From positions 2,257,501 to 2,321,500 of the forward strand of contig NZ_CP019602.1 in NCBI RefSeq assembly GCF_001661675.2: 64,000 bases of DNA. Reading direction: 5' to 3'. This DNA comes from Croceicoccus marinus (lineage in GTDB: Bacteria > Pseudomonadota > Alphaproteobacteria > Sphingomonadales > Sphingomonadaceae). How positions within the stretch are numbered: the stretch's first letter is position 1; every line of letters begins with the position of its first letter. Of the stretch, positions 1 to 64,000 are shown piece by piece. The position numbers and the translations under genes are program-made. The notes beneath the pieces were generated by a model. That model was not told the origin of the DNA and did no database searches. It saw nothing but the letters and a program-made list of their open reading frames with translations.

Positions 1-89
1 TCCGGCGGCACTTTTCGCTTATCTCCATATTGTTTCCGTGCTTAACCGCAACAACATAAGGGATAGCGTTCGTTGACCCAGTTGCTTCG

Positions 90-114
90 GGAACCGAAGC
101 CTGGCGAGATCGTT
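90..114 (+). promoter_or_regulatory. EcfG-type (general stress sigma factor) promoter of phyR
   Basis: GGAAC at 90-94, a 16-base spacer, then CGTT at 111-114. This is an exact match to the alphaproteobacterial EcfG consensus GGAAC-N16/17-CGTT. It lies 33 bases before the phyR start and points toward it. It implies that phyR is transcribed by the sigma factor it releases, a positive loop known in other alphaproteobacteria. Confidence 0.85.
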
Positions 115-147
115 GATGCCGGAACTGCCAAATAGGGAAGGGTTTTC

Positions 148-945
148 ATGTCACTTGGGGCCAAGGTTGCCGCCAATCTTCCATATCTGCGGCGCTACGC
201 GCGCGCATTGTCCGGATCGCAGAGCACGGGTGACGCCTTCGTGCGCGCCACGCTCGAAGCGATCCTCGCCGATCCCGATCTGAAGGAAAGTCTTGCCGAA
301 GGTGGGCGGGTGCCTCTGTACCGCGCTTTCAGCAAGCTGTGGTCAAGCGCGTTTCTGCAGGTTGCCGATGGCGACGACATGATCGGCGATCACGAGACCG
401 CCGCGCAGGAACGCCTTGCGGTGATCACGCCGCTCAATCGTCAGGCTCTGCTGCTGACCACGCTCGAGGATTTCTCGATCGCGCAGGCAGCCCAGATCAT
501 GGATCTGTCCGAAGCCGATGTCGAAAGCCTGGTGCAGGAAGCGGTGAGCGAGATCGATCGCGAATCCTCGACCAACGTGCTCATCATCGAGGATGAGCCG
601 TTGATCTCGATGCAGCTTGAGGATCTTGTCCGCTCGCTGGGTCACGAGATCTGCGGAACCGCGGCGACGCGCACGCAGGCGCAGGCCGTGATCGCGGAAC
701 AGATGCCCGGCCTCGTGCTGGCCGATATCCAGCTTGCCGACGGGTCTTCGGGCCTCGACGCGGTGGACGATATCCTGGCCATCGATTCGGTCCCCGTAAT
801 CTTCATCACCGCCTATCCGGAACGGCTGCTGACCGGCGACCGTCCCGAACCGACCTATCTGGTCACCAAGCCGTTCCAGGAAAGCACGGTACGCGCCGCG
901 ATCAGCCAGGCGCTGTTCTTCGGATCGAGCCGCCCGCTGCCCTGA
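148..945 (+). CDS. phyR: PhyR, response regulator and anti-anti-sigma factor of the general stress response
   Basis: The 265-residue protein has the PhyR architecture: an ECF-sigma-like N-terminal half (about residues 1-140, with sigma2- and sigma4-like helices) and a receiver domain (about 143-260). The phospho-acceptor is Asp193 in LADIQLADG, after the acidic pair in IIEDEP. FITAYPE near 223-230 is the FAT-GUY-type segment of this receiver class, and VTKPF carries the conserved lysine. In the family, phosphorylation exposes the sigma-like domain, which captures NepR and frees EcfG. A perfect EcfG promoter precedes the gene and a hairpin terminator follows. The kinase and nepR-ecfG lie just downstream, the standard locus arrangement. 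Confidence 0.95.
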   Translation: MSLGAKVAANLPYLRRYARALSGSQSTGDAFVRATLEAILADPDLKESLAEGGRVPLYRAFSKLWSSAFLQVADGDDMIGDHETAAQERLAVITPLNRQALLLTTLEDFSIAQAAQIMDLSEADVESLVQEAVSEIDRESSTNVLIIEDEPLISMQLEDLVRSLGHEICGTAATRTQAQAVIAEQMPGLVLADIQLADGSSGLDAVDDILAIDSVPVIFITAYPERLLTGDRPEPTYLVTKPFQESTVRAAISQALFFGSSRPLP

Positions 946-969
946 TCGCAATCACGGTTCTACGCCCGA

Positions 970-1000
970 CGCCCGGAGCCTCACGGCTTCCGGGCGTTTT
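970..1000 (+). terminator. Intrinsic terminator after phyR
   Basis: A GC-rich stem of about 10-11 bp with one bulge (arms CGCCCGGAGCC at 970-980 and GGCTTCCGGGCG at 985-996) and loop TCAC is followed by TTTT at 997-1000. It lies 25 bases after the phyR stop and also separates phyR from the convergent kinase gene. Confidence 0.75.
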
Positions 1001-1068
1001 GCCATGTGCGGCGATCGCTTTTCAATTGCATCACGGGGCTGCCCGCCATCGGAAGCCGGTACAGGCTA

Positions 1069-2799
1069 TCAGTCTTCCGGCGTATTCCGCGCTCGCTCCA
1101 TTCGCTGCTGCATGCGCTTGGCCCGCAGCATGAATTCGCCGGGCGAGCGTACCGGGATCAGCATGGTGCAGCGCACGCCCGAAGGTTCGAACATCAGTTC
1201 GACCGGATTGCGCAGTTCGTGCGCGACGATCTTCTCGATCAGGTCGGTGCCGAAACCACGCTTGCGTTCCTGCTGGACCTCGGGCCCCCCGCTCTCGCGC
1301 CAGCGGACGCGGACGAGGTCGTCGGACACCAGTTCCCAAAGCACCTCGACCTTCCCCTCGGCAGTCGACAGCGCGCCATATTTCGCCGCGTTCGTCGCCA
1401 GTTCGTGGATGGCCAGGCCCATCGAAAGCGCATCGTTGGGCGCCAGTTCGACATGCGGTCCGTCCATCTCGACCACAGCATCGCGGCCCTGTGCATAGGG
1501 GGCCATCTCGACCTCGATCACCGAGCGGACCGGCGTCGTGCCCCATTCCGACTGCGTCAGCAGATCATGCGTCGCGGACAATGCGCGAATGCGGCCGTCG
1601 AGCGACTCGGCAAAGCTCTCAATGCTGTCGGCCCGTCGCCGCGTAAGCGAGACGATCGACAGCACGTTGGCGAGCGTGTTCTTGACCCGGTGGTTCAGTT
1701 CGCGCGTCAGGGAATTGCGGATCGCCGCCTGCTCCTCGAGCAGTTCGATCACTTGCCGCGCTTCCACAGCCTGCCGCGTCAGCAGCCAGGCGATCGCAAG
1801 CGCCAGCGTGGAACAGACCAGACCGGCGATCAGCGCGATCAGCGACAGCCGGCTCAGCGCCGCGGGCTGAAGCGATTGCAGCACCATGACCCATTCGCGA
1901 TTGGCGATTTCCACTCGCTTCACCACGCTCTCGCCGCCGGGCTCGCCCGTCACGCGCGATGCCATCAGGCGGTCTGGTGCCACGACCTCGTCATAGATCG
2001 CCAGCTGGACCGGCCGGTTTTCAAGCCCCTGCAGCGCGGAATCGACGAAATCCTGCGCGTTGAACGGGCTGTAGATAAAGCCCCGCAGCTCGCGCGTATT
2101 GCCCTCGCCGGCGGTGAAGACGGGCATGTAGACCAGGAAGCCCGACGCTTCGGTACCGGCCTCTTGCTTCAGCACGACCTTGCCCGAAGCGGTGGGCCTG
2201 GCCGTTTCCTCGGCCTCGATCATCGCGCTGCGGCGAACGCCTTCCGAGAACATGTTATAGCCGATGGCAAGGCGATTGCGCGCAGTCTCAGGCTGAAGGT
2301 TGGTGACCGGCACCGCATAGACCTGGTCGGCGCGCGGCAGCGGCTCGACCTTGAAATCCGTCGCGCCGGATTCCTCCATCGCCTGTTCGAATTCCGGAAT
2401 ATCCGCGCCATCGACCCGCGCCGCCCAGCCGATGCCATCCGCCCCGCGGAAATTGGAATCGAGCCGCAGCTGGCCGATGAAGGTCTGGAACATCGATGGC
2501 GCCACGTTGTCCTGCGTGGCGAACAGCGCGGCGCCGGATCGCAGATAGGCCGCATTCGCATTGGCCCGGCGTTCCAGCGCGGCGGATGCTTCTACCGCCA
2601 GTTGCTCTAGATCCGCGCGGCGAGCCTCGCTCTCCGCACGTTCGATCGCCCACACGCCCAGCAGTGTCATCGTGAATATGGTAAAGAAGATCGCAAGCGG
2701 CAGCGCCCTCGGAAAGCGCGAGAACCATCGCAGCGTGCCTCCCAGGCGGCGGTCCGCGCGCGGAAAGCGCAACGCTTGCCGACCTGTCCCCATGTTCAT
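1069..2799 (-). CDS. CHASE-domain HWE-family sensor histidine kinase of the general stress response locus
   Basis: Membrane kinase of 576 residues. A transmembrane segment (about 34-52) is followed by a periplasmic CHASE-like sensor domain (about 75-300), a second membrane segment near 325-345, and an HWE/HisKA_2 core. The H-box is ELNHRVKNTLA (His near 369), the N-box is HELATNAAKYG, and WRESGGP contains the W-x-E signature of HWE kinases. Such kinases phosphorylate PhyR or, in some sphingomonads (PhyP/GsrP type), act mainly as phosphatases; sequence alone does not decide which. The gene is convergent with phyR and divergent from nepR-ecfG, and may share the near-palindromic EcfG promoter upstream. 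ATG starts exist at 2799 and 2793. Confidence 0.88.
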   Translation of the reverse strand: MNMGTGRQALRFPRADRRLGGTLRWFSRFPRALPLAIFFTIFTMTLLGVWAIERAESEARRADLEQLAVEASAALERRANANAAYLRSGAALFATQDNVAPSMFQTFIGQLRLDSNFRGADGIGWAARVDGADIPEFEQAMEESGATDFKVEPLPRADQVYAVPVTNLQPETARNRLAIGYNMFSEGVRRSAMIEAEETARPTASGKVVLKQEAGTEASGFLVYMPVFTAGEGNTRELRGFIYSPFNAQDFVDSALQGLENRPVQLAIYDEVVAPDRLMASRVTGEPGGESVVKRVEIANREWVMVLQSLQPAALSRLSLIALIAGLVCSTLALAIAWLLTRQAVEARQVIELLEEQAAIRNSLTRELNHRVKNTLANVLSIVSLTRRRADSIESFAESLDGRIRALSATHDLLTQSEWGTTPVRSVIEVEMAPYAQGRDAVVEMDGPHVELAPNDALSMGLAIHELATNAAKYGALSTAEGKVEVLWELVSDDLVRVRWRESGGPEVQQERKRGFGTDLIEKIVAHELRNPVELMFEPSGVRCTMLIPVRSPGEFMLRAKRMQQRMERARNTPED

Positions 2800-2950
2800 T
2801 CCATCGGCGATTGGAACGCCCCTCGATCACTCGGCCGGCCACCGGCCGCGACCGTACATCATTCGAAAAACCCCTCGCTTTCCAGCCCGTTCCATCACGG
2901 ATTCGAATTGGGCGCTCAAGCGAAGTTCACGTGCAAAGTTAGTGTGGACG

Positions 2951-2977
2951 GGAACAATCGTCCCCTCCTTTCGTTCC
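2951..2977. promoter_or_regulatory. Near-palindromic, probably bidirectional EcfG promoter between the kinase gene and nepR-ecfG
   Basis: On the + strand: GGAAC at 2951-2955, 16 bases, CGTT at 2972-2975, a perfect EcfG site facing nepR. On the - strand the same bases read GGAAC (2977-2973), 16 bases, then TGTT, one mismatch from consensus, facing the kinase gene. The rest of the roughly 420-base gap (2800-3220) shows no gene. It only has a short imperfect direct repeat, GGTATTGACC / GGTATCGACC, near 3086-3110. Confidence 0.8.
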
Positions 2978-3220
2978 CAGTTGCAGCCCCATTTGCAAAT
3001 GCGCGGTTAAGGCCGAGGGAATTTGCAGCGAAGGCATGAAGCACAGGACGCTTTGGGTGCCCCCGGAAGGGCTTGGACCTGATTGGTATTGACCCAAATG
3101 GTATCGACCGGGCCCCGGCTGGAACGTCGGGATTGCCTTTGACGCAAAGAAAGTGGAAGGCGGGTTCAGCCGCACCTAGATTTTAGAATGACAGGTCAGA
3201 ACAGGGTGAAACAGGAACAC

Positions 3221-3427
3221 ATGTCAGACGAACCGATGCGCAGCCGCAAGCGCCCTGAATGGGCCGCCGGACTGCGCCAGCTGTACGACTCGGTCGTCGA
3301 GGAACCCTTGCCGGATACGTTCAGCGATCTCTTGTCCAAGTTCGACGACAATGATGACGCCGCGAAGGTCGCAAGCGAACAGAGCCAATCTTCGGATCGG
3401 ACGCCGCCCAAGGGTAAAGGCGCCTGA
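3221..3427 (+). CDS. nepR: NepR anti-sigma factor
   Basis: Small acidic protein of 68 residues from the ATG at 3221, chosen because AGGA lies just upstream. An in-frame ATG at 3188 would add 11 residues. The central segment PEWAAGLRQLYDSVVEEPLP followed by DTFSDLLSKFDD matches the NepR core helices, which wrap around EcfG or, after phosphorylation, PhyR. In unstressed cells NepR holds EcfG inactive. The stop codon overlaps the ecfG start by one base (TGATG), so anti-sigma and sigma are translationally coupled. Confidence 0.93.
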   Translation: MSDEPMRSRKRPEWAAGLRQLYDSVVEEPLPDTFSDLLSKFDDNDDAAKVASEQSQSSDRTPPKGKGA

Positions 3428-4110
3428 TGGCCCATCGTTCCGACGCTGCGAAGGGCAGCGAAGCCGATGCCGACGCCGACGACGGCGTCAATGACACCCA
3501 CAGCAGCGAACCGCCGATGAGCGAGGAAAAGCGCGCCCGCGAGTTCAAGCGCGAGCTAACCGAAGTGATCCCACATCTTCGCGCCTTCGCGCGCGGCCTT
3601 TGCGGCCGTCCCGACCTAGCCGACGATCTGGTGCAGGAAGCGCTGATGAAAGCATGGGCCGCGCAGGAGCGTTTCCAGCCCGGCACGTCGATGCGCGCCT
3701 GGACCTTCGTGATCCTGCGCAACGCCTATCTGACCGACATGCGCCGCAACCGTTTCCGTGCCGATTACGACGAGACGGTGGCCGAACGCATCCTGACAGC
3801 ACCCGCCGGACAGGAAGGCCCACTGCACCTGTCGGACATGCACCGCGCGCTGCTGACCCTTCCGCCCGAACGGCGCGAGGCGCTGCTGCTCGTGGGCGCG
3901 GGCGGCTTCAGCTATGAGGAAGCGGCAGAGATCTGCGGCTGCGCCGTGGGCACGATCAAGAGCCGGGTGGGCCGCGCCCGGTCGGCGCTGAACGCGATGC
4001 TGGACGACGGCGATATTCCGCAGCGTTCTACCAGCGACGCAGTTGCGCACAACGCAATCATGGGCGAACTCGACGACATGGCCGAACCACAGGTAAACGG
4101 GAACAACTGA
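3427..4110 (+). CDS. ecfG: EcfG-family general stress RNA polymerase sigma factor
   Basis: Sigma-70 ECF protein of 227 residues. Region 2 includes DLADDLVQEALMKAW and MRAWTFVILRNAYLTDMRR, which bind core polymerase and the -10 element. Region 4 includes FSYEEAAEICGCAVGTIKSR, the helix-turn-helix for the GGAAC -35 element. The first 30 residues are an acidic low-complexity extension, so initiation at the internal ATG at 3517 (MSEEKRAREFKREL) is possible. The ORF start at 3427 overlaps the nepR stop. It presumably directs transcription from the two EcfG promoters in this window, including its own. Confidence 0.95.
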   Translation: MAHRSDAAKGSEADADADDGVNDTHSSEPPMSEEKRAREFKRELTEVIPHLRAFARGLCGRPDLADDLVQEALMKAWAAQERFQPGTSMRAWTFVILRNAYLTDMRRNRFRADYDETVAERILTAPAGQEGPLHLSDMHRALLTLPPERREALLLVGAGGFSYEEAAEICGCAVGTIKSRVGRARSALNAMLDDGDIPQRSTSDAVAHNAIMGELDDMAEPQVNGNN

Positions 4111-4153
4111 TTCGCGTTTTCCTCGCGGGATGATCGCCGGCCGGGGGGCCGCC

Positions 4154-5365
4154 ATGGACGATTCTACCGAACCCAAGACTGAAAAGCTGCCTGACGGCGT
4201 CAATGCCGAGCCGGTCCTGATCGACCGGTTCGAAATCGACGGCGATGATGACAATGCCGCCAATCGCACCGTCATCTGGATCTCGCGCGACCTCAACCGG
4301 CTGGCATCGGCGCTGCTGCTGATCCTGGGCCTGGGACTGTTCCTGGCGCTGCCATTCGTGCTGTCGATCGGTTCGGTGCTGTTCCTGCCGCTGGTGACGG
4401 CGCTGGTGCTGACGATCGTGCTGTCGCCGCTGGCCGACAGCCTGTCGCGCATGGGACTGCCCAATATCATCGCCTCTTTCATGGCGGTGATCGTCTTCAT
4501 CGCCATCGTGGTGATCGCATTGGCGACCATCCTGAACCCCGCCATCGCGCTGTTCGACCGGGTGCCGCAGCTTGTCGCCTCCATCGACGAGACATTCACC
4601 CAGTTCCGCGGCCAGCTCGACTGGATCAACGAGCTGAACCAGCGCATCGTAAGACTGGCCGGCCGCACCAGCGAGCGTGAGGTCGTGCTCGCCACCCCCT
4701 CGATGGTCGAGCGTGTGGCGCTGGCGACGCCGATGCTGGTGCTCGAAACGCTGCTGACCTTCCTGATGGCGTTCTTCATGATCGAGGCGCGCGTGCGCCT
4801 GCGCCGCCGGCTGCTGCTCGAACGGGCAGAGTTCACCTCATCGCTGCGTGCCGCGCGTGCGATCCGCGACGTGCAGGACCGGGTGGCGAGCTATATCCTC
4901 ACCGTCGGCCTCATCAATGCGGGGGTCGGCGTGGTGGCCGCGCTGGGCGCGTGGGCGCTGGGTCTGGATGCGCCGGTGATGTGGGGCGGGCTGGCCGCGC
5001 TGCTCAACTTCCTGCCCTATGTCGGGCCGCTGATCATGACCGGCATCCTGCTGCTGGTCGGCATGGGCACGGCCGAAACGATCATCCTGGGCCTGGTGCC
5101 CGCAGGCGCCTATCTCGCGCTGCACGCGGTGGAGGCGAATGTCGTCACGCCCGCGATCCTGGGCAAGCGCTTTACCGTAAATCCGGTGCTGATCCTGATC
5201 GCGATCAGCTATTTCACCTGGATCTGGGGCGTGCTGGGCGCGCTGCTATCGGTGCCGATCCTGATCACGCTGATCGCGATCTTCCAGCACCTGGGCCATC
5301 CCAATATCGTCGGCTTCCTGTTCGGCGAACCGCTGTTCGTCCAGCCCGACGAAGGGCGCGACTGA
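4154..5365 (+). CDS. AI-2E family transporter (PerM/UPF0118)
   Basis: Polytopic membrane protein of 403 residues from the ATG at 4154 (a GGGGGG run precedes it; an alternative ATG lies at 4130). A hydrophilic N-terminus of about 45 residues is followed by paired hydrophobic helices, an amphipathic middle (about 130-190), and a C-terminal helix set containing LLNFLPYVGPLI and LHAVEANVVTPAILGKRFTVNPV, both typical of the family. Members export small molecules or Na+/H+ and are often annotated as autoinducer-2 exporters; the substrate cannot be inferred. It sits 43 bases after ecfG and may be co-transcribed. A second family member lies at 58443-59510. Confidence 0.88.
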   Translation: MDDSTEPKTEKLPDGVNAEPVLIDRFEIDGDDDNAANRTVIWISRDLNRLASALLLILGLGLFLALPFVLSIGSVLFLPLVTALVLTIVLSPLADSLSRMGLPNIIASFMAVIVFIAIVVIALATILNPAIALFDRVPQLVASIDETFTQFRGQLDWINELNQRIVRLAGRTSEREVVLATPSMVERVALATPMLVLETLLTFLMAFFMIEARVRLRRRLLLERAEFTSSLRAARAIRDVQDRVASYILTVGLINAGVGVVAALGAWALGLDAPVMWGGLAALLNFLPYVGPLIMTGILLLVGMGTAETIILGLVPAGAYLALHAVEANVVTPAILGKRFTVNPVLILIAISYFTWIWGVLGALLSVPILITLIAIFQHLGHPNIVGFLFGEPLFVQPDEGRD

Positions 5366-5400
5366 CCCCGCACCAACGACTCGCCAAGACCCGCCAACGA

Positions 5401-5432
5401 AAAGGGGCCGGACGTTTCCGCCCGGCCCCTTT
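5401..5432. terminator. Bidirectional intrinsic terminator
   Basis: A perfect 11-bp stem, AAAGGGGCCGG (5401-5411) with CCGGCCCCTTT (5422-5432), has A-rich bases on the left and T-rich bases on the right. It can end transcripts from both the AI-2E gene (+) and the convergent superoxide dismutase gene (-). Confidence 0.85.
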
Positions 5433-5458
5433 CATTAAGTCTTCGCTGACGCGCAGCT

Positions 5459-6076
5459 TCAGGACGGATAGGTCCAGGTGCTGCCGCGCGCATAGTTCTC
5501 TGCCGCGAAGTCCCAGTTGATGTGGCCGGTCGAAACCGCCTTCAGATAGTCGGGACGCACGTTCTTGTGGTCGAGGTAATAGGCATGCTCCCACACGTCG
5601 AGCGTGAGCAGCGGGTTCTTGTCGCCGATGGCGAGCGTGCCCGCGTCATGCGTTTCCTCGATCGACAGCTTGCCGCTGGAATCGGCGGCGAGCCAGACCC
5701 AGCCGCTGGCGAAGTGGCCGGCGCCTGCCGACTGCAGCTTCTCGACCAGGGCGTCGAGCGAGCCGAACGCGCTGTCGATGGCCGAAGCCAGGTCGCCCGA
5801 CGGCTTGCCGCCGCTGGGCGCCATCGAATGCCAGTAGAACGCGTGGTTCCAGCTCTGCGCCGAATTGTTGAACAGGCCTGAATTGCCCTTGGAATCGGCG
5901 CTGGCGATGATCTCTTCCAGCGGCGCATCGGCCAAGTCGGTGCCTTCGATCGCGGCATTGGTCTTGTCCACATAGGCCTTGTGATGCTTGCCGTGGTGCG
6001 TCTTCAGCGTTTCATCGGAAATCGCCGGGCTCAGCGCGTCGTGGGAATAGGGAAGGTCGGGAAAGGCAATTGCCAT
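5459..6076 (-). CDS. sodB: Superoxide dismutase, Fe type
   Basis: 205 residues from the ATG at 6076, preceded by a clear AGGAG; this start gives the usual MAIAFPDLPYSHDAL N-terminus. Metal ligands are visible in HHGKHHKAYVDK, SWNHAFYWHSM and DVWEHAYYLDHKN. FNNSAQSWNHAFYW and the GHFASGWVWL context favour the iron form. It dismutates superoxide in the cytoplasm. The gene is convergent with the AI-2E transporter across a strong terminator. No EcfG-type site was seen upstream. Confidence 0.95.
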   Translation of the reverse strand: MAIAFPDLPYSHDALSPAISDETLKTHHGKHHKAYVDKTNAAIEGTDLADAPLEEIIASADSKGNSGLFNNSAQSWNHAFYWHSMAPSGGKPSGDLASAIDSAFGSLDALVEKLQSAGAGHFASGWVWLAADSSGKLSIEETHDAGTLAIGDKNPLLTLDVWEHAYYLDHKNVRPDYLKAVSTGHINWDFAAENYARGSTWTYPS

Positions 6077-6184
6077 GTGTTTTCTCCTGTTGATCTCGCG
6101 GGGAGGGACTTGGGGCTCCTCATACCAATCCACAAGGGCCGATCGAGTTGCGAAAAAGGGTTTTCTGGCAGGATTTTGAAATCA

Positions 6185-7417
6185 TCATGCGTCATTGCCC
6201 GCTGCGGCAGGCGCATGGCGATCGATCGCGCCGGTTACCGCAACATTCATCGTGACATTCGCGATGGTCCGCACGATGTCGGGCAGAACCTCGACCGCGA
6301 CCAGTATGGCCAGCGGCGCGACCGGCAGACCCATCGCGATCGAGATGGGCCCGATCGCGGATACGAAGCTGATCGATCCGGGCAGCGATGCCGATCCCAG
6401 CGTCGTCAGCGATGCGACGACGATGCCTGCGAAGATCGCCGCCGCGCCCAGTTCGAAGTCCAGCAGATGCGCGGTATAGATCGCGACCGCCAGGTTCATC
6501 GCGGGGCCCGTCGCACGGAACACGGTGACGGCCATGGGCAGCACGAAATCGGCCGTATCCTCGGCAATGCCCAACCGCCGCGCCGCCGCCAGCATCGGCG
6601 GCAGGCTGGCGAGCGAGCTCTGCGTCGACAGCGCCACCGCCTGCGAGGGCAGGATTGCGCGCACGAAGGCGGGCAGCCCCGCCCTGCCCTTGATCGCGGC
6701 AATCAGATAGGCCGCCGCGAACACCGCCACGCCGATGGCCGACACGACCAGAATGTAATGCCCCAGCGTCGCCACCGCGCTAAGCCCCACATTCGCGCCC
6801 AGCCGCGCGCCCAGCGCGAACACGCCCAGCGGCGCGACCTTCAGCACCCAGCCGATGATCACCAGCATGGCATTGGCGATGCTGGCGAAGAACACGGCAA
6901 TGGCATCGCGCTGGATCGGTCCCAGCCGCGTCGCCGCGATGGCCAGCGCGGCGGCGAAGATCACCACCGGTATCATCGCGGTCTCCGCCGCGGCGGCGAT
7001 GATGTTGGTGGGAATGAACGATGTCAGGAAATCGCCGAACGCGGGCAGCGGCCCTGCCTCGACATTGGCGAGATCGGCGGCGAAGCCTTCCGCCACCCCT
7101 TCGGGCACGGGAAAGGCCGCCAGGATCGCGGGCGTCAGGAAGGCGGCCATGACCGCTCCCCCCACCAGGATCGACGCGAATGTGCCCAGCGTCAGCGCGG
7201 CCATGCGCCCCGCCTGCGCCGCGCGGGCCATGTGCATCATGCCTGTTATCACCAGCGATGCGACCAGCGGCACGATGGTGATCTGCAGCGCGTTCAGCCA
7301 CAAGGTGCCGATCGGGCTCAGCACCGCCTCGATCCAGCCCTCTCCCCCCGCACGCCGCGCATAGGCGCCCAGCACGATGCCCGCCAGCAGCCCGCCCAGC
7401 GTCAGCCAGGTGGGCAT
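6185..7417 (-). CDS. Dicarboxylate/amino acid:cation symporter (DAACS family)
   Basis: About 410 residues from the ATG at 7417 (MPTWLTLGGLLAG). The open frame extends to 7714, but the extra 99 residues are hydrophilic and antisense to glmM. Eight or more hydrophobic helices are visible, with the family signatures NALQITIVPLVASLVITG, the serine-rich re-entrant loop ALSTQSSLASLPPML, and FRATGPAMNLAVAIY in the substrate-binding helix. It probably imports C4-dicarboxylates or acidic amino acids with Na+ or H+. It is divergent from glmM. The start is the least certain point. Confidence 0.85.
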   Translation of the reverse strand: MPTWLTLGGLLAGIVLGAYARRAGGEGWIEAVLSPIGTLWLNALQITIVPLVASLVITGMMHMARAAQAGRMAALTLGTFASILVGGAVMAAFLTPAILAAFPVPEGVAEGFAADLANVEAGPLPAFGDFLTSFIPTNIIAAAAETAMIPVVIFAAALAIAATRLGPIQRDAIAVFFASIANAMLVIIGWVLKVAPLGVFALGARLGANVGLSAVATLGHYILVVSAIGVAVFAAAYLIAAIKGRAGLPAFVRAILPSQAVALSTQSSLASLPPMLAAARRLGIAEDTADFVLPMAVTVFRATGPAMNLAVAIYTAHLLDFELGAAAIFAGIVVASLTTLGSASLPGSISFVSAIGPISIAMGLPVAPLAILVAVEVLPDIVRTIANVTMNVAVTGAIDRHAPAAAGNDA

Positions 7418-7613
7418 GCGGATATCGGGCGTCTCCAGCGTGGCCGAATGGCGCGGTTTTGCGTCCGGCTGGTGCTGCGCGATGTCGTCCGGAATGATGG
7501 TCCCCCTTTCCTGCGCTGCCCGCAGGTGACATGAAGCGATTTCATGGGAGGTTTTCCATGGAGGCGCGCGGCCCCGCGTGCAAGACGCTTGATCCGAACT
7601 GAAGGCTTTCGAC

Positions 7614-8945
7614 TTGGGACGTAAATATTTCGGCACCGACGGCATCCGCGGCCGCACCAACACCGGCAACATGACCGCCACGATGGCGATGAAGGTGGGC
7701 CAGGCGGCGGGCACCTATTTCCTGCGCGGCGATCACAAGCACCGCGTGGTCATCGGCAAGGACACCCGCCTGTCGGGTTACATGATGGAAAGCGCGATGG
7801 TGGCGGGTTTCACCAGCGTGGGCATGGACGTGGTGCTGCTTGGCCCGATGCCCACCCCCGCGGTGGCGCTGCTGGCACGGTCGATGCGCGCCGATCTGGG
7901 GGTGATGATCTCGGCCAGCCACAATCCGTTCGAGGATAACGGCATCAAGCTGTTCGGCCCCGACGGCTTCAAGCTGTCGGACGAGGACGAGCTGGCGGTC
8001 GAGCTGATGCTGGACCAGGAACAATTGCTGGTGCCGTCCAGGGACATCGGCCGCGCGCGGCGGATCGACGATGCGCGCGGGCGCTATATCCACGGGGTCA
8101 AGAACTCGCTGGCGACAGACATGCGGCTCGACGGGCTGAAGATCGTGGTCGATTGCGCCAATGGCGCGGCCTATGACGTGACGCCTCCGGCGCTGTGGGA
8201 ACTGGGCGCAGAAGTGATCGCGATGGGGGTGGAGCCCAACGGCCTCAACATCAACGACGGTGTCGGTTCGACTTCGCCCGGCGCCTTGCAGGAACGCGTG
8301 GTGGCCGAAGGCGCGGATATCGGCATCGCGCTGGACGGCGATGCCGACCGGCTGATCGTGGTCGACGAAAAGGGCCGCACGGTCGATGGTGACCAGATCA
8401 TGGCGCTGATCGGCCGCGACTGGAACCGCGACGGGCGGCTGCGCGGCGGCGGCGTGGTCGCCACGGTGATGAGCAACCTGGGGCTGGAACGGTTTCTGGA
8501 AGGCGAAGGGCTGTCGCTGGTCCGAACCGCCGTGGGCGACCGCTATGTGCTCGAGAAGATGCGCAGCGGCGGTTTCAACGTTGGCGGAGAGCAATCGGGC
8601 CACATGATCCTGCTCGACCATGCGACGACCGGCGACGGCACGGTCGCGGCGTTGCAGGTGCTGGCCGCGCTGGTCGCATCGGGCAAGCGGGCGAGCGAGA
8701 TGCTGCATCTGTTCGATCCCGTACCGCAAGTGCTCAAGAACGTGCGCTTTGCCGGCAATCCGCTGGAAACCGACGCGGTTCGCAAGCTGATCGCCGATGC
8801 CGAAGCGCAGCTGGAAGGCCGCGGGCGTCTGGTGATCCGCAAGTCGGGCACCGAACCCGTCATCCGCGTCATGGCCGAAGGCGACGACGAGGGCGAGGTC
8901 AACAGCGTCGTCGACGCGATCTGCGACGCGGTCGTCGGGGCATAG
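7614..8945 (+). CDS. glmM: Phosphoglucosamine mutase
   Basis: 443 residues, the family's usual length, starting at TTG (7614) so that the N-terminus reads [13 protein letters not shown]. The phosphoserine motif [13 protein letters not shown] places the active Ser at 102, as in E. coli GlmM. The metal loop is ALDGDADR, the sugar-binding segment GGEQSGH, and the phosphate-binding loop [12 protein letters not shown]. It converts glucosamine-6-phosphate to glucosamine-1-phosphate, between GlmS (46513-48336) and GlmU (48672-50033). All three steps to UDP-GlcNAc are therefore encoded in this window. Confidence 0.97.
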
Positions 8946-8956
8946 GAGGCGAACCG

Positions 8957-9160
8957 ATGCTGGAAATGCGCGTATCCTGCGAACGCTGCGGCGAGGCGCT
9001 GCCCGCCGAGGCGCATGGCGCCTTCATCTGCAGCCTGGAATGCACGTTCTGCGCGCCCTGCGCCGAAGCGCTGGACGACACCTGCCCCAATTGCGACGGC
9101 GAACTGACCGATCGCCCCACGCGCAGCAAGCATGTGCAGGACCACCTGGCCCGCAAATGA
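8957..9160 (+). CDS. DUF1272-type small zinc-ribbon protein
   Basis: 67 residues with four Cys pairs, CERCG, CSLECTFC, CAPC and CPNC, a treble zinc-ribbon pattern matching DUF1272 proteins. No catalytic residues are evident; nucleic-acid or protein binding is only a guess. It starts 11 bases after glmM and stops 10 bases before thiD, so the three probably form one transcript. Confidence 0.85.
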   Translation: MLEMRVSCERCGEALPAEAHGAFICSLECTFCAPCAEALDDTCPNCDGELTDRPTRSKHVQDHLARK

Positions 9161-9170
9161 GCATCCCCGA

Positions 9171-9920
9171 ATGAAAACCCCGCGCATATTGGTCATCGCC
9201 GGCTCGGACTCGTCGGGTGGAGCGGGCATTCAGGCAGACATCAAGACGATCACCATGCTGGGCGGCCATGCAATGACCGCGATCACCGCCATCACCGCGC
9301 AGAACACGCTGGGCGTTCAGGCGGTGGAGGTGCTGCCGCCCGAAATGGTCATCGCACAGGCGCGCAGCTGCATCGGCGACATCGGCGTGGACGCGGTCAA
9401 GATCGGCATGCTGGGATCGCCCGCGATTGCCGAAGCGGTCGCCGACCTGCTGGACGATGTCGACGCGCCGGTGGTGTTCGATCCGGTAATGGTCGCCACC
9501 AGCGGTTCGGTACTGGCGGACAAGGCGACGGTTGCGGCGTTCGAGCGGCTGATGGCGCTGGCAACGCTGACCACGCCCAACGTGCCCGAACTGGATGCGC
9601 TGGGCGGGACCGGGGCGCTGGCGGCAAGGGGCATCGCCTTCCTTGCCAAGGGCGGCGATGCGCCGGACGATCCGGTGACTGACACGCTCCACCGCCCCGG
9701 CCGCGATCCGCTGTCGTGGCAGAGCCCGCGAATCGACACGCGCCATACCCACGGCACCGGCTGCACCTTGGCCAGCGCGATCGCCGCGGGTCTCGGTGCA
9801 GACCTGGGCCTCGTCGCGGCGATAGAGCAGGCGCGCGCCTTCACCCGCGCCGCCATGCTGGCCGCGCCCGGCCTTGGCCGAGGGAGCGGCCCGCTGGGGC
9901 AACAGGCGGTGCGGGGCTAG
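9171..9920 (+). CDS. thiD: Hydroxymethylpyrimidine/phosphomethylpyrimidine kinase
   Basis: 249 residues from the ATG at 9171 (MKTPRILVIAGSDSSGGAGIQADIKT); the frame is open 39 bases further upstream but inside the preceding gene. Family marks are GSDSSGGAGIQAD (substrate loop), VKIGMLGS, VFDPVMVATSG, LTTPNVPELDAL and the ATP/anion-hole segment TRHTHGTGCTLASAIAA. It phosphorylates HMP and then HMP-P in thiamine biosynthesis. Its stop overlaps the stop of the convergent LOG-family gene by 4 bases. Confidence 0.95.
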   Translation: MKTPRILVIAGSDSSGGAGIQADIKTITMLGGHAMTAITAITAQNTLGVQAVEVLPPEMVIAQARSCIGDIGVDAVKIGMLGSPAIAEAVADLLDDVDAPVVFDPVMVATSGSVLADKATVAAFERLMALATLTTPNVPELDALGGTGALAARGIAFLAKGGDAPDDPVTDTLHRPGRDPLSWQSPRIDTRHTHGTGCTLASAIAAGLGADLGLVAAIEQARAFTRAAMLAAPGLGRGSGPLGQQAVRG

Positions 9921-10885
9921 ACCGCCATCTTCTCGGGGATCGGGATCGTGACGGGGCACGACAGCTTGTAGAAGCCGACGATACGCTCCCACGCTTCCTC
10001 CGCCGTTTCGACGATGCGGAACAGTTTCAGGTCCTCGCGGCTGATCACGCCCTCATCCGCCAGCGCGTCGAAATCGACCACCTTGTTCCAGAAATCCTTG
10101 CCGAACAGGAAGATCGGGATCGGCTTCATCTTGCCGGTCTGGATCAGCGTGATCAGCTCGAAGAACTCATCGAACGTGCCGAAGCCGCCGGGGAACACCG
10201 CCACCGCGCGGGCGCGCAGCAGGAAATGCATCTTGCGCAGCGCGAAATAATGGAACTGGAACGACAAGCGCGGGGTGACATATTCATTCGGCGCCTGCTC
10301 GTGCGGCAGCACGATGTTCAGACCGATGCTCTCGGCCCCCGCCTCGCCCGCGCCGCGATTGGCCGCTTCCATGATGGCGGGCCCGCCGCCCGAGGTGACG
10401 ACGAACTGGCGCTGCCCGTCCTCTATCACCGCGCAGGAACTGGCCATGAAGGCCAGCCGCCGCGCCTCGTCGTAATAGCGGGCCTTGGCGACCAGGTTCT
10501 CGATCACCTTGCGGCCGCGCGGATCCTCGTCGGCAGTCGCCAGCATCTCGTCGACGCGCTCGGGCGACGGGATCCGCGCGGAGCCATAGATGACCAGCGT
10601 GGAACCCACGCCCGCCTCTTCCAGCATGGTCTCGGCCTTCAGCAATTCCAGCTGGAAGCGGACCGGGCGCAGATCCTCGCGCAAAAGGAAGTCGGTATCC
10701 TGGAACGCCAGCCGGTAAGCCGGGTGGCGGGTCTGCACCGTGTCGTTGGGCGCGGCCTCGCTGAAGGCCGCCTCGTCCTCTGCGCGATAGAACTTGCGCG
10801 GCGTCAGCTCGCGGTCGGCGTGTTCGGGTTTGCCGTGCGGGCCGGGCTGGCCCGGCTCGACCGGCGGTTCCTTGCGATCGGTCAT
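9917..10885 (-). CDS. LOG-family protein (TIGR00730 type, lysine-decarboxylase-like fold)
   Basis: 322 residues from the ATG at 10885, preceded by GGAGATAGA. The signature PGGFGTFDEFFE and SGGGPAIMEAANRG place it with LOG/YgdH nucleosidases, which cleave nucleotide 5'-monophosphates; in plants and some bacteria they release cytokinins. The form with an N-terminal extension of about 90 residues and a long insert is common in alphaproteobacteria. The actual substrate is unknown. Confidence 0.88.
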   Translation of the reverse strand: MTDRKEPPVEPGQPGPHGKPEHADRELTPRKFYRAEDEAAFSEAAPNDTVQTRHPAYRLAFQDTDFLLREDLRPVRFQLELLKAETMLEEAGVGSTLVIYGSARIPSPERVDEMLATADEDPRGRKVIENLVAKARYYDEARRLAFMASSCAVIEDGQRQFVVTSGGGPAIMEAANRGAGEAGAESIGLNIVLPHEQAPNEYVTPRLSFQFHYFALRKMHFLLRARAVAVFPGGFGTFDEFFELITLIQTGKMKPIPIFLFGKDFWNKVVDFDALADEGVISREDLKLFRIVETAEEAWERIVGFYKLSCPVTIPIPEKMAV

Positions 10886-11036
10886 TCTATCTCCATCATC
10901 CGCCGCGGGCGCATCGCGGCCCCGGCGGTCTTGTCCCCGGCGTCTGCCACGCCCGCACCGCCGCGCCAAGAGCGCAGATCGAGACGGCCCCGATATGGCA
11001 CCCGAGCTGCCGGTGAGCCGTGTCACACACACCGCT

Positions 11037-11055
11037 ATTGAAATACATTCGCATT
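11037..11055. promoter_or_regulatory. Possible Fur box before the TonB receptor gene
   Basis: The 19 bases ATTGAAATACATTCGCATT match the classical Fur consensus at about 12 of 19 positions by eye (best read on the - strand). They sit in an AT-rich patch 37 bases before the receptor start. The match and the gene type suggest iron control, but the site is degenerate. Confidence 0.4.
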
Positions 11056-11091
11056 AGCGTTAGTCGCCCCCCGACATCAACGGGAGCACCC

Positions 11092-13239
11092 ATGCGCGTT
11101 TCGACTTTCCAGGCCGCCGGCACTGCCAGCCTGACCCTGATCCTGGCCCTGGCCCTGGCCAATCCAGCCCACGCCCAGACGGACCCATCCGCGACCGAAC
11201 CCGGCGGCGACGATATCGTCGTATCCGCCGCGCGCACCCGGTTGCCGGTCAGCGCCCTGCCCCTCACCAATGACGTCATCGATACCGAGGCGCTGGACCG
11301 CCAGCTCGTCATCTCGGGCTCGACGGTGGATGCGGTCTCGGCGCTGCTGCCCTCGTTCTCGCCGACCCGCGAGAAGCTGAGCGGAGCGGGCGAGAGCCTG
11401 CGCGGCCGCTCGCCGCTCTATGCGATCAACGGCATCCCGCAATCGACCCCGATCCGCGACGGATCGCGCGACGGCTATACCATCGACCCGTTCTTCATCG
11501 ACGGGGTGGAAGTGATCTATGGCTCGAACGCCTTGCAGGGGATCGGCGGCACCGGCGGCGTGGTCAACCAGGTCACCGTTCCCGCGCCCGCCGCGGACGG
11601 CGCCACCATCCGCACGCTGGTGCAAGGGTCGGCGGCGGACGGTTTCGGGGGCGAGAGCCTGGGCGGCAAGGCCGCTGCGCTGGCCGGCTGGCGCGCGGGC
11701 GCGTTCGATGCGTCGTTCGGCGGGGCATTTCAGCGGCGCGGCGCGTTCATCGACGGGCGCGGCAACCGCATCGGCGTCGATGGCACGCAGGGCGAGATCC
11801 AGGACAGCGACAGCTGGTCCGCGTTCGGAAGGCTGGGCTACCAGCTGTCGGACGATGCGCGGCTGGAGCTGATCGCCAATCATTTCGAACTGGAGGGCAA
11901 CAACAACTATGTCCTCGTCCCCGGCGACCGCGACGCCGGCGTCCCCGCATCCAGCATCAGGGGCCAGACGCCGGGCGATCCCCCGTCGAACAGGGCAGAC
12001 ATGCTCTCCGCCTCGTTCAGCCATGGCGATCTGGGCGGCGGCGTGCTGGCGCTGCAGGGCTTCTACAACCGCACGCGCGACGTGTTCGGCGGGGGCGTGT
12101 TCTCCACCTTCCAGGATCCCGCGATCGACCCCGCCGGCCAGCTGTTCGACCAGTCGGCCAACAGGTCGCGCAAGCTGGGCGGCAAGATCAGCTATGAACG
12201 CGCGCTGCCGGGCTATGACGATCTGGTCCTCACGCTGGGCTTCGACGCCTTGTTCGACACGACCGAGCAGACGCTGGCCCAGACCGGCCGCGCCTGGGTG
12301 CCCGAGACCGAGTTCCGCAGCCTCGCCCCCTTCGCGCAGGCCAACTGGAAGCTGCTGGACGGCGTGCTGCGCCTTGCGGGCGGCCTGCGGCACGAGGATG
12401 TGAAGCTGACCGTCGACGACTATACCACGCTGGCATCCTATGGCGGCAATCCGGTGGAGGGCGGCAGCCCGTCGTTCAGCAAGATTCTGCTGAACGGCGG
12501 CGTCGTCGTAGAACCCGTTAGCGGCGTGCGCGGCTATGCCAGCTATGCGCAGGGCTATACCATCGCCGACGTGGGCCGCATCCTGCGCGGCATCACCGAT
12601 GCGGGCGTCGACATCGACGATTATGTCTCGCTCGAACCCGTGATCTCGAACAACCGCGAACTGGGGGTCGAGGTGGAGCGCGGCCCGCTAAGCGCCAACG
12701 CCAGCTATTTCTGGTCGTCCAGCGACCTCGGCTCGCGGCTGGTGCTGTCCGGCGACGGCATCTTCGAAGTGGTGCGCGCGCCCGTCGATATCGAGGGGCT
12801 GGAACTCAGCCTGAGCAGCCAGACCCCCGTGCCGGGACTGGAACTGTCGGTCGGATACAGCCATCTGATCGGGCGCACCGACGACGATGGCGACGGCGTG
12901 CTCGAAGCCGACCTCGACGGTGCCAATATCGCGCCCGATCGCGTCAATCTGGCGGCGGATTATGGCACCGGACGGTTCAGTGCACGCGCACAGGCACGCT
13001 TCTACCTCGCCCGCAGCTTCGAAGGACAGCCCGCCGATGCCGCGTTCGAAGGCTATGCGCTGCTCGACGCCTATGTCGGCTATCGCGCCGATTTCGGGCT
13101 GCTGTCGCTGGGCGTCCAGAATGCTCTCGACGAATATTACCTGACCTATGACAGCGATACCGTGCGGACCGGCGACGACAGCCGCTATTTCGCGGGCCGG
13201 GGGCGCACGATGACGCTTTCGCTGCAAAGCGTGTTCTAA
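11092..13239 (+). CDS. TonB-dependent outer-membrane receptor, probably for a ferric siderophore
   Basis: 715 residues from the ATG at 11092, preceded by GGGAG. The signal peptide MRVSTFQAAGTASLTLILAL ends near AHA-QTD. The plug domain follows (about 40-165: DDIVVSAARTRLPVSALPL to YGSNALQGIGGTGGVVNQVT), then a 22-strand-type barrel ending in RGRTMTLSLQSVF with the terminal Phe required for BamA recognition. Energised uptake of an iron chelate is inferred from the adjacent PepSY protein and the possible Fur box; the ligand cannot be named. Twelve bases separate it from the next gene. Confidence 0.9.
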   Translation: MRVSTFQAAGTASLTLILALALANPAHAQTDPSATEPGGDDIVVSAARTRLPVSALPLTNDVIDTEALDRQLVISGSTVDAVSALLPSFSPTREKLSGAGESLRGRSPLYAINGIPQSTPIRDGSRDGYTIDPFFIDGVEVIYGSNALQGIGGTGGVVNQVTVPAPAADGATIRTLVQGSAADGFGGESLGGKAAALAGWRAGAFDASFGGAFQRRGAFIDGRGNRIGVDGTQGEIQDSDSWSAFGRLGYQLSDDARLELIANHFELEGNNNYVLVPGDRDAGVPASSIRGQTPGDPPSNRADMLSASFSHGDLGGGVLALQGFYNRTRDVFGGGVFSTFQDPAIDPAGQLFDQSANRSRKLGGKISYERALPGYDDLVLTLGFDALFDTTEQTLAQTGRAWVPETEFRSLAPFAQANWKLLDGVLRLAGGLRHEDVKLTVDDYTTLASYGGNPVEGGSPSFSKILLNGGVVVEPVSGVRGYASYAQGYTIADVGRILRGITDAGVDIDDYVSLEPVISNNRELGVEVERGPLSANASYFWSSSDLGSRLVLSGDGIFEVVRAPVDIEGLELSLSSQTPVPGLELSVGYSHLIGRTDDDGDGVLEADLDGANIAPDRVNLAADYGTGRFSARAQARFYLARSFEGQPADAAFEGYALLDAYVGYRADFGLLSLGVQNALDEYYLTYDSDTVRTGDDSRYFAGRGRTMTLSLQSVF

Positions 13240-13250
13240 GGGAGCGCACG

Positions 13251-14279
13251 GTGATGCGCTTGCTGATATGGCTGCACCGCTGGCTGGGCGCGGTGCTGGG
13301 CCTGGTGCTGATCGTGCTGGCCCTATCCGGCACCGCGCTGGTGTGGGAGGAGGCGTGGATCGCCATACCCGGCGCCGATGCCGCGCCCGCAGGCGATGCA
13401 AAGGCGCTGGCCCCGATCGTCGAAGCCGCGCGCGATCACGCACCGGCGCTCGACCGCATCACCTTCGCCAGCGACGGCTTCGGGCTACACCAGGCCATCT
13501 ATGCCGACGGCGGCGGCGCCTATATCGACAGCGGCGGCCGGATCGCCGTCCAGTGGCAGAACGGATGGGAACGGCCCGAGCTGTGGCTGTTCGACCTCCA
13601 CCACCATCTGCTGGCGGGCGAAACGGGCGAGATCATTGCCGGGTTGGTGGGCTTGGCGGGGCTGTTCTTCGTCGTGTCCGGTGCGTTCATCTGGTGGCGC
13701 ACCCGCCGCACCTTCGCCTTTCGCCTATGGCCCAAACGGTTCAGCCGCAGCGCGATCGTTCGCCAGCACCGCGACCTCGGCATCGTGGCCGCTCCGCTGC
13801 TCGCGGTGCTGTTCCTGACCGGCGCTGCCATGATTTTCCAGCCGGTCAAGGCTGCACTGACCGCGCCGTTCAGCGACAGAGCGCCCGCGAAACAGGACGG
13901 CGAATCGCGCATCGAGCCGGGCAACCCCGCGCAATTGCTGACGCAGGCAGCCAGCATCTATCCCGCGGCCCAGCCCCGCAGGCTGCAGTTCACCGAAGAC
14001 GGGCTGGTCCTTCGCCTGCGGCAGGATTTCGAATGGACGCCCAATGGCCGCACCTATCTGCGGGAAACGGGCGGAACGATCGTCATCGACGCCCCGGTCG
14101 GCACGCTCGACAAGGATGCCGTGTCGGAGAAATTCTATCCGGTGCATTCGGGCAAGGTCGGCGGCACCGCGTGGAAGCTGGCGCTGACCTTCGCCGGGCT
14201 GGCGCTTGCCATGCTCGGCCTGTTCACGGTCTTCAGCTTCTGGCGCGATCCGCGCGACCGCCGGCTGTGCAATCGTTAA
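13251..14279 (+). CDS. PepSY-associated transmembrane protein (PiuB-like)
   Basis: About 342 residues. The opening RLLIWLHRWLGAVLGLVLIV is the classic PepSY_TM start, with more membrane helices near 130-150, 180-200 and 312-332. Conserved histidines (LHRWLG, DLHHHLL, QHRDLG, YPVHSGKVGG) suggest heme or electron handling. Family members beside TonB receptors are thought to help release iron from siderophores in the periplasm or at the inner membrane. Start GTG 13251 or ATG 13254; GGAG is suitably placed for the former. Confidence 0.87.
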   Translation: MMRLLIWLHRWLGAVLGLVLIVLALSGTALVWEEAWIAIPGADAAPAGDAKALAPIVEAARDHAPALDRITFASDGFGLHQAIYADGGGAYIDSGGRIAVQWQNGWERPELWLFDLHHHLLAGETGEIIAGLVGLAGLFFVVSGAFIWWRTRRTFAFRLWPKRFSRSAIVRQHRDLGIVAAPLLAVLFLTGAAMIFQPVKAALTAPFSDRAPAKQDGESRIEPGNPAQLLTQAASIYPAAQPRRLQFTEDGLVLRLRQDFEWTPNGRTYLRETGGTIVIDAPVGTLDKDAVSEKFYPVHSGKVGGTAWKLALTFAGLALAMLGLFTVFSFWRDPRDRRLCNR

Positions 14280-14381
14280 GCGGCGGTGAAACCGGCCTAG
14301 GCAACAACGCGAAGTTCCCCGCGCATGGCAAGTTAAGACTCCCGCGTCATTGAAGCCTCTTTGATCTCGGAGTGCTTCAGC

Positions 14382-16675
<2,294 letters not shown>

Positions 16676-16679
<4 letters not shown>

Positions 16680-18856
16680 CGAACGAGACCGGGCCGGGCC
16701 GGCAGACCATCCTGATCGTCGACGACAATCCGGTAAACCTGGGCGTCGTGGTCGATCACCTTGAACAGGCGGGATACGACGTGCTTGTCGCGCTGGGCGG
16801 GCTCGAAGCGCTCGACCGGGTGCGGTTCGCCGATCCCGACCTCATCCTGCTCGACGTCATGATGCCCGACATGAACGGGTTCGACGTCTGCCGCAATCTG
16901 CACGGCGATCCGCAATATCGCGACATTCCCGTGATCTTCATGACCGCCCTTGCCGACGTGCAGGACAAGGTCACCGCGTTCGCGGCGGGCGGCGTCGATT
17001 TCGTCAGCAAGCCCTTTCAGATCGAGGAACTGCTCGCCCGCGTCCAGACGCATCTGGCGCTGCGCAAGGCCACGGCCGATCTGGAAGCGCGCAGCCGCGC
17101 GCTCGAGGCCGAGGTGGAAGCCCGCCGCTCTGCCGAACGCCTGCTGCGCGAATCCGAGATCAGGCATCGCCGCCTGTTCGAATCCGCAGGCGACGCGATC
17201 CTTGTCATCGACTGCGCGGACGCGATGGTCGTCGACGCCAACGAGAAATGCGCCGAGCTTCTCGGCCTGTCCCGCGATCGCAGCGCCCTGCCTTTCGCCG
17301 ACCTCGCCTGCTTTTCCGAAAGGCTGAGCGCGCAGGAAGTCCTGGCCGCCCTGCGCGAGGAGCGGCAGATGAAATGGCCCGAATGGTCCTGGCGGCAATC
17401 CGACGGCGAGCCGGTCCATGCCGAGGTGATCGGAAATACCTATGAAGCCGGTGGCCGGCTGCTTGCCCAGTGCACCCTGCGCGACATCCGTGTCCGCAAG
17501 GAGGCGGAGGCGCGGGTGCGCTATCTGGCGCTGCACGATTCGTTGACCGGTCTGCCCAACCGCACCATGCTGATGGACCGCTTGCAGCAGGCGATCGGCC
17601 ACGCGCGCAGCCATCACGAGCAGATCGGGCTGCTGCTGCTCGACCTCGACCATTTCAAGCATATCAACGACAGCCTGGGCCACTTCATCGGCGACGAACT
17701 GCTCGAACAGGTCGCCCGCCGCCTCCGTTCCGTGCTGACCGAAGGCGACATCGCCGCGCGTCTGGGCGGCGACGAGTTCGTCGTCGTCGCAACCGGCGTA
17801 CGCGGCCCGCATGATGCGGAGCAGCTGGCACGGCGCATTTCCGACAATCTGCTCGAACCCTTCTTCGTCCAGGGCCGCCGCCTCCACGCGGGGGCGAGCA
17901 TCGGCATCTGCCTCTATCCCGGCGACGGGGACAGCCCGGCGGCACTGCTGCAGGCTGCCGACACCGCCATGTACCAGGCCAAGAAGCGGGGCCGCGGCAA
18001 TCATCGCCTGTTCAGCGCGGATCTCAGCATGGCGGCGGACCGCTGGCACACGCTGTCGAACGATCTGCACGGCGCGTGTGAGCGCAATGAGTTCGTGCTG
18101 CACTACCAGCCGCAGATCTCGGTAGAGACTGGCGGGGTCATCGGGCTCGAGACATTGCTCCGCTGGCACCACCCGGTCCAGGGCCTGATCGCGCCCGGCC
18201 TGTTCATCCCCCTGCTCGAGGAACACGGCAAGATGGTCGAGGTGGGACGCTGGGTGCTGAAGCAGGCATGCCTGCAGAACGCGGCGTGGCAGGCGCAGGG
18301 GCATCCCCCGGTCCGGATCGGCGTCAACCTGTCCGCCCAGCAGTTCTATCGCGGCGACATCGTGCTGGCGGTCAGGGAAGCGCTGCTGGAATCGGGCCTC
18401 GCGGCCGAATGGCTTGAGCTTGAGCTGACCGAAAGCCTGACCCTCGACGATACCGAGGCGACGCTTCGCATCATGCGCGAATTGAAGGCGCTGGGCGTCA
18501 TGCTCTCGCTCGACGATTTCGGCACCGGCTGGTCGGCGCTCGGCTATCTGAGCCGCTTTCCGCTGGACCGGATCAAGATCGACCGATCGTTCGTGCGCGA
18601 CCTGATCAACGATTCCAGCACGGCGGCCATCGTGAACAGCATCCTCGACCTTGCCCGCCAGCTCAACCTGGACTGCGTGGCCGAGGGTGTCGAAACCGCC
18701 GCCCAGCTCGAGCATCTGCGCCTGAACCGCTGTCCCAGCATCCAGGGCTTCTTCTTCAGCCAGGGGGTGGAAATGCAGAATATCCCCGCCCTGCTGCGCG
18801 GCACGATCCCCACCGCGCCGCTGCTGGATACGCTTCCGCAGCAGCGCTGCGCCTGA
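16676..18856 (+). CDS. Response regulator with PAS, GGDEF and EAL domains (c-di-GMP turnover)
   Basis: 726 residues from GTG 16676, which overlaps the kinase stop by 4 bases; GGGAGAC lies upstream. The receiver domain holds Asp near 59 (LILLDVMMPDMNG) and KPFQ. A coiled helix near 125-155 leads to PAS (about 160-275). GGDEF has the intact motif LGGDEF near 363-368. The EAL domain reads ETL instead of EAL (IGLETLLRW), keeping the metal-binding Glu, and retains LDDFGTGWSAL, KIDRSFV and EGVET. Both cyclase and phosphodiesterase activity are possible. It is the obvious output of the coupled hybrid kinase. Confidence 0.93.
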
Positions 18857-18911
18857 TCGGCGCGGCGGAAAGGGCTTAACCGGTCCCGGCAATCGCCCTG
18901 GAAAGAGGGCG

Positions 18912-19646
18912 ATGAAGATCGCAGTACCCTCCGACATACACGGCAACATTGCCGCGCTCGAAGCCGTGCTGGCGCACGCTGCGGGTTTCGCGCCCGACCG
19001 GATCGTCAATCTGGGCGATATCTGTTCGGGCGCGCTCTGGCCGGCCGAGACGGCGGACCGCCTGATGGCGCTGGACCTGCCGACGATCCGCGGCAATCAC
19101 GAGCGCCAGGTCCTGGACGGCGATGTGGCCCGCATGGGGCCGTCGGACCGCCATTCCAGAATGTCGCCTGGACAGGACCATCTGGCATGGCTGGCTGGCC
19201 CGCCGCCGACCCTGCGGCTTTCGGACGATGTTCTGCTGGTGCATGGCACGCTGGCCAGCGACCTCGACTATTTCCTCGAGACCGTCACGCCGACCGGCGT
19301 GCGGGCAGCAATGCCGCAGGAAGTCACGCAGCGGGCCGGCGATGCCCGCGCAGAGCTGATCCTGTGCGGCCATACCCATGTTCCGCGCGCGGCGCAGCTT
19401 GCCGACGGGCGGCTGATCGTCAATCCCGGCAGCGTAGGCCTGCCCGCCTATGACGACATCCACCCCTTCCCCCACGCGATCGAGAATGGATCGCCGCATG
19501 CCCGCTATGCGACGGTGACCAGGGAGCGCGGCGGCTGGCAGGTAAGCTTCCACCTCGTGCGCTATGACTGGGAACGAACGGCCCGCTATGCCGAGGAAAA
19601 CGGCCGTGCCGACTGGGCCAGGGCGCTGCGCAGCGGTCATGCCTGA
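18912..19646 (+). CDS. Metallophosphoesterase (YfcE-like calcineurin fold)
   Basis: 244 residues. Metal-binding motifs appear in order: SDIHGN (Asp8, His10), NLGDI (Asp36), GNHE (Asn62, His63), VHGT and CGHTHVPR. The spacing fits small bacterial phosphodiesterases and diadenosine-tetraphosphatase-like enzymes. The second motif has GDICSG where many members have GDxxxRG. The substrate is unknown. It stands alone, 55 bases after the GGDEF-EAL gene. Confidence 0.85.
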   Translation: MKIAVPSDIHGNIAALEAVLAHAAGFAPDRIVNLGDICSGALWPAETADRLMALDLPTIRGNHERQVLDGDVARMGPSDRHSRMSPGQDHLAWLAGPPPTLRLSDDVLLVHGTLASDLDYFLETVTPTGVRAAMPQEVTQRAGDARAELILCGHTHVPRAAQLADGRLIVNPGSVGLPAYDDIHPFPHAIENGSPHARYATVTRERGGWQVSFHLVRYDWERTARYAEENGRADWARALRSGHA

Positions 19647-20080
19647 AGCGCGCCTCGGGGCTCGACTGCCCTGGCGCCAGGGCATCGGTCGTTCGAACCG
19701 GCGGTCGCCGAAATCGTCGAGGCCGGTTTTTGGGGCCTCTCAACGTAGCGGAGCGAACTGAACAATCTGGAGGCATCCTTGCTGCCAACCGGCCTTCGCC
19801 CTGTCTAAAACTCAAACTGACCGCGCGGCCCCGTCGATGCTGCAAAATGCGTGGGCAGCATCCTGCAGCAATCCGGCGAAGCCACGGATCGGCGATCGTG
19901 ATGCCCGGTCGACCGGCTCGCCATTTGACAATCGGGTGGCAGCGGCGCAGGCGGTGCCGGTATGTCGAGATAGAAAAGAAATGGAGAAACGGTGACGGCC
20001 AGCCCCCAATGCTGCGTGGCAGGATGCCGGTGTCGCGACGGTGGCATCCGCAGCATTCGAAGGCCGACCACCTAGCCCAG
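19647..20080 (+). other. Intergenic stretch with no recognised gene
   Basis: About 430 bases. A short GAGGCC...GGCCTC hairpin with a T-run in its loop (19719-19739) could end the metallophosphoesterase transcript. The MscS-type reading frame is open through much of it, but that translation is Arg-rich and has no signal peptide until the ATG at 20081. No RNA gene was recognised. Confidence 0.5.
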
Positions 20081-21685
20081 ATGGCCATACGCTTGCTGAC
20101 CGCGATCCTCGTTCTGCTGGGACTGCTCATGGCTGCGCCCTCGCAGGCGCTTGCCCAGTTCCGGGTGCCCGAAGCGCCCGATACTGCCGCCGAAACCGCC
20201 GACCCGCTGGAGCGGGAGACGCCGCGCTCGGCGGTAACCGCCCTCATCAGCGCCCTGGCCAAGCAGGATTACGATCTTGCGGGCAATTATTTCGCACTCG
20301 ACGATGACGACCCCGCAGAAGGCGCCCGGCTGGCGCGCGCGCTGCAGGCCTCGCTAGACGCCGGGGGACAGCTGGTGCCGTTCGCGGAACTGTCGAACGA
20401 ACCGGCGGGCGCGATCCAGGACGGGCTGGCACCCGATCTGGAACGGATCGGCACGCTGGGCGGCACCGAGCAGGTACCGATCCTGCTGTCCCGGTCGCAG
20501 CCATCGACCGCAGGGGAAGCAGAACCCGAACCCGCGCCCGAACCGCAAGGCGTATGGCGCATCTCCGAAGAGACGATAGCCGACCTTGAAGGGGCCGGCC
20601 AGCTCACAGAGCCCCTGCCCCAAGGCAATCTGCTGATCGCCGGTGCGCCGCTGACCGACTGGGCCAAGCTGTTCGGGCTGCTGCTGGCGGTGTTCTTGCT
20701 GTTCTACCTGCTGTCCGCCGCGATCCTGTGGGCGCTGCGCCGCATGGTCTCGGATCCCGAGGATAACAGCCTCTACCGCTTCCTCTATGCGGCTCTGCCC
20801 CCGTTCAGCCTGTTGCTTGCGGTCGTGTCGTTCAGGGTGTGGGGCAGCGAGGCACCGGTCGCGATCGTCGCCCGCCAGGTCATGCTGCGCTATATCGGCA
20901 TCCTTGCCTGGCTTGCGCTGGCGTGGTTCGCGATCCGGCTGGTCGATGCCATCGCGCGCAAGCTGACCAGCAGGCTGGACGCGCGCGAGCGGCGCCAGGC
21001 GGCATCGGCGGTCAGCCTGGCCCGGCGGGCAAGCAAGCTGATGATCATCGCGATCGCGGTGGTGGCGATCCTCGACACGGTGGGCATCAATATCACCACC
21101 GGGCTGGCGGCGCTGGGCATCGGCGGCATCGCGCTGGCGCTGGGCGCGCAGAAGACGATCGAGAACCTGGTCGGCAGCGTCACCGTGGTGGCGGACCGGC
21201 CCATCCAGGTCGGCGATTTCTGCCAGGTAGGCGACGTGCTTGGCACGGTGGAGGACATCGGCATACGCTCGACCCGCATCCGCACGCTGGAACGCACGAT
21301 CGTGACGATCCCCAATGGCGATTTCTCCTCCCTCCAGATCGAGAATTATTCGCAGCGCGACCGCTTCCTGTTCAGGCCGGTCATCGGGCTGGAATACGGC
21401 ATCACCGCCGCGCAATTGCGGCAGGCCCTTGCGATCATAGAGGACGTGCTGGCCCAGCACCCGCTGGTCGCCGAGGATCCGCGCCGCGCCCGGCTGGACA
21501 AGTTCGGCGCAAGCTCGCTCGACATCGAGGTCTTCGCCTATATCGAGGTGTCGGATTATGTCGAAAGCCTCGATCACCGGCAGGACCTGCTGATGACGAT
21601 CTTCGAGAAGCTGGAAGAGGCCGGGCTGTCGATCGCCTATCCGACGCAGACGCTCTACCTGCGCCGAGACGCTGGGCGGGATTAG
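20081..21685 (+). CDS. MscS-family mechanosensitive ion channel with a periplasmic N-terminal domain
   Basis: 534 residues from the ATG at 20081, chosen because it begins a clear signal peptide (MAIRLLTAILVLLGLLMAAP, cleavage after ALA). A periplasmic domain of about 150 residues precedes several membrane helices. The pore helix and MscS core read GLAALGIGGIALALGAQKTIENLVGSV followed by DRPIQVGDFCQVGD and the beta-domain NGDFSSLQIENYSQRDR. Such channels release solutes on hypo-osmotic shock. No operon partner is obvious. Confidence 0.9.
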   Translation: MAIRLLTAILVLLGLLMAAPSQALAQFRVPEAPDTAAETADPLERETPRSAVTALISALAKQDYDLAGNYFALDDDDPAEGARLARALQASLDAGGQLVPFAELSNEPAGAIQDGLAPDLERIGTLGGTEQVPILLSRSQPSTAGEAEPEPAPEPQGVWRISEETIADLEGAGQLTEPLPQGNLLIAGAPLTDWAKLFGLLLAVFLLFYLLSAAILWALRRMVSDPEDNSLYRFLYAALPPFSLLLAVVSFRVWGSEAPVAIVARQVMLRYIGILAWLALAWFAIRLVDAIARKLTSRLDARERRQAASAVSLARRASKLMIIAIAVVAILDTVGINITTGLAALGIGGIALALGAQKTIENLVGSVTVVADRPIQVGDFCQVGDVLGTVEDIGIRSTRIRTLERTIVTIPNGDFSSLQIENYSQRDRFLFRPVIGLEYGITAAQLRQALAIIEDVLAQHPLVAEDPRRARLDKFGASSLDIEVFAYIEVSDYVESLDHRQDLLMTIFEKLEEAGLSIAYPTQTLYLRRDAGRD

Positions 21686-21744
21686 CCGGCGCTTCGTTCG
21701 TCCGGGTGCTTGCGCCGGCGCGCGGGACGCGGCAATCGCGTGCG

Positions 21745-22197
21745 ATGCGAATAGCCCTCTTCGAACCCGAGATTGCCGGGAATGTCGGCGCGGTCCTGCG
21801 CCTATGCGCCTGCCTTGGGACACCGGTGGACCTGATAGAGCCGATGGGCTTCGCGTGGGACGATCGGCGGGTACGGCGCACGGCCATGGATTACATCGAC
21901 CATGTCGAATTCACGCGGCACGCCGGTTTCGAACCCTTCAGGGCATCGCTCGGCAGGCAGAGGCTGGTGCTGTTCACGACCAAAACCCGCGAATCCGCCT
22001 ACGACTTCCGGTTTCGCCCCGACGACGTGTTGCTGTTCGGCAAGGAAAGCGCAGGTGTCCCGCCATCCGTGGCCGAGGCCTGCGATGCGCGCATCCGCAT
22101 CCCGATGCGCGCCGAGGTGCGGTCGATGAACCTTGCGACCACGGCGGCCCTGGCGCTGGGCGAGGCCTTGCGGCAGACGGCAGGCCTGCCGGGCTGA
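21745..22197 (+). CDS. trmL: tRNA (cytidine/uridine-34-2'-O)-methyltransferase (SPOUT class)
   Basis: 150 residues, the TrmL length. The N-terminus MRIALFEPEIAGNVGAVLRL and the knot segments LLFGKESAGVPP and IPMRAEVRSMNLATTAALAL are diagnostic of the SpoU/TrmL trefoil knot that binds S-adenosylmethionine. The enzyme methylates the wobble nucleotide ribose of leucine tRNAs. It starts 59 bases after the MscS-type gene. Confidence 0.93.
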   Translation: MRIALFEPEIAGNVGAVLRLCACLGTPVDLIEPMGFAWDDRRVRRTAMDYIDHVEFTRHAGFEPFRASLGRQRLVLFTTKTRESAYDFRFRPDDVLLFGKESAGVPPSVAEACDARIRIPMRAEVRSMNLATTAALALGEALRQTAGLPG

Positions 22198-22253
22198 TTT
22201 GGCGACGCGCCTGCGCTCTTGCCCTGCAACGCCAGGACCGCGATGAATGAGCC

Positions 22254-22556
22254 ATGGGATTGCTTGAACATCTGGTCATCGCCTTGATCGTGCAGTTCGT
22301 CATGGCGCGGCTTACCGGCAACTGGTGGCTGGGCGCGGCCCTCGCCTCGGCCTATTTCTTCGGGCGTGAAATCGCGCAGGCCGAATATCGCTGGATCGAA
22401 CTATATGGCGGCGGGCTGCGATCCAACATGCCGTGGTGGGGCCCGCTGGACCTTCGGGTGTGGACTACGCTCGACCAATGGCTCGACTGGATCGGGCCCC
22501 TCGTTGCCACGGTCCTGATCGCATGGGCCAGGGAAAGGCGAACCGCGGCGGACTAG
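22254..22556 (+). CDS. Small conserved membrane protein of unknown function
   Basis: 100 residues with a hydrophobic first half (HLVIALIVQFVMARL and WLGAALASAYFFGREIAQ) and a C-terminal helix (WIGPLVATVLIAWARERR). The middle YGGGLRSNMPWWGPLDLRVW is tryptophan-rich. It resembles uncharacterised small proteins of sphingomonads. No functional motif was seen. Confidence 0.7.
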   Translation: MGLLEHLVIALIVQFVMARLTGNWWLGAALASAYFFGREIAQAEYRWIELYGGGLRSNMPWWGPLDLRVWTTLDQWLDWIGPLVATVLIAWARERRTAAD

Positions 22557-22671
22557 GCCCCGCCGTCCCGGCGCGCTGCCGAAGGTTTACAACCGACCCG
22601 CAACGCAGCACTGAGCGCGGCGGCGAGGATTGTGCCTCGCCCGTTTCAACCGCATTCCTTTCGGAGAGCAG

Positions 22672-23508
22672 ATGCAGTTCCAGCTTCCGCCCGGTTTCTA
22701 CACCTCCGACACGATCGCCTCGCTCGCGCTGATCCTGACCCTGATGGCGGTGCGGGTGATCGCGGGCCGCGCGCTGCGGCGGCGCGACAATCTGACCGAG
22801 ACCGTGGCCCGGCGCTGGTCGGCCAATGTGCGCAACGTGCTGGTGCTGGTCGCGGTGATCGGCCTGATCATGATCTGGGCCCCGCAATTGCGGACCTTCG
22901 CGCTGTCGCTGACCGCCGTTGCGGTGGCGATCGTGGTGGCGACCAAGGAACTGATCCTGTGCTTTTCCGGCGCGGCGTTCCGGACCTTCACCCGCGCCTT
23001 TTCGGTGGGAGACATCGTCGAGATCGGATCGTCCAAGGGCGAGGTCGTCGATCTCTACCTGCTGGCCCTGCGGCTGAGGGAATTCGACGAGCGCGACGGA
23101 TCGATCGCGCCCACGGGGCGGACGCTGATCCTGCCCTACAGCCTGCTGTTCTCCTCGCCCGCCAAGGTGCTGCCGCATGCCGCGATCGGGCTGACCCACA
23201 GCTTCACCATGACCTTCGATCCCGACGTCGACATCTTCGCCCTGCGGCAGCAGCTTGAGGATGTCGCCGCCCGCGCGCTGGAAGGGGCCGGGCAGCGCGC
23301 CGTGCCCGGTACCGGCGGTCCGCCCCCGCAAAGCCGGCTGCGCTTCCGCACCAGCGATATCGGCAAGTACCGCGTGGAAGTCAGCATCGCCGGATGCACC
23401 CAGCCCCGGCAGGCTGAAAACGCAGTGGCCTGCGCGATCGGATCGTTCGTCCATTCACGCATCGGGTCGGCCGACAAGGAACAGTCATCCGCGGCTTCCG
23501 GGGCCTGA
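22672..23508 (+). CDS. Small MscS-like mechanosensitive channel family protein
   Basis: 278 residues from the ATG at 22672, preceded by GGAGAG. Two or three N-terminal helices lead to the MscS core: RTFALSLTAVAVAIVVATKELILCFSGAAF, then FSVGDIVEIGSSKGEVVDLYLL and LILPYSLLF. The C-terminal half is cytoplasmic. Compared with the gene at 20081-21685, the pore helix is divergent and the glycine pattern of classic MscS is incomplete, so conductance is not assured. Confidence 0.8.
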   Translation: MQFQLPPGFYTSDTIASLALILTLMAVRVIAGRALRRRDNLTETVARRWSANVRNVLVLVAVIGLIMIWAPQLRTFALSLTAVAVAIVVATKELILCFSGAAFRTFTRAFSVGDIVEIGSSKGEVVDLYLLALRLREFDERDGSIAPTGRTLILPYSLLFSSPAKVLPHAAIGLTHSFTMTFDPDVDIFALRQQLEDVAARALEGAGQRAVPGTGGPPPQSRLRFRTSDIGKYRVEVSIAGCTQPRQAENAVACAIGSFVHSRIGSADKEQSSAASGA

Positions 23509-23618
23509 TCGCACCGCCACGAACGCCGCGCGAAGCATCGCTTTGCGGGGTAGCGGCTTAACCATTCTTTCACCACGGATTCGCTAGTTGGGGCCATGCA
23601 ACTACTGGCCCTTTCCTG

Positions 23619-23987
23619 ATGCAGACCATCCTTGTCGCCGACGACGAACCGCTCATGCGCGACCTCCTCGAATTCCGTCTTTCGCAGCGCGATTACCGCC
23701 CGGTAACCGCGAACGACGGGCGCGAGGCGTTGGCAAGGCTGGAGGATTCGGATCCCGATGCGGTTGTGCTCGATGCGATGATGCCGGTGCATGACGGGTT
23801 CGAGGTTCTGCGCCGCATGCGCGCCTCCGCCCGCCATGCCAATACGCCCGTCATCATGCTGACCGCCCGCCGCGCCGAAAAGGACATCGTCGGCGCGCTG
23901 GAGATCGGTGCGAACGACTACCTCGTCAAACCCTTCATGCCAGAGGAACTGCTGGCCCGACTCGCCCGGCTGTTGAAGAACGGCTGA
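23619..23987 (+). CDS. Single-domain response regulator (CheY-like), first gene of the exopolysaccharide module
   Basis: 122 residues containing only a receiver domain: acidic pocket VADDEP, phospho-acceptor Asp52 (VVLDAMMPVHDG), IMLTARR and YLVKPF. It has no DNA-binding output, so it probably acts by protein contact. Its stop overlaps the start of the YaiO-like gene by one base (TGATG). The coupling and order suggest that its phosphorylation controls the synthase made by the next three genes. A likely phosphodonor route is the hybrid kinase/HPt set encoded convergently at 27455-30251. Confidence 0.88.
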   Translation: MQTILVADDEPLMRDLLEFRLSQRDYRPVTANDGREALARLEDSDPDAVVLDAMMPVHDGFEVLRRMRASARHANTPVIMLTARRAEKDIVGALEIGANDYLVKPFMPEELLARLARLLKNG

Positions 23988-25003
23988 TGCGCCGCCCCCT
24001 CGCCGCCGTGATGGCGGCCGTCGCTGCGCTTGCGGTCCAGGCCGCCCCCGCCCTCGCGCAGGACAGCGTGTACGACCGCGCCGTGGCCGCGCGGCTGGCG
24101 GGCGATCCGGCGCGGGCCATCTCGCTGCTGCAACCCTGGCTGGCCGCGCATCCCGGCGATGCCGACGCGCTGGTTCAGTACGGCTATGCCCTGCTGGCGC
24201 TTGGCGAATACGACCGGGCGGAGCAGGCCTTTGCCGACACGTTATCCCTCGCCCCCGATTACGCCGATGCCCGCGAGGGCATGGCGCTAGCCGCCGCGCG
24301 CCGGTCCAATGGCACTGCCGCGCGCCGCAGCTTCATCCTGGCCGAAGGCGCCCTCAGCGATCTCGACCGCGGTCAGCGTGACTGGCACGAGCTGGGCCTC
24401 GCCGCCTCGCTAACCGCTGGAGAGCGCAGCACGCTCGACCTGCGCGGCAACTGGTACGAACGCTTCGGCATTCGCGACAGCGAGTTCGGCGCATTGCTGA
24501 CGCACCGCGCGGGACAGGATCTGTGGCTCAGGGTCGGAGGTTCCTTTGCGCCCGACGCCGATTTCCGGCCCGAGGTCGGGGCGAGCGCGGGCCTCGACTA
24601 TCGCTTCGCGCACCATAGCGTCGCGAGCATCGACGCCGGCTGGCAGCAGTTTCCCGCGCAGACCATCTGGACCCTGCGGCCCGGCTTCACCCAATATCTC
24701 GGCGGCGGCCAATATTCCGTCACCCTGCAGGCAAGCGCCGCGGCGGCAAGCCGGCGCGACGTGCTGGTAGGTGCCAGCGTGCGGGGCGATTATTTCGCCG
24801 GCGACCGCACGCGGTTCTTCGCGGGCGCTGCGTCTGGGCCGGAAACCGACCTCGGCATCGTGCGCCAGACGACCAGCCTGTTCTTCGGCGGCGAAGTCGC
24901 GCTGGGCGGCGATGTCTCGCTGCTCGGCAGCGCGGGACGTGAATGGAGCGGCATCGGCGCAGACCGCAGCGAAGCCCGCATCGGACTGAAGCTGCTGCTG
25001 TGA
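23987..25003 (+). CDS. YaiO-like outer-membrane beta-barrel protein with N-terminal TPR repeats
   Basis: 338 residues. The signal peptide MRRPLAAVMAAVAALAVQAA is cleaved near ALA-QDS. TPR-like repeats follow (about 26-105: GDPARAISLLQPWLAAHPGDADALVQYGYALLALGEYDRAEQAF), then an antiparallel beta region to the end (AARIGLKLLL-type final strand). TPR plus barrel is the layout of polysaccharide export proteins such as PgaA, here in short form. It likely guides a polymer across the outer membrane. Its stop overlaps the next start by 4 bases (GTGA). Confidence 0.82.
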   Translation: MRRPLAAVMAAVAALAVQAAPALAQDSVYDRAVAARLAGDPARAISLLQPWLAAHPGDADALVQYGYALLALGEYDRAEQAFADTLSLAPDYADAREGMALAAARRSNGTAARRSFILAEGALSDLDRGQRDWHELGLAASLTAGERSTLDLRGNWYERFGIRDSEFGALLTHRAGQDLWLRVGGSFAPDADFRPEVGASAGLDYRFAHHSVASIDAGWQQFPAQTIWTLRPGFTQYLGGGQYSVTLQASAAAASRRDVLVGASVRGDYFAGDRTRFFAGAASGPETDLGIVRQTTSLFFGGEVALGGDVSLLGSAGREWSGIGADRSEARIGLKLLL

Positions 25004-26028
25004 CGGCGCTGCTGACCCTGTGGTACCTGTCCCTTGCCTTGTGCGTGCTGGCAGTGCTGGCGGTGCTCGCGCTGCTGGCGGCGCGCGTGGCGGCGGGGCG
25101 CTTTACCGGACGGCGCGAGGATGCGCGCCGCCGCCTGCTGCCGGTGATGCTGGGCGGCGATCCCGACCATCTGCAGCGATTGTACGGTACCGATCTGGCA
25201 GTTGCCGCCGACCTTACCGGCGAACTGGCCGAGATGACGCGCGGCAGCGAACGCGATGCCCTGCTGGCCCGCGCGGCGGCGCTGGGCGTGACCGACCTGC
25301 TGCTGCGCCGCCTGCGTTCGTGGTCGCCGCAGGTGAGGCTGCACGCGGTGGAAGCGCTGGCACAGTTTCCCGGCGGCCATGATTACAGCATGGTCGCGCT
25401 CGACGACTGCAATCCCGATGTCCGCCTTGGCGCAGCGCTGGCATTGGCGCAATGCGGCACGTCGCCCGATCCGCTGACCGTCGTGGGCAAGCTCAAGGCG
25501 GGCGAGGAGGAGCATTCGCTGCTGCTCGTCTCGCTGATGCGAGACCTGGCCGACGCCGATTCCGAAGCGGTCGCCAGCCTGATGTTCGACGATAACCTGT
25601 CGCACCGCGTGAAATTCGCGGCGCTCGAGGCTTTGTCGGATCGCGGCGGCGAATATGCACCGCTGCTCGCCTATATGGTGCGCGAAACCGCGCAGCATCC
25701 GGAATGGCAGCCCCGCCTGTTTCGCGCCCTGGGCCGCACCGGCCACCCAGCCGGGGCCGAGGCGATCGTCGCCGGGCTTCATGACGCGAACTGGATCGTG
25801 CGCTCCGCTGCGGCCGAGGCGGCGGGCCGGGCCAGGCTGGCGCAGGCCGCCGACCGGCTGGCCGCGATGCTGTGCGACGACCATTTCTGGGTGCGCTACC
25901 GCGTCAGCGAGGCGCTGCTGCGACTGGGCCCGCGCGGCATCGCCACGCTGCGCGCCGCAAGCGAAAGCCGCAATCCCGTCGTCAGCGCGGCGGCATCGAA
26001 AATGCTGGCCGAGGGGAAAGCCGCGTGA
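25000..26028 (+). CDS. Membrane-anchored HEAT-repeat protein
   Basis: 342 residues from GTG 25000. One N-terminal membrane helix (about 5-30, LSLALCVLAVLAVLALLAAR) is followed by about 300 residues of alpha-helical HEAT repeats such as WSPQVRLHAVEALAQFPGG, NPDVRLGAALALAQCG, NWIVRSAAAEAAGRARLAQA and HFWVRYRVSEALLRLG. HEAT arrays are protein-protein scaffolds. Placed between an export barrel and a synthase, and overlapping both by 4 bases, it may link the synthase to the response regulator. That role is inference; no enzymatic motif is present. Confidence 0.82.
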   Translation: MTALLTLWYLSLALCVLAVLAVLALLAARVAAGRFTGRREDARRRLLPVMLGGDPDHLQRLYGTDLAVAADLTGELAEMTRGSERDALLARAAALGVTDLLLRRLRSWSPQVRLHAVEALAQFPGGHDYSMVALDDCNPDVRLGAALALAQCGTSPDPLTVVGKLKAGEEEHSLLLVSLMRDLADADSEAVASLMFDDNLSHRVKFAALEALSDRGGEYAPLLAYMVRETAQHPEWQPRLFRALGRTGHPAGAEAIVAGLHDANWIVRSAAAEAAGRARLAQAADRLAAMLCDDHFWVRYRVSEALLRLGPRGIATLRAASESRNPVVSAAASKMLAEGKAA

Positions 26029-27458
26029 CGGCCCTAGCCCTCGCCGATCCGTCCGACTGGATGGTCGCCTCTGCCGAGGGGATCGCGCTGGTCGTGATCG
26101 TCACCGGCCTGCTGCAGACGATGTTCTGCTTCGTGCTGCTGCTCTATGCCGCGGCGGCGCTGGGCACGCGTTCGCCCGTTCATCGCAGCGCGACCCTGTG
26201 GCGCCGCTATTCGGACCAGGCGCCCGCGATCTCGGTCCTCGCCCCCGCTTATAACGAAGAGCTTTCCATCGTCGAGAGCACGCGCAGCCTGCTGGCGCTG
26301 CAATATCCGGATTTCGAGGTGATCGTGATCAACGACGGGTCGAAGGACGGCACGCTGGCGCGCATGACCGGCGAATTCGGCCTGACGCAGGTGGACCGCT
26401 TCGTCGACTGGAGCGTCGATCACGCGCCGATCCGCGGTTTCTATGCCTCTCCGCGCTTTCCCCGGCTGCTGGTGGTGGACAAGGAAAACGGCGGCAAGGC
26501 CGACGCGCTGAACGCGGGCATCAATTGCAGCCGCACCGCGCTGTTCTGCGCGATCGATGCCGACTCGGTACTGGAATCCGATGCGCTGCTGCGCGTGGTG
26601 CGCCCCTTCGTGGACGAGCCCGAACTGACCATCGCGGCGGGCGGCACGATCCGCATCGCCAATGGCTGCAAGGTGGATTCCGGCCGGATCAGCGCCATCG
26701 CGCTGCCGCGCAATTTCCTCGCGCTGGTGCAGATCGTCGAATATCTGCGCGCGTTCCTGATGGCGCGTGTCGGGCTGGGCAAGATGCAGGCGCTGACGGT
26801 CATATCGGGCGCGTTCGGCCTTTTCCGCCGCCGCCACGTGGTCGAGGTCGGCGGCTATAGCCACGGCACGGTGGGCGAGGACATGGAGCTGGTCATCAAG
26901 CTGCACCGCCTGATGCGCGAGCAGAAGCAGGATTATCGCATCGAGTTCGTGGCCGAACCGGTCTGCTGGACCGAATGCCCCGACAGCCTTGCCGTGCTGG
27001 GCCGCCAGCGCGCACGCTGGCAGCGCGGGGCGCTGGAATGTTTCGCCAAGCACCGGGTGATGCTGTTCAACCCGCTCTATGGCCGGATCGGCATGGTGGG
27101 CTTCGGCCACATCCTGCTGGTCGACGTACTGGGCCCGCTGCTGGAAGTGCTGGGCTATGTGCTGGTACCGCTGCTTTGGGGGCTGGGGCTGCTGGCGCTG
27201 CCGTGGTTGCTTGCGTTCCTGGCGGTGACCTTCATGCTGGGCGTGTTCCTGTCGGTCGCCACGCTGGTGCTGGAAGAAATCCAGCTGCGCCGCTTCCCCA
27301 AGGCGCGCGAGCTGGCGATACTGGCCGTGATCGCGGTGGCCGAGAACTTCGGCTATCGCCAGCTGTCGAATATCTGGCGCCTGCAGGGATGGTGGCAGTT
27401 CATGCGCAAGCAGCAGGGCTGGGGCGCGATGACGCGCAAGGGTTTCGCGGCCGCCTAG
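26025..27458 (+). CDS. Processive family-2 glycosyltransferase (PgaC/BcsA-like polysaccharide synthase)
   Basis: 477 residues from GTG 26025. An N-terminal membrane helix (about 18-48) precedes a GT-A domain with VINDGSKDGT, the DxD-type AIDADSVLE (near 175), GEDMEL (near 285, catalytic base region) and QRARWQRGALE (near 327), the Q-x-x-RW mark of processive beta-glycan synthases. C-terminal helices (about 355-430) form the translocation channel. UDP-GlcNAc is a plausible donor because of the PgaC likeness, but is unproven. Its stop overlaps the convergent HPt stop by 4 bases. Confidence 0.88.
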   Translation: MTALALADPSDWMVASAEGIALVVIVTGLLQTMFCFVLLLYAAAALGTRSPVHRSATLWRRYSDQAPAISVLAPAYNEELSIVESTRSLLALQYPDFEVIVINDGSKDGTLARMTGEFGLTQVDRFVDWSVDHAPIRGFYASPRFPRLLVVDKENGGKADALNAGINCSRTALFCAIDADSVLESDALLRVVRPFVDEPELTIAAGGTIRIANGCKVDSGRISAIALPRNFLALVQIVEYLRAFLMARVGLGKMQALTVISGAFGLFRRRHVVEVGGYSHGTVGEDMELVIKLHRLMREQKQDYRIEFVAEPVCWTECPDSLAVLGRQRARWQRGALECFAKHRVMLFNPLYGRIGMVGFGHILLVDVLGPLLEVLGYVLVPLLWGLGLLALPWLLAFLAVTFMLGVFLSVATLVLEEIQLRRFPKARELAILAVIAVAENFGYRQLSNIWRLQGWWQFMRKQQGWGAMTRKGFAAA

Positions 27459-27727
27459 CCGTCCAGCCGCGCCAGCAAAAGGTCGAGCATGGCCGCATCC
27501 GCCGCGTAATCGCCCGCCTCGGCGCTTTCCTCCAGCCGGGCCGCAGCATCGCCGATGGCGGGATGCCCCAGCATCGGGGCGATGCCGGCCAGGCGGTGGG
27601 CATGGAGGACGATGGCGGGACGATCGGCGTCTGCCACGGCCTGGGCGACCGCGCGGCGGTATTCGCCCGCGCTGGCCGCGAACCGCGCCGCCAGCTGCGT
27701 CATGCGGGCCTGCAAAGTCTCGCTCAC
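27455..27727 (-). CDS. HPt phosphotransfer protein
   Basis: 90 residues from GTG 27727, which overlaps the upstream response regulator stop by 4 bases. AIVLHAHRLAGIAPMLG matches the HPt helix, with His44 (HRLAG) the likely phospho-acceptor. The helical pattern and small size fit a stand-alone HPt domain. It would pass phosphate between the receiver of the hybrid kinase and the single-domain regulators at 27724-28086 and 23619-23987. It is the last gene of the - strand arm of the module. Confidence 0.82.
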   Translation of the reverse strand: MSETLQARMTQLAARFAASAGEYRRAVAQAVADADRPAIVLHAHRLAGIAPMLGHPAIGDAAARLEESAEAGDYAADAAMLDLLLARLDG

Positions 27728-28086
27728 CCGGCAATCTCGCGCACGCGCGCGGCCAGGGTCATCGGATCGAAGGGCTTGGCGATCACGCCGATCGCATCCA
27801 TCGTCGCAAAATTGTGCAATTCGCTGCGCTGGGCGCGCGCCGTGATGAAGATCACCGGCAGCGTCCTGTAGCGATCCATCGTCCGCAACCGCGAAAGCAG
27901 CGCCGGCCCGTCTATGTGCGGCATCATCACGTCGAGCAGGGCAAGGTCGGGCAGCCATTCCTCCATCACAGCCAGCGCATCCGCCGCCGATGCCGCGGTA
28001 CGGATCTCCATTTCGGGATCGAGGCCCAGCGCGATCTCGGCAATTTCGCGGATGTCGCTTTCGTCATCGATATAGAGCACGCGCAT
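27724..28086 (-). CDS. Single-domain response regulator (CheY-like)
   Basis: 120 residues, receiver only: acidic pair in YIDDES, phospho-acceptor Asp52 (LALLDVMMPHIDG), VIFITAR and VIAKPF. Its ATG overlaps the stop of the hybrid kinase by one base and its stop overlaps the HPt start by 4, so kinase, regulator and HPt are translationally coupled. It may be a phosphate sink or the second output of the relay. Confidence 0.88.
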   Translation of the reverse strand: MRVLYIDDESDIREIAEIALGLDPEMEIRTAASAADALAVMEEWLPDLALLDVMMPHIDGPALLSRLRTMDRYRTLPVIFITARAQRSELHNFATMDAIGVIAKPFDPMTLAARVREIAG

Positions 28087-30251
28087 CAGGCAGCCTTTTT
28101 CGCGCGGCGAGCGACCAGCGCCATGGTGGTGTCCACCAGATCCTCGACCGAAGCGCGGCTCTTGACCAGCAGGCGGTCGGCCATGCTGGTGTCGCGATTA
28201 TCCTCGACCGCGGTGAACAGTACCAGCGGCAACGCCGGATATTCACGGCGCAAGGCGGCGGCAAGATGCAGCCCGTCCTCCGCCACCAGCGAGATGTCGA
28301 TGATGACGGCAGCGGGCTTGTGCCTTGCCAGCGCGGCCCGCGCCTCGGCCACGGTGGACACCGGCATCGCGCGCGCCTTGCCCGCAAAGGCGCTGGCGAC
28401 GACGCTCAGCGTATCGGCATCGTCGTCGAGGTGCAGCACCAGCGGCAGCCGCCTGTCGCCCGCCGAGCGTTCGGACAGCGACCGGTCCTTCACCAGCGGG
28501 ATGTGGAAGTGGAAGACGGCCCCGCCGCCATCGCGGTCGGCAAAGCCGATGTCGCCGCCGTGCAGCCGCGCAATCTCGCGCGCGATAGACAGGCCCAGCC
28601 CGGTCCCGCCCTTGGCGCGGCTGTCGGACGCGTCGGCCATCGCGAACTTGGTGAAGATGCGCGTGCGGAAATCGGCCGGAACCCCCATGCCGCGGTCCGA
28701 CACCTCGATCCGGGCATGACGGCCCTGCTGGATGCAACTGATCAGCACCGTCTCTCCGGCAGGCGAATGCTTGATCGCGTTCGATACAAGATTGGTCAGC
28801 AATTGCTCCAGCCGGTCCGGATCGCCCGTGATGCACTGCGGCCAGGGCGGCAGCACCACCTTCAGGTTCACGCCGTGCTGTTCGGCAAAGCTGGTAATCG
28901 CCTCCTGCGTGCGGCGTACCAGCGGGCCGACATGCATGCGGCGCGTGTCGAATTCCATCTTGCCCGATTCGATCTTGTCGATGTCGAGGATGTCGTTGAT
29001 CAGCCTTACCAGCCGCTCGCAATTGGCATGGGCGATGCCGATCAGGCGGCGGGTCCTGTCCTCAAGCGGTCCCGCCGCGCCGCCCATCACCAGGCCCAGC
29101 GACCCGCCGATCGAGGTCAGCGGCGTGCGCAGTTCGTGGCTGACGGTCGAAACGAATTCGGTCTTCATCCGCTCTGCCCGCTTGCGGTGAGAGATGTCGC
29201 GGATCGAGGCGATGAAGCGCGGTGCATGCTCGTCCTCGTCCCCGCCCTCGACGCGGCTGATGGCCACCTCGGTCTCGAATATCTCACCGTCGGAGCGTCG
29301 ACCGACGAATTCCTGCCGCCGTCCCGCGCCATCGGCACCCGCCACGCCGACCGTCGCCAGCCAGGCCCGCGATTCCGCCAGCGTATAGTCGTGCTCCATC
29401 AGGATCAGGTTGTGCCGACCGAACAGCTCGTCGCGGCCATAGCCGAACATGCGGCTGATACTGGGGTTGATCCGCAGGATGCGCCCTTCCCCGTCCAGCC
29501 ACAGCATGCCGTCGACCGCCCCGTCGAACATCGCCATCTGCCGCCTGGCAAGCAGCTCGACCCTGCCAAGCGCCCGGCGGCGGTAGCGGAAGGATTCGCT
29601 GACCAGCAAGGTGACAAACGCCAGCAACAGCGCGACCCCGACCAGCAGCAGGGTGATCGCAGTCTCGACCCCCTTTCGCGAAGCGGTTCCGGCGCGGGTC
29701 AGCTGCGATAGTCTCGCGGCTTCCTCTGCATCCATCCGCGCGATCGAGGCGCGGATCGAATCCATGATATGCCGCCCGCGCGCGGTCGCGATCCTCTCGC
29801 GCGCACGGTCGGCCCGCCCGGCACGCACGTCCTGCATGTTGACCGCGGCATTGGCGAGCTTGGCGTCGGACAGGTCGAGCAGCCGGTCGATCTGTGCCAG
29901 CCGCCGCTCGTCCGCCCCCTCCCTCAGCTGCGCGAAGCGCGCGTCGCGATGGGGCAGCGCGCCCAGATAGGGTTCCAGGAAATCGGGATTGCCGGTCAGC
30001 ACATAACCCCGGATCCCGGTCTCCACGTCGAGATGCAGCGCGAGCAATTGGGCAAGCTGGTCGCGGGTTTCCACCGTGCGCTCTGCCGTGGCGACGTAAT
30101 CGGTCACCTCCTCGAACTCATCCGCGATCAGGAAATGCACGCTGAGCAGCGAGGACGGCACCACCAGCAGCGCGAACGCCACGACGATGCGGTGAACGAC
30201 GGGCGAGACTGGACGGAATGGCACGGTGCGATCACACTCTGAAAAGGACAT
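28086..30251 (-). CDS. CHASE3-PAS hybrid sensor histidine kinase
   Basis: About 721 residues from the ATG at 30251 (a GTG at 30257 is also in frame). Membrane helix near 20-45, a periplasmic CHASE3-type four-helix domain (about 46-200, with VETGIRGYVLTGNPDFLEPY), a second helix near 203-225, PAS (about 240-360), HisKA with SHELRTPLTSIGGS (His near 370), HATPase with GGTGLGLSIAREIA, and a C-terminal receiver (Asp near 653 in AVIIDISLVAEDG). It heads the arm that faces the polysaccharide synthase genes and probably senses an envelope signal. Confidence 0.9.
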   Translation of the reverse strand: MSFSECDRTVPFRPVSPVVHRIVVAFALLVVPSSLLSVHFLIADEFEEVTDYVATAERTVETRDQLAQLLALHLDVETGIRGYVLTGNPDFLEPYLGALPHRDARFAQLREGADERRLAQIDRLLDLSDAKLANAAVNMQDVRAGRADRARERIATARGRHIMDSIRASIARMDAEEAARLSQLTRAGTASRKGVETAITLLLVGVALLLAFVTLLVSESFRYRRRALGRVELLARRQMAMFDGAVDGMLWLDGEGRILRINPSISRMFGYGRDELFGRHNLILMEHDYTLAESRAWLATVGVAGADGAGRRQEFVGRRSDGEIFETEVAISRVEGGDEDEHAPRFIASIRDISHRKRAERMKTEFVSTVSHELRTPLTSIGGSLGLVMGGAAGPLEDRTRRLIGIAHANCERLVRLINDILDIDKIESGKMEFDTRRMHVGPLVRRTQEAITSFAEQHGVNLKVVLPPWPQCITGDPDRLEQLLTNLVSNAIKHSPAGETVLISCIQQGRHARIEVSDRGMGVPADFRTRIFTKFAMADASDSRAKGGTGLGLSIAREIARLHGGDIGFADRDGGGAVFHFHIPLVKDRSLSERSAGDRRLPLVLHLDDDADTLSVVASAFAGKARAMPVSTVAEARAALARHKPAAVIIDISLVAEDGLHLAAALRREYPALPLVLFTAVEDNRDTSMADRLLVKSRASVEDLVDTTMALVARRAKKAA

Positions 30252-30356
30252 TCGCACGATGAACGAAGATCGTTGAGGAATACTGAATTCGCAGTGCCGT
30301 AAACGCGGGTGACGCGCCGGGATCGCGTATTGGGCGAACCGTCAGAATTCTAATTA

Positions 30357-30370
30357 TGGTAGCGCTACCT
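30357..30370. promoter_or_regulatory. LacI-type operator before the GH3 gene
   Basis: TGGTAGCGCTACCT contains the perfect 12-bp palindrome GGTAGCGCTACC, centred on CG as in LacI-family operators. It closely resembles xylose-repressor operators known from Caulobacter (TGTTAGCGCTACCA). It lies about 84 bases before the GH3 start, in the expected promoter zone. No LacI-family gene occurs in the window, so the regulator would be elsewhere. Confidence 0.65.
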
Positions 30371-30452
30371 CTTGACCGTGCGGGCGCGTCAAGGCACTGG
30401 TCTTCCATAGAACAATCGACGGCACCCTGGCCGCCAGTGGAGAGCAAGCCCC

Positions 30453-33137
30453 GTGAACAATCGTCTCGCACGTTTCGCCGTGCCCATGGTCATCAGCCTG
30501 GCGGCACTGGCCGCCGGGTGCGCCGCGCCCATGGCGCAGGACCAGGCCGCATCCGCACCCGCGCCGGCCGGCCAGCCCGCCTATCTCGACACCTCGCTCG
30601 ATTTCGAGGCGCGCGCGCAGGATCTCGTCTCGCGCATGACGCTGGAGGAGAAGGCCCGCCAGGCCGGTCACACCGCGCCGCCGATCCCGCGGCTGAAGGT
30701 TCCGGGCTATAACTGGTGGAACGAGGGGCTGCACGGCGTGGCCCGCGCCGGCATCGCCACCGTCTTTCCGCAGGCCATCGGCATGGCGGCGACGTGGGAC
30801 ACCGATCGGATGCACGAAAGCGCGACGATCATCTCGGACGAATTCCGCGCCAAATATCTCGACACGCTGCAGCCCGACGGGTCGAGCGGGTTCTACCAGG
30901 GGCTGACCGTGTGGTCGCCCAACATCAACATCTTCCGCGATCCGCGCTGGGGTCGCGGGCAGGAAACCTATGGCGAGGATCCGGTCCTGACCGGCGAGAT
31001 CGCCAATGCCTTCATCGGCGGGCTGCAGGGCGACGATCCGAAATATTACAAGACGATCGCCACGTCGAAGCATTACGCCGTGCACTCGGGCCCCGAATGG
31101 GGCCGGCACGAGCAGGATTTCCACCCCAGCGCCCGCGACCTTGAGGAAACCTATCTGCCCGCGTTCCGCAAGACCGTGATCGAGGGCGAGGTCGGCTCGA
31201 TCATGTGCGCCTATAACGCGCTCTATGGCATCCCGGCCTGCGCCAGCGAGTTCCTGATGGAGGAGCGGCTGCGCAACGACTGGGGCTTCGACGGCTATGT
31301 CGTCACCGATTGCGGCGGCGCGGCCAATATCTACCGCGAGGATGCGCTGGCCTATGAACTCGACCGGGTGAAGGGCGTCGCGCTGGGCTTCAAGGCCGGC
31401 ATGGACGTCATCTGCGGCGATTATCGCAACGAGCTGACGACCGAGCCAGAGCAGATCGTCGAGGGTGTGCAGACCGGCGTATTGCCGATAGAGGTGCTCG
31501 ACCGCGCGCTGGTCCGCCTGTTCACCGCGCGCATGAAGCTGGGCATGTTCGATCCTTACGAAACCCTGCCCTGGGCCGACATCACGGCACAGGAGTTCGA
31601 CACGCCCGAACACCGCGCCAAGTCGCTCGAGATGGCAAAAGCCTCGATGGTGCTGCTCAAGAACGAAGGCAATCTGCTGCCGATCACAGATGCGCCGCGC
31701 CGCATAGCGGTGCTGGGCCCCAATGCGGACAGTTTCGACACTCTGGTCGGCAATTACTATGGCACGCCGGGCGATCCGGTGACGGTGCTGGACGGGCTGC
31801 GGGCGCGTTTTCCGGACAGCCAGATCGACTATCTGCAGGGCACCGGCCTGATCGGCGCGCCCGAGGCCGATGTCGATGCCTCGGTCCTGTGCGCCGATGC
31901 GGCATGCACCCGCCAGGGCTTGACGGCGGAGCATTTCGACAACGTCAATCTGGAAGGCACGCCGACCGAGACGAGTGTCGAGGAGCGCCCCTATGTGCAA
32001 TGGCGCAGCGACGGCCGCGAGACGTCGATCCGCTGGACCGGCTTCATCAAGGCGCCCGAAACCGGCACCTATAATTTCCGCTTCGCATCCGAAAACGGCT
32101 ACCGCGTCTATGTGGACGGCAAACCGGTGGTCGAGGAATGGGGCGTGGGCGACGCGCCCTCTATCCTGTCGGGCACCACGACGCTTGAGGCCGGGAAGAT
32201 CTATCCGATCCGGGTGGAGGCCTGGCAGCGCGGCCAGCGCGGGGAGCAGTGGCTGGTGTGGAACCGCCCCGGCGACACCGGCGCGCGCGCGGTCGAAGCG
32301 GCGCGCAATGCCGATTTGGTGATCTTCGTCGGCGGGCTTTCCGCCCGGATCGAGGGCGAGGAAATGCGCGTCGAGGCCGAGGGCTTCTCGGGCGGCGACC
32401 GCACCAGGATCGACCTGCCCAAGCCGCAGCAGGACCTGTTGCAGCAGGTACAGGCGGTCGGCAAGCCGACGGTGCTGGTGCTGATGAACGGCAGCGCGCT
32501 GGCCGTGAACTGGGCGGACCAGAACGTGCCCGCCATCGTCGAGGCGTGGTACCCCGGCGGCAGCGGCGGCCACGCTGTCGCGCAGCTGATCGCGGGCGAC
32601 TACAGCCCCGCCGGACGCCTGCCGGTGACCTTCTATCGCGATCTGGACGATCTGCCCGCCTTTACCGATTATTCGATGCGGAACCGTACCTACAAGTACC
32701 ACAAGGGCGAAGTGCTCTATCCCTTCGGCCACGGGCTCAGCTACACCAGCTTCGCCTATTCGAACCCGGTGGCATCGGTGAACACGGATGGCTCCGTCAC
32801 CGTCGCGGTCGAGGTCGCCAATACCGGCGCGATGGACAGCGACGAGGTGGTGCAGCTCTATCTCTCGCGGCCCGGCATGCCGGAACAGCCGATCCGCTCG
32901 CTCGCCGCCTTCGACCGCATCCATCTGGCGCAGGGCGAGACGCGCACGGTCAGCTTCACGCTGGACGAGCGCGACCTGAGCACCGTCGATGCACAGGGCG
33001 TGCGCGCGGTGCGCCCCGGAGAGGTCAATCTGTGGCTTGGCGGCGGCCAACCGGTGTCGCGGCCGGGCCTCGCAGCGGCTCCGGGTGCGGCGACCAGCTT
33101 CACGATCACCGGACCGGTGCGGGTCCTGCCCAAGTAG
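30453..33137 (+). CDS. GH3 beta-glycosidase lipoprotein with inserted PA14 domain (beta-glucosidase/xylosidase)
   Basis: 894 residues from GTG 30453 (GGAG 10 bases upstream). The signal peptide ends in lipobox LAAGC (Cys23), so it is a lipoprotein. The GH3 barrel starts at SRMTLEEKARQAG; the nucleophile is Asp286 in VVTDCGG, and SKHYAVHSGPE binds substrate. A PA14 module (about 490-620, KAPETGTYNFRFASENGYRVYVDG) interrupts the second GH3 domain; ARIEGEEMRVE follows it, and a fibronectin-III-like end closes the protein. This GH3/PA14 layout is common in beta-xylosidases and beta-glucosidases; the exact sugar is open. The upstream operator favours sugar-induced expression. Confidence 0.92.
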   Translation: MNNRLARFAVPMVISLAALAAGCAAPMAQDQAASAPAPAGQPAYLDTSLDFEARAQDLVSRMTLEEKARQAGHTAPPIPRLKVPGYNWWNEGLHGVARAGIATVFPQAIGMAATWDTDRMHESATIISDEFRAKYLDTLQPDGSSGFYQGLTVWSPNINIFRDPRWGRGQETYGEDPVLTGEIANAFIGGLQGDDPKYYKTIATSKHYAVHSGPEWGRHEQDFHPSARDLEETYLPAFRKTVIEGEVGSIMCAYNALYGIPACASEFLMEERLRNDWGFDGYVVTDCGGAANIYREDALAYELDRVKGVALGFKAGMDVICGDYRNELTTEPEQIVEGVQTGVLPIEVLDRALVRLFTARMKLGMFDPYETLPWADITAQEFDTPEHRAKSLEMAKASMVLLKNEGNLLPITDAPRRIAVLGPNADSFDTLVGNYYGTPGDPVTVLDGLRARFPDSQIDYLQGTGLIGAPEADVDASVLCADAACTRQGLTAEHFDNVNLEGTPTETSVEERPYVQWRSDGRETSIRWTGFIKAPETGTYNFRFASENGYRVYVDGKPVVEEWGVGDAPSILSGTTTLEAGKIYPIRVEAWQRGQRGEQWLVWNRPGDTGARAVEAARNADLVIFVGGLSARIEGEEMRVEAEGFSGGDRTRIDLPKPQQDLLQQVQAVGKPTVLVLMNGSALAVNWADQNVPAIVEAWYPGGSGGHAVAQLIAGDYSPAGRLPVTFYRDLDDLPAFTDYSMRNRTYKYHKGEVLYPFGHGLSYTSFAYSNPVASVNTDGSVTVAVEVANTGAMDSDEVVQLYLSRPGMPEQPIRSLAAFDRIHLAQGETRTVSFTLDERDLSTVDAQGVRAVRPGEVNLWLGGGQPVSRPGLAAAPGAATSFTITGPVRVLPK

Positions 33138-33177
33138 GGATCGCACCGGGTCGCAGCGGACAAAAGCATAAGGCGTG

Positions 33178-33205
33178 CGGGCCGTGGCACAGTCGCCACG
33201 GCCCG
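33178..33205 (+). terminator. Hairpin after the GH3 gene
   Basis: A perfect 11-bp stem, CGGGCCGTGGC (33178-33188) with GCCACGGCCCG (33195-33205), has loop ACAGTC. It has no T-run, so it may be a weak terminator or an mRNA-processing hairpin between GH3 and the serine hydrolase gene. Confidence 0.55.
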
Positions 33206-33233
33206 AACGCGGATGGATGGATGGGGTGACAAC

Positions 33234-34514
33234 ATGATCAAGCAAGGCATGGCGCTGGCAAGCGCGTTCGGGCTGGCTGCCTGCGCGAGCGTCCCGGCAT
33301 CCGACATCGCTTCCGGCAGTGCCTTCGCCCCGGATTGCCCGGCGGTCGCCACCTTCCTGGACAGCGCGGTGACGCAGGGCCGCACGGTGGGCGCATCGGC
33401 CCTGATCTGGAAGGACGGCCGCGAGCTGTGCTTCGAACGCGCGGGCCTTGCCTCGCGCGAGGACGACCGTGCGTTCGAGCGTGATACGCTGGTCCAGATC
33501 TTCTCGATGACCAAGCCTGTCACCGGCATCGCGCTGATGCAGCTTTGGGAGCAGGGTCGGTTCGGGTTGGACGATCCGCTGTACTGGCATCTTCCCGAAT
33601 ACAGGAATTTGAAGGTCGCGACCGGGATCGGCAGCGACGGCGAACCGGTGCTGCGCGATCCCTCGCGCCCGCCGACGATCCGCGATGTGCTGCGCCATAC
33701 CGCGGGTTTTACCTATGGCGGATCGCAGGAACCGGCGGATGTCGTCTGGGAACGCTTGCAGCCGCTGTCGGCCGACAACACGCTGGCCGAATTCTCGCAG
33801 AAGATGGCGCAGGTGCCGCTGCTGGCCGATCCGGGTACGCGCTGGGTCTATTCCGCCAGCGTCGACGTCCAGGCCCGGCTTGTCGAGGTGCTTTCGGGCA
33901 TGGCATTCGACGACTATGTCGCCGCGCACATCTTCACCCCGCTGGGCATGACCGACAGCGCGTGGAAGCGCGACAGCGGCGATCTTGACCGTCTTGCCCG
34001 CATCTATGTCGCTGATGAGAACGGCGCCTTGTCCCCCATGCCGCGCGAAGCATGGCTCAATGCGAATTTCGCCGGAAAACCCATGACGATGGGCGGCGCG
34101 GGGATCGTCACCACGGTCGACGATTACATGCGCTTTGCCCGCATGCTGCTGAACGAAGGCGAGTTGGACGGCCGCCGCATCCTGAAGCCCGAGACGATCC
34201 GTCTGATGTCGACGGACATGCTCGACCCGCGCATCCCGGCGGAAAACCGCATGTGGCTGCCGACCAAGGGAACGGGCGGCTTCGGCCTCGACTTCTTCGT
34301 GCGCACCGCCCCGCCGCAGTCGCCGGAAGAGAACAGGGGCACGGTCGGCGAATTCTTCTGGGACGGCCTGCCGTCGATGCTGTTCTGGGTCGATCCGGCG
34401 CAGGACATGGCGGTCGTGTTCGCGACCCAGAAGGTGCCGTTCGACAATGCGCTACACCACGATTTCCGCGATGCCGTGTACGGCGCGGACTACTCCGGCA
34501 TGCCGCCCGAGTAG
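33234..34514 (+). CDS. Serine hydrolase lipoprotein of the beta-lactamase/class C esterase family
   Basis: 426 residues from the ATG at 33234, preceded by GGGGTGA. The signal ends in lipobox LAAC (Cys17). The catalytic Ser-x-x-Lys is SMTK (near residue 92) and the second motif Tyr is in WVYSAS. DVLRHTAGFTYGG is typical of EstB-like and penicillin-binding-protein-like hydrolases. An ester- or amide-cleaving envelope enzyme is likely. Its place between GH3 and GH9 suggests removal of ester groups from glycan substrates, but a peptidoglycan role cannot be excluded. Confidence 0.85.
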   Translation: MIKQGMALASAFGLAACASVPASDIASGSAFAPDCPAVATFLDSAVTQGRTVGASALIWKDGRELCFERAGLASREDDRAFERDTLVQIFSMTKPVTGIALMQLWEQGRFGLDDPLYWHLPEYRNLKVATGIGSDGEPVLRDPSRPPTIRDVLRHTAGFTYGGSQEPADVVWERLQPLSADNTLAEFSQKMAQVPLLADPGTRWVYSASVDVQARLVEVLSGMAFDDYVAAHIFTPLGMTDSAWKRDSGDLDRLARIYVADENGALSPMPREAWLNANFAGKPMTMGGAGIVTTVDDYMRFARMLLNEGELDGRRILKPETIRLMSTDMLDPRIPAENRMWLPTKGTGGFGLDFFVRTAPPQSPEENRGTVGEFFWDGLPSMLFWVDPAQDMAVVFATQKVPFDNALHHDFRDAVYGADYSGMPPE

Positions 34515-34517
34515 GCC

Positions 34518-34557
34518 CGTGGCAGTCGGGGCTGGCCGCGGCCGCCCGACTGCCACG
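34518..34557. terminator. Large hairpin between convergent serine hydrolase and GH9 genes
   Basis: A perfect 13-bp stem, CGTGGCAGTCGGG (34518-34530) with CCCGACTGCCACG (34545-34557), has a loop that itself contains GGCCGCGGCC. Position and symmetry suit a bidirectional terminator, though no T-tract is present on either side. Confidence 0.6.
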
Positions 34558-34577
34558 CCGGACCGGCAGCGCGCCCG

Positions 34578-37142
34578 TCAATCGGCGGGCGCCGCCTTTC
34601 CCCCGTAGAGCGCGTCCGCCGCCAGGGCCAGGAACATGTAGTTCGTTGCCCCGCCGCCCATCACATATTCGCCCTGCTGCCAGAAATAGGGCCATTCCTT
34701 AAGCTCGGGCAAATCCGGCCGCACGAGATTGGTGCCTGAAATGACGCCCCCCGGGATATACGACCAGTCGGCCCGGTTGACGCCATAGGCCACGGTCGCG
34801 GATTGCGCGCCGACGCCCGACACGAAGCTGGCGCGGTTTTCCCCCGGATGGACGCCAAGCACGAAGTTCAGCGCGCTCAAGAAGCCGTCCGTCGACGTGG
34901 CTTCGGGCCAGCCCTTGTGGAAGAACCATTGGCGCACGCCAAGCGACTGGATGGTCCAGCCCGCACCCCAGATTTCGGGTTCGTACGGGACGCCATAGGG
35001 GCTGTCAGTGCGGGCGCTCTGCTCCACCTTGCGCTGATGTTCGGCGACCGCCGCTGCCAGCCGCTGGCGAAAGCCCGCGGGCAGGCGATTCTCGATTGAT
35101 GCCAGCCGCCATCCGCTGTCGGCAATATCCTCGATGATCGCGCCCTCCATCGCGGCAAGCTGCGCGATATAGGCCTCGTCTCCGGTCGATTGCGCAAGCT
35201 CCGCCAGCGCGAAGGTCTTGTTCGATACGTTCTGCGATCGGTCCAGCGCCTGCGCCGCGATGGCGCTTGCGGCGTCGATGGCCTCCTGCCCCAGCGGCGA
35301 CCCCTTGGCCCGCATCACCCGGCCCGCCGCAGCTAGCCCGCCGGCGACATAGAGCTCGCGGTCGGGATTATCCTCGGTAAAGACCCAGCGGTCGTCCCAC
35401 GCGATCGGATTGCCGCTGGTGTCCAGGCCGAGGCCATCGACGGGCTTTCTAGAGATATTATCGGTGTGGTTCGCCGCGTCCCCCAGCATGACATAGGCGC
35501 GCAGGCTTGGCGTGATGATGCCGCGGTACAGCCTGCCCAGCGAGCGATAGCCGCCCAGCACGCTGAGAAGCCCATGCTCGATCTGCTGGACCGCGTCATT
35601 GACGCCGTCCGGGTCGTGGATCTCGACCAGCCGGTTCGCCTGGTCGATGGTGGTCGCGTCATAATCGAGGTCGAATTCCTCGACCATCTTGGCGAGCATC
35701 CAGGTCGTGCCGATCTGCGATTCCACGCGCAGATCGTAGTCGCCCGCGTCATGCCACCCGCCGCGGTCGAGCCCGGGCACCATGTCGCCCGGCTCGTACC
35801 CGGTCAGCGTGGAGGGTCCCTGAACGTACCCGTCGATATGGTTCAGCCCGGTCGGGGCCATCAACGCATCGTCTAGGTGGTCGAGTCCGTGCCAGATCCG
35901 GTATTTCTCGTTCACGCGCATGTGACACATCTGCACGGGCAGGAAATATTCCAGCGTCGGCTGCCAGGCGTGGCGCGAATAGACCAGCGGATCGATGCGG
36001 AACGTGTTCGAGGTCGCGCCGCCGTACTCGATCTCGTACAGGCCGGGCACCTTAACCGCGCTGAAGTCCAGCAGCGCATAATCATAGCGCAGGAAGTCGC
36101 CCCATTGGTCGGGCACGGCCGACAGTACCGGCTCGCGGCCCTGCGCAGTCAGGCGGTAGAGCGTCGCCTCGCCTGCAGTGGCGCTGCCGGCGGCCGTCTC
36201 TATCACCGCGCGCTTGGGCTGGGCGGGCGCGTAGCCAAGCTGCGAGACCTGGATGACCGGCTGATAGCTCCAGTCGGCCACGGTCTTCGGCGTGACGATC
36301 CACTCCACCGCGTTTTTGGTCGCGCCGGCGGGGATCGGCGTGCGGACGATGTACCAGCCGTTGTTATGCGCCGATCGCCCGTCGATCAGCTGCAGCTCGC
36401 CCGCTCCGACATTGCGGAAGCTGATGCGCTGCAATGCGCTTTCAGGCGCGACGGTCAGCAGCTGGCCGCTCGCCAGCGGCGCGGCGAGCGCCTGATCGTT
36501 GGGATCCTGCACCGGCCCATTCGCCTGGACATTGCGCGGAACGGCCACCGTCCCGCCGCTTGCCGTGACCATCGGACCTTCGGGCTGGCGGTTGAACAGC
36601 CCGGCAGCGTCATCCATCAGCCAGGCCTTGCCGAACAATTCGCCCGGAAAAAGCTCCATGTTGAAGCCCACTCGCCCGACCCATTCGGGCGGCAGTGGCT
36701 TGTCGAGATCGACCGTGATGCGAAACGCACCTCCGTCGGACGGCGTGACGGACACGGTATAGGCCAGATCGAGATCGGGATAGAAGATCGGGTTGAAGCC
36801 GCGTCCGTCTTTGGCAGGATCGGGGTAGGACAGCGTCTGCCGGATGGTGCCGGTCGCCGGATCGATGGTCCGCTCGCCCGCGGAGATCGGCATGGGGGAC
36901 CATTGGCCGGGCTCGGGCTCAAGCCGCACGTCTCCGTTGGCGGCAACCCTGCGGCCGTGCTGTATGATCGTGACGCCGGTCTGGTGGCCATCGGGATAGA
37001 TGTCGTCGAACACGATCACGTCCAGCGCATGCGCGCTGAGATAGCCCTTGTCCTCGTCGAGCGTCAGTTCGGCCTGCTTATCCGGTCCGGCTGCCAGCAG
37101 CAGCGGTGCGCCTGCCAGCAGCAGAAGCTTGCGATATGTCAC
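34578..37142 (-). CDS. GH9 family glycoside hydrolase (endoglucanase-type) with long N-terminal extension
   Basis: 854 residues with a signal peptide (MTYRKLLLLAGAPLLLAAGP). The first 300 or so residues form an undefined beta-rich region. An Ig-like CelD-N domain follows (YQPVIQVSQLGYAPAQPKRAVI), then the GH9 (alpha/alpha)6 barrel. The base motif is WHDAGDYD (near 465), and the C-terminal segment with the catalytic acid is QQGEYVMGGGATNYMFLALAAD (acid Glu near 823). It would cut beta-1,4-glucan or mixed glucans, with GH3 finishing the oligosaccharides. No operator like that before GH3 was seen upstream. Confidence 0.88.
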   Translation of the reverse strand: MTYRKLLLLAGAPLLLAAGPDKQAELTLDEDKGYLSAHALDVIVFDDIYPDGHQTGVTIIQHGRRVAANGDVRLEPEPGQWSPMPISAGERTIDPATGTIRQTLSYPDPAKDGRGFNPIFYPDLDLAYTVSVTPSDGGAFRITVDLDKPLPPEWVGRVGFNMELFPGELFGKAWLMDDAAGLFNRQPEGPMVTASGGTVAVPRNVQANGPVQDPNDQALAAPLASGQLLTVAPESALQRISFRNVGAGELQLIDGRSAHNNGWYIVRTPIPAGATKNAVEWIVTPKTVADWSYQPVIQVSQLGYAPAQPKRAVIETAAGSATAGEATLYRLTAQGREPVLSAVPDQWGDFLRYDYALLDFSAVKVPGLYEIEYGGATSNTFRIDPLVYSRHAWQPTLEYFLPVQMCHMRVNEKYRIWHGLDHLDDALMAPTGLNHIDGYVQGPSTLTGYEPGDMVPGLDRGGWHDAGDYDLRVESQIGTTWMLAKMVEEFDLDYDATTIDQANRLVEIHDPDGVNDAVQQIEHGLLSVLGGYRSLGRLYRGIITPSLRAYVMLGDAANHTDNISRKPVDGLGLDTSGNPIAWDDRWVFTEDNPDRELYVAGGLAAAGRVMRAKGSPLGQEAIDAASAIAAQALDRSQNVSNKTFALAELAQSTGDEAYIAQLAAMEGAIIEDIADSGWRLASIENRLPAGFRQRLAAAVAEHQRKVEQSARTDSPYGVPYEPEIWGAGWTIQSLGVRQWFFHKGWPEATSTDGFLSALNFVLGVHPGENRASFVSGVGAQSATVAYGVNRADWSYIPGGVISGTNLVRPDLPELKEWPYFWQQGEYVMGGGATNYMFLALAADALYGGKAAPAD

Positions 37143-37398
37143 CCGGTGTTTCCTCCCCCGATCGTTGCATCGGAACCTAGCGTGCCAGGCGCGTTATGCA
37201 AAAGCGGAAACGCCAATGGATGCCGTAACGTCGACTGCAATTCGGCCTTCGGCATTCCGGTTGGATGAAGGGCTTACCCGGAGGGAAATGACGGCTGGCC
37301 TGGGCATCTCGGTATATGGACCGGAGACGGCCTGCCCATGGAATTGATTGCGGACTTCCGGGATCGATCATCCGGAAGCTGACGGTCGGCGACCGGCG

Positions 37399-37800
37399 TT
37401 AGGTCCGGTCGATATCGACCTCGGTGCGGGTCAGTTCGATTTCCCTGCTGTCGGTGACGGTGCGTTTCGTGCGGCGGAGGTGGATTTCCTCGCGCAGTAC
37501 CATTTCGATCGTGACCTTCAGCCGTTCTTCGACGACCGGGATGATGGTGACGTCGCCCTCTTCCCGGATTTCCGGATGCCGATCGACGACACGCCCCACG
37601 GCTACGCGCTCGACCGAGAGATCCTCCTGCGCCAATTCTTCGGCGACGGTCACGGATTCGGTCACCGGGCGCGTCGTTACGGACACCGAATGGCCATCGA
37701 TTGGCCGCTTCCCGACCACCAGGCGCTCCTCGACGACGGGGATGGTGACGGTCTGGTCGCCCGGCTTCCCGGTTTGCGGATCGATGTTGTCGGCTGTCAT
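37399..37800 (-). CDS. YsnF/DUF2382 stress-associated protein
   Basis: 133 residues from the ATG at 37800 (the frame is open to 37863, but that part is upstream hairpin sequence). Two half-repeats of the DUF2382 type are visible: VTIPVVEERLVVGKRPIDGH and VTIIPVVEERLKVTIEMVLR. The protein is highly charged, with no membrane segment. In other bacteria such proteins are stress-induced, with unknown biochemistry. It lies downstream of a related PRC-barrel gene in the same orientation. Confidence 0.8.
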   Translation of the reverse strand: MTADNIDPQTGKPGDQTVTIPVVEERLVVGKRPIDGHSVSVTTRPVTESVTVAEELAQEDLSVERVAVGRVVDRHPEIREEGDVTIIPVVEERLKVTIEMVLREEIHLRRTKRTVTDSREIELTRTEVDIDRT

Positions 37801-37826
37801 GAAAATGTCCTTCGGTTCACGCGAAC

Positions 37827-37857
37827 GGGCCGGATGTCGATTGGCGACATCCGGCCC
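37827..37857. terminator. Perfect hairpin between two DUF2382 genes
   Basis: GGGCCGGATGTCG (37827-37839) pairs over 13 bp with CGACATCCGGCCC (37845-37857), loop ATTGG. It follows the PRC-barrel gene stop (- strand) by about 25 bases. There is no T-tract, so it could attenuate or stabilise the mRNA rather than fully terminate. Confidence 0.6.
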
Positions 37858-37881
37858 GCGCATTAGTCGCTCTGGCGACGA

Positions 37882-38553
37882 TCAGCGGCGGTCGCGGCCC
37901 CGGCTGTCGTTCGCATTCTTGTCGACGTCGACTTCCGTGTGGCGCACGGTTTCCTCGACATGCTCGACGCGGTCCTTGCCGGTCTTCTTCAGCACGACCT
38001 CGTCGGTGACGACCGCATCCTTGGCGACGACGAGTTCCTCGTCATGCTCGGTCATGGTCACCGTCTTGCCGTCGAGCAGCTTGTCGGCTTCGCGGCCCGA
38101 GACGCGGCGGTCCACTTCGCGGGTGTCGACGCTGACCGTCTCGTCGCGCAAAGCGACGTCTTCGGACACGGTATCGGACACGACCCGCGACCTTACGCCG
38201 ATGGACTTGCCATGGTCAGCGGTGCGCTTGCCGATTGCGACGCGTTCCTCGACCACGGGAATGACTTCCTCGGAAACTGCGGCGCCGCCTTCCTTGGCAT
38301 GGGCCATCGATGCCTCGCCATAGACAACGGCGTCATCATGGATTTCCAGCGGGCCGACGGCGCAACAACGGCCGTCTTCCAGGCGAACCGCCTCGACGCG
38401 GTTCTTGTCCCTACCAACGAGCAGGTCGGTAATGATGCCGTATTTCTCGCCGGTCGGGCTGACCAGCGGACGGCCACGGATATCCTGCGATTCGTGCTCG
38501 AGTTCGTAATTGTCAAGCGAGTCGAGATGTTCGTAGCGTGTGTCATGACGCAT
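37882..38553 (-). CDS. PRC-barrel plus DUF2382 (YsnF-like) stress protein
   Basis: 223 residues. An N-terminal PRC-barrel (about 20-85: DIRGRPLVSPTGEKYGIITD to GPLEIHDDAVVYG) is followed by a DUF2382 domain (about 100-210: VIPVVEERVAIGKRTADHG and HVEETVRHTEVDVDKN). The C-terminus is very acidic and basic, with no membrane segment. Such proteins are typical general-stress or desiccation proteins. No exact EcfG site was found upstream, so stress control is inferred only from the family. Confidence 0.82.
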   Translation of the reverse strand: MRHDTRYEHLDSLDNYELEHESQDIRGRPLVSPTGEKYGIITDLLVGRDKNRVEAVRLEDGRCCAVGPLEIHDDAVVYGEASMAHAKEGGAAVSEEVIPVVEERVAIGKRTADHGKSIGVRSRVVSDTVSEDVALRDETVSVDTREVDRRVSGREADKLLDGKTVTMTEHDEELVVAKDAVVTDEVVLKKTGKDRVEHVEETVRHTEVDVDKNANDSRGRDRR

Positions 38554-38612
38554 GGTTAAATTCCTTCGTTCTTGGGGGGAGGTGCATTGCCGCCCGAATT
38601 GGCGGCAAGGCT

Positions 38613-39083
38613 TCAGCTCACCATTTCGATGTCGGTTGCGTAGATGTAGCTTTCGGTACCGGCGGGGATCTCGGCCATGACGCCGGCGGGCAGTGCCTCG
38701 CTTGCGCTCATCACCGTGCCGTCGAGGTTCACGAGCGAGCCGACATTAATGTCGAATTCGCCTTCCGTGGCGGTACCGGGCGTCCGGGTCTGATCGAACA
38801 GCACCAGCATGTCCTGGCCGTTGGCGTCGACGCGAAAGGCCATGTCGCCAGTCAGCTCGGTAACGCGCACCTGGTCGAGGTTGACCGTATCGCCAATGGC
38901 CATCGCGGTCATGGCGGTACCGGCCATGGGCTCGGTCGCGACGGTGTCGTTGTCGGTATATTCGACGACGTCACCATCGTCGTTATCCAGCAGCCACCAG
39001 GCCAGCAGGATTATGGCCACGACGGCCAGGATAATCCAAAGCCACTTCTTGTCGGATTTCTCTTTTACCGGGATCTCTGCCAT
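38613..39083 (-). CDS. Membrane-anchored protein of unknown function
   Basis: 156 residues. A short basic N-terminus and one membrane helix (about 13-32, KWLWIILAVVAIILLAWWLL) are followed by an acidic linker and a beta-rich domain (VNLDQVRVTELTGDMAFRVDANGQDMLVLFDQ), which resembles OB-fold/BOF-type or lipocalin-like small domains without a certain match. It precedes the PRC-barrel gene by 59 bases in the same orientation and may share its transcript. Confidence 0.7.
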   Translation of the reverse strand: MAEIPVKEKSDKKWLWIILAVVAIILLAWWLLDNDDGDVVEYTDNDTVATEPMAGTAMTAMAIGDTVNLDQVRVTELTGDMAFRVDANGQDMLVLFDQTRTPGTATEGEFDINVGSLVNLDGTVMSASEALPAGVMAEIPAGTESYIYATDIEMVS

Positions 39084-39152
39084 CGTGTTTTCTCCATTTT
39101 GAATCGATATGTTCTGGCGGCGCGCAACGATTGCGCTCGCCGCATAAGGTGA

Positions 39153-39437
39153 TCAGCGCCAGCTGGCGGTTTCGCCGGGCCAGTAGCGCAAGGGCCGATC
39201 GCCCCTGGCAAGGCCCGCGGCGCGGGGGTTCATGCAATTGTCCTGCCGGTCGCTTGCGCAGATCTGGTATTCGGTGCCGCCCACCCGCACGACCTGCACC
39301 CTTCCGTCGGGACCGCGCGTCACAATTTCGGGGGACGCCGCCTTGAAATTGGCGGGCTTGTCCTGCGCGGAGACACTGGTCGAAGCCGATAATAAAATCG
39401 CAGCTGACGCTATTATCGATATACGGTTATCGACCAT
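39153..39437 (-). CDS. Small secreted protein of unknown function
   Basis: 94 residues with a signal peptide (MVDNRISIIASAAILLSAST, cleavage near VSA-QDK). The mature part has two cysteines (QICASDRQDNCMNP), suggesting a disulfide-bonded periplasmic protein, and ends RPLRYWPGETASWR. Similar short Cys-pair proteins occur in sphingomonads without known function. The DNA upstream (39438-39700) is AT-richer than its neighbours and shows no gene. Confidence 0.65.
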   Translation of the reverse strand: MVDNRISIIASAAILLSASTSVSAQDKPANFKAASPEIVTRGPDGRVQVVRVGGTEYQICASDRQDNCMNPRAAGLARGDRPLRYWPGETASWR

Positions 39438-39701
39438 ATCCCCTCTGCCATTCAGTATTTATCTTGTATTCATCTAAAGCAAACAGCGTATGCTTTCGTT
39501 CCGGACCGATCATAATATATTTCCAGAATTGGAATTGCTTGACCCGTTTTTTTGTGAAGAGCAGTCATTTTGGAATTCGGCCGCTCACGGTTGGGCTCAA
39601 AATGAGCTATGGCCGGAATATAAACTTGCAACAGATCGCATCGGCGCAATGCGGAATTGGCCGCGCAATAGCGTTGCCATTCGCTCCAAAGGCCCCGCCC
39701 T

Positions 39702-40196
39702 TTACGGCAGGGCACCAACGGAAGAACGTGCCAATTCGATCGCGCATCTGTCCGCACCGCAAATGTCGTCCAGCATCTCGCCCAGCCAGACGGCGTCGCG
39801 GTCCCTGCCCAGTGTTTCGGCCAGGTCCTTGGCGGTGCCAAAGCCTGCAATGCCGTAGTGGCTCATCCGCCTGAACTGTGCGATCGCGCTTATGGCGCGC
39901 AAGTCGTCGCCGATGTCGTCTGCCAGCACATGCTCGCGGGCTTCCTCGACAAGGCCCTCCATGCCCTTGCATCGTTCCCCGCCAAACTCGGCAATGTCGC
40001 AACCTTCGATCAACCGCTCGAGCACGATCATGTGATTGCCGATGCCTTGCACCGCGTCCGAAAGCATGCCCGCCAGATCTTCGCCGCGAACCCTTGCCGC
40101 CATCAGCCTCACGATCTGTCTCATCTGGTCATTGGCTGACAGGAGATGTTGAAGTTCGTCGAGATAGAGATCGTCGAGGGTCTTCGCAGCGCTCAT
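39702..40196 (-). CDS. DUF892 ferritin-like protein (YciE/YciF family)
   Basis: 164 residues. The start TLDDLYLDELQHLLSANDQM and the four-helix pattern with E-x-x-H-type positions (EAREHVLADD, MSHYGIAGFGTAKDLAETLG) match DUF892 ferritin-like proteins, which bind two metal ions and are induced by general stress in many bacteria. It fits the stress theme of the two preceding genes. No EcfG consensus was found in the upstream 300 bases. Confidence 0.82.
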   Translation of the reverse strand: MSAAKTLDDLYLDELQHLLSANDQMRQIVRLMAARVRGEDLAGMLSDAVQGIGNHMIVLERLIEGCDIAEFGGERCKGMEGLVEEAREHVLADDIGDDLRAISAIAQFRRMSHYGIAGFGTAKDLAETLGRDRDAVWLGEMLDDICGADRCAIELARSSVGALP

Positions 40197-40787
40197 TGTC
40201 GATCCTTGTGACTGTGGATGGGTTACTCGGGATGTGGGCCTGAAGATGTGTGCATGGGGATGGGACCCTAGGCCGTGAACTGGCGGGGGCAGAACCTCTC
40301 AGGCTAATTGCAAAGAAGACTCGACTTCGATTTTCTGCCGCGACCAAATCGATCAGGCTAACGTGATCGCGTTCTTCGGTCGAAACGATCGTCTGGCATG
40401 TTTCGAGGACGGCCCGCCCTGTCCGGAACCGTAATCCGGGCCATCAATCCGCGAACATTTCATTCTTTAATTCAATGTTTTCAGGCCGGTTACGTATTGA
40501 TCCGAAATCGCTGTCCCAAACCCGGCAGCTCTCTTGTTATCGCGTCTTGAGACGACAGCCTTAATCATGATCAAGATTGCCGCATTTGTTTCGATTTGCT
40601 GCGCTGGAACAATCGATCGGATCGGGGATTTGATCTTACGAACTCTGTTTTCGGCCCCGCAAAAAGGCAGATTTCGTAAATGCCAGCCTGCTGCGTATGG
40701 CCGCGCAACAAGGCTTTCGGATTGGGCCTGTTCTATAGAAATTCCGCCGAACTTGGTTTATCCAGCCAACTCCAGGATGCTTCGCAA
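40197..40787 (+). other. Long intergenic region, no recognised gene
   Basis: About 590 bases between the DUF892 gene and a divergent Crp-type regulator. It is markedly more AT-rich than the rest of the window in its central part (40440-40680). Short open frames here have no ribosome-binding site or family resemblance. A GGAAC at 40606-40610 lacks a CGTT at the right distance. It may hold both divergent promoters. Confidence 0.5.
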
Positions 40788-41510
40788 TTGCAAAACGCCT
40801 TTGTCAGAAACCTGTCCCGGCGCGTTCAGCTTTCGAACGATGATGTGGGCCTGATAGAGGCAGCCTGTTCGACCGCCCGCCGCCTGCCCCCGAAGATGGA
40901 TCTGATCTGCGAGGGCGACCGGCCCGGCCCGGTCTTCCTGTTCCTTGAAGGGTGGGGTTGCCGCTACAAGATCCTGCCCGAAGGTACGCGCCAGATCCTG
41001 GCGTTCATGCTCCCCGGCGATTTCTGCGACATGCACACGAATGTCCTGGACGAGATGGATCATTCGATCGCGACGGTAACCTCTGCGCTGGTCGCAACCA
41101 TAGAGCGCCCCCGGCTGGATAATGTGATGGAGAGCAGTCCGGCGATCACGCGGGCATTCTGGATGATGCAACTGGTCGATCTGGGCGTGGCGCGATCGTG
41201 GATCGCCAGCATGGGGCGGCGGTCCAGCGAAGCGCGTGTCGCCCATTTGATGTGCGAGATGTATTTCAGGCTGAAATCGACCGAGCAGGTAGACGAAGAC
41301 GCTTGCGCCATGCCGCTAAGCCAGATCCTTCTGGCCGATGCGCTGGGCATGACACCGGTCCATCTGAACCGTGTGCTGCGCGAATTCAGGAAGCGCGGCG
41401 TGATGTATCTGACCAAGGGCACCCTGGTCATTGCCGACATCAGGGAATTGATCCGAATCGCCGGTTTCGACGATACCTATCTGCATCGCCGATTGAACGA
41501 GGCGGCGTGA
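40788..41510 (+). CDS. Crp/Fnr-family transcriptional regulator (first of two paralogues)
   Basis: 240 residues from TTG 40788, chosen because it aligns end to end with the paralogue at 43447-44169. The frame is open to an ATG at 40680, but the extra residues look untranslated. The N-terminal cupin domain includes EGDRPGPVFLFLEGWGCRYKILP and TRQILAFMLPGDFCD. It lacks the Arg-Ser/Thr signature for cAMP and the FNR cysteines. The C-terminal winged helix includes LSQILLADALGMTPVHLNRVLREF. It probably responds to a redox, gas or membrane signal, and sits before a desaturase gene. Confidence 0.82.
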   Translation: MQNAFVRNLSRRVQLSNDDVGLIEAACSTARRLPPKMDLICEGDRPGPVFLFLEGWGCRYKILPEGTRQILAFMLPGDFCDMHTNVLDEMDHSIATVTSALVATIERPRLDNVMESSPAITRAFWMMQLVDLGVARSWIASMGRRSSEARVAHLMCEMYFRLKSTEQVDEDACAMPLSQILLADALGMTPVHLNRVLREFRKRGVMYLTKGTLVIADIRELIRIAGFDDTYLHRRLNEAA

Positions 41511-41730
41511 CATCAGGCCGCCTTTCGTCCGATCGGATTGATCGTCATCAAGCGCACCGCAGCCGGTTGTCATTATAATGGTGGCAGCAAGCGGGTATTC
41601 ACGCGAATGGCACTAGCAATGCGCTTCCAAACCCGTACCGGGCCACGAAGCGAAGCATGGAACAATGCCCGGCCACGGGCGAGGAGTTGAAGATCATTAT
41701 CGTATCCAATCGCATGTCAGGCAGTTTCGC

Positions 41731-42765
41731 ATGCTGATGGCCCGTTCCGACGACGACGCGGTCTTCATGAAGGAACTGGCCAGGCAGCTGTCGGCCTATG
41801 CCCGGCCCGCCACGTTTCGCAGCGTTTTCGAACTTGTCCTGACGCTGTCCCTGTTCGTTGGCCTGTGGGCCGCGATCTATGTCGGCCTGCAGGCAGGCTA
41901 TTGGGCTGCCTATGTTCTTTCCATTCCGGCGGCTGGCTTGATGCTGCGGCTTTTCATCATCCAGCATGATTGCGGCCACGGCGCCTTTTTCGCCAGCAAG
42001 CGCGCGAACGACCGGGTCGGGGCCGTGCTGGGCGTGATGACGCTGACGCCCTATGCGGTCTGGAAAAAGGCCCATGCGCGGCACCATGCGACCTCTGGCA
42101 ATCTGGCGCGGCGCGGGACTGGCGATATCGACACCTATACCGTGGCGGAATATCGGTCGATGTCGCGCATTCGGCGCTTTGCCTATCGTAGCTACCGCCA
42201 TCCCGCGGTGATGTTCGGGATCGGGCCGGCGTTCCTGTTTCTGTTCCGCAACCGATTGCCGGTGGGCGACATGAAGGGTGGGTGGAAGCCGTGGATCAGC
42301 GCCATGGGCACCAATGGCGCGATCGTCGTCCTTATCGTGCTGATGTCGCTGCTGCTGGGGGTCGAGGCGGTTTTCCTGATCCATTTCCCGATCATCCTGC
42401 TTGCGGCATCGTTCGGCGTCTGGCTGTTCTTCGTCCAGCACCAGTTCGAGGAAACCCACTGGTCGGACGATGACGACTGGAGCTTTCACACCGCTGCGAT
42501 ACGCGGCAGTTCCTTTTACGCCCTGCCGCGCGCGCTGCACTGGCTCAGCGGAAATATCGGCTATCACCACATCCATCATCTTGTCAGCCGCATACCGTTC
42601 TATCGGCTGCCGCAGGTCATGAAGGATCACCCCGTGCTGGGCGAAATGGGCACGGTCACGATCCGCCAGAGCGTTAGCGGCATTAGGCTCGCGCTATGGG
42701 ACGAGGAACGGCAGCGGCTGATATCGTTCCGGACCGCCAAGAGGTTGGAAACCGCCCGTTCCTGA
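41731..42765 (+). CDS. Membrane fatty acid desaturase
   Basis: About 344 residues from the ATG at 41731 (an ATG at 41665 is possible). The three histidine boxes of di-iron membrane desaturases are intact: HDCGHGAFF, HARHHATSG and YHHIHHLVSR, the last in the order expected for acyl-lipid or acyl-CoA delta-type enzymes. QHQFEETHW gives an additional His. Four membrane helices flank the boxes. It introduces a double bond into membrane acyl chains, and the flanking Crp-type genes suggest environmental control. Confidence 0.88.
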   Translation: MLMARSDDDAVFMKELARQLSAYARPATFRSVFELVLTLSLFVGLWAAIYVGLQAGYWAAYVLSIPAAGLMLRLFIIQHDCGHGAFFASKRANDRVGAVLGVMTLTPYAVWKKAHARHHATSGNLARRGTGDIDTYTVAEYRSMSRIRRFAYRSYRHPAVMFGIGPAFLFLFRNRLPVGDMKGGWKPWISAMGTNGAIVVLIVLMSLLLGVEAVFLIHFPIILLAASFGVWLFFVQHQFEETHWSDDDDWSFHTAAIRGSSFYALPRALHWLSGNIGYHHIHHLVSRIPFYRLPQVMKDHPVLGEMGTVTIRQSVSGIRLALWDEERQRLISFRTAKRLETARS

Positions 42766-42901
42766 GGGGGGGCCGGATCGCTCGCGGTCGGGTTCGATCA
42801 AAGTGCGCTGCTCGCATGTCCATGGCAAAAAGGCATGGGGCGGCGCCCGGTTGCGGTCACTGATCGGGCTCGGTCGGTTCGGAAATCTGGCGGCCGGCAA
42901 A

Positions 42902-42922
42902 CCAGGTTTTTTTGAAACCTGG
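42902..42922. terminator. Hairpin after the desaturase gene
   Basis: CCAGGTTT (42902-42909) pairs with AAACCTGG (42915-42922), with a T-rich loop. It could end transcripts of the desaturase gene (+) or of the convergent small gene (-). No downstream T-run is present. Confidence 0.4.
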
Positions 42923-42979
42923 CGGCACGATGGCCCAAGGGTGAAGGACCCGATGCGCCCGTAGCTCGGCGGACGGTGG

Positions 42980-43270
42980 TCAGTTCGATTCCGAGCTATC
43001 CGTATCGATTTTCAGGCTCTTGTGAATGGCGCTCAAGATCGCGATCGACCTGTCCGTCGCCGGGGACCTTTCGCCCGAATCGACCGACATCTCCTCGATC
43101 ACGTCGAACGCCACCTCGATAACCTCGACGGCGTCGGCAGAGGTGATGATGGCGCGCGCAACAAGCGCATGGATGAGGCTTTCGACCAGCAGCACGGCTG
43201 CCTGGCCATTGGAGTCACCTTCGGCGGGAAAGGATTTCGATCCGGGATCGTCGTTGTGTGCGCTCGTCAT
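42980..43270 (-). CDS. Small hypothetical protein
   Basis: 96 residues, acidic, with a helical centre (AVLLVESLIHALVARAIITSADAVEVIEVAFDVIEEM) and polar ends. No signal peptide, membrane segment or known motif was seen. It lies between the desaturase gene and the second Crp-type gene, on the opposite strand. Confidence 0.5.
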   Translation of the reverse strand: MTSAHNDDPGSKSFPAEGDSNGQAAVLLVESLIHALVARAIITSADAVEVIEVAFDVIEEMSVDSGERSPATDRSIAILSAIHKSLKIDTDSSESN

Positions 43271-43446
43271 CTGTCTGCTCCGGTCCAGGCGAGAGCAATT
43301 CGATCTCCCAGCCGCCGGAGCCTGATGCGGTTCGACGATGGCATCCCTTTATCCGGCTTCGGAACGGCGTGGCAATTACCCAAATCAACTTTCGACAATA
43401 ATCTTGAACAATATAAAAGCTGAATCGGATGTGGGAGAAGTACTCC

Positions 43447-44169
43447 ATGTCCAATCGCTTTCTCGATAAGCTCCTCACATTCGGCACGCTCGATGCCGAG
43501 ACGGCCAGCGCGGTCGAGGCTGCGACGTCGCAGCCAAGATCGCTGCCGGCCAAGCACGATCTGATCCGCGAGGGGGACCGCCCGGGCCCCGTGTTCGTGG
43601 TTCTCGAAGGGTGGGCTTGCCGTTACAAGATACTGCCGAGCGGAACGCGGCAGATCCTGGCGTTTCTGATGCCGGGCGATTGCTGCGATCTGCATATCGG
43701 CCTGCTGGCGGAAATGGACCACGGCATCCAGACCGTCACCTCCGCCAGGGTCGCGACAATCTCCCGGGAATTGATGGACGAACTGATGGACCATCACCCC
43801 TCGTTCGAGCGGGCCATGTATATCACCCAGCTTGTCGACGAGGGTACGATGCGTTCATGGATCACGAGCATGGGCCGCCGCACGAGCATCGAGCGCGTGG
43901 CGCATCTGATGTGCGAACTCTATCTTCGGGGGCGTCACATCGGTCTTTCCGACGCACCCCACTTCGCGCTCCCGCTGTCGCAGATCATGCTGGCGGACGC
44001 CTTGGGAATGACGCCCGTCCATCTGAACCGGGTGCTGAAGGAGTTGCGATTGCACGGGGCCATGGCGCTCAAACGCGGCAGCCTCTCCATCACCGATCCG
44101 GCGAAACTGACACGTATCGCCGGCTTCGACGACAACTACCTCCATCGCCATCTTCGCGGCGCAGGCTGA
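43447..44169 (+). CDS. Crp/Fnr-family transcriptional regulator (second paralogue)
   Basis: 240 residues from the ATG at 43447 (GGAG 9 bases upstream; an ATG at 43429 is also in frame). It closely parallels the regulator at 40788-41510: EGDRPGPVFVVLEGWACRYKILP, TRQILAFLMPGDCCD, the signature MDHGIQTVTSARVATI, and the helix-turn-helix LSQIMLADALGMTPVHLNRVLKEL. It has neither a cAMP-binding signature nor an iron-sulfur cysteine set. The pair flanks the desaturase gene, suggesting duplication and shared or opposing control. Confidence 0.87.
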   Translation: MSNRFLDKLLTFGTLDAETASAVEAATSQPRSLPAKHDLIREGDRPGPVFVVLEGWACRYKILPSGTRQILAFLMPGDCCDLHIGLLAEMDHGIQTVTSARVATISRELMDELMDHHPSFERAMYITQLVDEGTMRSWITSMGRRTSIERVAHLMCELYLRGRHIGLSDAPHFALPLSQIMLADALGMTPVHLNRVLKELRLHGAMALKRGSLSITDPAKLTRIAGFDDNYLHRHLRGAG

Positions 44170-44201
44170 CCTGTCGTGTCACAAGGCGCGGTCGTCCGGG
44201 G

Positions 44202-44741
44202 TCAGGCCGGGGCGGCAGGCATGCTCACCACGACGCCCCATCCTTTCGCTTCCAGGCCATGGGTCGTCTGGAACTCGGCATCCAGTATCGATCCCAGGCG
44301 CCCGATGAGCGTGCTGCCTTCGCCGCCGCCAGTATCGGAATGGGCGACATGACCGATCCCATTGTCCCGGACGTCGAGGCGAACGCGGCCCTGGTCCTGG
44401 CCGAAGACAAGACTGATCCGGCCGCCCTGCCCTGACGGAAAGGCGTATTTGAGCGTATTGATGATCAGTTCGCTGGCGATCAGGACCAGTGCGCGGCGTT
44501 TTTCCTGCGACAGGCTGATCGGCTCCACATTGACCTCGCACACGATGTGCCTGGCTTGTCCGAAAATGGCCGCCAGCCCGTCGACAACGTCCGCGAGCAT
44601 CGCGGAACATTCGACGTCGCAAATTTCGCCATCGTCCTGGGCGAGCCTTGCAAACAGGCTCGACAGGGCCTCGATCTCGCGCGTCGCGCGGTCGCTCAGC
44701 CATTCCCTTGAAGGGTTCGACGCCACATTCGCCAGCGAGGA
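44202..44741 (-). pseudogene. 3' part of a HisKA_2/HWE-type histidine kinase gene split by an IS
   Basis: 179 residues remain, beginning SSLANVASNPSREWLSD and holding the dimerisation helix end, the N-box (LIASELIINTLKYAF), the G1-like DNGIGH and the G2-like GGGEGSTLIGRLGSILDAEF of a small soluble kinase. The frame stays open on the - strand to 44894, but its first 39 or so codons come from the IS. Joining it to 46052-46234 and dropping the IS plus one 3-bp duplication gives one continuous 240-residue kinase. Class members phosphorylate PhyR-type regulators. Confidence 0.85.
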
Positions 44742-44744
44742 CGC
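44742..44744 (+). repeat. Target-site duplication, left copy (CGC)
   Basis: The 3-bp direct repeat CGC next to the left inverted repeat matches CGC at 46052-46054. Its removal together with the IS restores the kinase reading frame, which supports it despite the short length. Confidence 0.6.
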
Positions 44745-44766
44745 CAGCTGGACACCCGCAACAACC
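44745..44766 (+). repeat. Left terminal inverted repeat of the IS
   Basis: 22 bp beginning CAGCTGGACACCCGC. It is the reverse complement of 46030-46051 except for one base (C versus A at the 18th position from the outer end). Confidence 0.8.
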
Positions 44767-44894
44767 ATGATTTTGGCGCCGTGATTGGGCGGGTTGCGGG
44801 GATTGCCGCGAGAGACGCTATTGGAAAGGTTGGATTGGCCAATTTTCGGTGATGTCTTTGGGCTTCCGGGCCTTTTTGTCGATTTCAGGCGCAC

Positions 44895-45974
44895 CTATCC
44901 CGTGGCTGCACATCGCTCATGGAAGATCAGGCGGTCGAAGTTGTAGGCGAGATTAGCCAGCGTGAGTTTTGCCTGCGCCCTGGCGAGCCCGATGGTCCGG
45001 ATGAATAGACCATAGCGATTCTTCTGGTGCGCAAAGACGTGCTCCACCTTGGCCCGCACGGCCGATTTCGCGGCATTGGCGCGCGCGATGCGCTCGGGCA
45101 TCGGTTTGCCCTTGGGCTTTCTGCGATGGATGCGGCTCGTGAGCATGTTGCGCGCCAGCCATGTCTCGTTCTTCTGGCTGCGATAGGCGCTGTCGGCCCA
45201 GACATCGCCAGCGGTGTTGGCGGTGTCGATCACCCGGCGCAACTGGCGCCCGTCGCTGTCGGCGGCCGATGTCACCGCTGCTTTGCGAATAAAGCCGAAG
45301 CGCCGGTCGATGCTGATATGCGACTTGTAGCCAAACACGGGTGTGGCGATCTGCGGCAGCGGGGTGCCGTCGGGACGATAGCGGACCTTGCCGCCGATCT
45401 TCAACGTCCAGCGTGCATCGACATCCTTCTGGTGAGCCTTGTTCGGCTTGCTGCGCCAGATCTGCCTGGCTGACTTGCCGGCTTTGATCGCGGCCTTCTC
45501 GTCCTCGGTGTTGCGCTGCTTGGGCGCGGGCACCAGCGTGGCATCGACGATCTGACCGCCCATCGCCAGGTATCCTGCCTCGCGCAGTTGCTGTTCGAAC
45601 GCCTGCATCAACGCCTCAAGCGTGCCGCTCTCGGTGAGCCGGTTGCGATAGTGACGGATGGTGTTCTCGTCCGGCATCGCGCCGCCAAGGTCGAAGCCGA
45701 AGAAGCGCATCCAGCTCAGGCGATCTCTGATCATGAACTCCATGCGCGCATCCGACAGATTATGCTGCGCCTGAACCACCAGCACTTTGAACATCGCCAC
45801 GGGATCGAAGGCCGGGCGACCGCCCTTGGCGCCATCGCTATAGCCAAGCCCGCGGGTCAGAAGCGGCCGGAAGCGTTCAAACTCAACCGTGCCCGCCAAA
45901 ACCTCCAGCGGATCGCCGTCCTTGCTCAGCCGGTCCAAGTGCTCCGCAAGCGAAAACAGGCTGTGTGGCTGCAT
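44895..45974 (-). CDS. IS5-family transposase (DDE type)
   Basis: 359 residues from the ATG at 45974, preceded by GGAAGGAG. The N-terminal segment AMFKVLVVQAQHNLSDARMEFM and then RLSWMRFFGFDLGGAMPDENTIRHYR are typical of the IS5 group. The DDE core includes GGQIVDATLVPAP, KSHISIDRRFGFIR, DVWADSAYRS and the C-terminal KVEHVFAHQKNRYGLF. No frameshift or stop is seen, so it is probably functional. Confidence 0.92.
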   Translation of the reverse strand: MQPHSLFSLAEHLDRLSKDGDPLEVLAGTVEFERFRPLLTRGLGYSDGAKGGRPAFDPVAMFKVLVVQAQHNLSDARMEFMIRDRLSWMRFFGFDLGGAMPDENTIRHYRNRLTESGTLEALMQAFEQQLREAGYLAMGGQIVDATLVPAPKQRNTEDEKAAIKAGKSARQIWRSKPNKAHQKDVDARWTLKIGGKVRYRPDGTPLPQIATPVFGYKSHISIDRRFGFIRKAAVTSAADSDGRQLRRVIDTANTAGDVWADSAYRSQKNETWLARNMLTSRIHRRKPKGKPMPERIARANAAKSAVRAKVEHVFAHQKNRYGLFIRTIGLARAQAKLTLANLAYNFDRLIFHERCAATG

Positions 45975-46029
45975 CGATGCTCTCCTTCCAATGCCCCGAG
46001 TGAATCACAGCACGTGCCTCAAAGCGAGG

Positions 46030-46051
46030 GGTTTTTGCGGGTGTCCAGCTG
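46030..46051 (-). repeat. Right terminal inverted repeat of the IS
   Basis: 22 bp, partner of 44745-44766 with one mismatch; the outer end is CAGCTG in either orientation. It is followed directly by the CGC duplication. Confidence 0.8.
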
Positions 46052-46054
46052 CGC
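46052..46054 (+). repeat. Target-site duplication, right copy (CGC)
   Basis: Partner of 44742-44744, directly outside the right inverted repeat. Confidence 0.6.
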
Positions 46055-46234
46055 CAGGTTCCTGGCCCTATGGATCGCGTCAGCGCGCCAAAGCGCCTGT
46101 CTTTCATCGTCGCCCAGGATATGCGCCACGATCGGACTTTGCTGTGAAGGAGCGAAAAGCTGCAGGATGCGCAGCTCCATCGCTTCGGAAGACCCTTGAA
46201 TATCACACGCGATTTTCGCCGCCCCGTCGTCCAT
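46052..46234 (-). pseudogene. 5' part of the IS-split histidine kinase gene
   Basis: Encodes the first 61 residues, from an ATG at 46234 preceded by GGAG. They end in ADAIHRARNLA, which resembles the HWE/HisKA_2 H-box (H-R-x-K/R-N-x-L); His55 would be the phospho-acceptor. In the present DNA the frame runs 11 codons into the IS and stops at 46019, giving a truncated 71-residue product without an ATPase domain. It matches the downstream half at 44202-44741. Confidence 0.8.
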
Positions 46235-46512
46235 TGGAATTCTCCAATTGCCCCGAGGATCGTATCAAACCGTGCAATAAACTTATTATGATGGATCAAT
46301 ATTTGGAATTATTGACAAATTAAGCATGTTTGGTGGCTTTGGAGGGGGCTTTCCTAATTTACCGGAACTCGAGACGTTCCGCGCAAGGCACACGCTATCG
46401 ATCAATCCGATGCTGGCATATCCAACGCCGATCGCTATCCCGAAACCAAATCGCTGCACCAGCCAGCGTCCGAAAGACAAATCACCCCCAGAAGCTGTTT
46501 TCCTGCCTCCGC

Positions 46513-48336
46513 CTATTCGACGGTCACCGACTTCGCCAGGTTGCGCGGCTGGTCCACGTCGGTGCCCTTTGCGACGGCGACGTGATAGGCCAGCAACTGG
46601 ACCGGCACGGCATAGACCAAAGGCGCGATCAGCGGGTGGACCTTGGGCATCTCGATGGTGGCCAGGCAGCCCTCGCCCGCTTCCTCGATGCCTTGCGCGT
46701 CGCTGATCAGCACGATCTTGCCGCCGCGGGCGCGCACTTCCTGCATGTTGGACACGGTCTTTTCGAACAGCGGCCCCGAAGGGGCAAGCACCACCACCGG
46801 CACCAGATCGTCGATCAGCGCGATCGGGCCATGCTTCATCTCGCCGCTCGCATAGCCCTCGGCGTGGATATAGCTGATTTCCTTCAGCTTCAGCGCCCCT
46901 TCCAGCGCCAGCGGATAGTCCGGCCCGCGCCCCATGTAGAGCACGTCTCGCGCGGGGGCGATCAGGTGCGCCATGGCCGCGATGTCATCGTCATGGTTAA
47001 GCGCGGCATTCAGGCATGCCGGTGCTTCCAGCAGATGATCGACGATGGCGCGCTCTTCCGCGGCGCTCAGCCTGCCCTTCTTCACTGCGAAATGCGCGGC
47101 CAGCGCGGCCAGCACGGCAAGCTGGCAGGTGAACGCCTTGGTCGATGCCACGCCGATCTCCGGCCCGGCATGCGTCGGCAGCAGCAGGTCCGCCTCGCGT
47201 GCCATGGAACTGGTCGGCACGTTGACGACGACCGCGATGGTCTGACCCGCCTGCTTGCAATGGCGAAGCGCGGCGAGCGTGTCGGCCGTCTCGCCGCTCT
47301 GCGAGATGAACAGCGCCAGCCCGCCGGGTTCCAGCACTGGATCGCGGTAGCGGAACTCGGACGCCACATCGATGTCGACGGGCACGCGGGCGAAGGTCTC
47401 GAACCAATATTTCGCGACCATTCCGGCATAGAAGCTGGTGCCGCATGCGACGATGGTGATGCGGTTGATCCGGGTAATGTCAAAGTCGATCTGCGGCAGA
47501 GCGACGGTCCGTTCAAGCTGGCGGACATAGCTGCGCAGGGTCTGCGCCACCACGGTCGGCTGCTCGAAAATTTCCTTCTGCATGAAGTGGCGGTAATTGC
47601 CCTTTTCGATCGCTGCCGCGCTGGCGCCCGATTTGGTGACGGGCCGCTCGACCGGATTGCCATCGGCGTCGAAGATCTGCGCGCCATCGCGGGTGACGAT
47701 GACCCAGTCGCCTTCTTCCAGATAGGTGATGTCCTGCGTCAGCGGCGCCAGTGCCAAGGCATCCGACCCCAGATAGGTCTCACCATCGCCATAGCCCACC
47801 ACCAGGGGCGAGCCGAGCCGCGCGCCGATCAGCATGTCGGGCGCCTGGCGAAATGCCATCGCCAGGGCGAACGCACCGCGCAGCATCGGCAGCACTTCGC
47901 GCACCGCTTCTTCGGGCGACATGCCCTGCTCTATCCGCAGCGAGAGGAGGTGGACCACGACCTCGCTGTCGGTCTCGCTTTCGAAGGTGCGGCCCTGCCC
48001 GCGCAGTTCCTCGCGCAGGGGGCGGAAATTCTCGATGATGCCATTGTGCACCAGCGCCACTTCCGGCGTGGCGTGGGGATGGGCATTCGCCTCGGTCGGG
48101 GCGCCATGGGTGGCCCAGCGGGTATGCGCGATGCCGACCTCGCCCGCCGCGGGGCGGGCGGCGACTTCGCGCGCCAGATTGGCAAGCTTGCCCTCGGCCC
48201 GGCGGCGGATCAGCGCGCCGTCGTGGATCGTGCAGATCCCCGCGCTGTCATAGCCGCGATATTCCATGCGCTTCAGCCCGTCGATCAGGCGCTCCGCTAC
48301 GGGCTGCGTGCCCACGATACCGATAATACCGCACAT
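46513..48336 (-). CDS. glmS: Glutamine-fructose-6-phosphate aminotransferase (isomerizing)
   Basis: 607 residues, the normal length. The N-terminal glutaminase uses Cys2 (MCGIIGIVG) with TRWATHG and HNGIIENF. Two SIS sugar-isomerase domains follow (CGTSFYAGM, SQSGETADT; MGRGPDYPLALEGALKLKEISYIHAEGYASGEMKHGPIALI). The C-terminus DVDQPRNLAKSVTVE is canonical. It makes glucosamine-6-phosphate for cell-wall and envelope sugars. It lies downstream of glmU and a small gene in the same orientation. Confidence 0.97.
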   Translation of the reverse strand: MCGIIGIVGTQPVAERLIDGLKRMEYRGYDSAGICTIHDGALIRRRAEGKLANLAREVAARPAAGEVGIAHTRWATHGAPTEANAHPHATPEVALVHNGIIENFRPLREELRGQGRTFESETDSEVVVHLLSLRIEQGMSPEEAVREVLPMLRGAFALAMAFRQAPDMLIGARLGSPLVVGYGDGETYLGSDALALAPLTQDITYLEEGDWVIVTRDGAQIFDADGNPVERPVTKSGASAAAIEKGNYRHFMQKEIFEQPTVVAQTLRSYVRQLERTVALPQIDFDITRINRITIVACGTSFYAGMVAKYWFETFARVPVDIDVASEFRYRDPVLEPGGLALFISQSGETADTLAALRHCKQAGQTIAVVVNVPTSSMAREADLLLPTHAGPEIGVASTKAFTCQLAVLAALAAHFAVKKGRLSAAEERAIVDHLLEAPACLNAALNHDDDIAAMAHLIAPARDVLYMGRGPDYPLALEGALKLKEISYIHAEGYASGEMKHGPIALIDDLVPVVVLAPSGPLFEKTVSNMQEVRARGGKIVLISDAQGIEEAGEGCLATIEMPKVHPLIAPLVYAVPVQLLAYHVAVAKGTDVDQPRNLAKSVTVE

Positions 48337-48360
48337 CTAGTCCATATTCCTTCTGCCCCG

Positions 48361-48675
48361 TCAGTGCGGGAAATGCGTGTCGACGAAATGCCGCGTGAAT
48401 TCGCGCGGATCAGGCGGGGTGCCGCCGTTCGCCTTCATGAATTTGATCGCGCCCTTGTTCCACACCTCGCGGATGGCCAGCGTCATGCCGGGGCGGAAGT
48501 TCATGCGCTGCTCGACGATGGACTTCCAGTCGCCCTCCAGCCCATAAGCCTTGCGCATCTGCGGCTCCATGTCCTTCAGCGCCTTTTCCGCGTCCGCATG
48601 CATGCAGCCGGTCGCCGCCAGAACATAGCTGTCGAGCAGCCGCAGGAACGGCTTGCCCTGATAGCGGTCCGTCAC
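48361..48675 (-). CDS. Small conserved protein of unknown function between glmU and glmS
   Basis: 104 residues from GTG 48675, overlapping the glmU stop by 4 bases. The helical protein contains LLDSYVLAATGCMHADAEKALKDMEPQMRKAYGL and ends PPDPREFTRHFVDTHFPH, with no known motif, signal or membrane segment. Coupling to glmU and the 24-base gap to glmS place it in one transcript, but a role in UDP-GlcNAc synthesis is only a guess. Confidence 0.75.
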   Translation of the reverse strand: MTDRYQGKPFLRLLDSYVLAATGCMHADAEKALKDMEPQMRKAYGLEGDWKSIVEQRMNFRPGMTLAIREVWNKGAIKFMKANGGTPPDPREFTRHFVDTHFPH

Positions 48676-50033
48676 TTCGCTTCCTTCTGCTTCTTCTTCA
48701 TCGCGTCGTGGAAGCGGTCTGCCCAGCCTGGCTTTACCAGCTGTTCGCCGCGGACCAGGCGAAGCTCTCCGTCGCCGACGTCGCGGGTCACCGCGCTGCC
48801 CGCCGCCACGATCGCGTCGGCGCCGACCCGAAGCGGGGCGATCAGCGAGGAGTTCGAGCCGATGAAGGCGCGCTCCCCGATCTCGGTCCGGTGCTTGAAA
48901 TAGCCGTCGTAGTTGCAGGTGATCGTGCCCGCCCCGATATTCGCGCCCGCACCCACCGTGGCATCGCCCAGATAGGTCAGGTGATTGGCCTTGGCCCCCG
49001 CGCCCAAAGTGCTGTTCTTCACCTCGACGAAATTGCCGACCTTGGCGCCCGCTTCAAGCACTGCGCCGGGGCGCAGGCGGGCATGGGGGCCGACTTCGCA
49101 GCCCTCGCCAACGCTGGCGCCTTCCAGATGACTGAAGGCCCGGATCTTTGCATTGGGCGCCACATTCACGCCGGGGCCGAAGACCACATTGGGTTCGACC
49201 ACCACATCCTCGGCCAGCATGGTGTCCCAGCTGAAGAACACGGTCTGCGGCGCGCGCAGGGTGACGCCGTCCGCCATCGCCTCGGCCCGGCGGAAATCCT
49301 GCCACTGTGCTTCCGCTTCGGCGAGTTCGGCGCGGCTGTTGATGCCGGCGACCTCGCTTGCCTCGTCGGTTTCGACCACGGCACAGGCCTGACCGTCGGC
49401 GGCGGCGAGGTTGACGATGTCGGGCAGGTAATATTCGCCCTGCGCATTGTCGTTGCCGACCCGGTCGAGCAGCGCAAACAAAGCCTCCCCCCGGACGGCC
49501 ATCACGCCCGAATTGCACAAGGTGCAGGCGCGCTCTTCCTCGGTGGCGTCCTTGTGTTCGACCATCCTGGCGATGCGGCCATCGTCGCCCGCGATGATGC
49601 GGCCATAGGTCCTTGTGTCGTCGGGCCGGAAGCCCAGCACCACCGCGGTGGGCGCGTCATCGCCGTGCAGCCGCCGCTGCATCGCCTGCATCGTGGCGCT
49701 GCGCAGGAAGGGCACGTCGCCATACAGGATCAGCACGTCGCCCGAATGGCCCGAAAGCGCCTCGCGCGCCTGCAGCACCGCGTGGCCGGTGCCCAGCTGG
49801 CGGTCCTGCACCGCGAAATCCGCCTTGCCCTTCAGCGCGCGTTCCACCTGTTCGCGCAGATCGCCGGTGACGACGATGGTGCGCGACGGGTTCAGCGCGG
49901 CGGCGCTGGCCATCAGATGCTCTATCATCGGCCGGCCGGCGATGGGGTGCAGCACCTTGTGCAGCGCGCTTTTCATGCGCGTGCCCTTGCCTGCGGCCAG
50001 GATGATGATGGCTAGCTCATTCGTTTCTGTCAC
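48672..50033 (-). CDS. glmU: Bifunctional N-acetylglucosamine-1-phosphate uridyltransferase / glucosamine-1-phosphate acetyltransferase
   Basis: 453 residues from GTG 50033 (MTETNELAIIILAAGKGTRM). The uridyltransferase domain has LAAGKGTRM, QLGTGHAV and YGDVPFL. The C-terminal left-handed beta-helix has hexapeptide repeats and NFVEVKNSTLGAGAKANHLTYLGDA, with catalytic His in NHLTYLGD. It acetylates glucosamine-1-phosphate and makes UDP-GlcNAc for peptidoglycan, LPS and exopolysaccharide. It is divergent from the gph-type gene at 50130. Confidence 0.97.
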   Translation of the reverse strand: MTETNELAIIILAAGKGTRMKSALHKVLHPIAGRPMIEHLMASAAALNPSRTIVVTGDLREQVERALKGKADFAVQDRQLGTGHAVLQAREALSGHSGDVLILYGDVPFLRSATMQAMQRRLHGDDAPTAVVLGFRPDDTRTYGRIIAGDDGRIARMVEHKDATEEERACTLCNSGVMAVRGEALFALLDRVGNDNAQGEYYLPDIVNLAAADGQACAVVETDEASEVAGINSRAELAEAEAQWQDFRRAEAMADGVTLRAPQTVFFSWDTMLAEDVVVEPNVVFGPGVNVAPNAKIRAFSHLEGASVGEGCEVGPHARLRPGAVLEAGAKVGNFVEVKNSTLGAGAKANHLTYLGDATVGAGANIGAGTITCNYDGYFKHRTEIGERAFIGSNSSLIAPLRVGADAIVAAGSAVTRDVGDGELRLVRGEQLVKPGWADRFHDAMKKKQKEAK

Positions 50034-50129
50034 GGCGATTCCGGTAATGCAAAAGGCGTCAGGTTCGCGGGCAGGCTTGCCAGCAAATGGTTGCGGTTTC
50101 CATACTCGCAAGGCATGCGCGCACAGGCA

Positions 50130-50828
50130 ATGTCCGAACGCCCGAACCCGTCCACCAGTTTCCCGTCCATTCGCTTTGGCGCCGTCGGTTTCGACCTCGA
50201 CGGCACGCTGCTCGATACCGCGCCTGATATCGCGCATGCCCTGAACCACGCCTTGCAAATGGCGGGCCGCCCCGCCCTTCGGCTTGAGGAAGTGCGCCCG
50301 ATGATCGGCGGCGGGGCTAAGAAGCTGCTGGCCAGGGCGCTGGGCGGCGGCGAGCGCGTGCCGGATGACGAGCTGGAGCCGCTCTATGCCGAGCTGCTCG
50401 ATCATTACCGCGCGCATATCGCGGTCGAGACGCGCGCCTATGACGGGCTGGAGCGGGCGCTCGACGAACTGGCGGCGCGCGGCATCAGGCTGGGGGTCGC
50501 GACCAACAAGCTGGAAAGCCTTGCGGTGCATTTGCTGCAGCAGATGGGACTGGCAGGCCGCTTCGACTGCATCGTGGGCGGCGACACGCTGGGCACCGAG
50601 CGCGCCAAGCCAAGGCCCGACATGCTGCACCATCTGGCGCAGCGCTGCGGCGGCGGGGCAATGGCCTTCGTCGGCGATTCCGCGTTCGACGTAAAGGCGG
50701 CGCAGGCGGCGGGCATGCCCGCCATCGCGGTCAGCTTCGGCTATCCGGGCATGGCGATCGGCGAACTGGGCGCGGACCGGGTCATCGATCACTACGACGA
50801 ATTATTGCCCGCGCTCGCAGCTTTGTAG
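50130..50828 (+). CDS. gph: Phosphoglycolate phosphatase-like HAD hydrolase
   Basis: About 232 residues from the ATG at 50130 (ATGs at 50115 and 50091 are in frame). HAD motif I is GFDLDGTLLDT (nucleophile and acid Asp), motif II lies in GVATNKLESLA, Lys is in RAKPRPDML, and motif IV is FVGDSAFDVKAAQAAGM. The cap helix region (about 20-85) fits the Gph subfamily. It removes 2-phosphoglycolate from DNA repair or photorespiratory metabolism; other small phosphosugars are possible substrates. Confidence 0.87.
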   Translation: MSERPNPSTSFPSIRFGAVGFDLDGTLLDTAPDIAHALNHALQMAGRPALRLEEVRPMIGGGAKKLLARALGGGERVPDDELEPLYAELLDHYRAHIAVETRAYDGLERALDELAARGIRLGVATNKLESLAVHLLQQMGLAGRFDCIVGGDTLGTERAKPRPDMLHHLAQRCGGGAMAFVGDSAFDVKAAQAAGMPAIAVSFGYPGMAIGELGADRVIDHYDELLPALAAL

Positions 50829-51021
50829 CAGTCCGGTTTACACAGGCGACATGTCCTACACAGGCTGTCACCTGCCCCGGCGCCGCGGAAATCCGCCGGT
50901 TCCGGCCGATCGGTTGACACCATGGGGTGCTGGAAAAAGATCGACACTGCGAAAGAGCCCGCGCGCCGGAAACGCGCGCATCACGGCATGGCAGCGGCGC
51001 GGCGTGTAGGACAATAAATTG

Positions 51022-51039
51022 GCGCTGCCCGCGCAGCGC
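51022..51039 (-). terminator. Hairpin at the end of the dioxygenase gene
   Basis: GCGCTGC (51033-51039 on the - strand) and GCAGCGC (51022-51028) form a 7-bp stem with a GCGG loop, starting inside the stop codon. It is followed on the - strand by CAATTTATT. Confidence 0.55.
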
Positions 51040-52046
51040 TAGCGGCGGCGGGGGATGCGCCTTTTCAGCCGCGCGGCGAGGCCGGGCGGGGATCGGCGGG
51101 GATCGGCGACCGCTTCGCCCAGATAGGAATTCGGGCGGGGCGTCCCGTCCTCTACCGACACCAGGTTGCGCAGCGCCAGCCGGCCCAGCGGCTCGTCGGA
51201 AAAGGCGGGCGTGTAATAGATGCAGTCCTCGAAGAAATAATGCGTGACCTGCGACCAGCGGGTCAGCGTCGGATCGGTCTGGCGGCTGCCGCCGTGCAGC
51301 AGGTTGGCGCACCAGATCAGCGCCTGCCCCTTGCGCGCCAGGAATGTCTCTTGCGTCTTGCCATGCGTTTCGCACATCGCCTGCCACGCATCGCCATAGG
51401 GATCCTGCGCCGACTGCAGCTCGCTGCCATAGCCGCGGCGGCCGATCAGCGCATTGGTGAAGATCGGCCAGCGATGCGATCCGCGCACGTAGAACAGCGG
51501 CCCCGCCTCGGCCGGGACATCCTCCATCGCCAGCCAGACACCGCACATGAAGCGTTCGGGAAGGCTTGAGAAATGCACCGAATCGGCATGCGCCGCCTGC
51601 TGCGTGCCGACGGGGAAGTTCAGCGTCTGGAACGGGAAGGCGCGCCGTCCATACAGCCTGGAAAGCAGGTCCAGAACCTGGCCGTTCGACGCGATCGCGT
51701 GCACGTCCTCGTCGCTGCGCCAGGCATCCTGGATGCGCCGCTCGCCGCGGGTCTTGTCGGCGGCGGGATCGGCGAAATCGATGCCGAAGCCGGGGCCAAG
51801 GTTGCGCTGGATCCGGTCGATCCTGGCGTCGATGTCGGGGTCGGGAAAGTCGATGACGCCAAAGCCGTCGTCATGCAGCTGGCGGGCCAGCGCCTTTTCC
51901 TGGTCGGTGAAGCCGTCCAGCGGCTCGCTTTCGAAGATCGGCGATTCGATCAGCGGCACGCCGGGAAACAGCGACGCGGTCCTGGTCGCGGATGGGGCAT
52001 TCTGGTCCGACACTTCTGCCTGCCTTGTCGATGGAGCCATGGTCAT
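51039..52046 (-). CDS. Phytanoyl-CoA dioxygenase (PhyH) family protein
   Basis: About 335 residues from the ATG at 52046 (a second ATG at 52040; the frame is open to 52208). The Fe(II)/2-oxoglutarate ligands are H-x-D in AAHADSVHFS and the distal His in CANLLHGGSR, with an Arg 12-15 residues later for the cosubstrate. WLAMEDVPAEAGPLFYVRGSHRW is highly typical of PhyH enzymes. It hydroxylates an unknown small molecule or lipid. It stands alone between gph and the TspO-type gene. Confidence 0.85.
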   Translation of the reverse strand: MTMAPSTRQAEVSDQNAPSATRTASLFPGVPLIESPIFESEPLDGFTDQEKALARQLHDDGFGVIDFPDPDIDARIDRIQRNLGPGFGIDFADPAADKTRGERRIQDAWRSDEDVHAIASNGQVLDLLSRLYGRRAFPFQTLNFPVGTQQAAHADSVHFSSLPERFMCGVWLAMEDVPAEAGPLFYVRGSHRWPIFTNALIGRRGYGSELQSAQDPYGDAWQAMCETHGKTQETFLARKGQALIWCANLLHGGSRQTDPTLTRWSQVTHYFFEDCIYYTPAFSDEPLGRLALRNLVSVEDGTPRPNSYLGEAVADPRRSPPGLAARLKRRIPRRR

Positions 52047-52293
52047 GGGGCTGCGCCGCTTGCGCGCATGCATCAGCGGGATTGGCGCAATGGCAGGCGA
52101 TCCGCAAGCGGATTGCCGCCGGGTCAGCCGCATTGGCTGCGGACAAACGGGCCGGGGGTGCCGGGTGTGACGACTGACGGACGTCCGCGATGGGCCACTA
52201 AAAGACATTCCGCTTGTAAGTCAGGTCGCAGGAGAAGCGGCCTTTCCGCTGTTCGATCCCGCCCCCAAGCCAAAGCAGGGCAGCACGCGGCGG

Positions 52294-52779
52294 TCAGCCG
52301 GACGGGTGGCGGGTGAAGGGGCCGTTCAGCCGGACGATGGACCAGTTCAGCAGGGCCGCGAAGCTGACCCAGGCGAGATAGGGCACGATCAGCCAGCTTG
52401 CCAGCACCGACCATTCGCGCAGGAATACGCAAAGCGACAGCACCGACAGCCACAGGAACGGCACTTCGATCAAGGCCCAGTCCGGCCGTCTGGCCTTGAA
52501 GAACAGCGGGGACCACAGGAAGTGGACCACGCCGTTCACCAGATAGAGCGCCAGCAGGAACGCGGTCTCTCCGCGCTGCGCGGCGGTGTCCCAGCATAGC
52601 ACGAAGGCCCATGCGGCCAGCCCCAGAATGATGGTCCAGGCAGGGCCGAACAGCCAGTCGGGCGGCTGCCAGCGCGGCTTGTCGAGCCCGCGATACCAGT
52701 CGCCGATGGGGGTCAGCAGCGCTCCGCCTGCAAGCAGGACAATCGCCCAGACGGCGGCGAACGAGATCGGAAACACCAT
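52294..52779 (-). CDS. TspO/MBR family tryptophan-rich sensory protein
   Basis: 161 residues with five membrane helices. Typical TspO residues are visible: LDKPRWQPPDWLFGPAWTIILG, LYLVNGVVHFLWSPLFF and WLIVPYLAWVSFAALLNWSIVRLN. Bacterial TspO binds porphyrins and in photosynthetic alphaproteobacteria tunes tetrapyrrole-dependent gene expression and stress response. No pigment genes lie nearby. Confidence 0.9.
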   Translation of the reverse strand: MVFPISFAAVWAIVLLAGGALLTPIGDWYRGLDKPRWQPPDWLFGPAWTIILGLAAWAFVLCWDTAAQRGETAFLLALYLVNGVVHFLWSPLFFKARRPDWALIEVPFLWLSVLSLCVFLREWSVLASWLIVPYLAWVSFAALLNWSIVRLNGPFTRHPSG

Positions 52780-52887
52780 GCCCGGTCATAGGCGCGGCGC
52801 GCGGCGCTGGCAAACGGATGCGCGGCGCTGGATCGGGATGAAGCGGCGCGGTAATGCCGCCGCCGAACGACGATGAGGGAAGCGGGC

Positions 52888-53340
52888 ATGGATGTCGCAT
52901 ACAGGCAGGAAATGGTGAGCGCGGCGGAATTCGCCGAGCTGCTCGAACGGTCGGGGCTGGCGGCAAGGCGCCCGGTTGGCGATCGCGCCCGTCTTCAGCG
53001 GATGATCGACCATGCCGACCTGATCGTGACCGCCCGGATCGGGGCGGGCCGGATCGGGGCGGGCGGGATGGGGACTGCCGGGGCTGGCGACAACGGGCGG
53101 CTGGTCGGCATCGCGCGTTCGCTGACCGACTGGTCCTATGCGGCCTATCTGTCGGACCTTGCGGTGGATGCGGCCTATCAGAAAAAGGGGATCGGCAAGC
53201 GGCTGATCGCCGAAACGCGCAGGCTGGCGGGAGAGGAGGCGATGCTGCTGCTGGTCGCCGCGCCCGATGCGGCGGGCTATTACGACGGGATCGGCATGGC
53301 GCGCAGCGACCGCGCGTTCCTGTACCCCAGGGCCAGATAG
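52888..53340 (+). CDS. GNAT-family N-acetyltransferase
   Basis: About 150 residues from the ATG at 52888 (GAGGGAAG lies upstream; 52873 is also possible). The acetyl-CoA loop is YLSDLAVDAAYQKKGIGKRLIAE (Q/R-x-x-G-x-G/A) and the C-terminal strand is LLLVAAPDAAGYYDGIGM. The middle has a low-complexity insert (RIGAGRIGAGGMGTAGAG) encoded by a 15-bp tandem repeat. The substrate is unknown; the layout fits small-molecule acetyltransferases. Confidence 0.82.
   Translation: MDVAYRQEMVSAAEFAELLERSGLAARRPVGDRARLQRMIDHADLIVTARIGAGRIGAGGMGTAGAGDNGRLVGIARSLTDWSYAAYLSDLAVDAAYQKKGIGKRLIAETRRLAGEEAMLLLVAAPDAAGYYDGIGMARSDRAFLYPRAR
53035..53064 (+). repeat. 15-bp tandem duplication within the acetyltransferase gene
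   Basis: CGGATCGGGGCGGGC occurs twice back to back and adds five residues (RIGAG) in frame. The following bases (GGGATGGGGAC...) look like a decayed third copy. Confidence 0.8.
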
Positions 53341-53368
53341 CGGATGGGCCTGCGGATCGGAAGCCCGC

Positions 53369-53719
53369 CTAGTCCTCGACGATCTTGAGCAGGCGGCGTT
53401 CAAGCAGCGATAGGACGCCCGCCAGATCGTGCCCGCGCTTCAGCACCTGGCCCGCTTCGCCGAACAGGGTCCACATGCCCTGGCGGCTGCGCAGCGCGGG
53501 GCATTTCTCGATCCGGACCTGCGGGCGTTCGGCGGCGCGGCGAAAGGCGGAGAAGCTGGCGGCGTCCCTGCCGAAATCCATCGCGTAATCGCGCCACTGG
53601 CCCGCCGCGACCATCCGGCCATAGAGGTCGAGGATGCGGCCCAGTTCCAGCCGGTCGAACCCGATCTGCTGCGGGGCGGAGCGATGCGGGCCGCGCGGAA
53701 GGGGGACGACATTGTTCAC
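53369..53719 (-). CDS. DUF2794 family protein
   Basis: 116 residues from GTG 53719. The conserved pattern FDRLELGRILDLYGRMVAAGQWRDYAMDFGRDAASFSAFRRAAERPQ matches DUF2794, a small protein of alphaproteobacteria with unknown role. RIEKCPAL and LFGEAGQVLKRGHDLAGVLSLLERRL complete it. It is 37 bases from cysE on the same strand. Confidence 0.88.
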   Translation of the reverse strand: MNNVVPLPRGPHRSAPQQIGFDRLELGRILDLYGRMVAAGQWRDYAMDFGRDAASFSAFRRAAERPQVRIEKCPALRSRQGMWTLFGEAGQVLKRGHDLAGVLSLLERRLLKIVED

Positions 53720-53756
53720 GCCGCGCTCCTGCCGGAGGGGCGCATGACGCGGTCAC

Positions 53757-54521
53757 TCATCCGTTGCCGACCTCGTCCTGCCGGTCGCCGCGGCCCAGTT
53801 CGGGCACGTGCTCGCGCTGCGGCGCTTCGCTGTTCCGGCGCGGCATGGGCAGCGGCCCCTGCCCCTCGGCGGCGCGCAGGCGGTCGATCTCGGCCTTGAG
53901 CGCGGCGATCTGCTCCTCAAGCTCGTCCACGCGGGGCACCACCGGTTCGCACGGGTCCTTGCAGGGCGTGCCATAGGGCATGAACTGCCGCTGATAGGTT
54001 TCCGCCGCGACCAGGGTCGACCGGGCCTTCTGCCCGATCATCGTCGCGCCTTCGGGCACATCCTCTATCACCACGGCGGCGGCGCCGATGCGCGCGCGCT
54101 GCCCGATGGTGACGGGGCCGATGATCTGCGCGCCCGATCCCACGATCACCCCGTCGAGCAGCGTGGGGTGCCGCTTGCCCGGAATGCCGTTGGTCGGATT
54201 GGTGCCGCCCAGCGTGACGCATTGATAGATCGTGACATTGTCGCCGATCTCGGCCGTTTCGCCGATGACCGAAAAGCCGTGGTCGATGAAGAAATTGCGC
54301 CCGATCCTGGCGCCCGGATGGATGTCGATCGCGGTCAGGAAGCGGGCGAAATGGTTCACCACGCGCGCCAGGAAGAACAGCCCGCCGCCATACAGCCAGT
54401 GCGCGATGCGGTGCATGCCCAGCGCCAGCACGCCCGGATACAGCAGCACTTCCCAGCGCGAGCGGGGCGAAGGATCGCGATCCGCCACGGAATCGAGATA
54501 GGCGATCAGTCGTTCAAACAT
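53757..54521 (-). CDS. cysE: Serine O-acetyltransferase (EpsC/CysE type)
   Basis: 254 residues from the ATG at 54521. The N-terminal helical part (MFERLIAYLDSVADRDP, ALGMHRIAHWLYGGG) is followed by a left-handed beta-helix with IDIHPGARIGRNFFIDHGFSVIGETAEIGDNVTIYQCVTLGGT, where the catalytic His and Asp lie in DIHPGA and FIDHG. A C-terminal coiled coil (VDELEEQIAALKAEIDRLRAAEGQ) is extra. It activates serine for cysteine synthesis. Confidence 0.93.
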   Translation of the reverse strand: MFERLIAYLDSVADRDPSPRSRWEVLLYPGVLALGMHRIAHWLYGGGLFFLARVVNHFARFLTAIDIHPGARIGRNFFIDHGFSVIGETAEIGDNVTIYQCVTLGGTNPTNGIPGKRHPTLLDGVIVGSGAQIIGPVTIGQRARIGAAAVVIEDVPEGATMIGQKARSTLVAAETYQRQFMPYGTPCKDPCEPVVPRVDELEEQIAALKAEIDRLRAAEGQGPLPMPRRNSEAPQREHVPELGRGDRQDEVGNG

Positions 54522-54577
54522 CGCGTCATACTCGCACTTGCCGCGCCCTATCGCAAGAAGGGCCTGTTTCGTGATCG

Positions 54578-55222
54578 CTAGAGCAGGTCGCCCTGCTCGC
54601 CCATGCCGCCGCCGCCAAGCGTGTCCAGCGCCTCGCGCCAGACGGCCAGCGTCGCGGGGACCTTGCGTTCGAGGCTGATGCGGTCGATCTCGGCCACCAG
54701 CGCCTCTATCCCGGCGAAGCTGCGCGGTGCGCGCGGCACCAGATAGGTGGTGGCCCCGTCGGCCAATGCAAGACCGCGCGCCTCGGCATGGGCCTCGATC
54801 AGCCCCTCGATCATCGTGTCGCCGGGCGGGTCGATCCGCAGGTTCAGCGCCGCGCCCAGCCGCGAGCCCAGGTCGGGGAGCGACACCTGCCAGCCGTCCG
54901 GCACCGGAGGTCCGATAATCAGCAGCGGGCGCTGCGCTTCCTGCGCGCGGTTCCAGCGGTGGAAGATCGCGTCCTCCTCCATCGCCTGTGCGTCGTCGAT
55001 GGCGTCGCCCAGGCCGCTTGCCGCGAACCAGCGCGCGATCAGCGACTTGCCCGAACGCGGTTCGCCCCACAGCAGCGCGGTGCGGAACGGCCAGCTTGCG
55101 GCATGGCGGCAAGCGTCCAGCACGCCTTCGTTCGCGGGGCCGACCACGATGCGGACAGCGCCGCCGGGCCGGATCAGCGGCAGCGGGATCTGGCCCGCGA
55201 AAGGCTTGCCGGGATGGGGCAT
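54578..55222 (-). CDS. hdaA: HdaA-like regulator of replication initiation (DnaA AAA+ homologue)
   Basis: 214 residues. An N-terminal beta-clamp-binding motif (GQIPLPL) is followed by an AAA+ P-loop GEPRSGKS, sensor segment LLIIGPPVP and C-terminal helix bundle (LGSRLGAALNLRIDPP). No DNA-binding domain IV is present, as expected for HdaA/Hda. It stimulates DnaA-ATP hydrolysis after replication starts. It lies directly downstream of the secreted DUF2066-like gene on the same strand, an arrangement seen with purM in alphaproteobacteria. Confidence 0.88.
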   Translation of the reverse strand: MPHPGKPFAGQIPLPLIRPGGAVRIVVGPANEGVLDACRHAASWPFRTALLWGEPRSGKSLIARWFAASGLGDAIDDAQAMEEDAIFHRWNRAQEAQRPLLIIGPPVPDGWQVSLPDLGSRLGAALNLRIDPPGDTMIEGLIEAHAEARGLALADGATTYLVPRAPRSFAGIEALVAEIDRISLERKVPATLAVWREALDTLGGGGMGEQGDLL

Positions 55223-55232
55223 GGCCAGCCCC

Positions 55233-56528
55233 CTAGCGGGAAATCCTCAGCGCGTCGTCGCCCTGCGTCACCTGCCAGCCGCGGGCGCGCAGCGCCTGGG
55301 CCAGCGCGTCGAGGTCGCCGGCATAGCCGACCTGCAAAACCGACGTGCCGCCGATCGCCAGGCTGCCGACCGCGGTGCCCGATACGCCGGGCGTGCCGTT
55401 GATACCGGTCAGCGCTGCATCCAGCGCCGCCGGATCGGGCGTGGCGACCTGCACCGTATAGCGCGCCGCCGCCGGCGCGGGTGTCGGTGCGGCGGGCTGC
55501 TCCGCCGGGGCCGCGGTGCCGGGCTGCGGCGCGGGGGCGGCAGGCGCGGCGGGGGCGGATTCGCGGGTCAGCGCTTCCAGCAGGGCCGGGTCGATGGTCG
55601 CTTCCTCGACATTCAGCGTATCGTCGACCTGCAGCCGGCCGGCGGCCATCGCGTCGGCATAGATGCCGTCGATCCGCACGACCGCGCGGTCCAGCATGTC
55701 GGCCAGCTGGGTATCGTCGGCTGCGGTCATGGTAAAGCTGCCGAGGTAGCGGTTGTCGGGCCCGTGGCGCGCGGTGAAGGTGCCGACCACCGGACCGCCC
55801 GGCCACTGGCGTTCCAGCCGCGCCATCGGGATCAGCACGTCGGCGGCGCCGAATTCGTCGAGGATGTTGCGCCACCAGCTGCGGCTGCGGCGGCCCGCCT
55901 GCCCCGCGTTCAGCAGCAGCGATTCGCCGCCCGCGCCGAACGGACGCACGTAATCCACCGGGCTGGACCCGGTGCGGAACTGCGCCCAGGCGCGCTGCCA
56001 GGGGGTGCGGGATTCGTAAAGCTGCGCGGTCCCGCCGGAAAAGGTGACCGGCAGCACCAGCATCGGCGCGGAGCGGACCAGCGTGTCGCTCTGACCGAAC
56101 AGCTCGCCCGCGCGTGCGCGGTCGAAGATCACGCCCAGCTTCGCGACATAGCGGCGCGGACCGATCTCCTCGCGCTCCACCACCACGGCCGAGACCATCT
56201 GCGACAGCCGCGAATCGGCGACCTCGGGCGCTTCGGCGCCGCCATGGGTGCGCGCATAGAGCACTTCCCATGCCTTGCGCTGCGCCTGCAGCCAGCCGTT
56301 GGTGCGCGCTTCCTCTGCCGTCTTGCCGACGGCGTTGACGCTGATCCCGTCCACTTCGAAATCGCCGCTGCTGGCGATGGGGGCGATGCCGCGCTCACCC
56401 TCGACCTGCGCGGCGACGCGCCAGCCGGCCAGAGCCAGCGCCGCCAGCGCGAACGCGGCCAGCAGCGCGCGAATCCGCGCAGGGTTGCGGGCCATGGAAA
56501 GGGCAGGAGGCGAAAGCGAAATCGACAT
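55233..56528 (-). CDS. DUF2066-like membrane-anchored protein
   Basis: About 431 residues from the ATG at 56528 (start uncertain: 56492 begins [20 protein letters not shown], also signal-like). An N-terminal hydrophobic helix is followed by two beta-rich domains and an Ala/Pro-rich linker ([26 protein letters not shown]) before a C-terminal module ([34 protein letters not shown]) resembling a ferredoxin-like fold. Function is unknown; divergent from purM and upstream of hdaA. Confidence 0.75.
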
Positions 56529-56721
56529 GTCGGGAAAGGGCTTAGGGCGGCCTAGCGGCTGCGCACAAGAAGCATATTGGCGTTCATGCCCGCTTCTTTG
56601 CCGAAATGGCCGTGGAAATCCAAGCCGGAAAGCGATAGGCGCTGCCGCTTCACCGGTGTGCCGCCGTTTCGGGCATGCCGCGACCATGGATCGGGGCGCT
56701 TCAGGCCCGTTGGGATTTGCG

Positions 56722-57828
56722 ATGAACGACAAGAGCGACAGCCCGAAGAGCTATAGTTACGAACAGGCAGGCGTATCGATCGCCGCGGGCAATGCGCTGG
56801 TAAGGGCGATCGCCCCGCTGGCCCGATCGACCGCGCGCCCCGGCGCGACCAGCGAGCTGGGCGGGTTCGGCGGGTTCTTCGACCCCAGGGCGGCGGGCTA
56901 TGCCGATCCGCTGCTGGTGGCGGCGAACGACGGCGTGGGCACCAAGGTGAAGCTGGCCATCGACCACGACCGGCACGACCATATCGGCATCGACCTGGTC
57001 GCCATGTGCGTCAACGACCTGATCGTGCAGGGCGCGGAGCCCTTGTTCTTCCTGGACTATTTCGCCACCGGCAAGCTTGAGAACGGCGTCGCGACCCGCG
57101 TGGTCGCCGGCATTGCCGAGGGCTGCAAACAGGCAGGCTGCGCGCTGATCGGGGGCGAGACGGCGGAAATGCCCGGCATGTATGCGGCGGGCGATTACGA
57201 CCTGGCGGGCTTCTGCGTCGGCGCGGTCGAGCGCGGCGAGCAGCTGACCGGCGACAAGGTCGCGGAAGGCGACGTGCTGCTGGGCCTGGCCAGTTCCGGG
57301 GTGCATTCCAACGGCTATTCGCTGGTGCGGCGGCTGGCGGCGGACAAGGGCTGGAAGCTCGACCGCCCTGCCCTGTTCGATCACGAGACGCTGCTGATCG
57401 ATGCGCTGATCGCGCCGACCAGGATCTATGTGAAGACGCTGCTGGCGCCGATCCGCGCGGGGCGCATCCATGCATGCGCGCATATCACCGGCGGCGGCCT
57501 GCTTGAAAACGTGCCGCGCGTGCTGCCCGAGGGGCTCCATGCCCATATCGACGCGGGCGCGTGGGAGCAGCCGCGGCTGATGGCGTTCCTGCAGGCGCAG
57601 GGGCATATCGAGCCCGAGGAGATGGCGCGCACCTTCAATTGCGGCATCGGCATGGTGCTGGCGGCCGCGCCGGACGAAGCCGATTCGCTGGCGGCGGATC
57701 TGGAAGCCGCGGGCGAAACCGTGCTGCGCATCGGCGAGATTCGCGGCGGAACGCGCGGCTGCACCGTATCGGGCAAGGCGGCCGAATGGTCGGCCAAGGC
57801 GGACTGGACCGCCACGCACGAGCAGTAA
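56722..57828 (+). CDS. purM: Phosphoribosylformylglycinamidine cyclo-ligase (AIR synthetase)
   Basis: 368 residues from the ATG at 56722. [12 protein letters not shown], the ATP/metal segment [45 protein letters not shown] and [16 protein letters not shown] are all standard. It forms AIR, the fifth purine intermediate. It is followed by a decayed outer-membrane gene on the opposite strand and then by purN about 1.8 kb away. Confidence 0.96.
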
Positions 57829-57835
57829 GCGCGCG

Positions 57836-58322
57836 GATCGGAACGCGCGGCCCGCCGCCGCGCCGAAGACGACGGCGTCTTCTCCGTCCGAGAAGTCGTA
57901 GCGCATCTGCGAAGCCGGCTCGAAGCCGCCGCCCGGTTCGACTTCGTAGATCGTGCCGATCCGGCCCATCGGGAATGCCTCGCCCTTGGCGAATTCTACG
58001 CCGGGGCCAAGCTGGACGGCGAAGCCCCACCGCAGATGCACGGCCGCCGCCGCGATCAGCGTGGTCGAATCGACTTCGCCGAACGCGTGTTCCGCCACGA
58101 AGCCCAGGCCCAGCAGTTCGCCGACCCGGTATTCGTGATCGATGCCGAACGTGAAGGCGGTCTCGTCCTCCTCCCTGTTGGCGGTGGAGGCGATCACCAG
58201 CGAGAGATGATGCGGGCCTTCGCCCTCGCCCACCGCTTCCGGCTGCGCATGGGCGGCGCGGGGATGGCCGCGGAAAACGCGCCAGCCGCAATGGCCGCGA
58301 CTGTCAGCGCTGCCAGCCGCAT
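57836..58322 (-). pseudogene. Decayed outer-membrane protein gene with frameshifted signal peptide
   Basis: An ATG at 58322 opens a good signal sequence (MRLAALTVAAIAAGAFSAA). Around 58270 the sense continues only in another frame, where AAHA-QPEAVGEG looks like the cleavage site and VIASTANREEDETAFTFGID to VVFGAAAGRAF is a barrel ending in Phe. One missing base would explain this. There is no stop after AGRAF; the frame runs on antisense through purM. The two lesions suggest a pseudogene; sequencing error cannot be excluded for the frameshift. Confidence 0.7.
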
Positions 58323-58442
58323 GATGCCTGCCCTTGGTGAACGCCCGCGCGCCGCGGGACTTCGCCGGTACCTGGAGCAGGCGCGGTCGCATCGCATCGG
58401 GTGCGGACCGGCTTGCGGCGGGGGAAACCCCGAGGGAGGTGC

Positions 58443-59510
58443 CTATTCGGCCCGCCGCTTTACCGGCCTCGGCACGCCTTCGACATCCTCGCCCAGCGTA
58501 TCGCGCAGATATAGTTCGCGCACGCCGACGAACAGCACCACCAGCAGCGCGCCCGCGAAGAACAGGCCATAGACGCCGAACACCGCGCCCGCGCCCAGGA
58601 TCGCGAACAAGGTCAGGGCGGGCGGGATGTTCACCACTTCGCGGTTGACCAGCGGGGTCAGCAGCCATGCCTCTATCACCCGCACCACCACGAAGCCGAT
58701 CAGCGCATAGGCAAGCACGTCGCCACCCTCCGCCGCCGCGATGCCGATCGCGGGCAGCATGGCGAGCGCGGGGCCGACATACGGCACGAATTCGCTGATC
58801 CCGCCCAGCAGGCCCAGCGCGATGTAATTGTCCACCCCCGCGGCCCATAGCGAGAAGCCGATCAGCACCGCCATCACGCTCATCGTCAGGATCTTGGCCT
58901 TGAGCCAGAGGCGCAGCGCCAGGCTCATCTCGCCGATCGCGCGCTGCATGGCGGGCCGCGCGCCCGGCGGAGTGAGGAGCAATATGCCGCGGCGATAGGG
59001 GCCGGTGTCGACCGCGATGAACATCGCGCCGATCAACACGATCAGGAAGTTGAGCGCCACCTCGCCCGCGCCCGCGGCCAGATCGCCCAGCCGGTCGGCG
59101 ATGGTGCTGCCCGCCAGCGCGGCCTGCGCGGCGCGGACGACCGCCTCGCCCACCGGGGTGCGCGACAGTGCGGCCTCTATGGCGTCGATGGTCTGGGGCA
59201 GGTCGTCGATCATCCCGGCAAGCTGCGTGCCGAACTGCACCGTCAGCAGATAGGCCATCAGCCCCAGCACGCCCAGGCAAGTGGCGATGCCCAGCGCCAG
59301 CGAAATCCCGCGGTGCCGCACGCCGATGCGGCGATAGAGCGATGCGGTCGCGCGAAACGCCGCCGCGCCCAGTAGCGATCCGAACGCCAGCATCAGCAGA
59401 TGGCCCGCACGCCAGAATACGATCAGCAGCGCCGCGATCGCGACCAGATAGGCCAGCCGGCGCAGGAAGGCCTGATCCTCGGGCCGGGGGCGGAAGATCG
59501 GGCCTTTCAC
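58443..59510 (-). CDS. AI-2E family transporter (second copy)
   Basis: 355 residues with 7-8 hydrophobic helices. Family segments are SEFVPYVGPALAMLPAIGIAAAEGG, EAWLLTPLVNREVVNIPPALTLFAIL and a helical middle (GTQLAGMIDDLPQTIDAIEAALSRTPVGEAV). It is a paralogue of the gene at 4154-5365 but has a shorter N-terminus. The substrate is unknown. It is divergent from purN; some alphaproteobacteria keep such a transporter beside purN and hdaA. Confidence 0.88.
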   Translation of the reverse strand: MKGPIFRPRPEDQAFLRRLAYLVAIAALLIVFWRAGHLLMLAFGSLLGAAAFRATASLYRRIGVRHRGISLALGIATCLGVLGLMAYLLTVQFGTQLAGMIDDLPQTIDAIEAALSRTPVGEAVVRAAQAALAGSTIADRLGDLAAGAGEVALNFLIVLIGAMFIAVDTGPYRRGILLLTPPGARPAMQRAIGEMSLALRLWLKAKILTMSVMAVLIGFSLWAAGVDNYIALGLLGGISEFVPYVGPALAMLPAIGIAAAEGGDVLAYALIGFVVVRVIEAWLLTPLVNREVVNIPPALTLFAILGAGAVFGVYGLFFAGALLVVLFVGVRELYLRDTLGEDVEGVPRPVKRRAE

Positions 59511-59672
59511 CGGTGCATCCCCGGCGCGGCCGGCGACAGGCTGCTGCGTGCTTGCCCCGCCATGCGCGCGGCAATAGGAAGGGGCGGCGCGCAGGGCGCG
59601 GTTCTGGGTTCGGGCAACAGCATTGTTTCAGCAAATGATCTTAGGCGACAGGCCGTTCCTGTCCACGGGCAA

Positions 59673-60650
59673 ATGAGCGTGCCCGATATTCGGGCGAAGG
59701 CGCGCGTCGCGGTGCTGATCAGCGGCACGGGCAGCAACATGGCCGCGCTGCTCTATGCCAGCCGCCGCGCGGACTGCCCGTACGAGATCGTGCTGGTCGC
59801 GTCGAACAATCCCGATGCCGGGGGGCTGGCGCTGGCCAAGGCCGAGGGGGTGGCGACCTTCGCCCTGCCGCACAAGGGGATGAAGCGGCCCGAGCACGAT
59901 GCCGCGATGGATGAAGCGCTGCGCGAGGCGGGTGCGGATTATGTCGCGCTGGCGGGCTATATGCGGATCCTGACACCCGAATTCGTGGGGAAATGGGAAG
60001 GCCGCATGGTCAATATCCACCCCTCGCTGCTGCCCAGGTACAAGGGGCTGGACACCCACGCCCGCGCGATCCAGGCGGGCGATGCGCATGGCGGCTGTTC
60101 GGTGCATCTGGTCACGGCGGAGCTGGACGACGGGCCGATCCTGGGACAGACCCCGGTCGCGATCCTGCCCGGCGACACGCCCGACACGCTGGCCGCGCGG
60201 GTGCTTTTTGCCGAGCATCAGCTTTACGCCCGCGCGCTGGAGGAGCTGGTCAGCCGGCCCTATCGCGCGGACTGGCTGCTGCAGCAGGTGAACGCCATCG
60301 CGCTGTCCCTGCCCGAGGCGGAGCGGCGCGAATCGCATGGCAGCCCCGCGTGGAACACCGGCGGGAAGAGCGGCAAGTTCTTCGCCTATTTCAATGACCG
60401 GCATCACGGCGAGCCGCATGTGGCGGTGCTGGTCAAGACGTCGGGCCCGGACGAGCTGGCCGAGATGGTCGCGCGAGATCCCGATATCTGGTTCCGCCCC
60501 GCCTATTACGGCGCGGCCGGCTGGGCGGGGCTGATCCTGAACCGGCCGGGCACCGACTGGGACCACGTGGCCGAATGGGTGGAGCGCAGCTGGCGCGCGG
60601 TAGCGCCCAGGCGGCTGGCAGGGCTGCGCGCCGCGGCGGACGAGTTCTGA
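59673..60650 (+). CDS. purN: PurN glycinamide ribonucleotide formyltransferase fused to an MmcQ/YjbR-like domain
   Basis: 325 residues from the ATG at 59673; PurN alone is about 200. The first part has VLISGTGSNMAALL, NNPDAGG, LAGYMRILTPEF, the catalytic MVNIHPSLLPRYKG and AELDDGPILGQ (catalytic Asp), so formyltransferase activity is expected. After YRADWLLQQVN comes about 115 residues matching the MmcQ/YjbR (DUF419) fold: ALSLPEAERRESHGSPAW, GGKSGKFFAYFNDRH, AYYGAAGWAGLILNRPGTDWDHVAEW and SWRAVAPRRL. No stop or start separates the parts, so a true fusion is likely. Confidence 0.9.
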   Translation: MSVPDIRAKARVAVLISGTGSNMAALLYASRRADCPYEIVLVASNNPDAGGLALAKAEGVATFALPHKGMKRPEHDAAMDEALREAGADYVALAGYMRILTPEFVGKWEGRMVNIHPSLLPRYKGLDTHARAIQAGDAHGGCSVHLVTAELDDGPILGQTPVAILPGDTPDTLAARVLFAEHQLYARALEELVSRPYRADWLLQQVNAIALSLPEAERRESHGSPAWNTGGKSGKFFAYFNDRHHGEPHVAVLVKTSGPDELAEMVARDPDIWFRPAYYGAAGWAGLILNRPGTDWDHVAEWVERSWRAVAPRRLAGLRAAADEF

Positions 60651-60666
60651 TCGGCGCCTAGGGGGC

Positions 60667-60978
60667 CTAGGGGCTGCCTATACTGTCGGCCAGCCAGCTG
60701 AGCAGGCCGAAATTCACCAGCAGCGAGCCGATCCACACCAGCAGGTGCATCGCCTGCTGGTCGGGCGCGGTCATGCGGGTCAGGAAGGATCCCGGCACGG
60801 TCATCGCGTCCAGCACCTGCGGCACCAGCGGATCCATCCAGGCGATCGTGCCGATCAGATGCAGCCCCAGCGCCGCCGACAGGGCAAGGCCGACGACCAG
60901 GTAGATCAGCGCCAGTGTACGCAGCACGGCAAGGCCCCCTCCGATGCCATCGTCCCGTTTCCGGTAAAACGATAGCAA
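60667..60978 (-). CDS. Small membrane protein of unknown function
   Basis: 103 residues with two membrane helices (about 18-45, LAVLRTLALIYLVVGLALSAALGLHLIG, and 78-95, LLVWIGSLLVNFGLLSWL) and a loop between. The ATG at 60978 lies in an AGCAAAG context. No family was recognised; convergent with purN across 16 bases. Confidence 0.65.
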   Translation of the reverse strand: MLSFYRKRDDGIGGGLAVLRTLALIYLVVGLALSAALGLHLIGTIAWMDPLVPQVLDAMTVPGSFLTRMTAPDQQAMHLLVWIGSLLVNFGLLSWLADSIGSP

Positions 60979-61061
60979 AGCAAGGGGGCCCGCGTCATGA
61001 CAAAGCCCGTTCGAAAGTTGAACGCGGCAGTGGGTAAGTCACTTGTCCCGAAACGGGAAGA

Positions 61062-61484
61062 TCAGCCGACGATCTCTTCGGGCTTGAAGAAGAAGTCGAT
61101 TTCGATCTTCGCATTCTCGTCGCTGTCGCTGCCGTGGACCGAGTTGGCTTCGATCGATTCGGCATAGGCCTTGCGGATCGTGCCCTCGTCGGCGTCGGAG
61201 GGGTTGGTCGCGCCCATCACGTCGCGGTTGCGCTTCACGGCGTCTTCGCCTTCCAGCACCTGCACCACGACGGGGCCGCTGATCATGAAGTCGACCAGGT
61301 CGCCGAAGAAGGGGCGTTCGCTGTGAACCGCGTAGAAGCCCTCGGCCTGCTCACGCGACATCTGGATGCGCTTGGACGCGACGACGCGCAGGCCGGCTTC
61401 CTCCAGCATCTTGGTGACCGCGCCGGTCAGGTTGCGGCGGGTGGCATCGGGCTTGATGATCGAAAAGGTGCGGGTAGCCGCCAT
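61062..61484 (-). CDS. ndk: Nucleoside diphosphate kinase
   Basis: 140 residues, the normal length. [16 protein letters not shown], the loop [18 protein letters not shown] and the phospho-acceptor His in [10 protein letters not shown] are canonical. It equilibrates NTP pools using ATP. Upstream (61485-61774) no gene is visible. Confidence 0.96.
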
Positions 61485-61774
61485 GATGATTGTCCTTTGC
61501 GTGAAATCCGTGCGCGTCCTTTGGCCGGCGGTAAGGATCCGGCCGGGCGCGCGATGCCCGCGCCTCTAGCCGCGCGGGCACGGGGGCACAAGCCCCGCGT
61601 GGCGGCGGGCCCGCATCGCGCCGCCGCGCAAAGGGCGACGCGGGCGCGACCGGCCTTGTTGCATTGCGGCAACAGTCTGGAAGTGCTTGCCAAATCGGGC
61701 GGAACGACCGGCGCCGCCAGCGATTGTCGCGGGTGATGGGGGAACATCGAACAATGATAAGCAGGAATAGAAGT

Positions 61775-62371
61775 ATGAATACCAAGACAGCCCTTATGAT
61801 CGCAGGCGGCGCGCTTCTTCTGCCCGCACAGGCTTTCGCACAGGAAGCGCCCGACGGCACCGACGCGTTCGGCTTCGAGCCCTATGTCGCGGTTGGCGGC
61901 GGCTATGACGTCTATGACCGGAACGAGGAAATTCGCGACCTGGGCATCGACGACACCACCGAAGGTGCGCTGATCACCGGCACCGTCGGCGCGAACGTGC
62001 CGCTGGGCCCGCTGTTCGTCGGCGCCGAGGGCTTCGGCTCCTACGGTTTCGGCGACATCGACTGGGAATATGGCGCCGCGGGCCGTTTCGGCGCGCGCAT
62101 GGGCGAGACCGGCATGATCTTCGGCCGCGTCGGCTATATGTGGGTCGAGGGCGAGAACAATTTCGACAATGATTTCATCGACACCGATGGCGGTCCCAGC
62201 ACGCGCGACCGCGACGGCGTGTTCTATGGCATCGGCGCCGAGATGGGCACCAAGGACATCGGCCTGGGCGGCCTGACCGGCGAGAGCGGCGTGCGCCTTC
62301 GCTTTGGCGTCGACACGTTCAAGGACTTCGAATCGTTCCGTCCCAACGCGGCGGTCGTGTTCCAGTTCTGA
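61775..62371 (+). CDS. Outer-membrane beta-barrel (opacity-like porin family) protein
   Basis: 198 residues from the ATG at 61775, preceded by AGGAA. The signal peptide MNTKTALMIAGGALLLPAQA is cut at AFA-QEA. The mature part is a small eight-strand barrel with alternating hydrophobic residues (YVAVGGGYDVYDRNEEI, GTVGANVPLGPLFVGAEGFG, MIFGRVGYMWVEGE) and ends VVFQF with the terminal Phe. It probably stabilises the envelope or binds ligands; no specific role can be inferred. Confidence 0.85.
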   Translation: MNTKTALMIAGGALLLPAQAFAQEAPDGTDAFGFEPYVAVGGGYDVYDRNEEIRDLGIDDTTEGALITGTVGANVPLGPLFVGAEGFGSYGFGDIDWEYGAAGRFGARMGETGMIFGRVGYMWVEGENNFDNDFIDTDGGPSTRDRDGVFYGIGAEMGTKDIGLGGLTGESGVRLRFGVDTFKDFESFRPNAAVVFQF

Positions 62372-62394
62372 TCGCTGACATCAGCCAGTCGAAC

Positions 62395-62428
62395 CGGCCC
62401 GCATGCCCCACGGCATGCGGGCCGTTTT
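62395..62428 (+). terminator. Intrinsic terminator after the outer-membrane protein gene
   Basis: A perfect 13-bp stem, CGGCCCGCATGCC (62395-62407) with GGCATGCGGGCCG (62412-62424), has loop CCAC and is followed by TTTT (62425-62428). Confidence 0.88.
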
Positions 62429-62466
62429 CGTAAGGATCGTATTCGTAGGGATCGTTTTCTTCAGGA

Positions 62467-62904
62467 TCAGGGCCCCTCGCGCCAGCGGCCGGACGAATCC
62501 TGGCTCCAGTAATGGCGCTCTACCTTCTCCTGCTGGCCCAGGGCGCGCCAGCAGCTTCGCGCATCGGCGATGGTCGCCTCGTTGAACAGCAGCAGCGCGC
62601 GGTCGAAATCCAGCGCCTCGTCCCGCCACTGCCCGTCGGCCAGCGCGACGATCGCCGCCGCATTGGCGGCGCCGGGCGCATCGCCGATCAGCACCGGCTG
62701 GCGCGCATCGTCCTCTCCCCCCGCTTCGCCATTGGCGAGGAAGCCGGGCGCTTCCCACAACCGGCGAGAAATCGCGCTGCGCTGGGCGGGATCGGCGCTG
62801 ACCACCATCATGCGCTGACCCGCGCCGAGGGCCTTGCCCGCCAGCATCGCGAGCGCGGCCTCGGCGCTGTCGCGCGTCAGATGGTAGAAATCGACTCGCG
62901 CCAC
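62467..62904 (-). CDS. holC: DNA polymerase III chi subunit
   Basis: 145 residues. MARVDFYHLTRDSAEAALAMLAGKAL at the start, MMVVSADPAQRSAISRRLWEA and the C-terminal helix DFDRALLLFNEATIADARSCWRAL follow the chi pattern. It links the clamp loader to single-strand binding protein. Downstream of pepA by 26 bases on the same strand, the usual pepA-holC pairing. Confidence 0.9.
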   Translation of the reverse strand: MARVDFYHLTRDSAEAALAMLAGKALGAGQRMMVVSADPAQRSAISRRLWEAPGFLANGEAGGEDDARQPVLIGDAPGAANAAAIVALADGQWRDEALDFDRALLLFNEATIADARSCWRALGQQEKVERHYWSQDSSGRWREGP

Positions 62905-62930
62905 GAGCGCCAGCTCACCCGTTCAGCCAG

Positions 62931-64000
62931 TCAGCCGTTCAGCGTGTCGCGCACCAGCCGGTCGAGCAGGCGCACGCCATATCCCGTCGCGCCCTTGTCC
63001 CAGGTCGCGCCGGGCTTGTCGGCCCAGACCATGCCCGCGATGTCGAGATGCGCCCAGGGCGTATCGTTCTCGATGAAGCGCTGCAGGAACTGCGCCGCGG
63101 TGATCGAGCCGCCATAGCGCGGGCCGACGTTCTTCATGTCGGCGATCGGCGAATCGAGCAGCTTGTCGTATTCGGCGGCCAGCGGGAAACGCCACAGCTT
63201 CTCGCCCACGGTCCTGCCCGCGGCGGTCAGCGCGTCGGACAGCTCGTCATTGTTCGAGAACAGGCCGCCATGCTCCTTGCCCAGCGAGATCAGGATCGCG
63301 CCGGTCAGCGTGGCGAGGTCGACGATCTTCGCGGGCTTGTACGTCTGCTGCACCCAGGTCAGCGCGTCGCACAGCACCAGCCGGCCTTCCGCGTCGGTAT
63401 TGATGACCTCGATCGTCTGGCCCGACATCGACGTCACCACGTCGCCGGGGCGCTGGGCATTGGCGTCGGGCATGTTCTCGGTCAGGCCGCACACGCCCAC
63501 GACATTCGCCTTGGCCTTGCGCGTGGCAAGCGCCAGCATCGTGCCCGCGACGGCGCCCGCGCCGCCCATGTCCCACTTCATCTCCTCCATCCCGGCGGCG
63601 GGCTTGATGCTGATGCCGCCCGAATCGAAGGTCACGCCCTTGCCGACGAAGGCCAGCGGAGCCTCGTCCCCGCCGCCCTTCCAGTGCATCGCGATGATGC
63701 GCGCGGGGCGGTCCGCGCTGCCCTGCGCCACGCCCAGCAGCGCGCCCATGCCCAACTCGGTCATTTCCTCGACCGTCAGCACCGTGATCTCGATCCCGGT
63801 GCCTTCCAGCCGCGCCTTGCAGCGTTCGACGAAGCTTTCGGGATAGATCTTGTTGGCAGGCTCGCTCACCAGCTCGCGCGTGAATTCGACGCCGGTGGCG
63901 ACGGCATCGGCGTCGGTCCAGGCCGCTTCGGTGCCCGACGGCGCGCCGGTGACGACGATCTCGGTCAGCGAGGGCTTCTGCTCGTCCTTCAGCTTCGTGC
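62931..64000 (-). CDS. pepA: Leucyl aminopeptidase (M17), 5' end cut by the window edge
   Basis: At least 356 residues; the frame is open to the right-hand edge, so the start lies outside. The metal and catalytic motifs are visible: [31 protein letters not shown] and [16 protein letters not shown]. The C-terminal segment [23 protein letters not shown] ([17 protein letters not shown]) and [14 protein letters not shown] are standard. It releases N-terminal amino acids using two metal ions in a hexameric cytosolic enzyme. Followed by holC. Confidence 0.94.

Follow-up and report, generated by a model that had tools for sequence, protein, structure and literature searches.

An IS5-family insertion sequence splits the gene for an EL346-like histidine kinase in Croceicoccus marinus

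Results

Organization of the interrupted locus

Two halves of one histidine kinase gene lie on the minus strand at positions 44202-46234 of the window (the whole 64-kb stretch of DNA analysed here), on either side of an IS5-family element, with genes for a Crp/FNR-type regulator and an orphan small protein alongside. The features of this part of the window are the following:

42980..43270, minus strand: orphan small protein of 96 residues, divergent from the Crp gene; no family; a recurrent neighbour
43429..44169, plus strand: Crp/FNR-type regulator (Crp1, from Pfam), adjoining the kinase; a recurrent neighbour
44202..44749, minus strand: kinase 3' half, with the remainder of the histidine helix pair, the ATPase domain (HATPase_c_2) and the stop codon
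44202..44894, minus strand: open reading frame of 230 residues that ends with the kinase 3' half; it starts inside the insertion sequence, which encodes its first part
44746..44749, no strand: target duplication AGCT, copy 1 (same borders in seven of eight copies in the genome)
44750..46046, minus strand: IS5-family insertion sequence, 1297 bp, from an eight-copy comparison; transposase and kinase on the same strand
44750..44766, no strand: terminal inverted repeat, 17 bp, mismatch at position 13 (copy comparison)
44895..45974, minus strand: IS5-family transposase, 359 residues (NF033581, Pfam)
46019..46234, minus strand: open reading frame of 71 residues, made up of kinase residues 1-63 and 8 residues encoded by the insertion sequence at its end
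46030..46046, no strand: terminal inverted repeat, 17 bp, mismatch at position 13 (copy comparison)
46047..46050, no strand: target duplication AGCT, copy 2 (copy comparison)
46047..46234, minus strand: kinase 5' half, residues 1-63 including the phospho-acceptor His55; 92% identical to the homologue P0001 in alignment A1

Two Crp-type regulators, about 57% identical (40680-41510 and 43429-44169), flank a desaturase gene and the small-protein gene. The genes beside glmS (a label given by eye) at 39700-46300 have a GC content of 0.59-0.63, against 0.66 for the window.

Borders and target site of the insertion sequence

The transposase scores 204.8 bits against the NCBIfam model NF033581 (transpos_IS5_4), above its curated cut-off of 140, and matches Pfam DUF772 and DDE_Tnp_1; the element is complete, with matched 17-bp repeats and AGCT on both sides. 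The strain's own genome (4.1 Mb, three contigs) holds eight near full-length copies, and comparison of their flanks places the ends at GGACACCC...GGGTGTCC, which gives an element of 1297 bp at 44750-46046 rather than the 1307 bp (44745-46051) of the initial annotation. Three of these copies, including that of the window, match at 100% over exactly 1297 bases, with a score equal to the self-match, and their sequences diverge outside these limits; a fourth is 95% identical. The insertion appears to be recent, since three copies are identical. A plasmid record of Croceicoccus marinus also contains a match to the element, with 90.7% identity and 88% of the query covered.

Matching 4-bp pairs flank seven of the eight copies (AGCT six times, ATCT once), from which the target duplication is 4 bp long and usually AGCT. 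The eighth copy (L002, G000:C3:217285-218581) has unequal flanks, ACCT/AGCT, and a fragment of the element, 87% identical, lies about 200 bp downstream of it; either a deletion or recombination among copies could account for this arrangement. In another genome of the genus, two related copies are flanked by ACCT/ACCT (L077) and AGCC/AGCT (L081). The 3-bp CGC duplication read originally is thus replaced by AGCT: the target reads GCGCAGCTGGCG, and CGC was seen on both sides as a chance neighbour just outside the duplication. Similarly, the reading of 22-bp inverted repeats with one mismatch had absorbed the palindromic AGCT and one further base on each side, and the repeats are in fact 17 bp, again with one mismatch. 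This is a warning that, next to a palindromic target, short duplications identified by eye may be coincidental. A literature search for an AGCT target duplication in the IS5 family found nothing.

The interrupted gene and its intact homologues

Joining the flanks at AGCT yields a single frame of 243 codons. A natural uninterrupted homologue of 243 residues, P0001, is identical to the joined flanks at 220 of 243 positions with zero gaps; it need not come from the same species. Compared with the halves separately, it is 90% identical to the C half and 92% to the N half, and it runs contiguously across the junction, where it reads HRARNLAQLAASLANVAS. A homologue of about 40% identity, from another genus, reads HRARNMAQLAGSLANVAE at the same place, and other intact homologues are likewise single proteins that span both halves contiguously. 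The same-strand halves, the NF033581 transposase and P0001 bear out the original claim that an IS5-type element had split a histidine kinase gene. The search for an uninterrupted homologue suggested at that time has therefore found one, and as both P0001 and the 40% homologue span the junction, intact kinases exist across it.

The empty-site protein reads HRARNLA-QLA-SSLANVA and includes Q62-L63-A64, three residues lost from the 240-residue product first predicted; that prediction had the frame right and the length wrong, the 240- and 243-residue joins both being in frame because they lie nine bases apart. The cut falls between codons 62 and 63 (CAG-CTG), seven residues C-terminal of His55, and inside the single helix (residues 42-71) that a structure model predicts to carry the histidine. 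The phrase "exactly at its H-box" accordingly does not hold for the histidine itself, while the separation of the His55 segment from the ATPase domain was correctly described, the element lying between 46047-46234 and 44202-44749.

The C half and P0001 match HATPase_c_2, the histidine kinase ATPase domain, at 35.6 and 33.9 bits respectively (Pfam cut-off 27.4). Neither half contains a frameshift or a stop, and both retain, as read off the alignment, the residues that are invariant in the family alignment A5 described below, which argues that the gene was intact when the element struck. Because AGCT is duplicated, neither half has lost native residues (1-63 in one, 62-243 in the other). The first codon of the 230-residue frame is a GTG that adjoins the transposase stop codon TAG and is in the frame of the transposase; further on, an ATG in the same frame is found some 20 bases within the border of the element. 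A sigma-70 scan of 44150-46520 returned one weak site at 46268-46239, immediately ahead of the kinase start and on the same strand as the gene (0.6 expected from shuffles).

Relationship to known kinase families

Alignment A5 comprises 33 of the best 37 among 57 homologues (P0027, P0033, P0035 and P0040 were left out), and it excludes the 20 weaker homologues and P0004-P0007; because of these omissions its conservation counts describe the group to which the split kinase belongs, here termed mini-kinases, and not all relatives. The HRxxN motif (H55, R56 and N59) is present in 33/33 sequences, whereas three more distant relatives outside the alignment (P0004, P0005 and P0044) keep His-Arg and lack N59. 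Equally invariant are E155 and N159 of the N-box and D190, G192 and G194 of the DxGxG box. At the site of the cut, all 33 sequences have Q at position 62, followed at position 63 by L (18 sequences) or M (15). The signature of the group is LWxADAxHRAxNxxQ.

HWE kinases are defined by a histidine in the N-box together with WxE in the G1 box. Neither feature characterizes the mini-kinases: their N-box has S154 in 33/33 (SEL, not HEL), and WxE occurs downstream of it in a single sequence, P0029, about 20 residues past the N-box and before the DxGxG box. The HWE kinase at 1069-2799 of the window, used as a control, has HELATN and WRE. Neither HWE_HK nor HisKA_2 of Pfam matches any of the 33 mini-kinases (E up to 0.01) or P0001 (E up to 1), and precomputed domains for the 57 homologues tell the same story, with HisKA_2 or HWE_HK in none of the best 37 and one or both in 14 of the 20 weaker ones. 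Judged by the missing HEL/WxE signature and the lack of Pfam matches in the 33 mini-kinases, the split kinase is not an HWE kinase, and that part of the original label falls away.

The HisKA_2 part survives in a looser sense. It has no Pfam match behind it, but the HRxxN motif and homology through the histidine domain to the solved kinase EL346 point to a HisKA_2-type protein. The A5 profile finds EL346 (PDB 4r39) at 4.9e-19 in a match that begins before the histidine, and by profile and predicted fold the mini-kinase is closest to EL346. EL346 itself is placed among the HWE/HisKA2 kinases (PMC12148442).

Distribution of the kinase

A search of 78 relatives with the C half returned mostly other kinases at 25-38% identity, and only G014 stood out. 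No orthologue of the C half was found in the 13 other genomes of the genus (best 1.5e-14, versus 2.6e-29 for G014), nor was the small protein found in any of these 13; from this sampling both genes are apparently accessory in the genus. Strict absence of the small protein from the genus is doubtful, because a homologue of 85% identity, P0068, is named Croceicoccus marinus and so is present in at least one genome of that species. A scan of genome contigs with the C half found only a single distant Spirochaetales locus. Four loci beside glmS in the same genus lack the kinase and the small protein within about 12 kb in every case, so that no empty site can be demonstrated in a close relative. One of the four holds a 40% identical Crp homologue; this apart, the same surroundings of glmS in these loci contain none of 12 window genes (34578 to 46234). 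The stretch 39700-46300 may therefore be an accessory stretch or a rearrangement.

Mini-kinases scoring above 200 bits occur in at least 6 of 397 genomes of the family, the window's included (the next best hit has 102 bits), and in at least 5 of 396 genomes sampled across the order at E up to 1e-40, two of them new; these counts are lower bounds, as the best 6 or 7 candidates were scored per genome. This rarity, with the lack of an orthologue in the 13 other genomes of the genus, would fit a kinase that was already dispensable and an insertion without a phenotype, as would the 12 other places in the strain's own genome that the HisKA_2 and HWE models both match. Against this stands the condition of the halves, whose freedom from frameshifts and stops and retention of the A5-invariant residues indicate a gene still intact when hit; we regard prior dispensability as a real possibility, although we lean somewhat against it.

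A recurrent neighbourhood

All eight mini-kinase loci (window included) have a Crp-type gene no more than about 1.5 kb away, and an orphan protein of about 100 residues is found in seven of the eight, the exception being G155. In control loci around more distant kinases, neither a Crp-type gene nor the small protein was found at E up to 1e-3 (0 of 7). Only the window's copy of the mini-kinase is interrupted; the other seven are open. Gene order varies. In L040-L043 and L112, Crp is divergent from a same-strand pair formed by the small protein and the kinase; in L111 the same-strand pair is Crp and the kinase, and the small protein is divergent. L045 has the kinase ahead of the Crp gene on one strand, and the window's kinase is found on the opposite side of Crp, convergent with it. 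At E up to 0.001, 361 proteins are homologous to the small protein; no Pfam domain was found in the 120 listed.

From this recurrence we tentatively propose, as a conjecture that we hold to be less probable than its negation, that an undescribed sphingomonad module combines a Crp-type regulator, an orphan protein of about 100 residues and a sensor-less EL346-like mini-kinase. The target of the kinase would be the small protein or a distant response regulator, and the output of Crp would be set in this way; the present strain would then be a natural kinase-minus mutant. Literature on Crp with HWE kinases in sphingomonads held no description of such a module, by title, among the matches listed. 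The locus in any event points to a family of mini-kinases missed by the HisKA_2 and HWE models of Pfam and repeatedly found next to a Crp-type gene.

Relation to the general stress response

The core of the general stress response lies in the same window, as originally stated:

148-945: PhyR (Pfam)
1069-2799: CHASE-domain HWE kinase, between PhyR and the ECF-type sigma factor (Pfam)
3427-4110: ECF-type sigma factor (Pfam), by its position presumably EcfG

PhyR is about 43 kb from the split kinase, and the HWE kinase and sigma factor are also at least 40 kb away. Scanned for EcfG-type sites (GGAAC-N15-18-GTT), the window shows 12 matches where 3.24 would be expected; five of these (90, 121, 2869, 2951 and 2953) fall in a 3-kb stretch at the stress-response core.

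The initial annotation tied the kinase to PhyR, and on that account its loss would lower the input to the general stress response. In Sphingomonas and Caulobacter, PhyR or its hub regulators are substrates of many HWE/HisKA2 kinases (PMC5964349), and the C half matches the NCBIfam model PhyK weakly (39.9 bits, cut-off 750). The scan, however, has no match upstream of the kinase start, the nearest lying inside Crp1 (43642) and the desaturase gene (42705 and 42707); the neighbours examined with Pfam (37882-38553 and 39702-44169) include no response regulator, and the recurrent neighbours are the Crp-type regulator and the orphan protein. A link between the kinase and PhyR is possible but unsupported here, resting as it does on their sharing a 64-kb window, and we consider it unlikely that this kinase fed PhyR.

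Discussion

We are highly confident that the locus records an ordinary, probably recent IS5-family transposition into an AGCT within the intact gene for a 243-residue EL346-like kinase. A complete element inserted at the AGCT of codons 62-63 and duplicated it, in a gene that probably encoded a small, soluble, sensor-less histidine kinase, and left the strain with at most a 71-residue His55 fragment and a separate ATPase fragment. Autophosphorylation is most likely lost, because the cut bisects the predicted His55 helix and the fragments are separate.

A single assembly was examined, and the interruption could in principle represent an assembly error or a mixed population. Far less probable than a loss of activity is a split kinase that still functions, its fragments associating as a two-protein enzyme with the ATPase part translated from a start inside the end of the element. 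Separated domains of EnvZ complement in trans; here the frame of the 3' half runs open from the GTG that follows the transposase stop, which would allow the ATPase domain to be translated to some extent, and the duplication preserves the native residues of each half. The break, though, lies within the predicted histidine helix and not between domains, so that neither fragment has a complete helix pair, and the open frame is uninformative on selection because the insertion looks recent. That two unrelated adjacent genes merely resemble kinase halves might be argued from the lack of a Pfam histidine-domain match to either half alone, but it is refuted by P0001, and the other intact homologues and the in-frame join likewise leave it next to no probability.

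Transposition into an intact kinase gene thus remains the preferred reading. Regulatory genes are commonly inactivated by insertion sequences, so as an event this one is unremarkable, and the strain would offer a ready natural null for the mini-kinase. Literature searches found nothing on a histidine kinase split by an insertion sequence in Croceicoccus and, by title among the matches listed on disrupted HisKA_2 kinases, insertion sequences and the general stress response, no case of a similar kinase split by an insertion sequence.

IS5-family elements have inverted repeats ending in GG and make short target duplications, and IS5 itself uses CTAR target sites. The element in the window resembles the family in its NF033581-class transposase, its GG-ended repeats and its short duplication, and differs from IS5 itself in the AGCT-like sites that it occupies in this genome.

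The nearest known system to the mini-kinase is EL346, blue-light histidine kinase 2 of Erythrobacter litoralis (PDB 4r39 and 4r3a). In contrast to EL346, the mini-kinase has no LOV or other recognised sensor domain, only about 41 residues preceding the histidine helix in the structure model, and it lacks a Pfam HisKA_2 match. With the HWE kinases it shares the HRxxN H-box, while it departs from them in having SEL for HEL (33/33), WxE in 1/33 and an HWE_HK match in 0/33.
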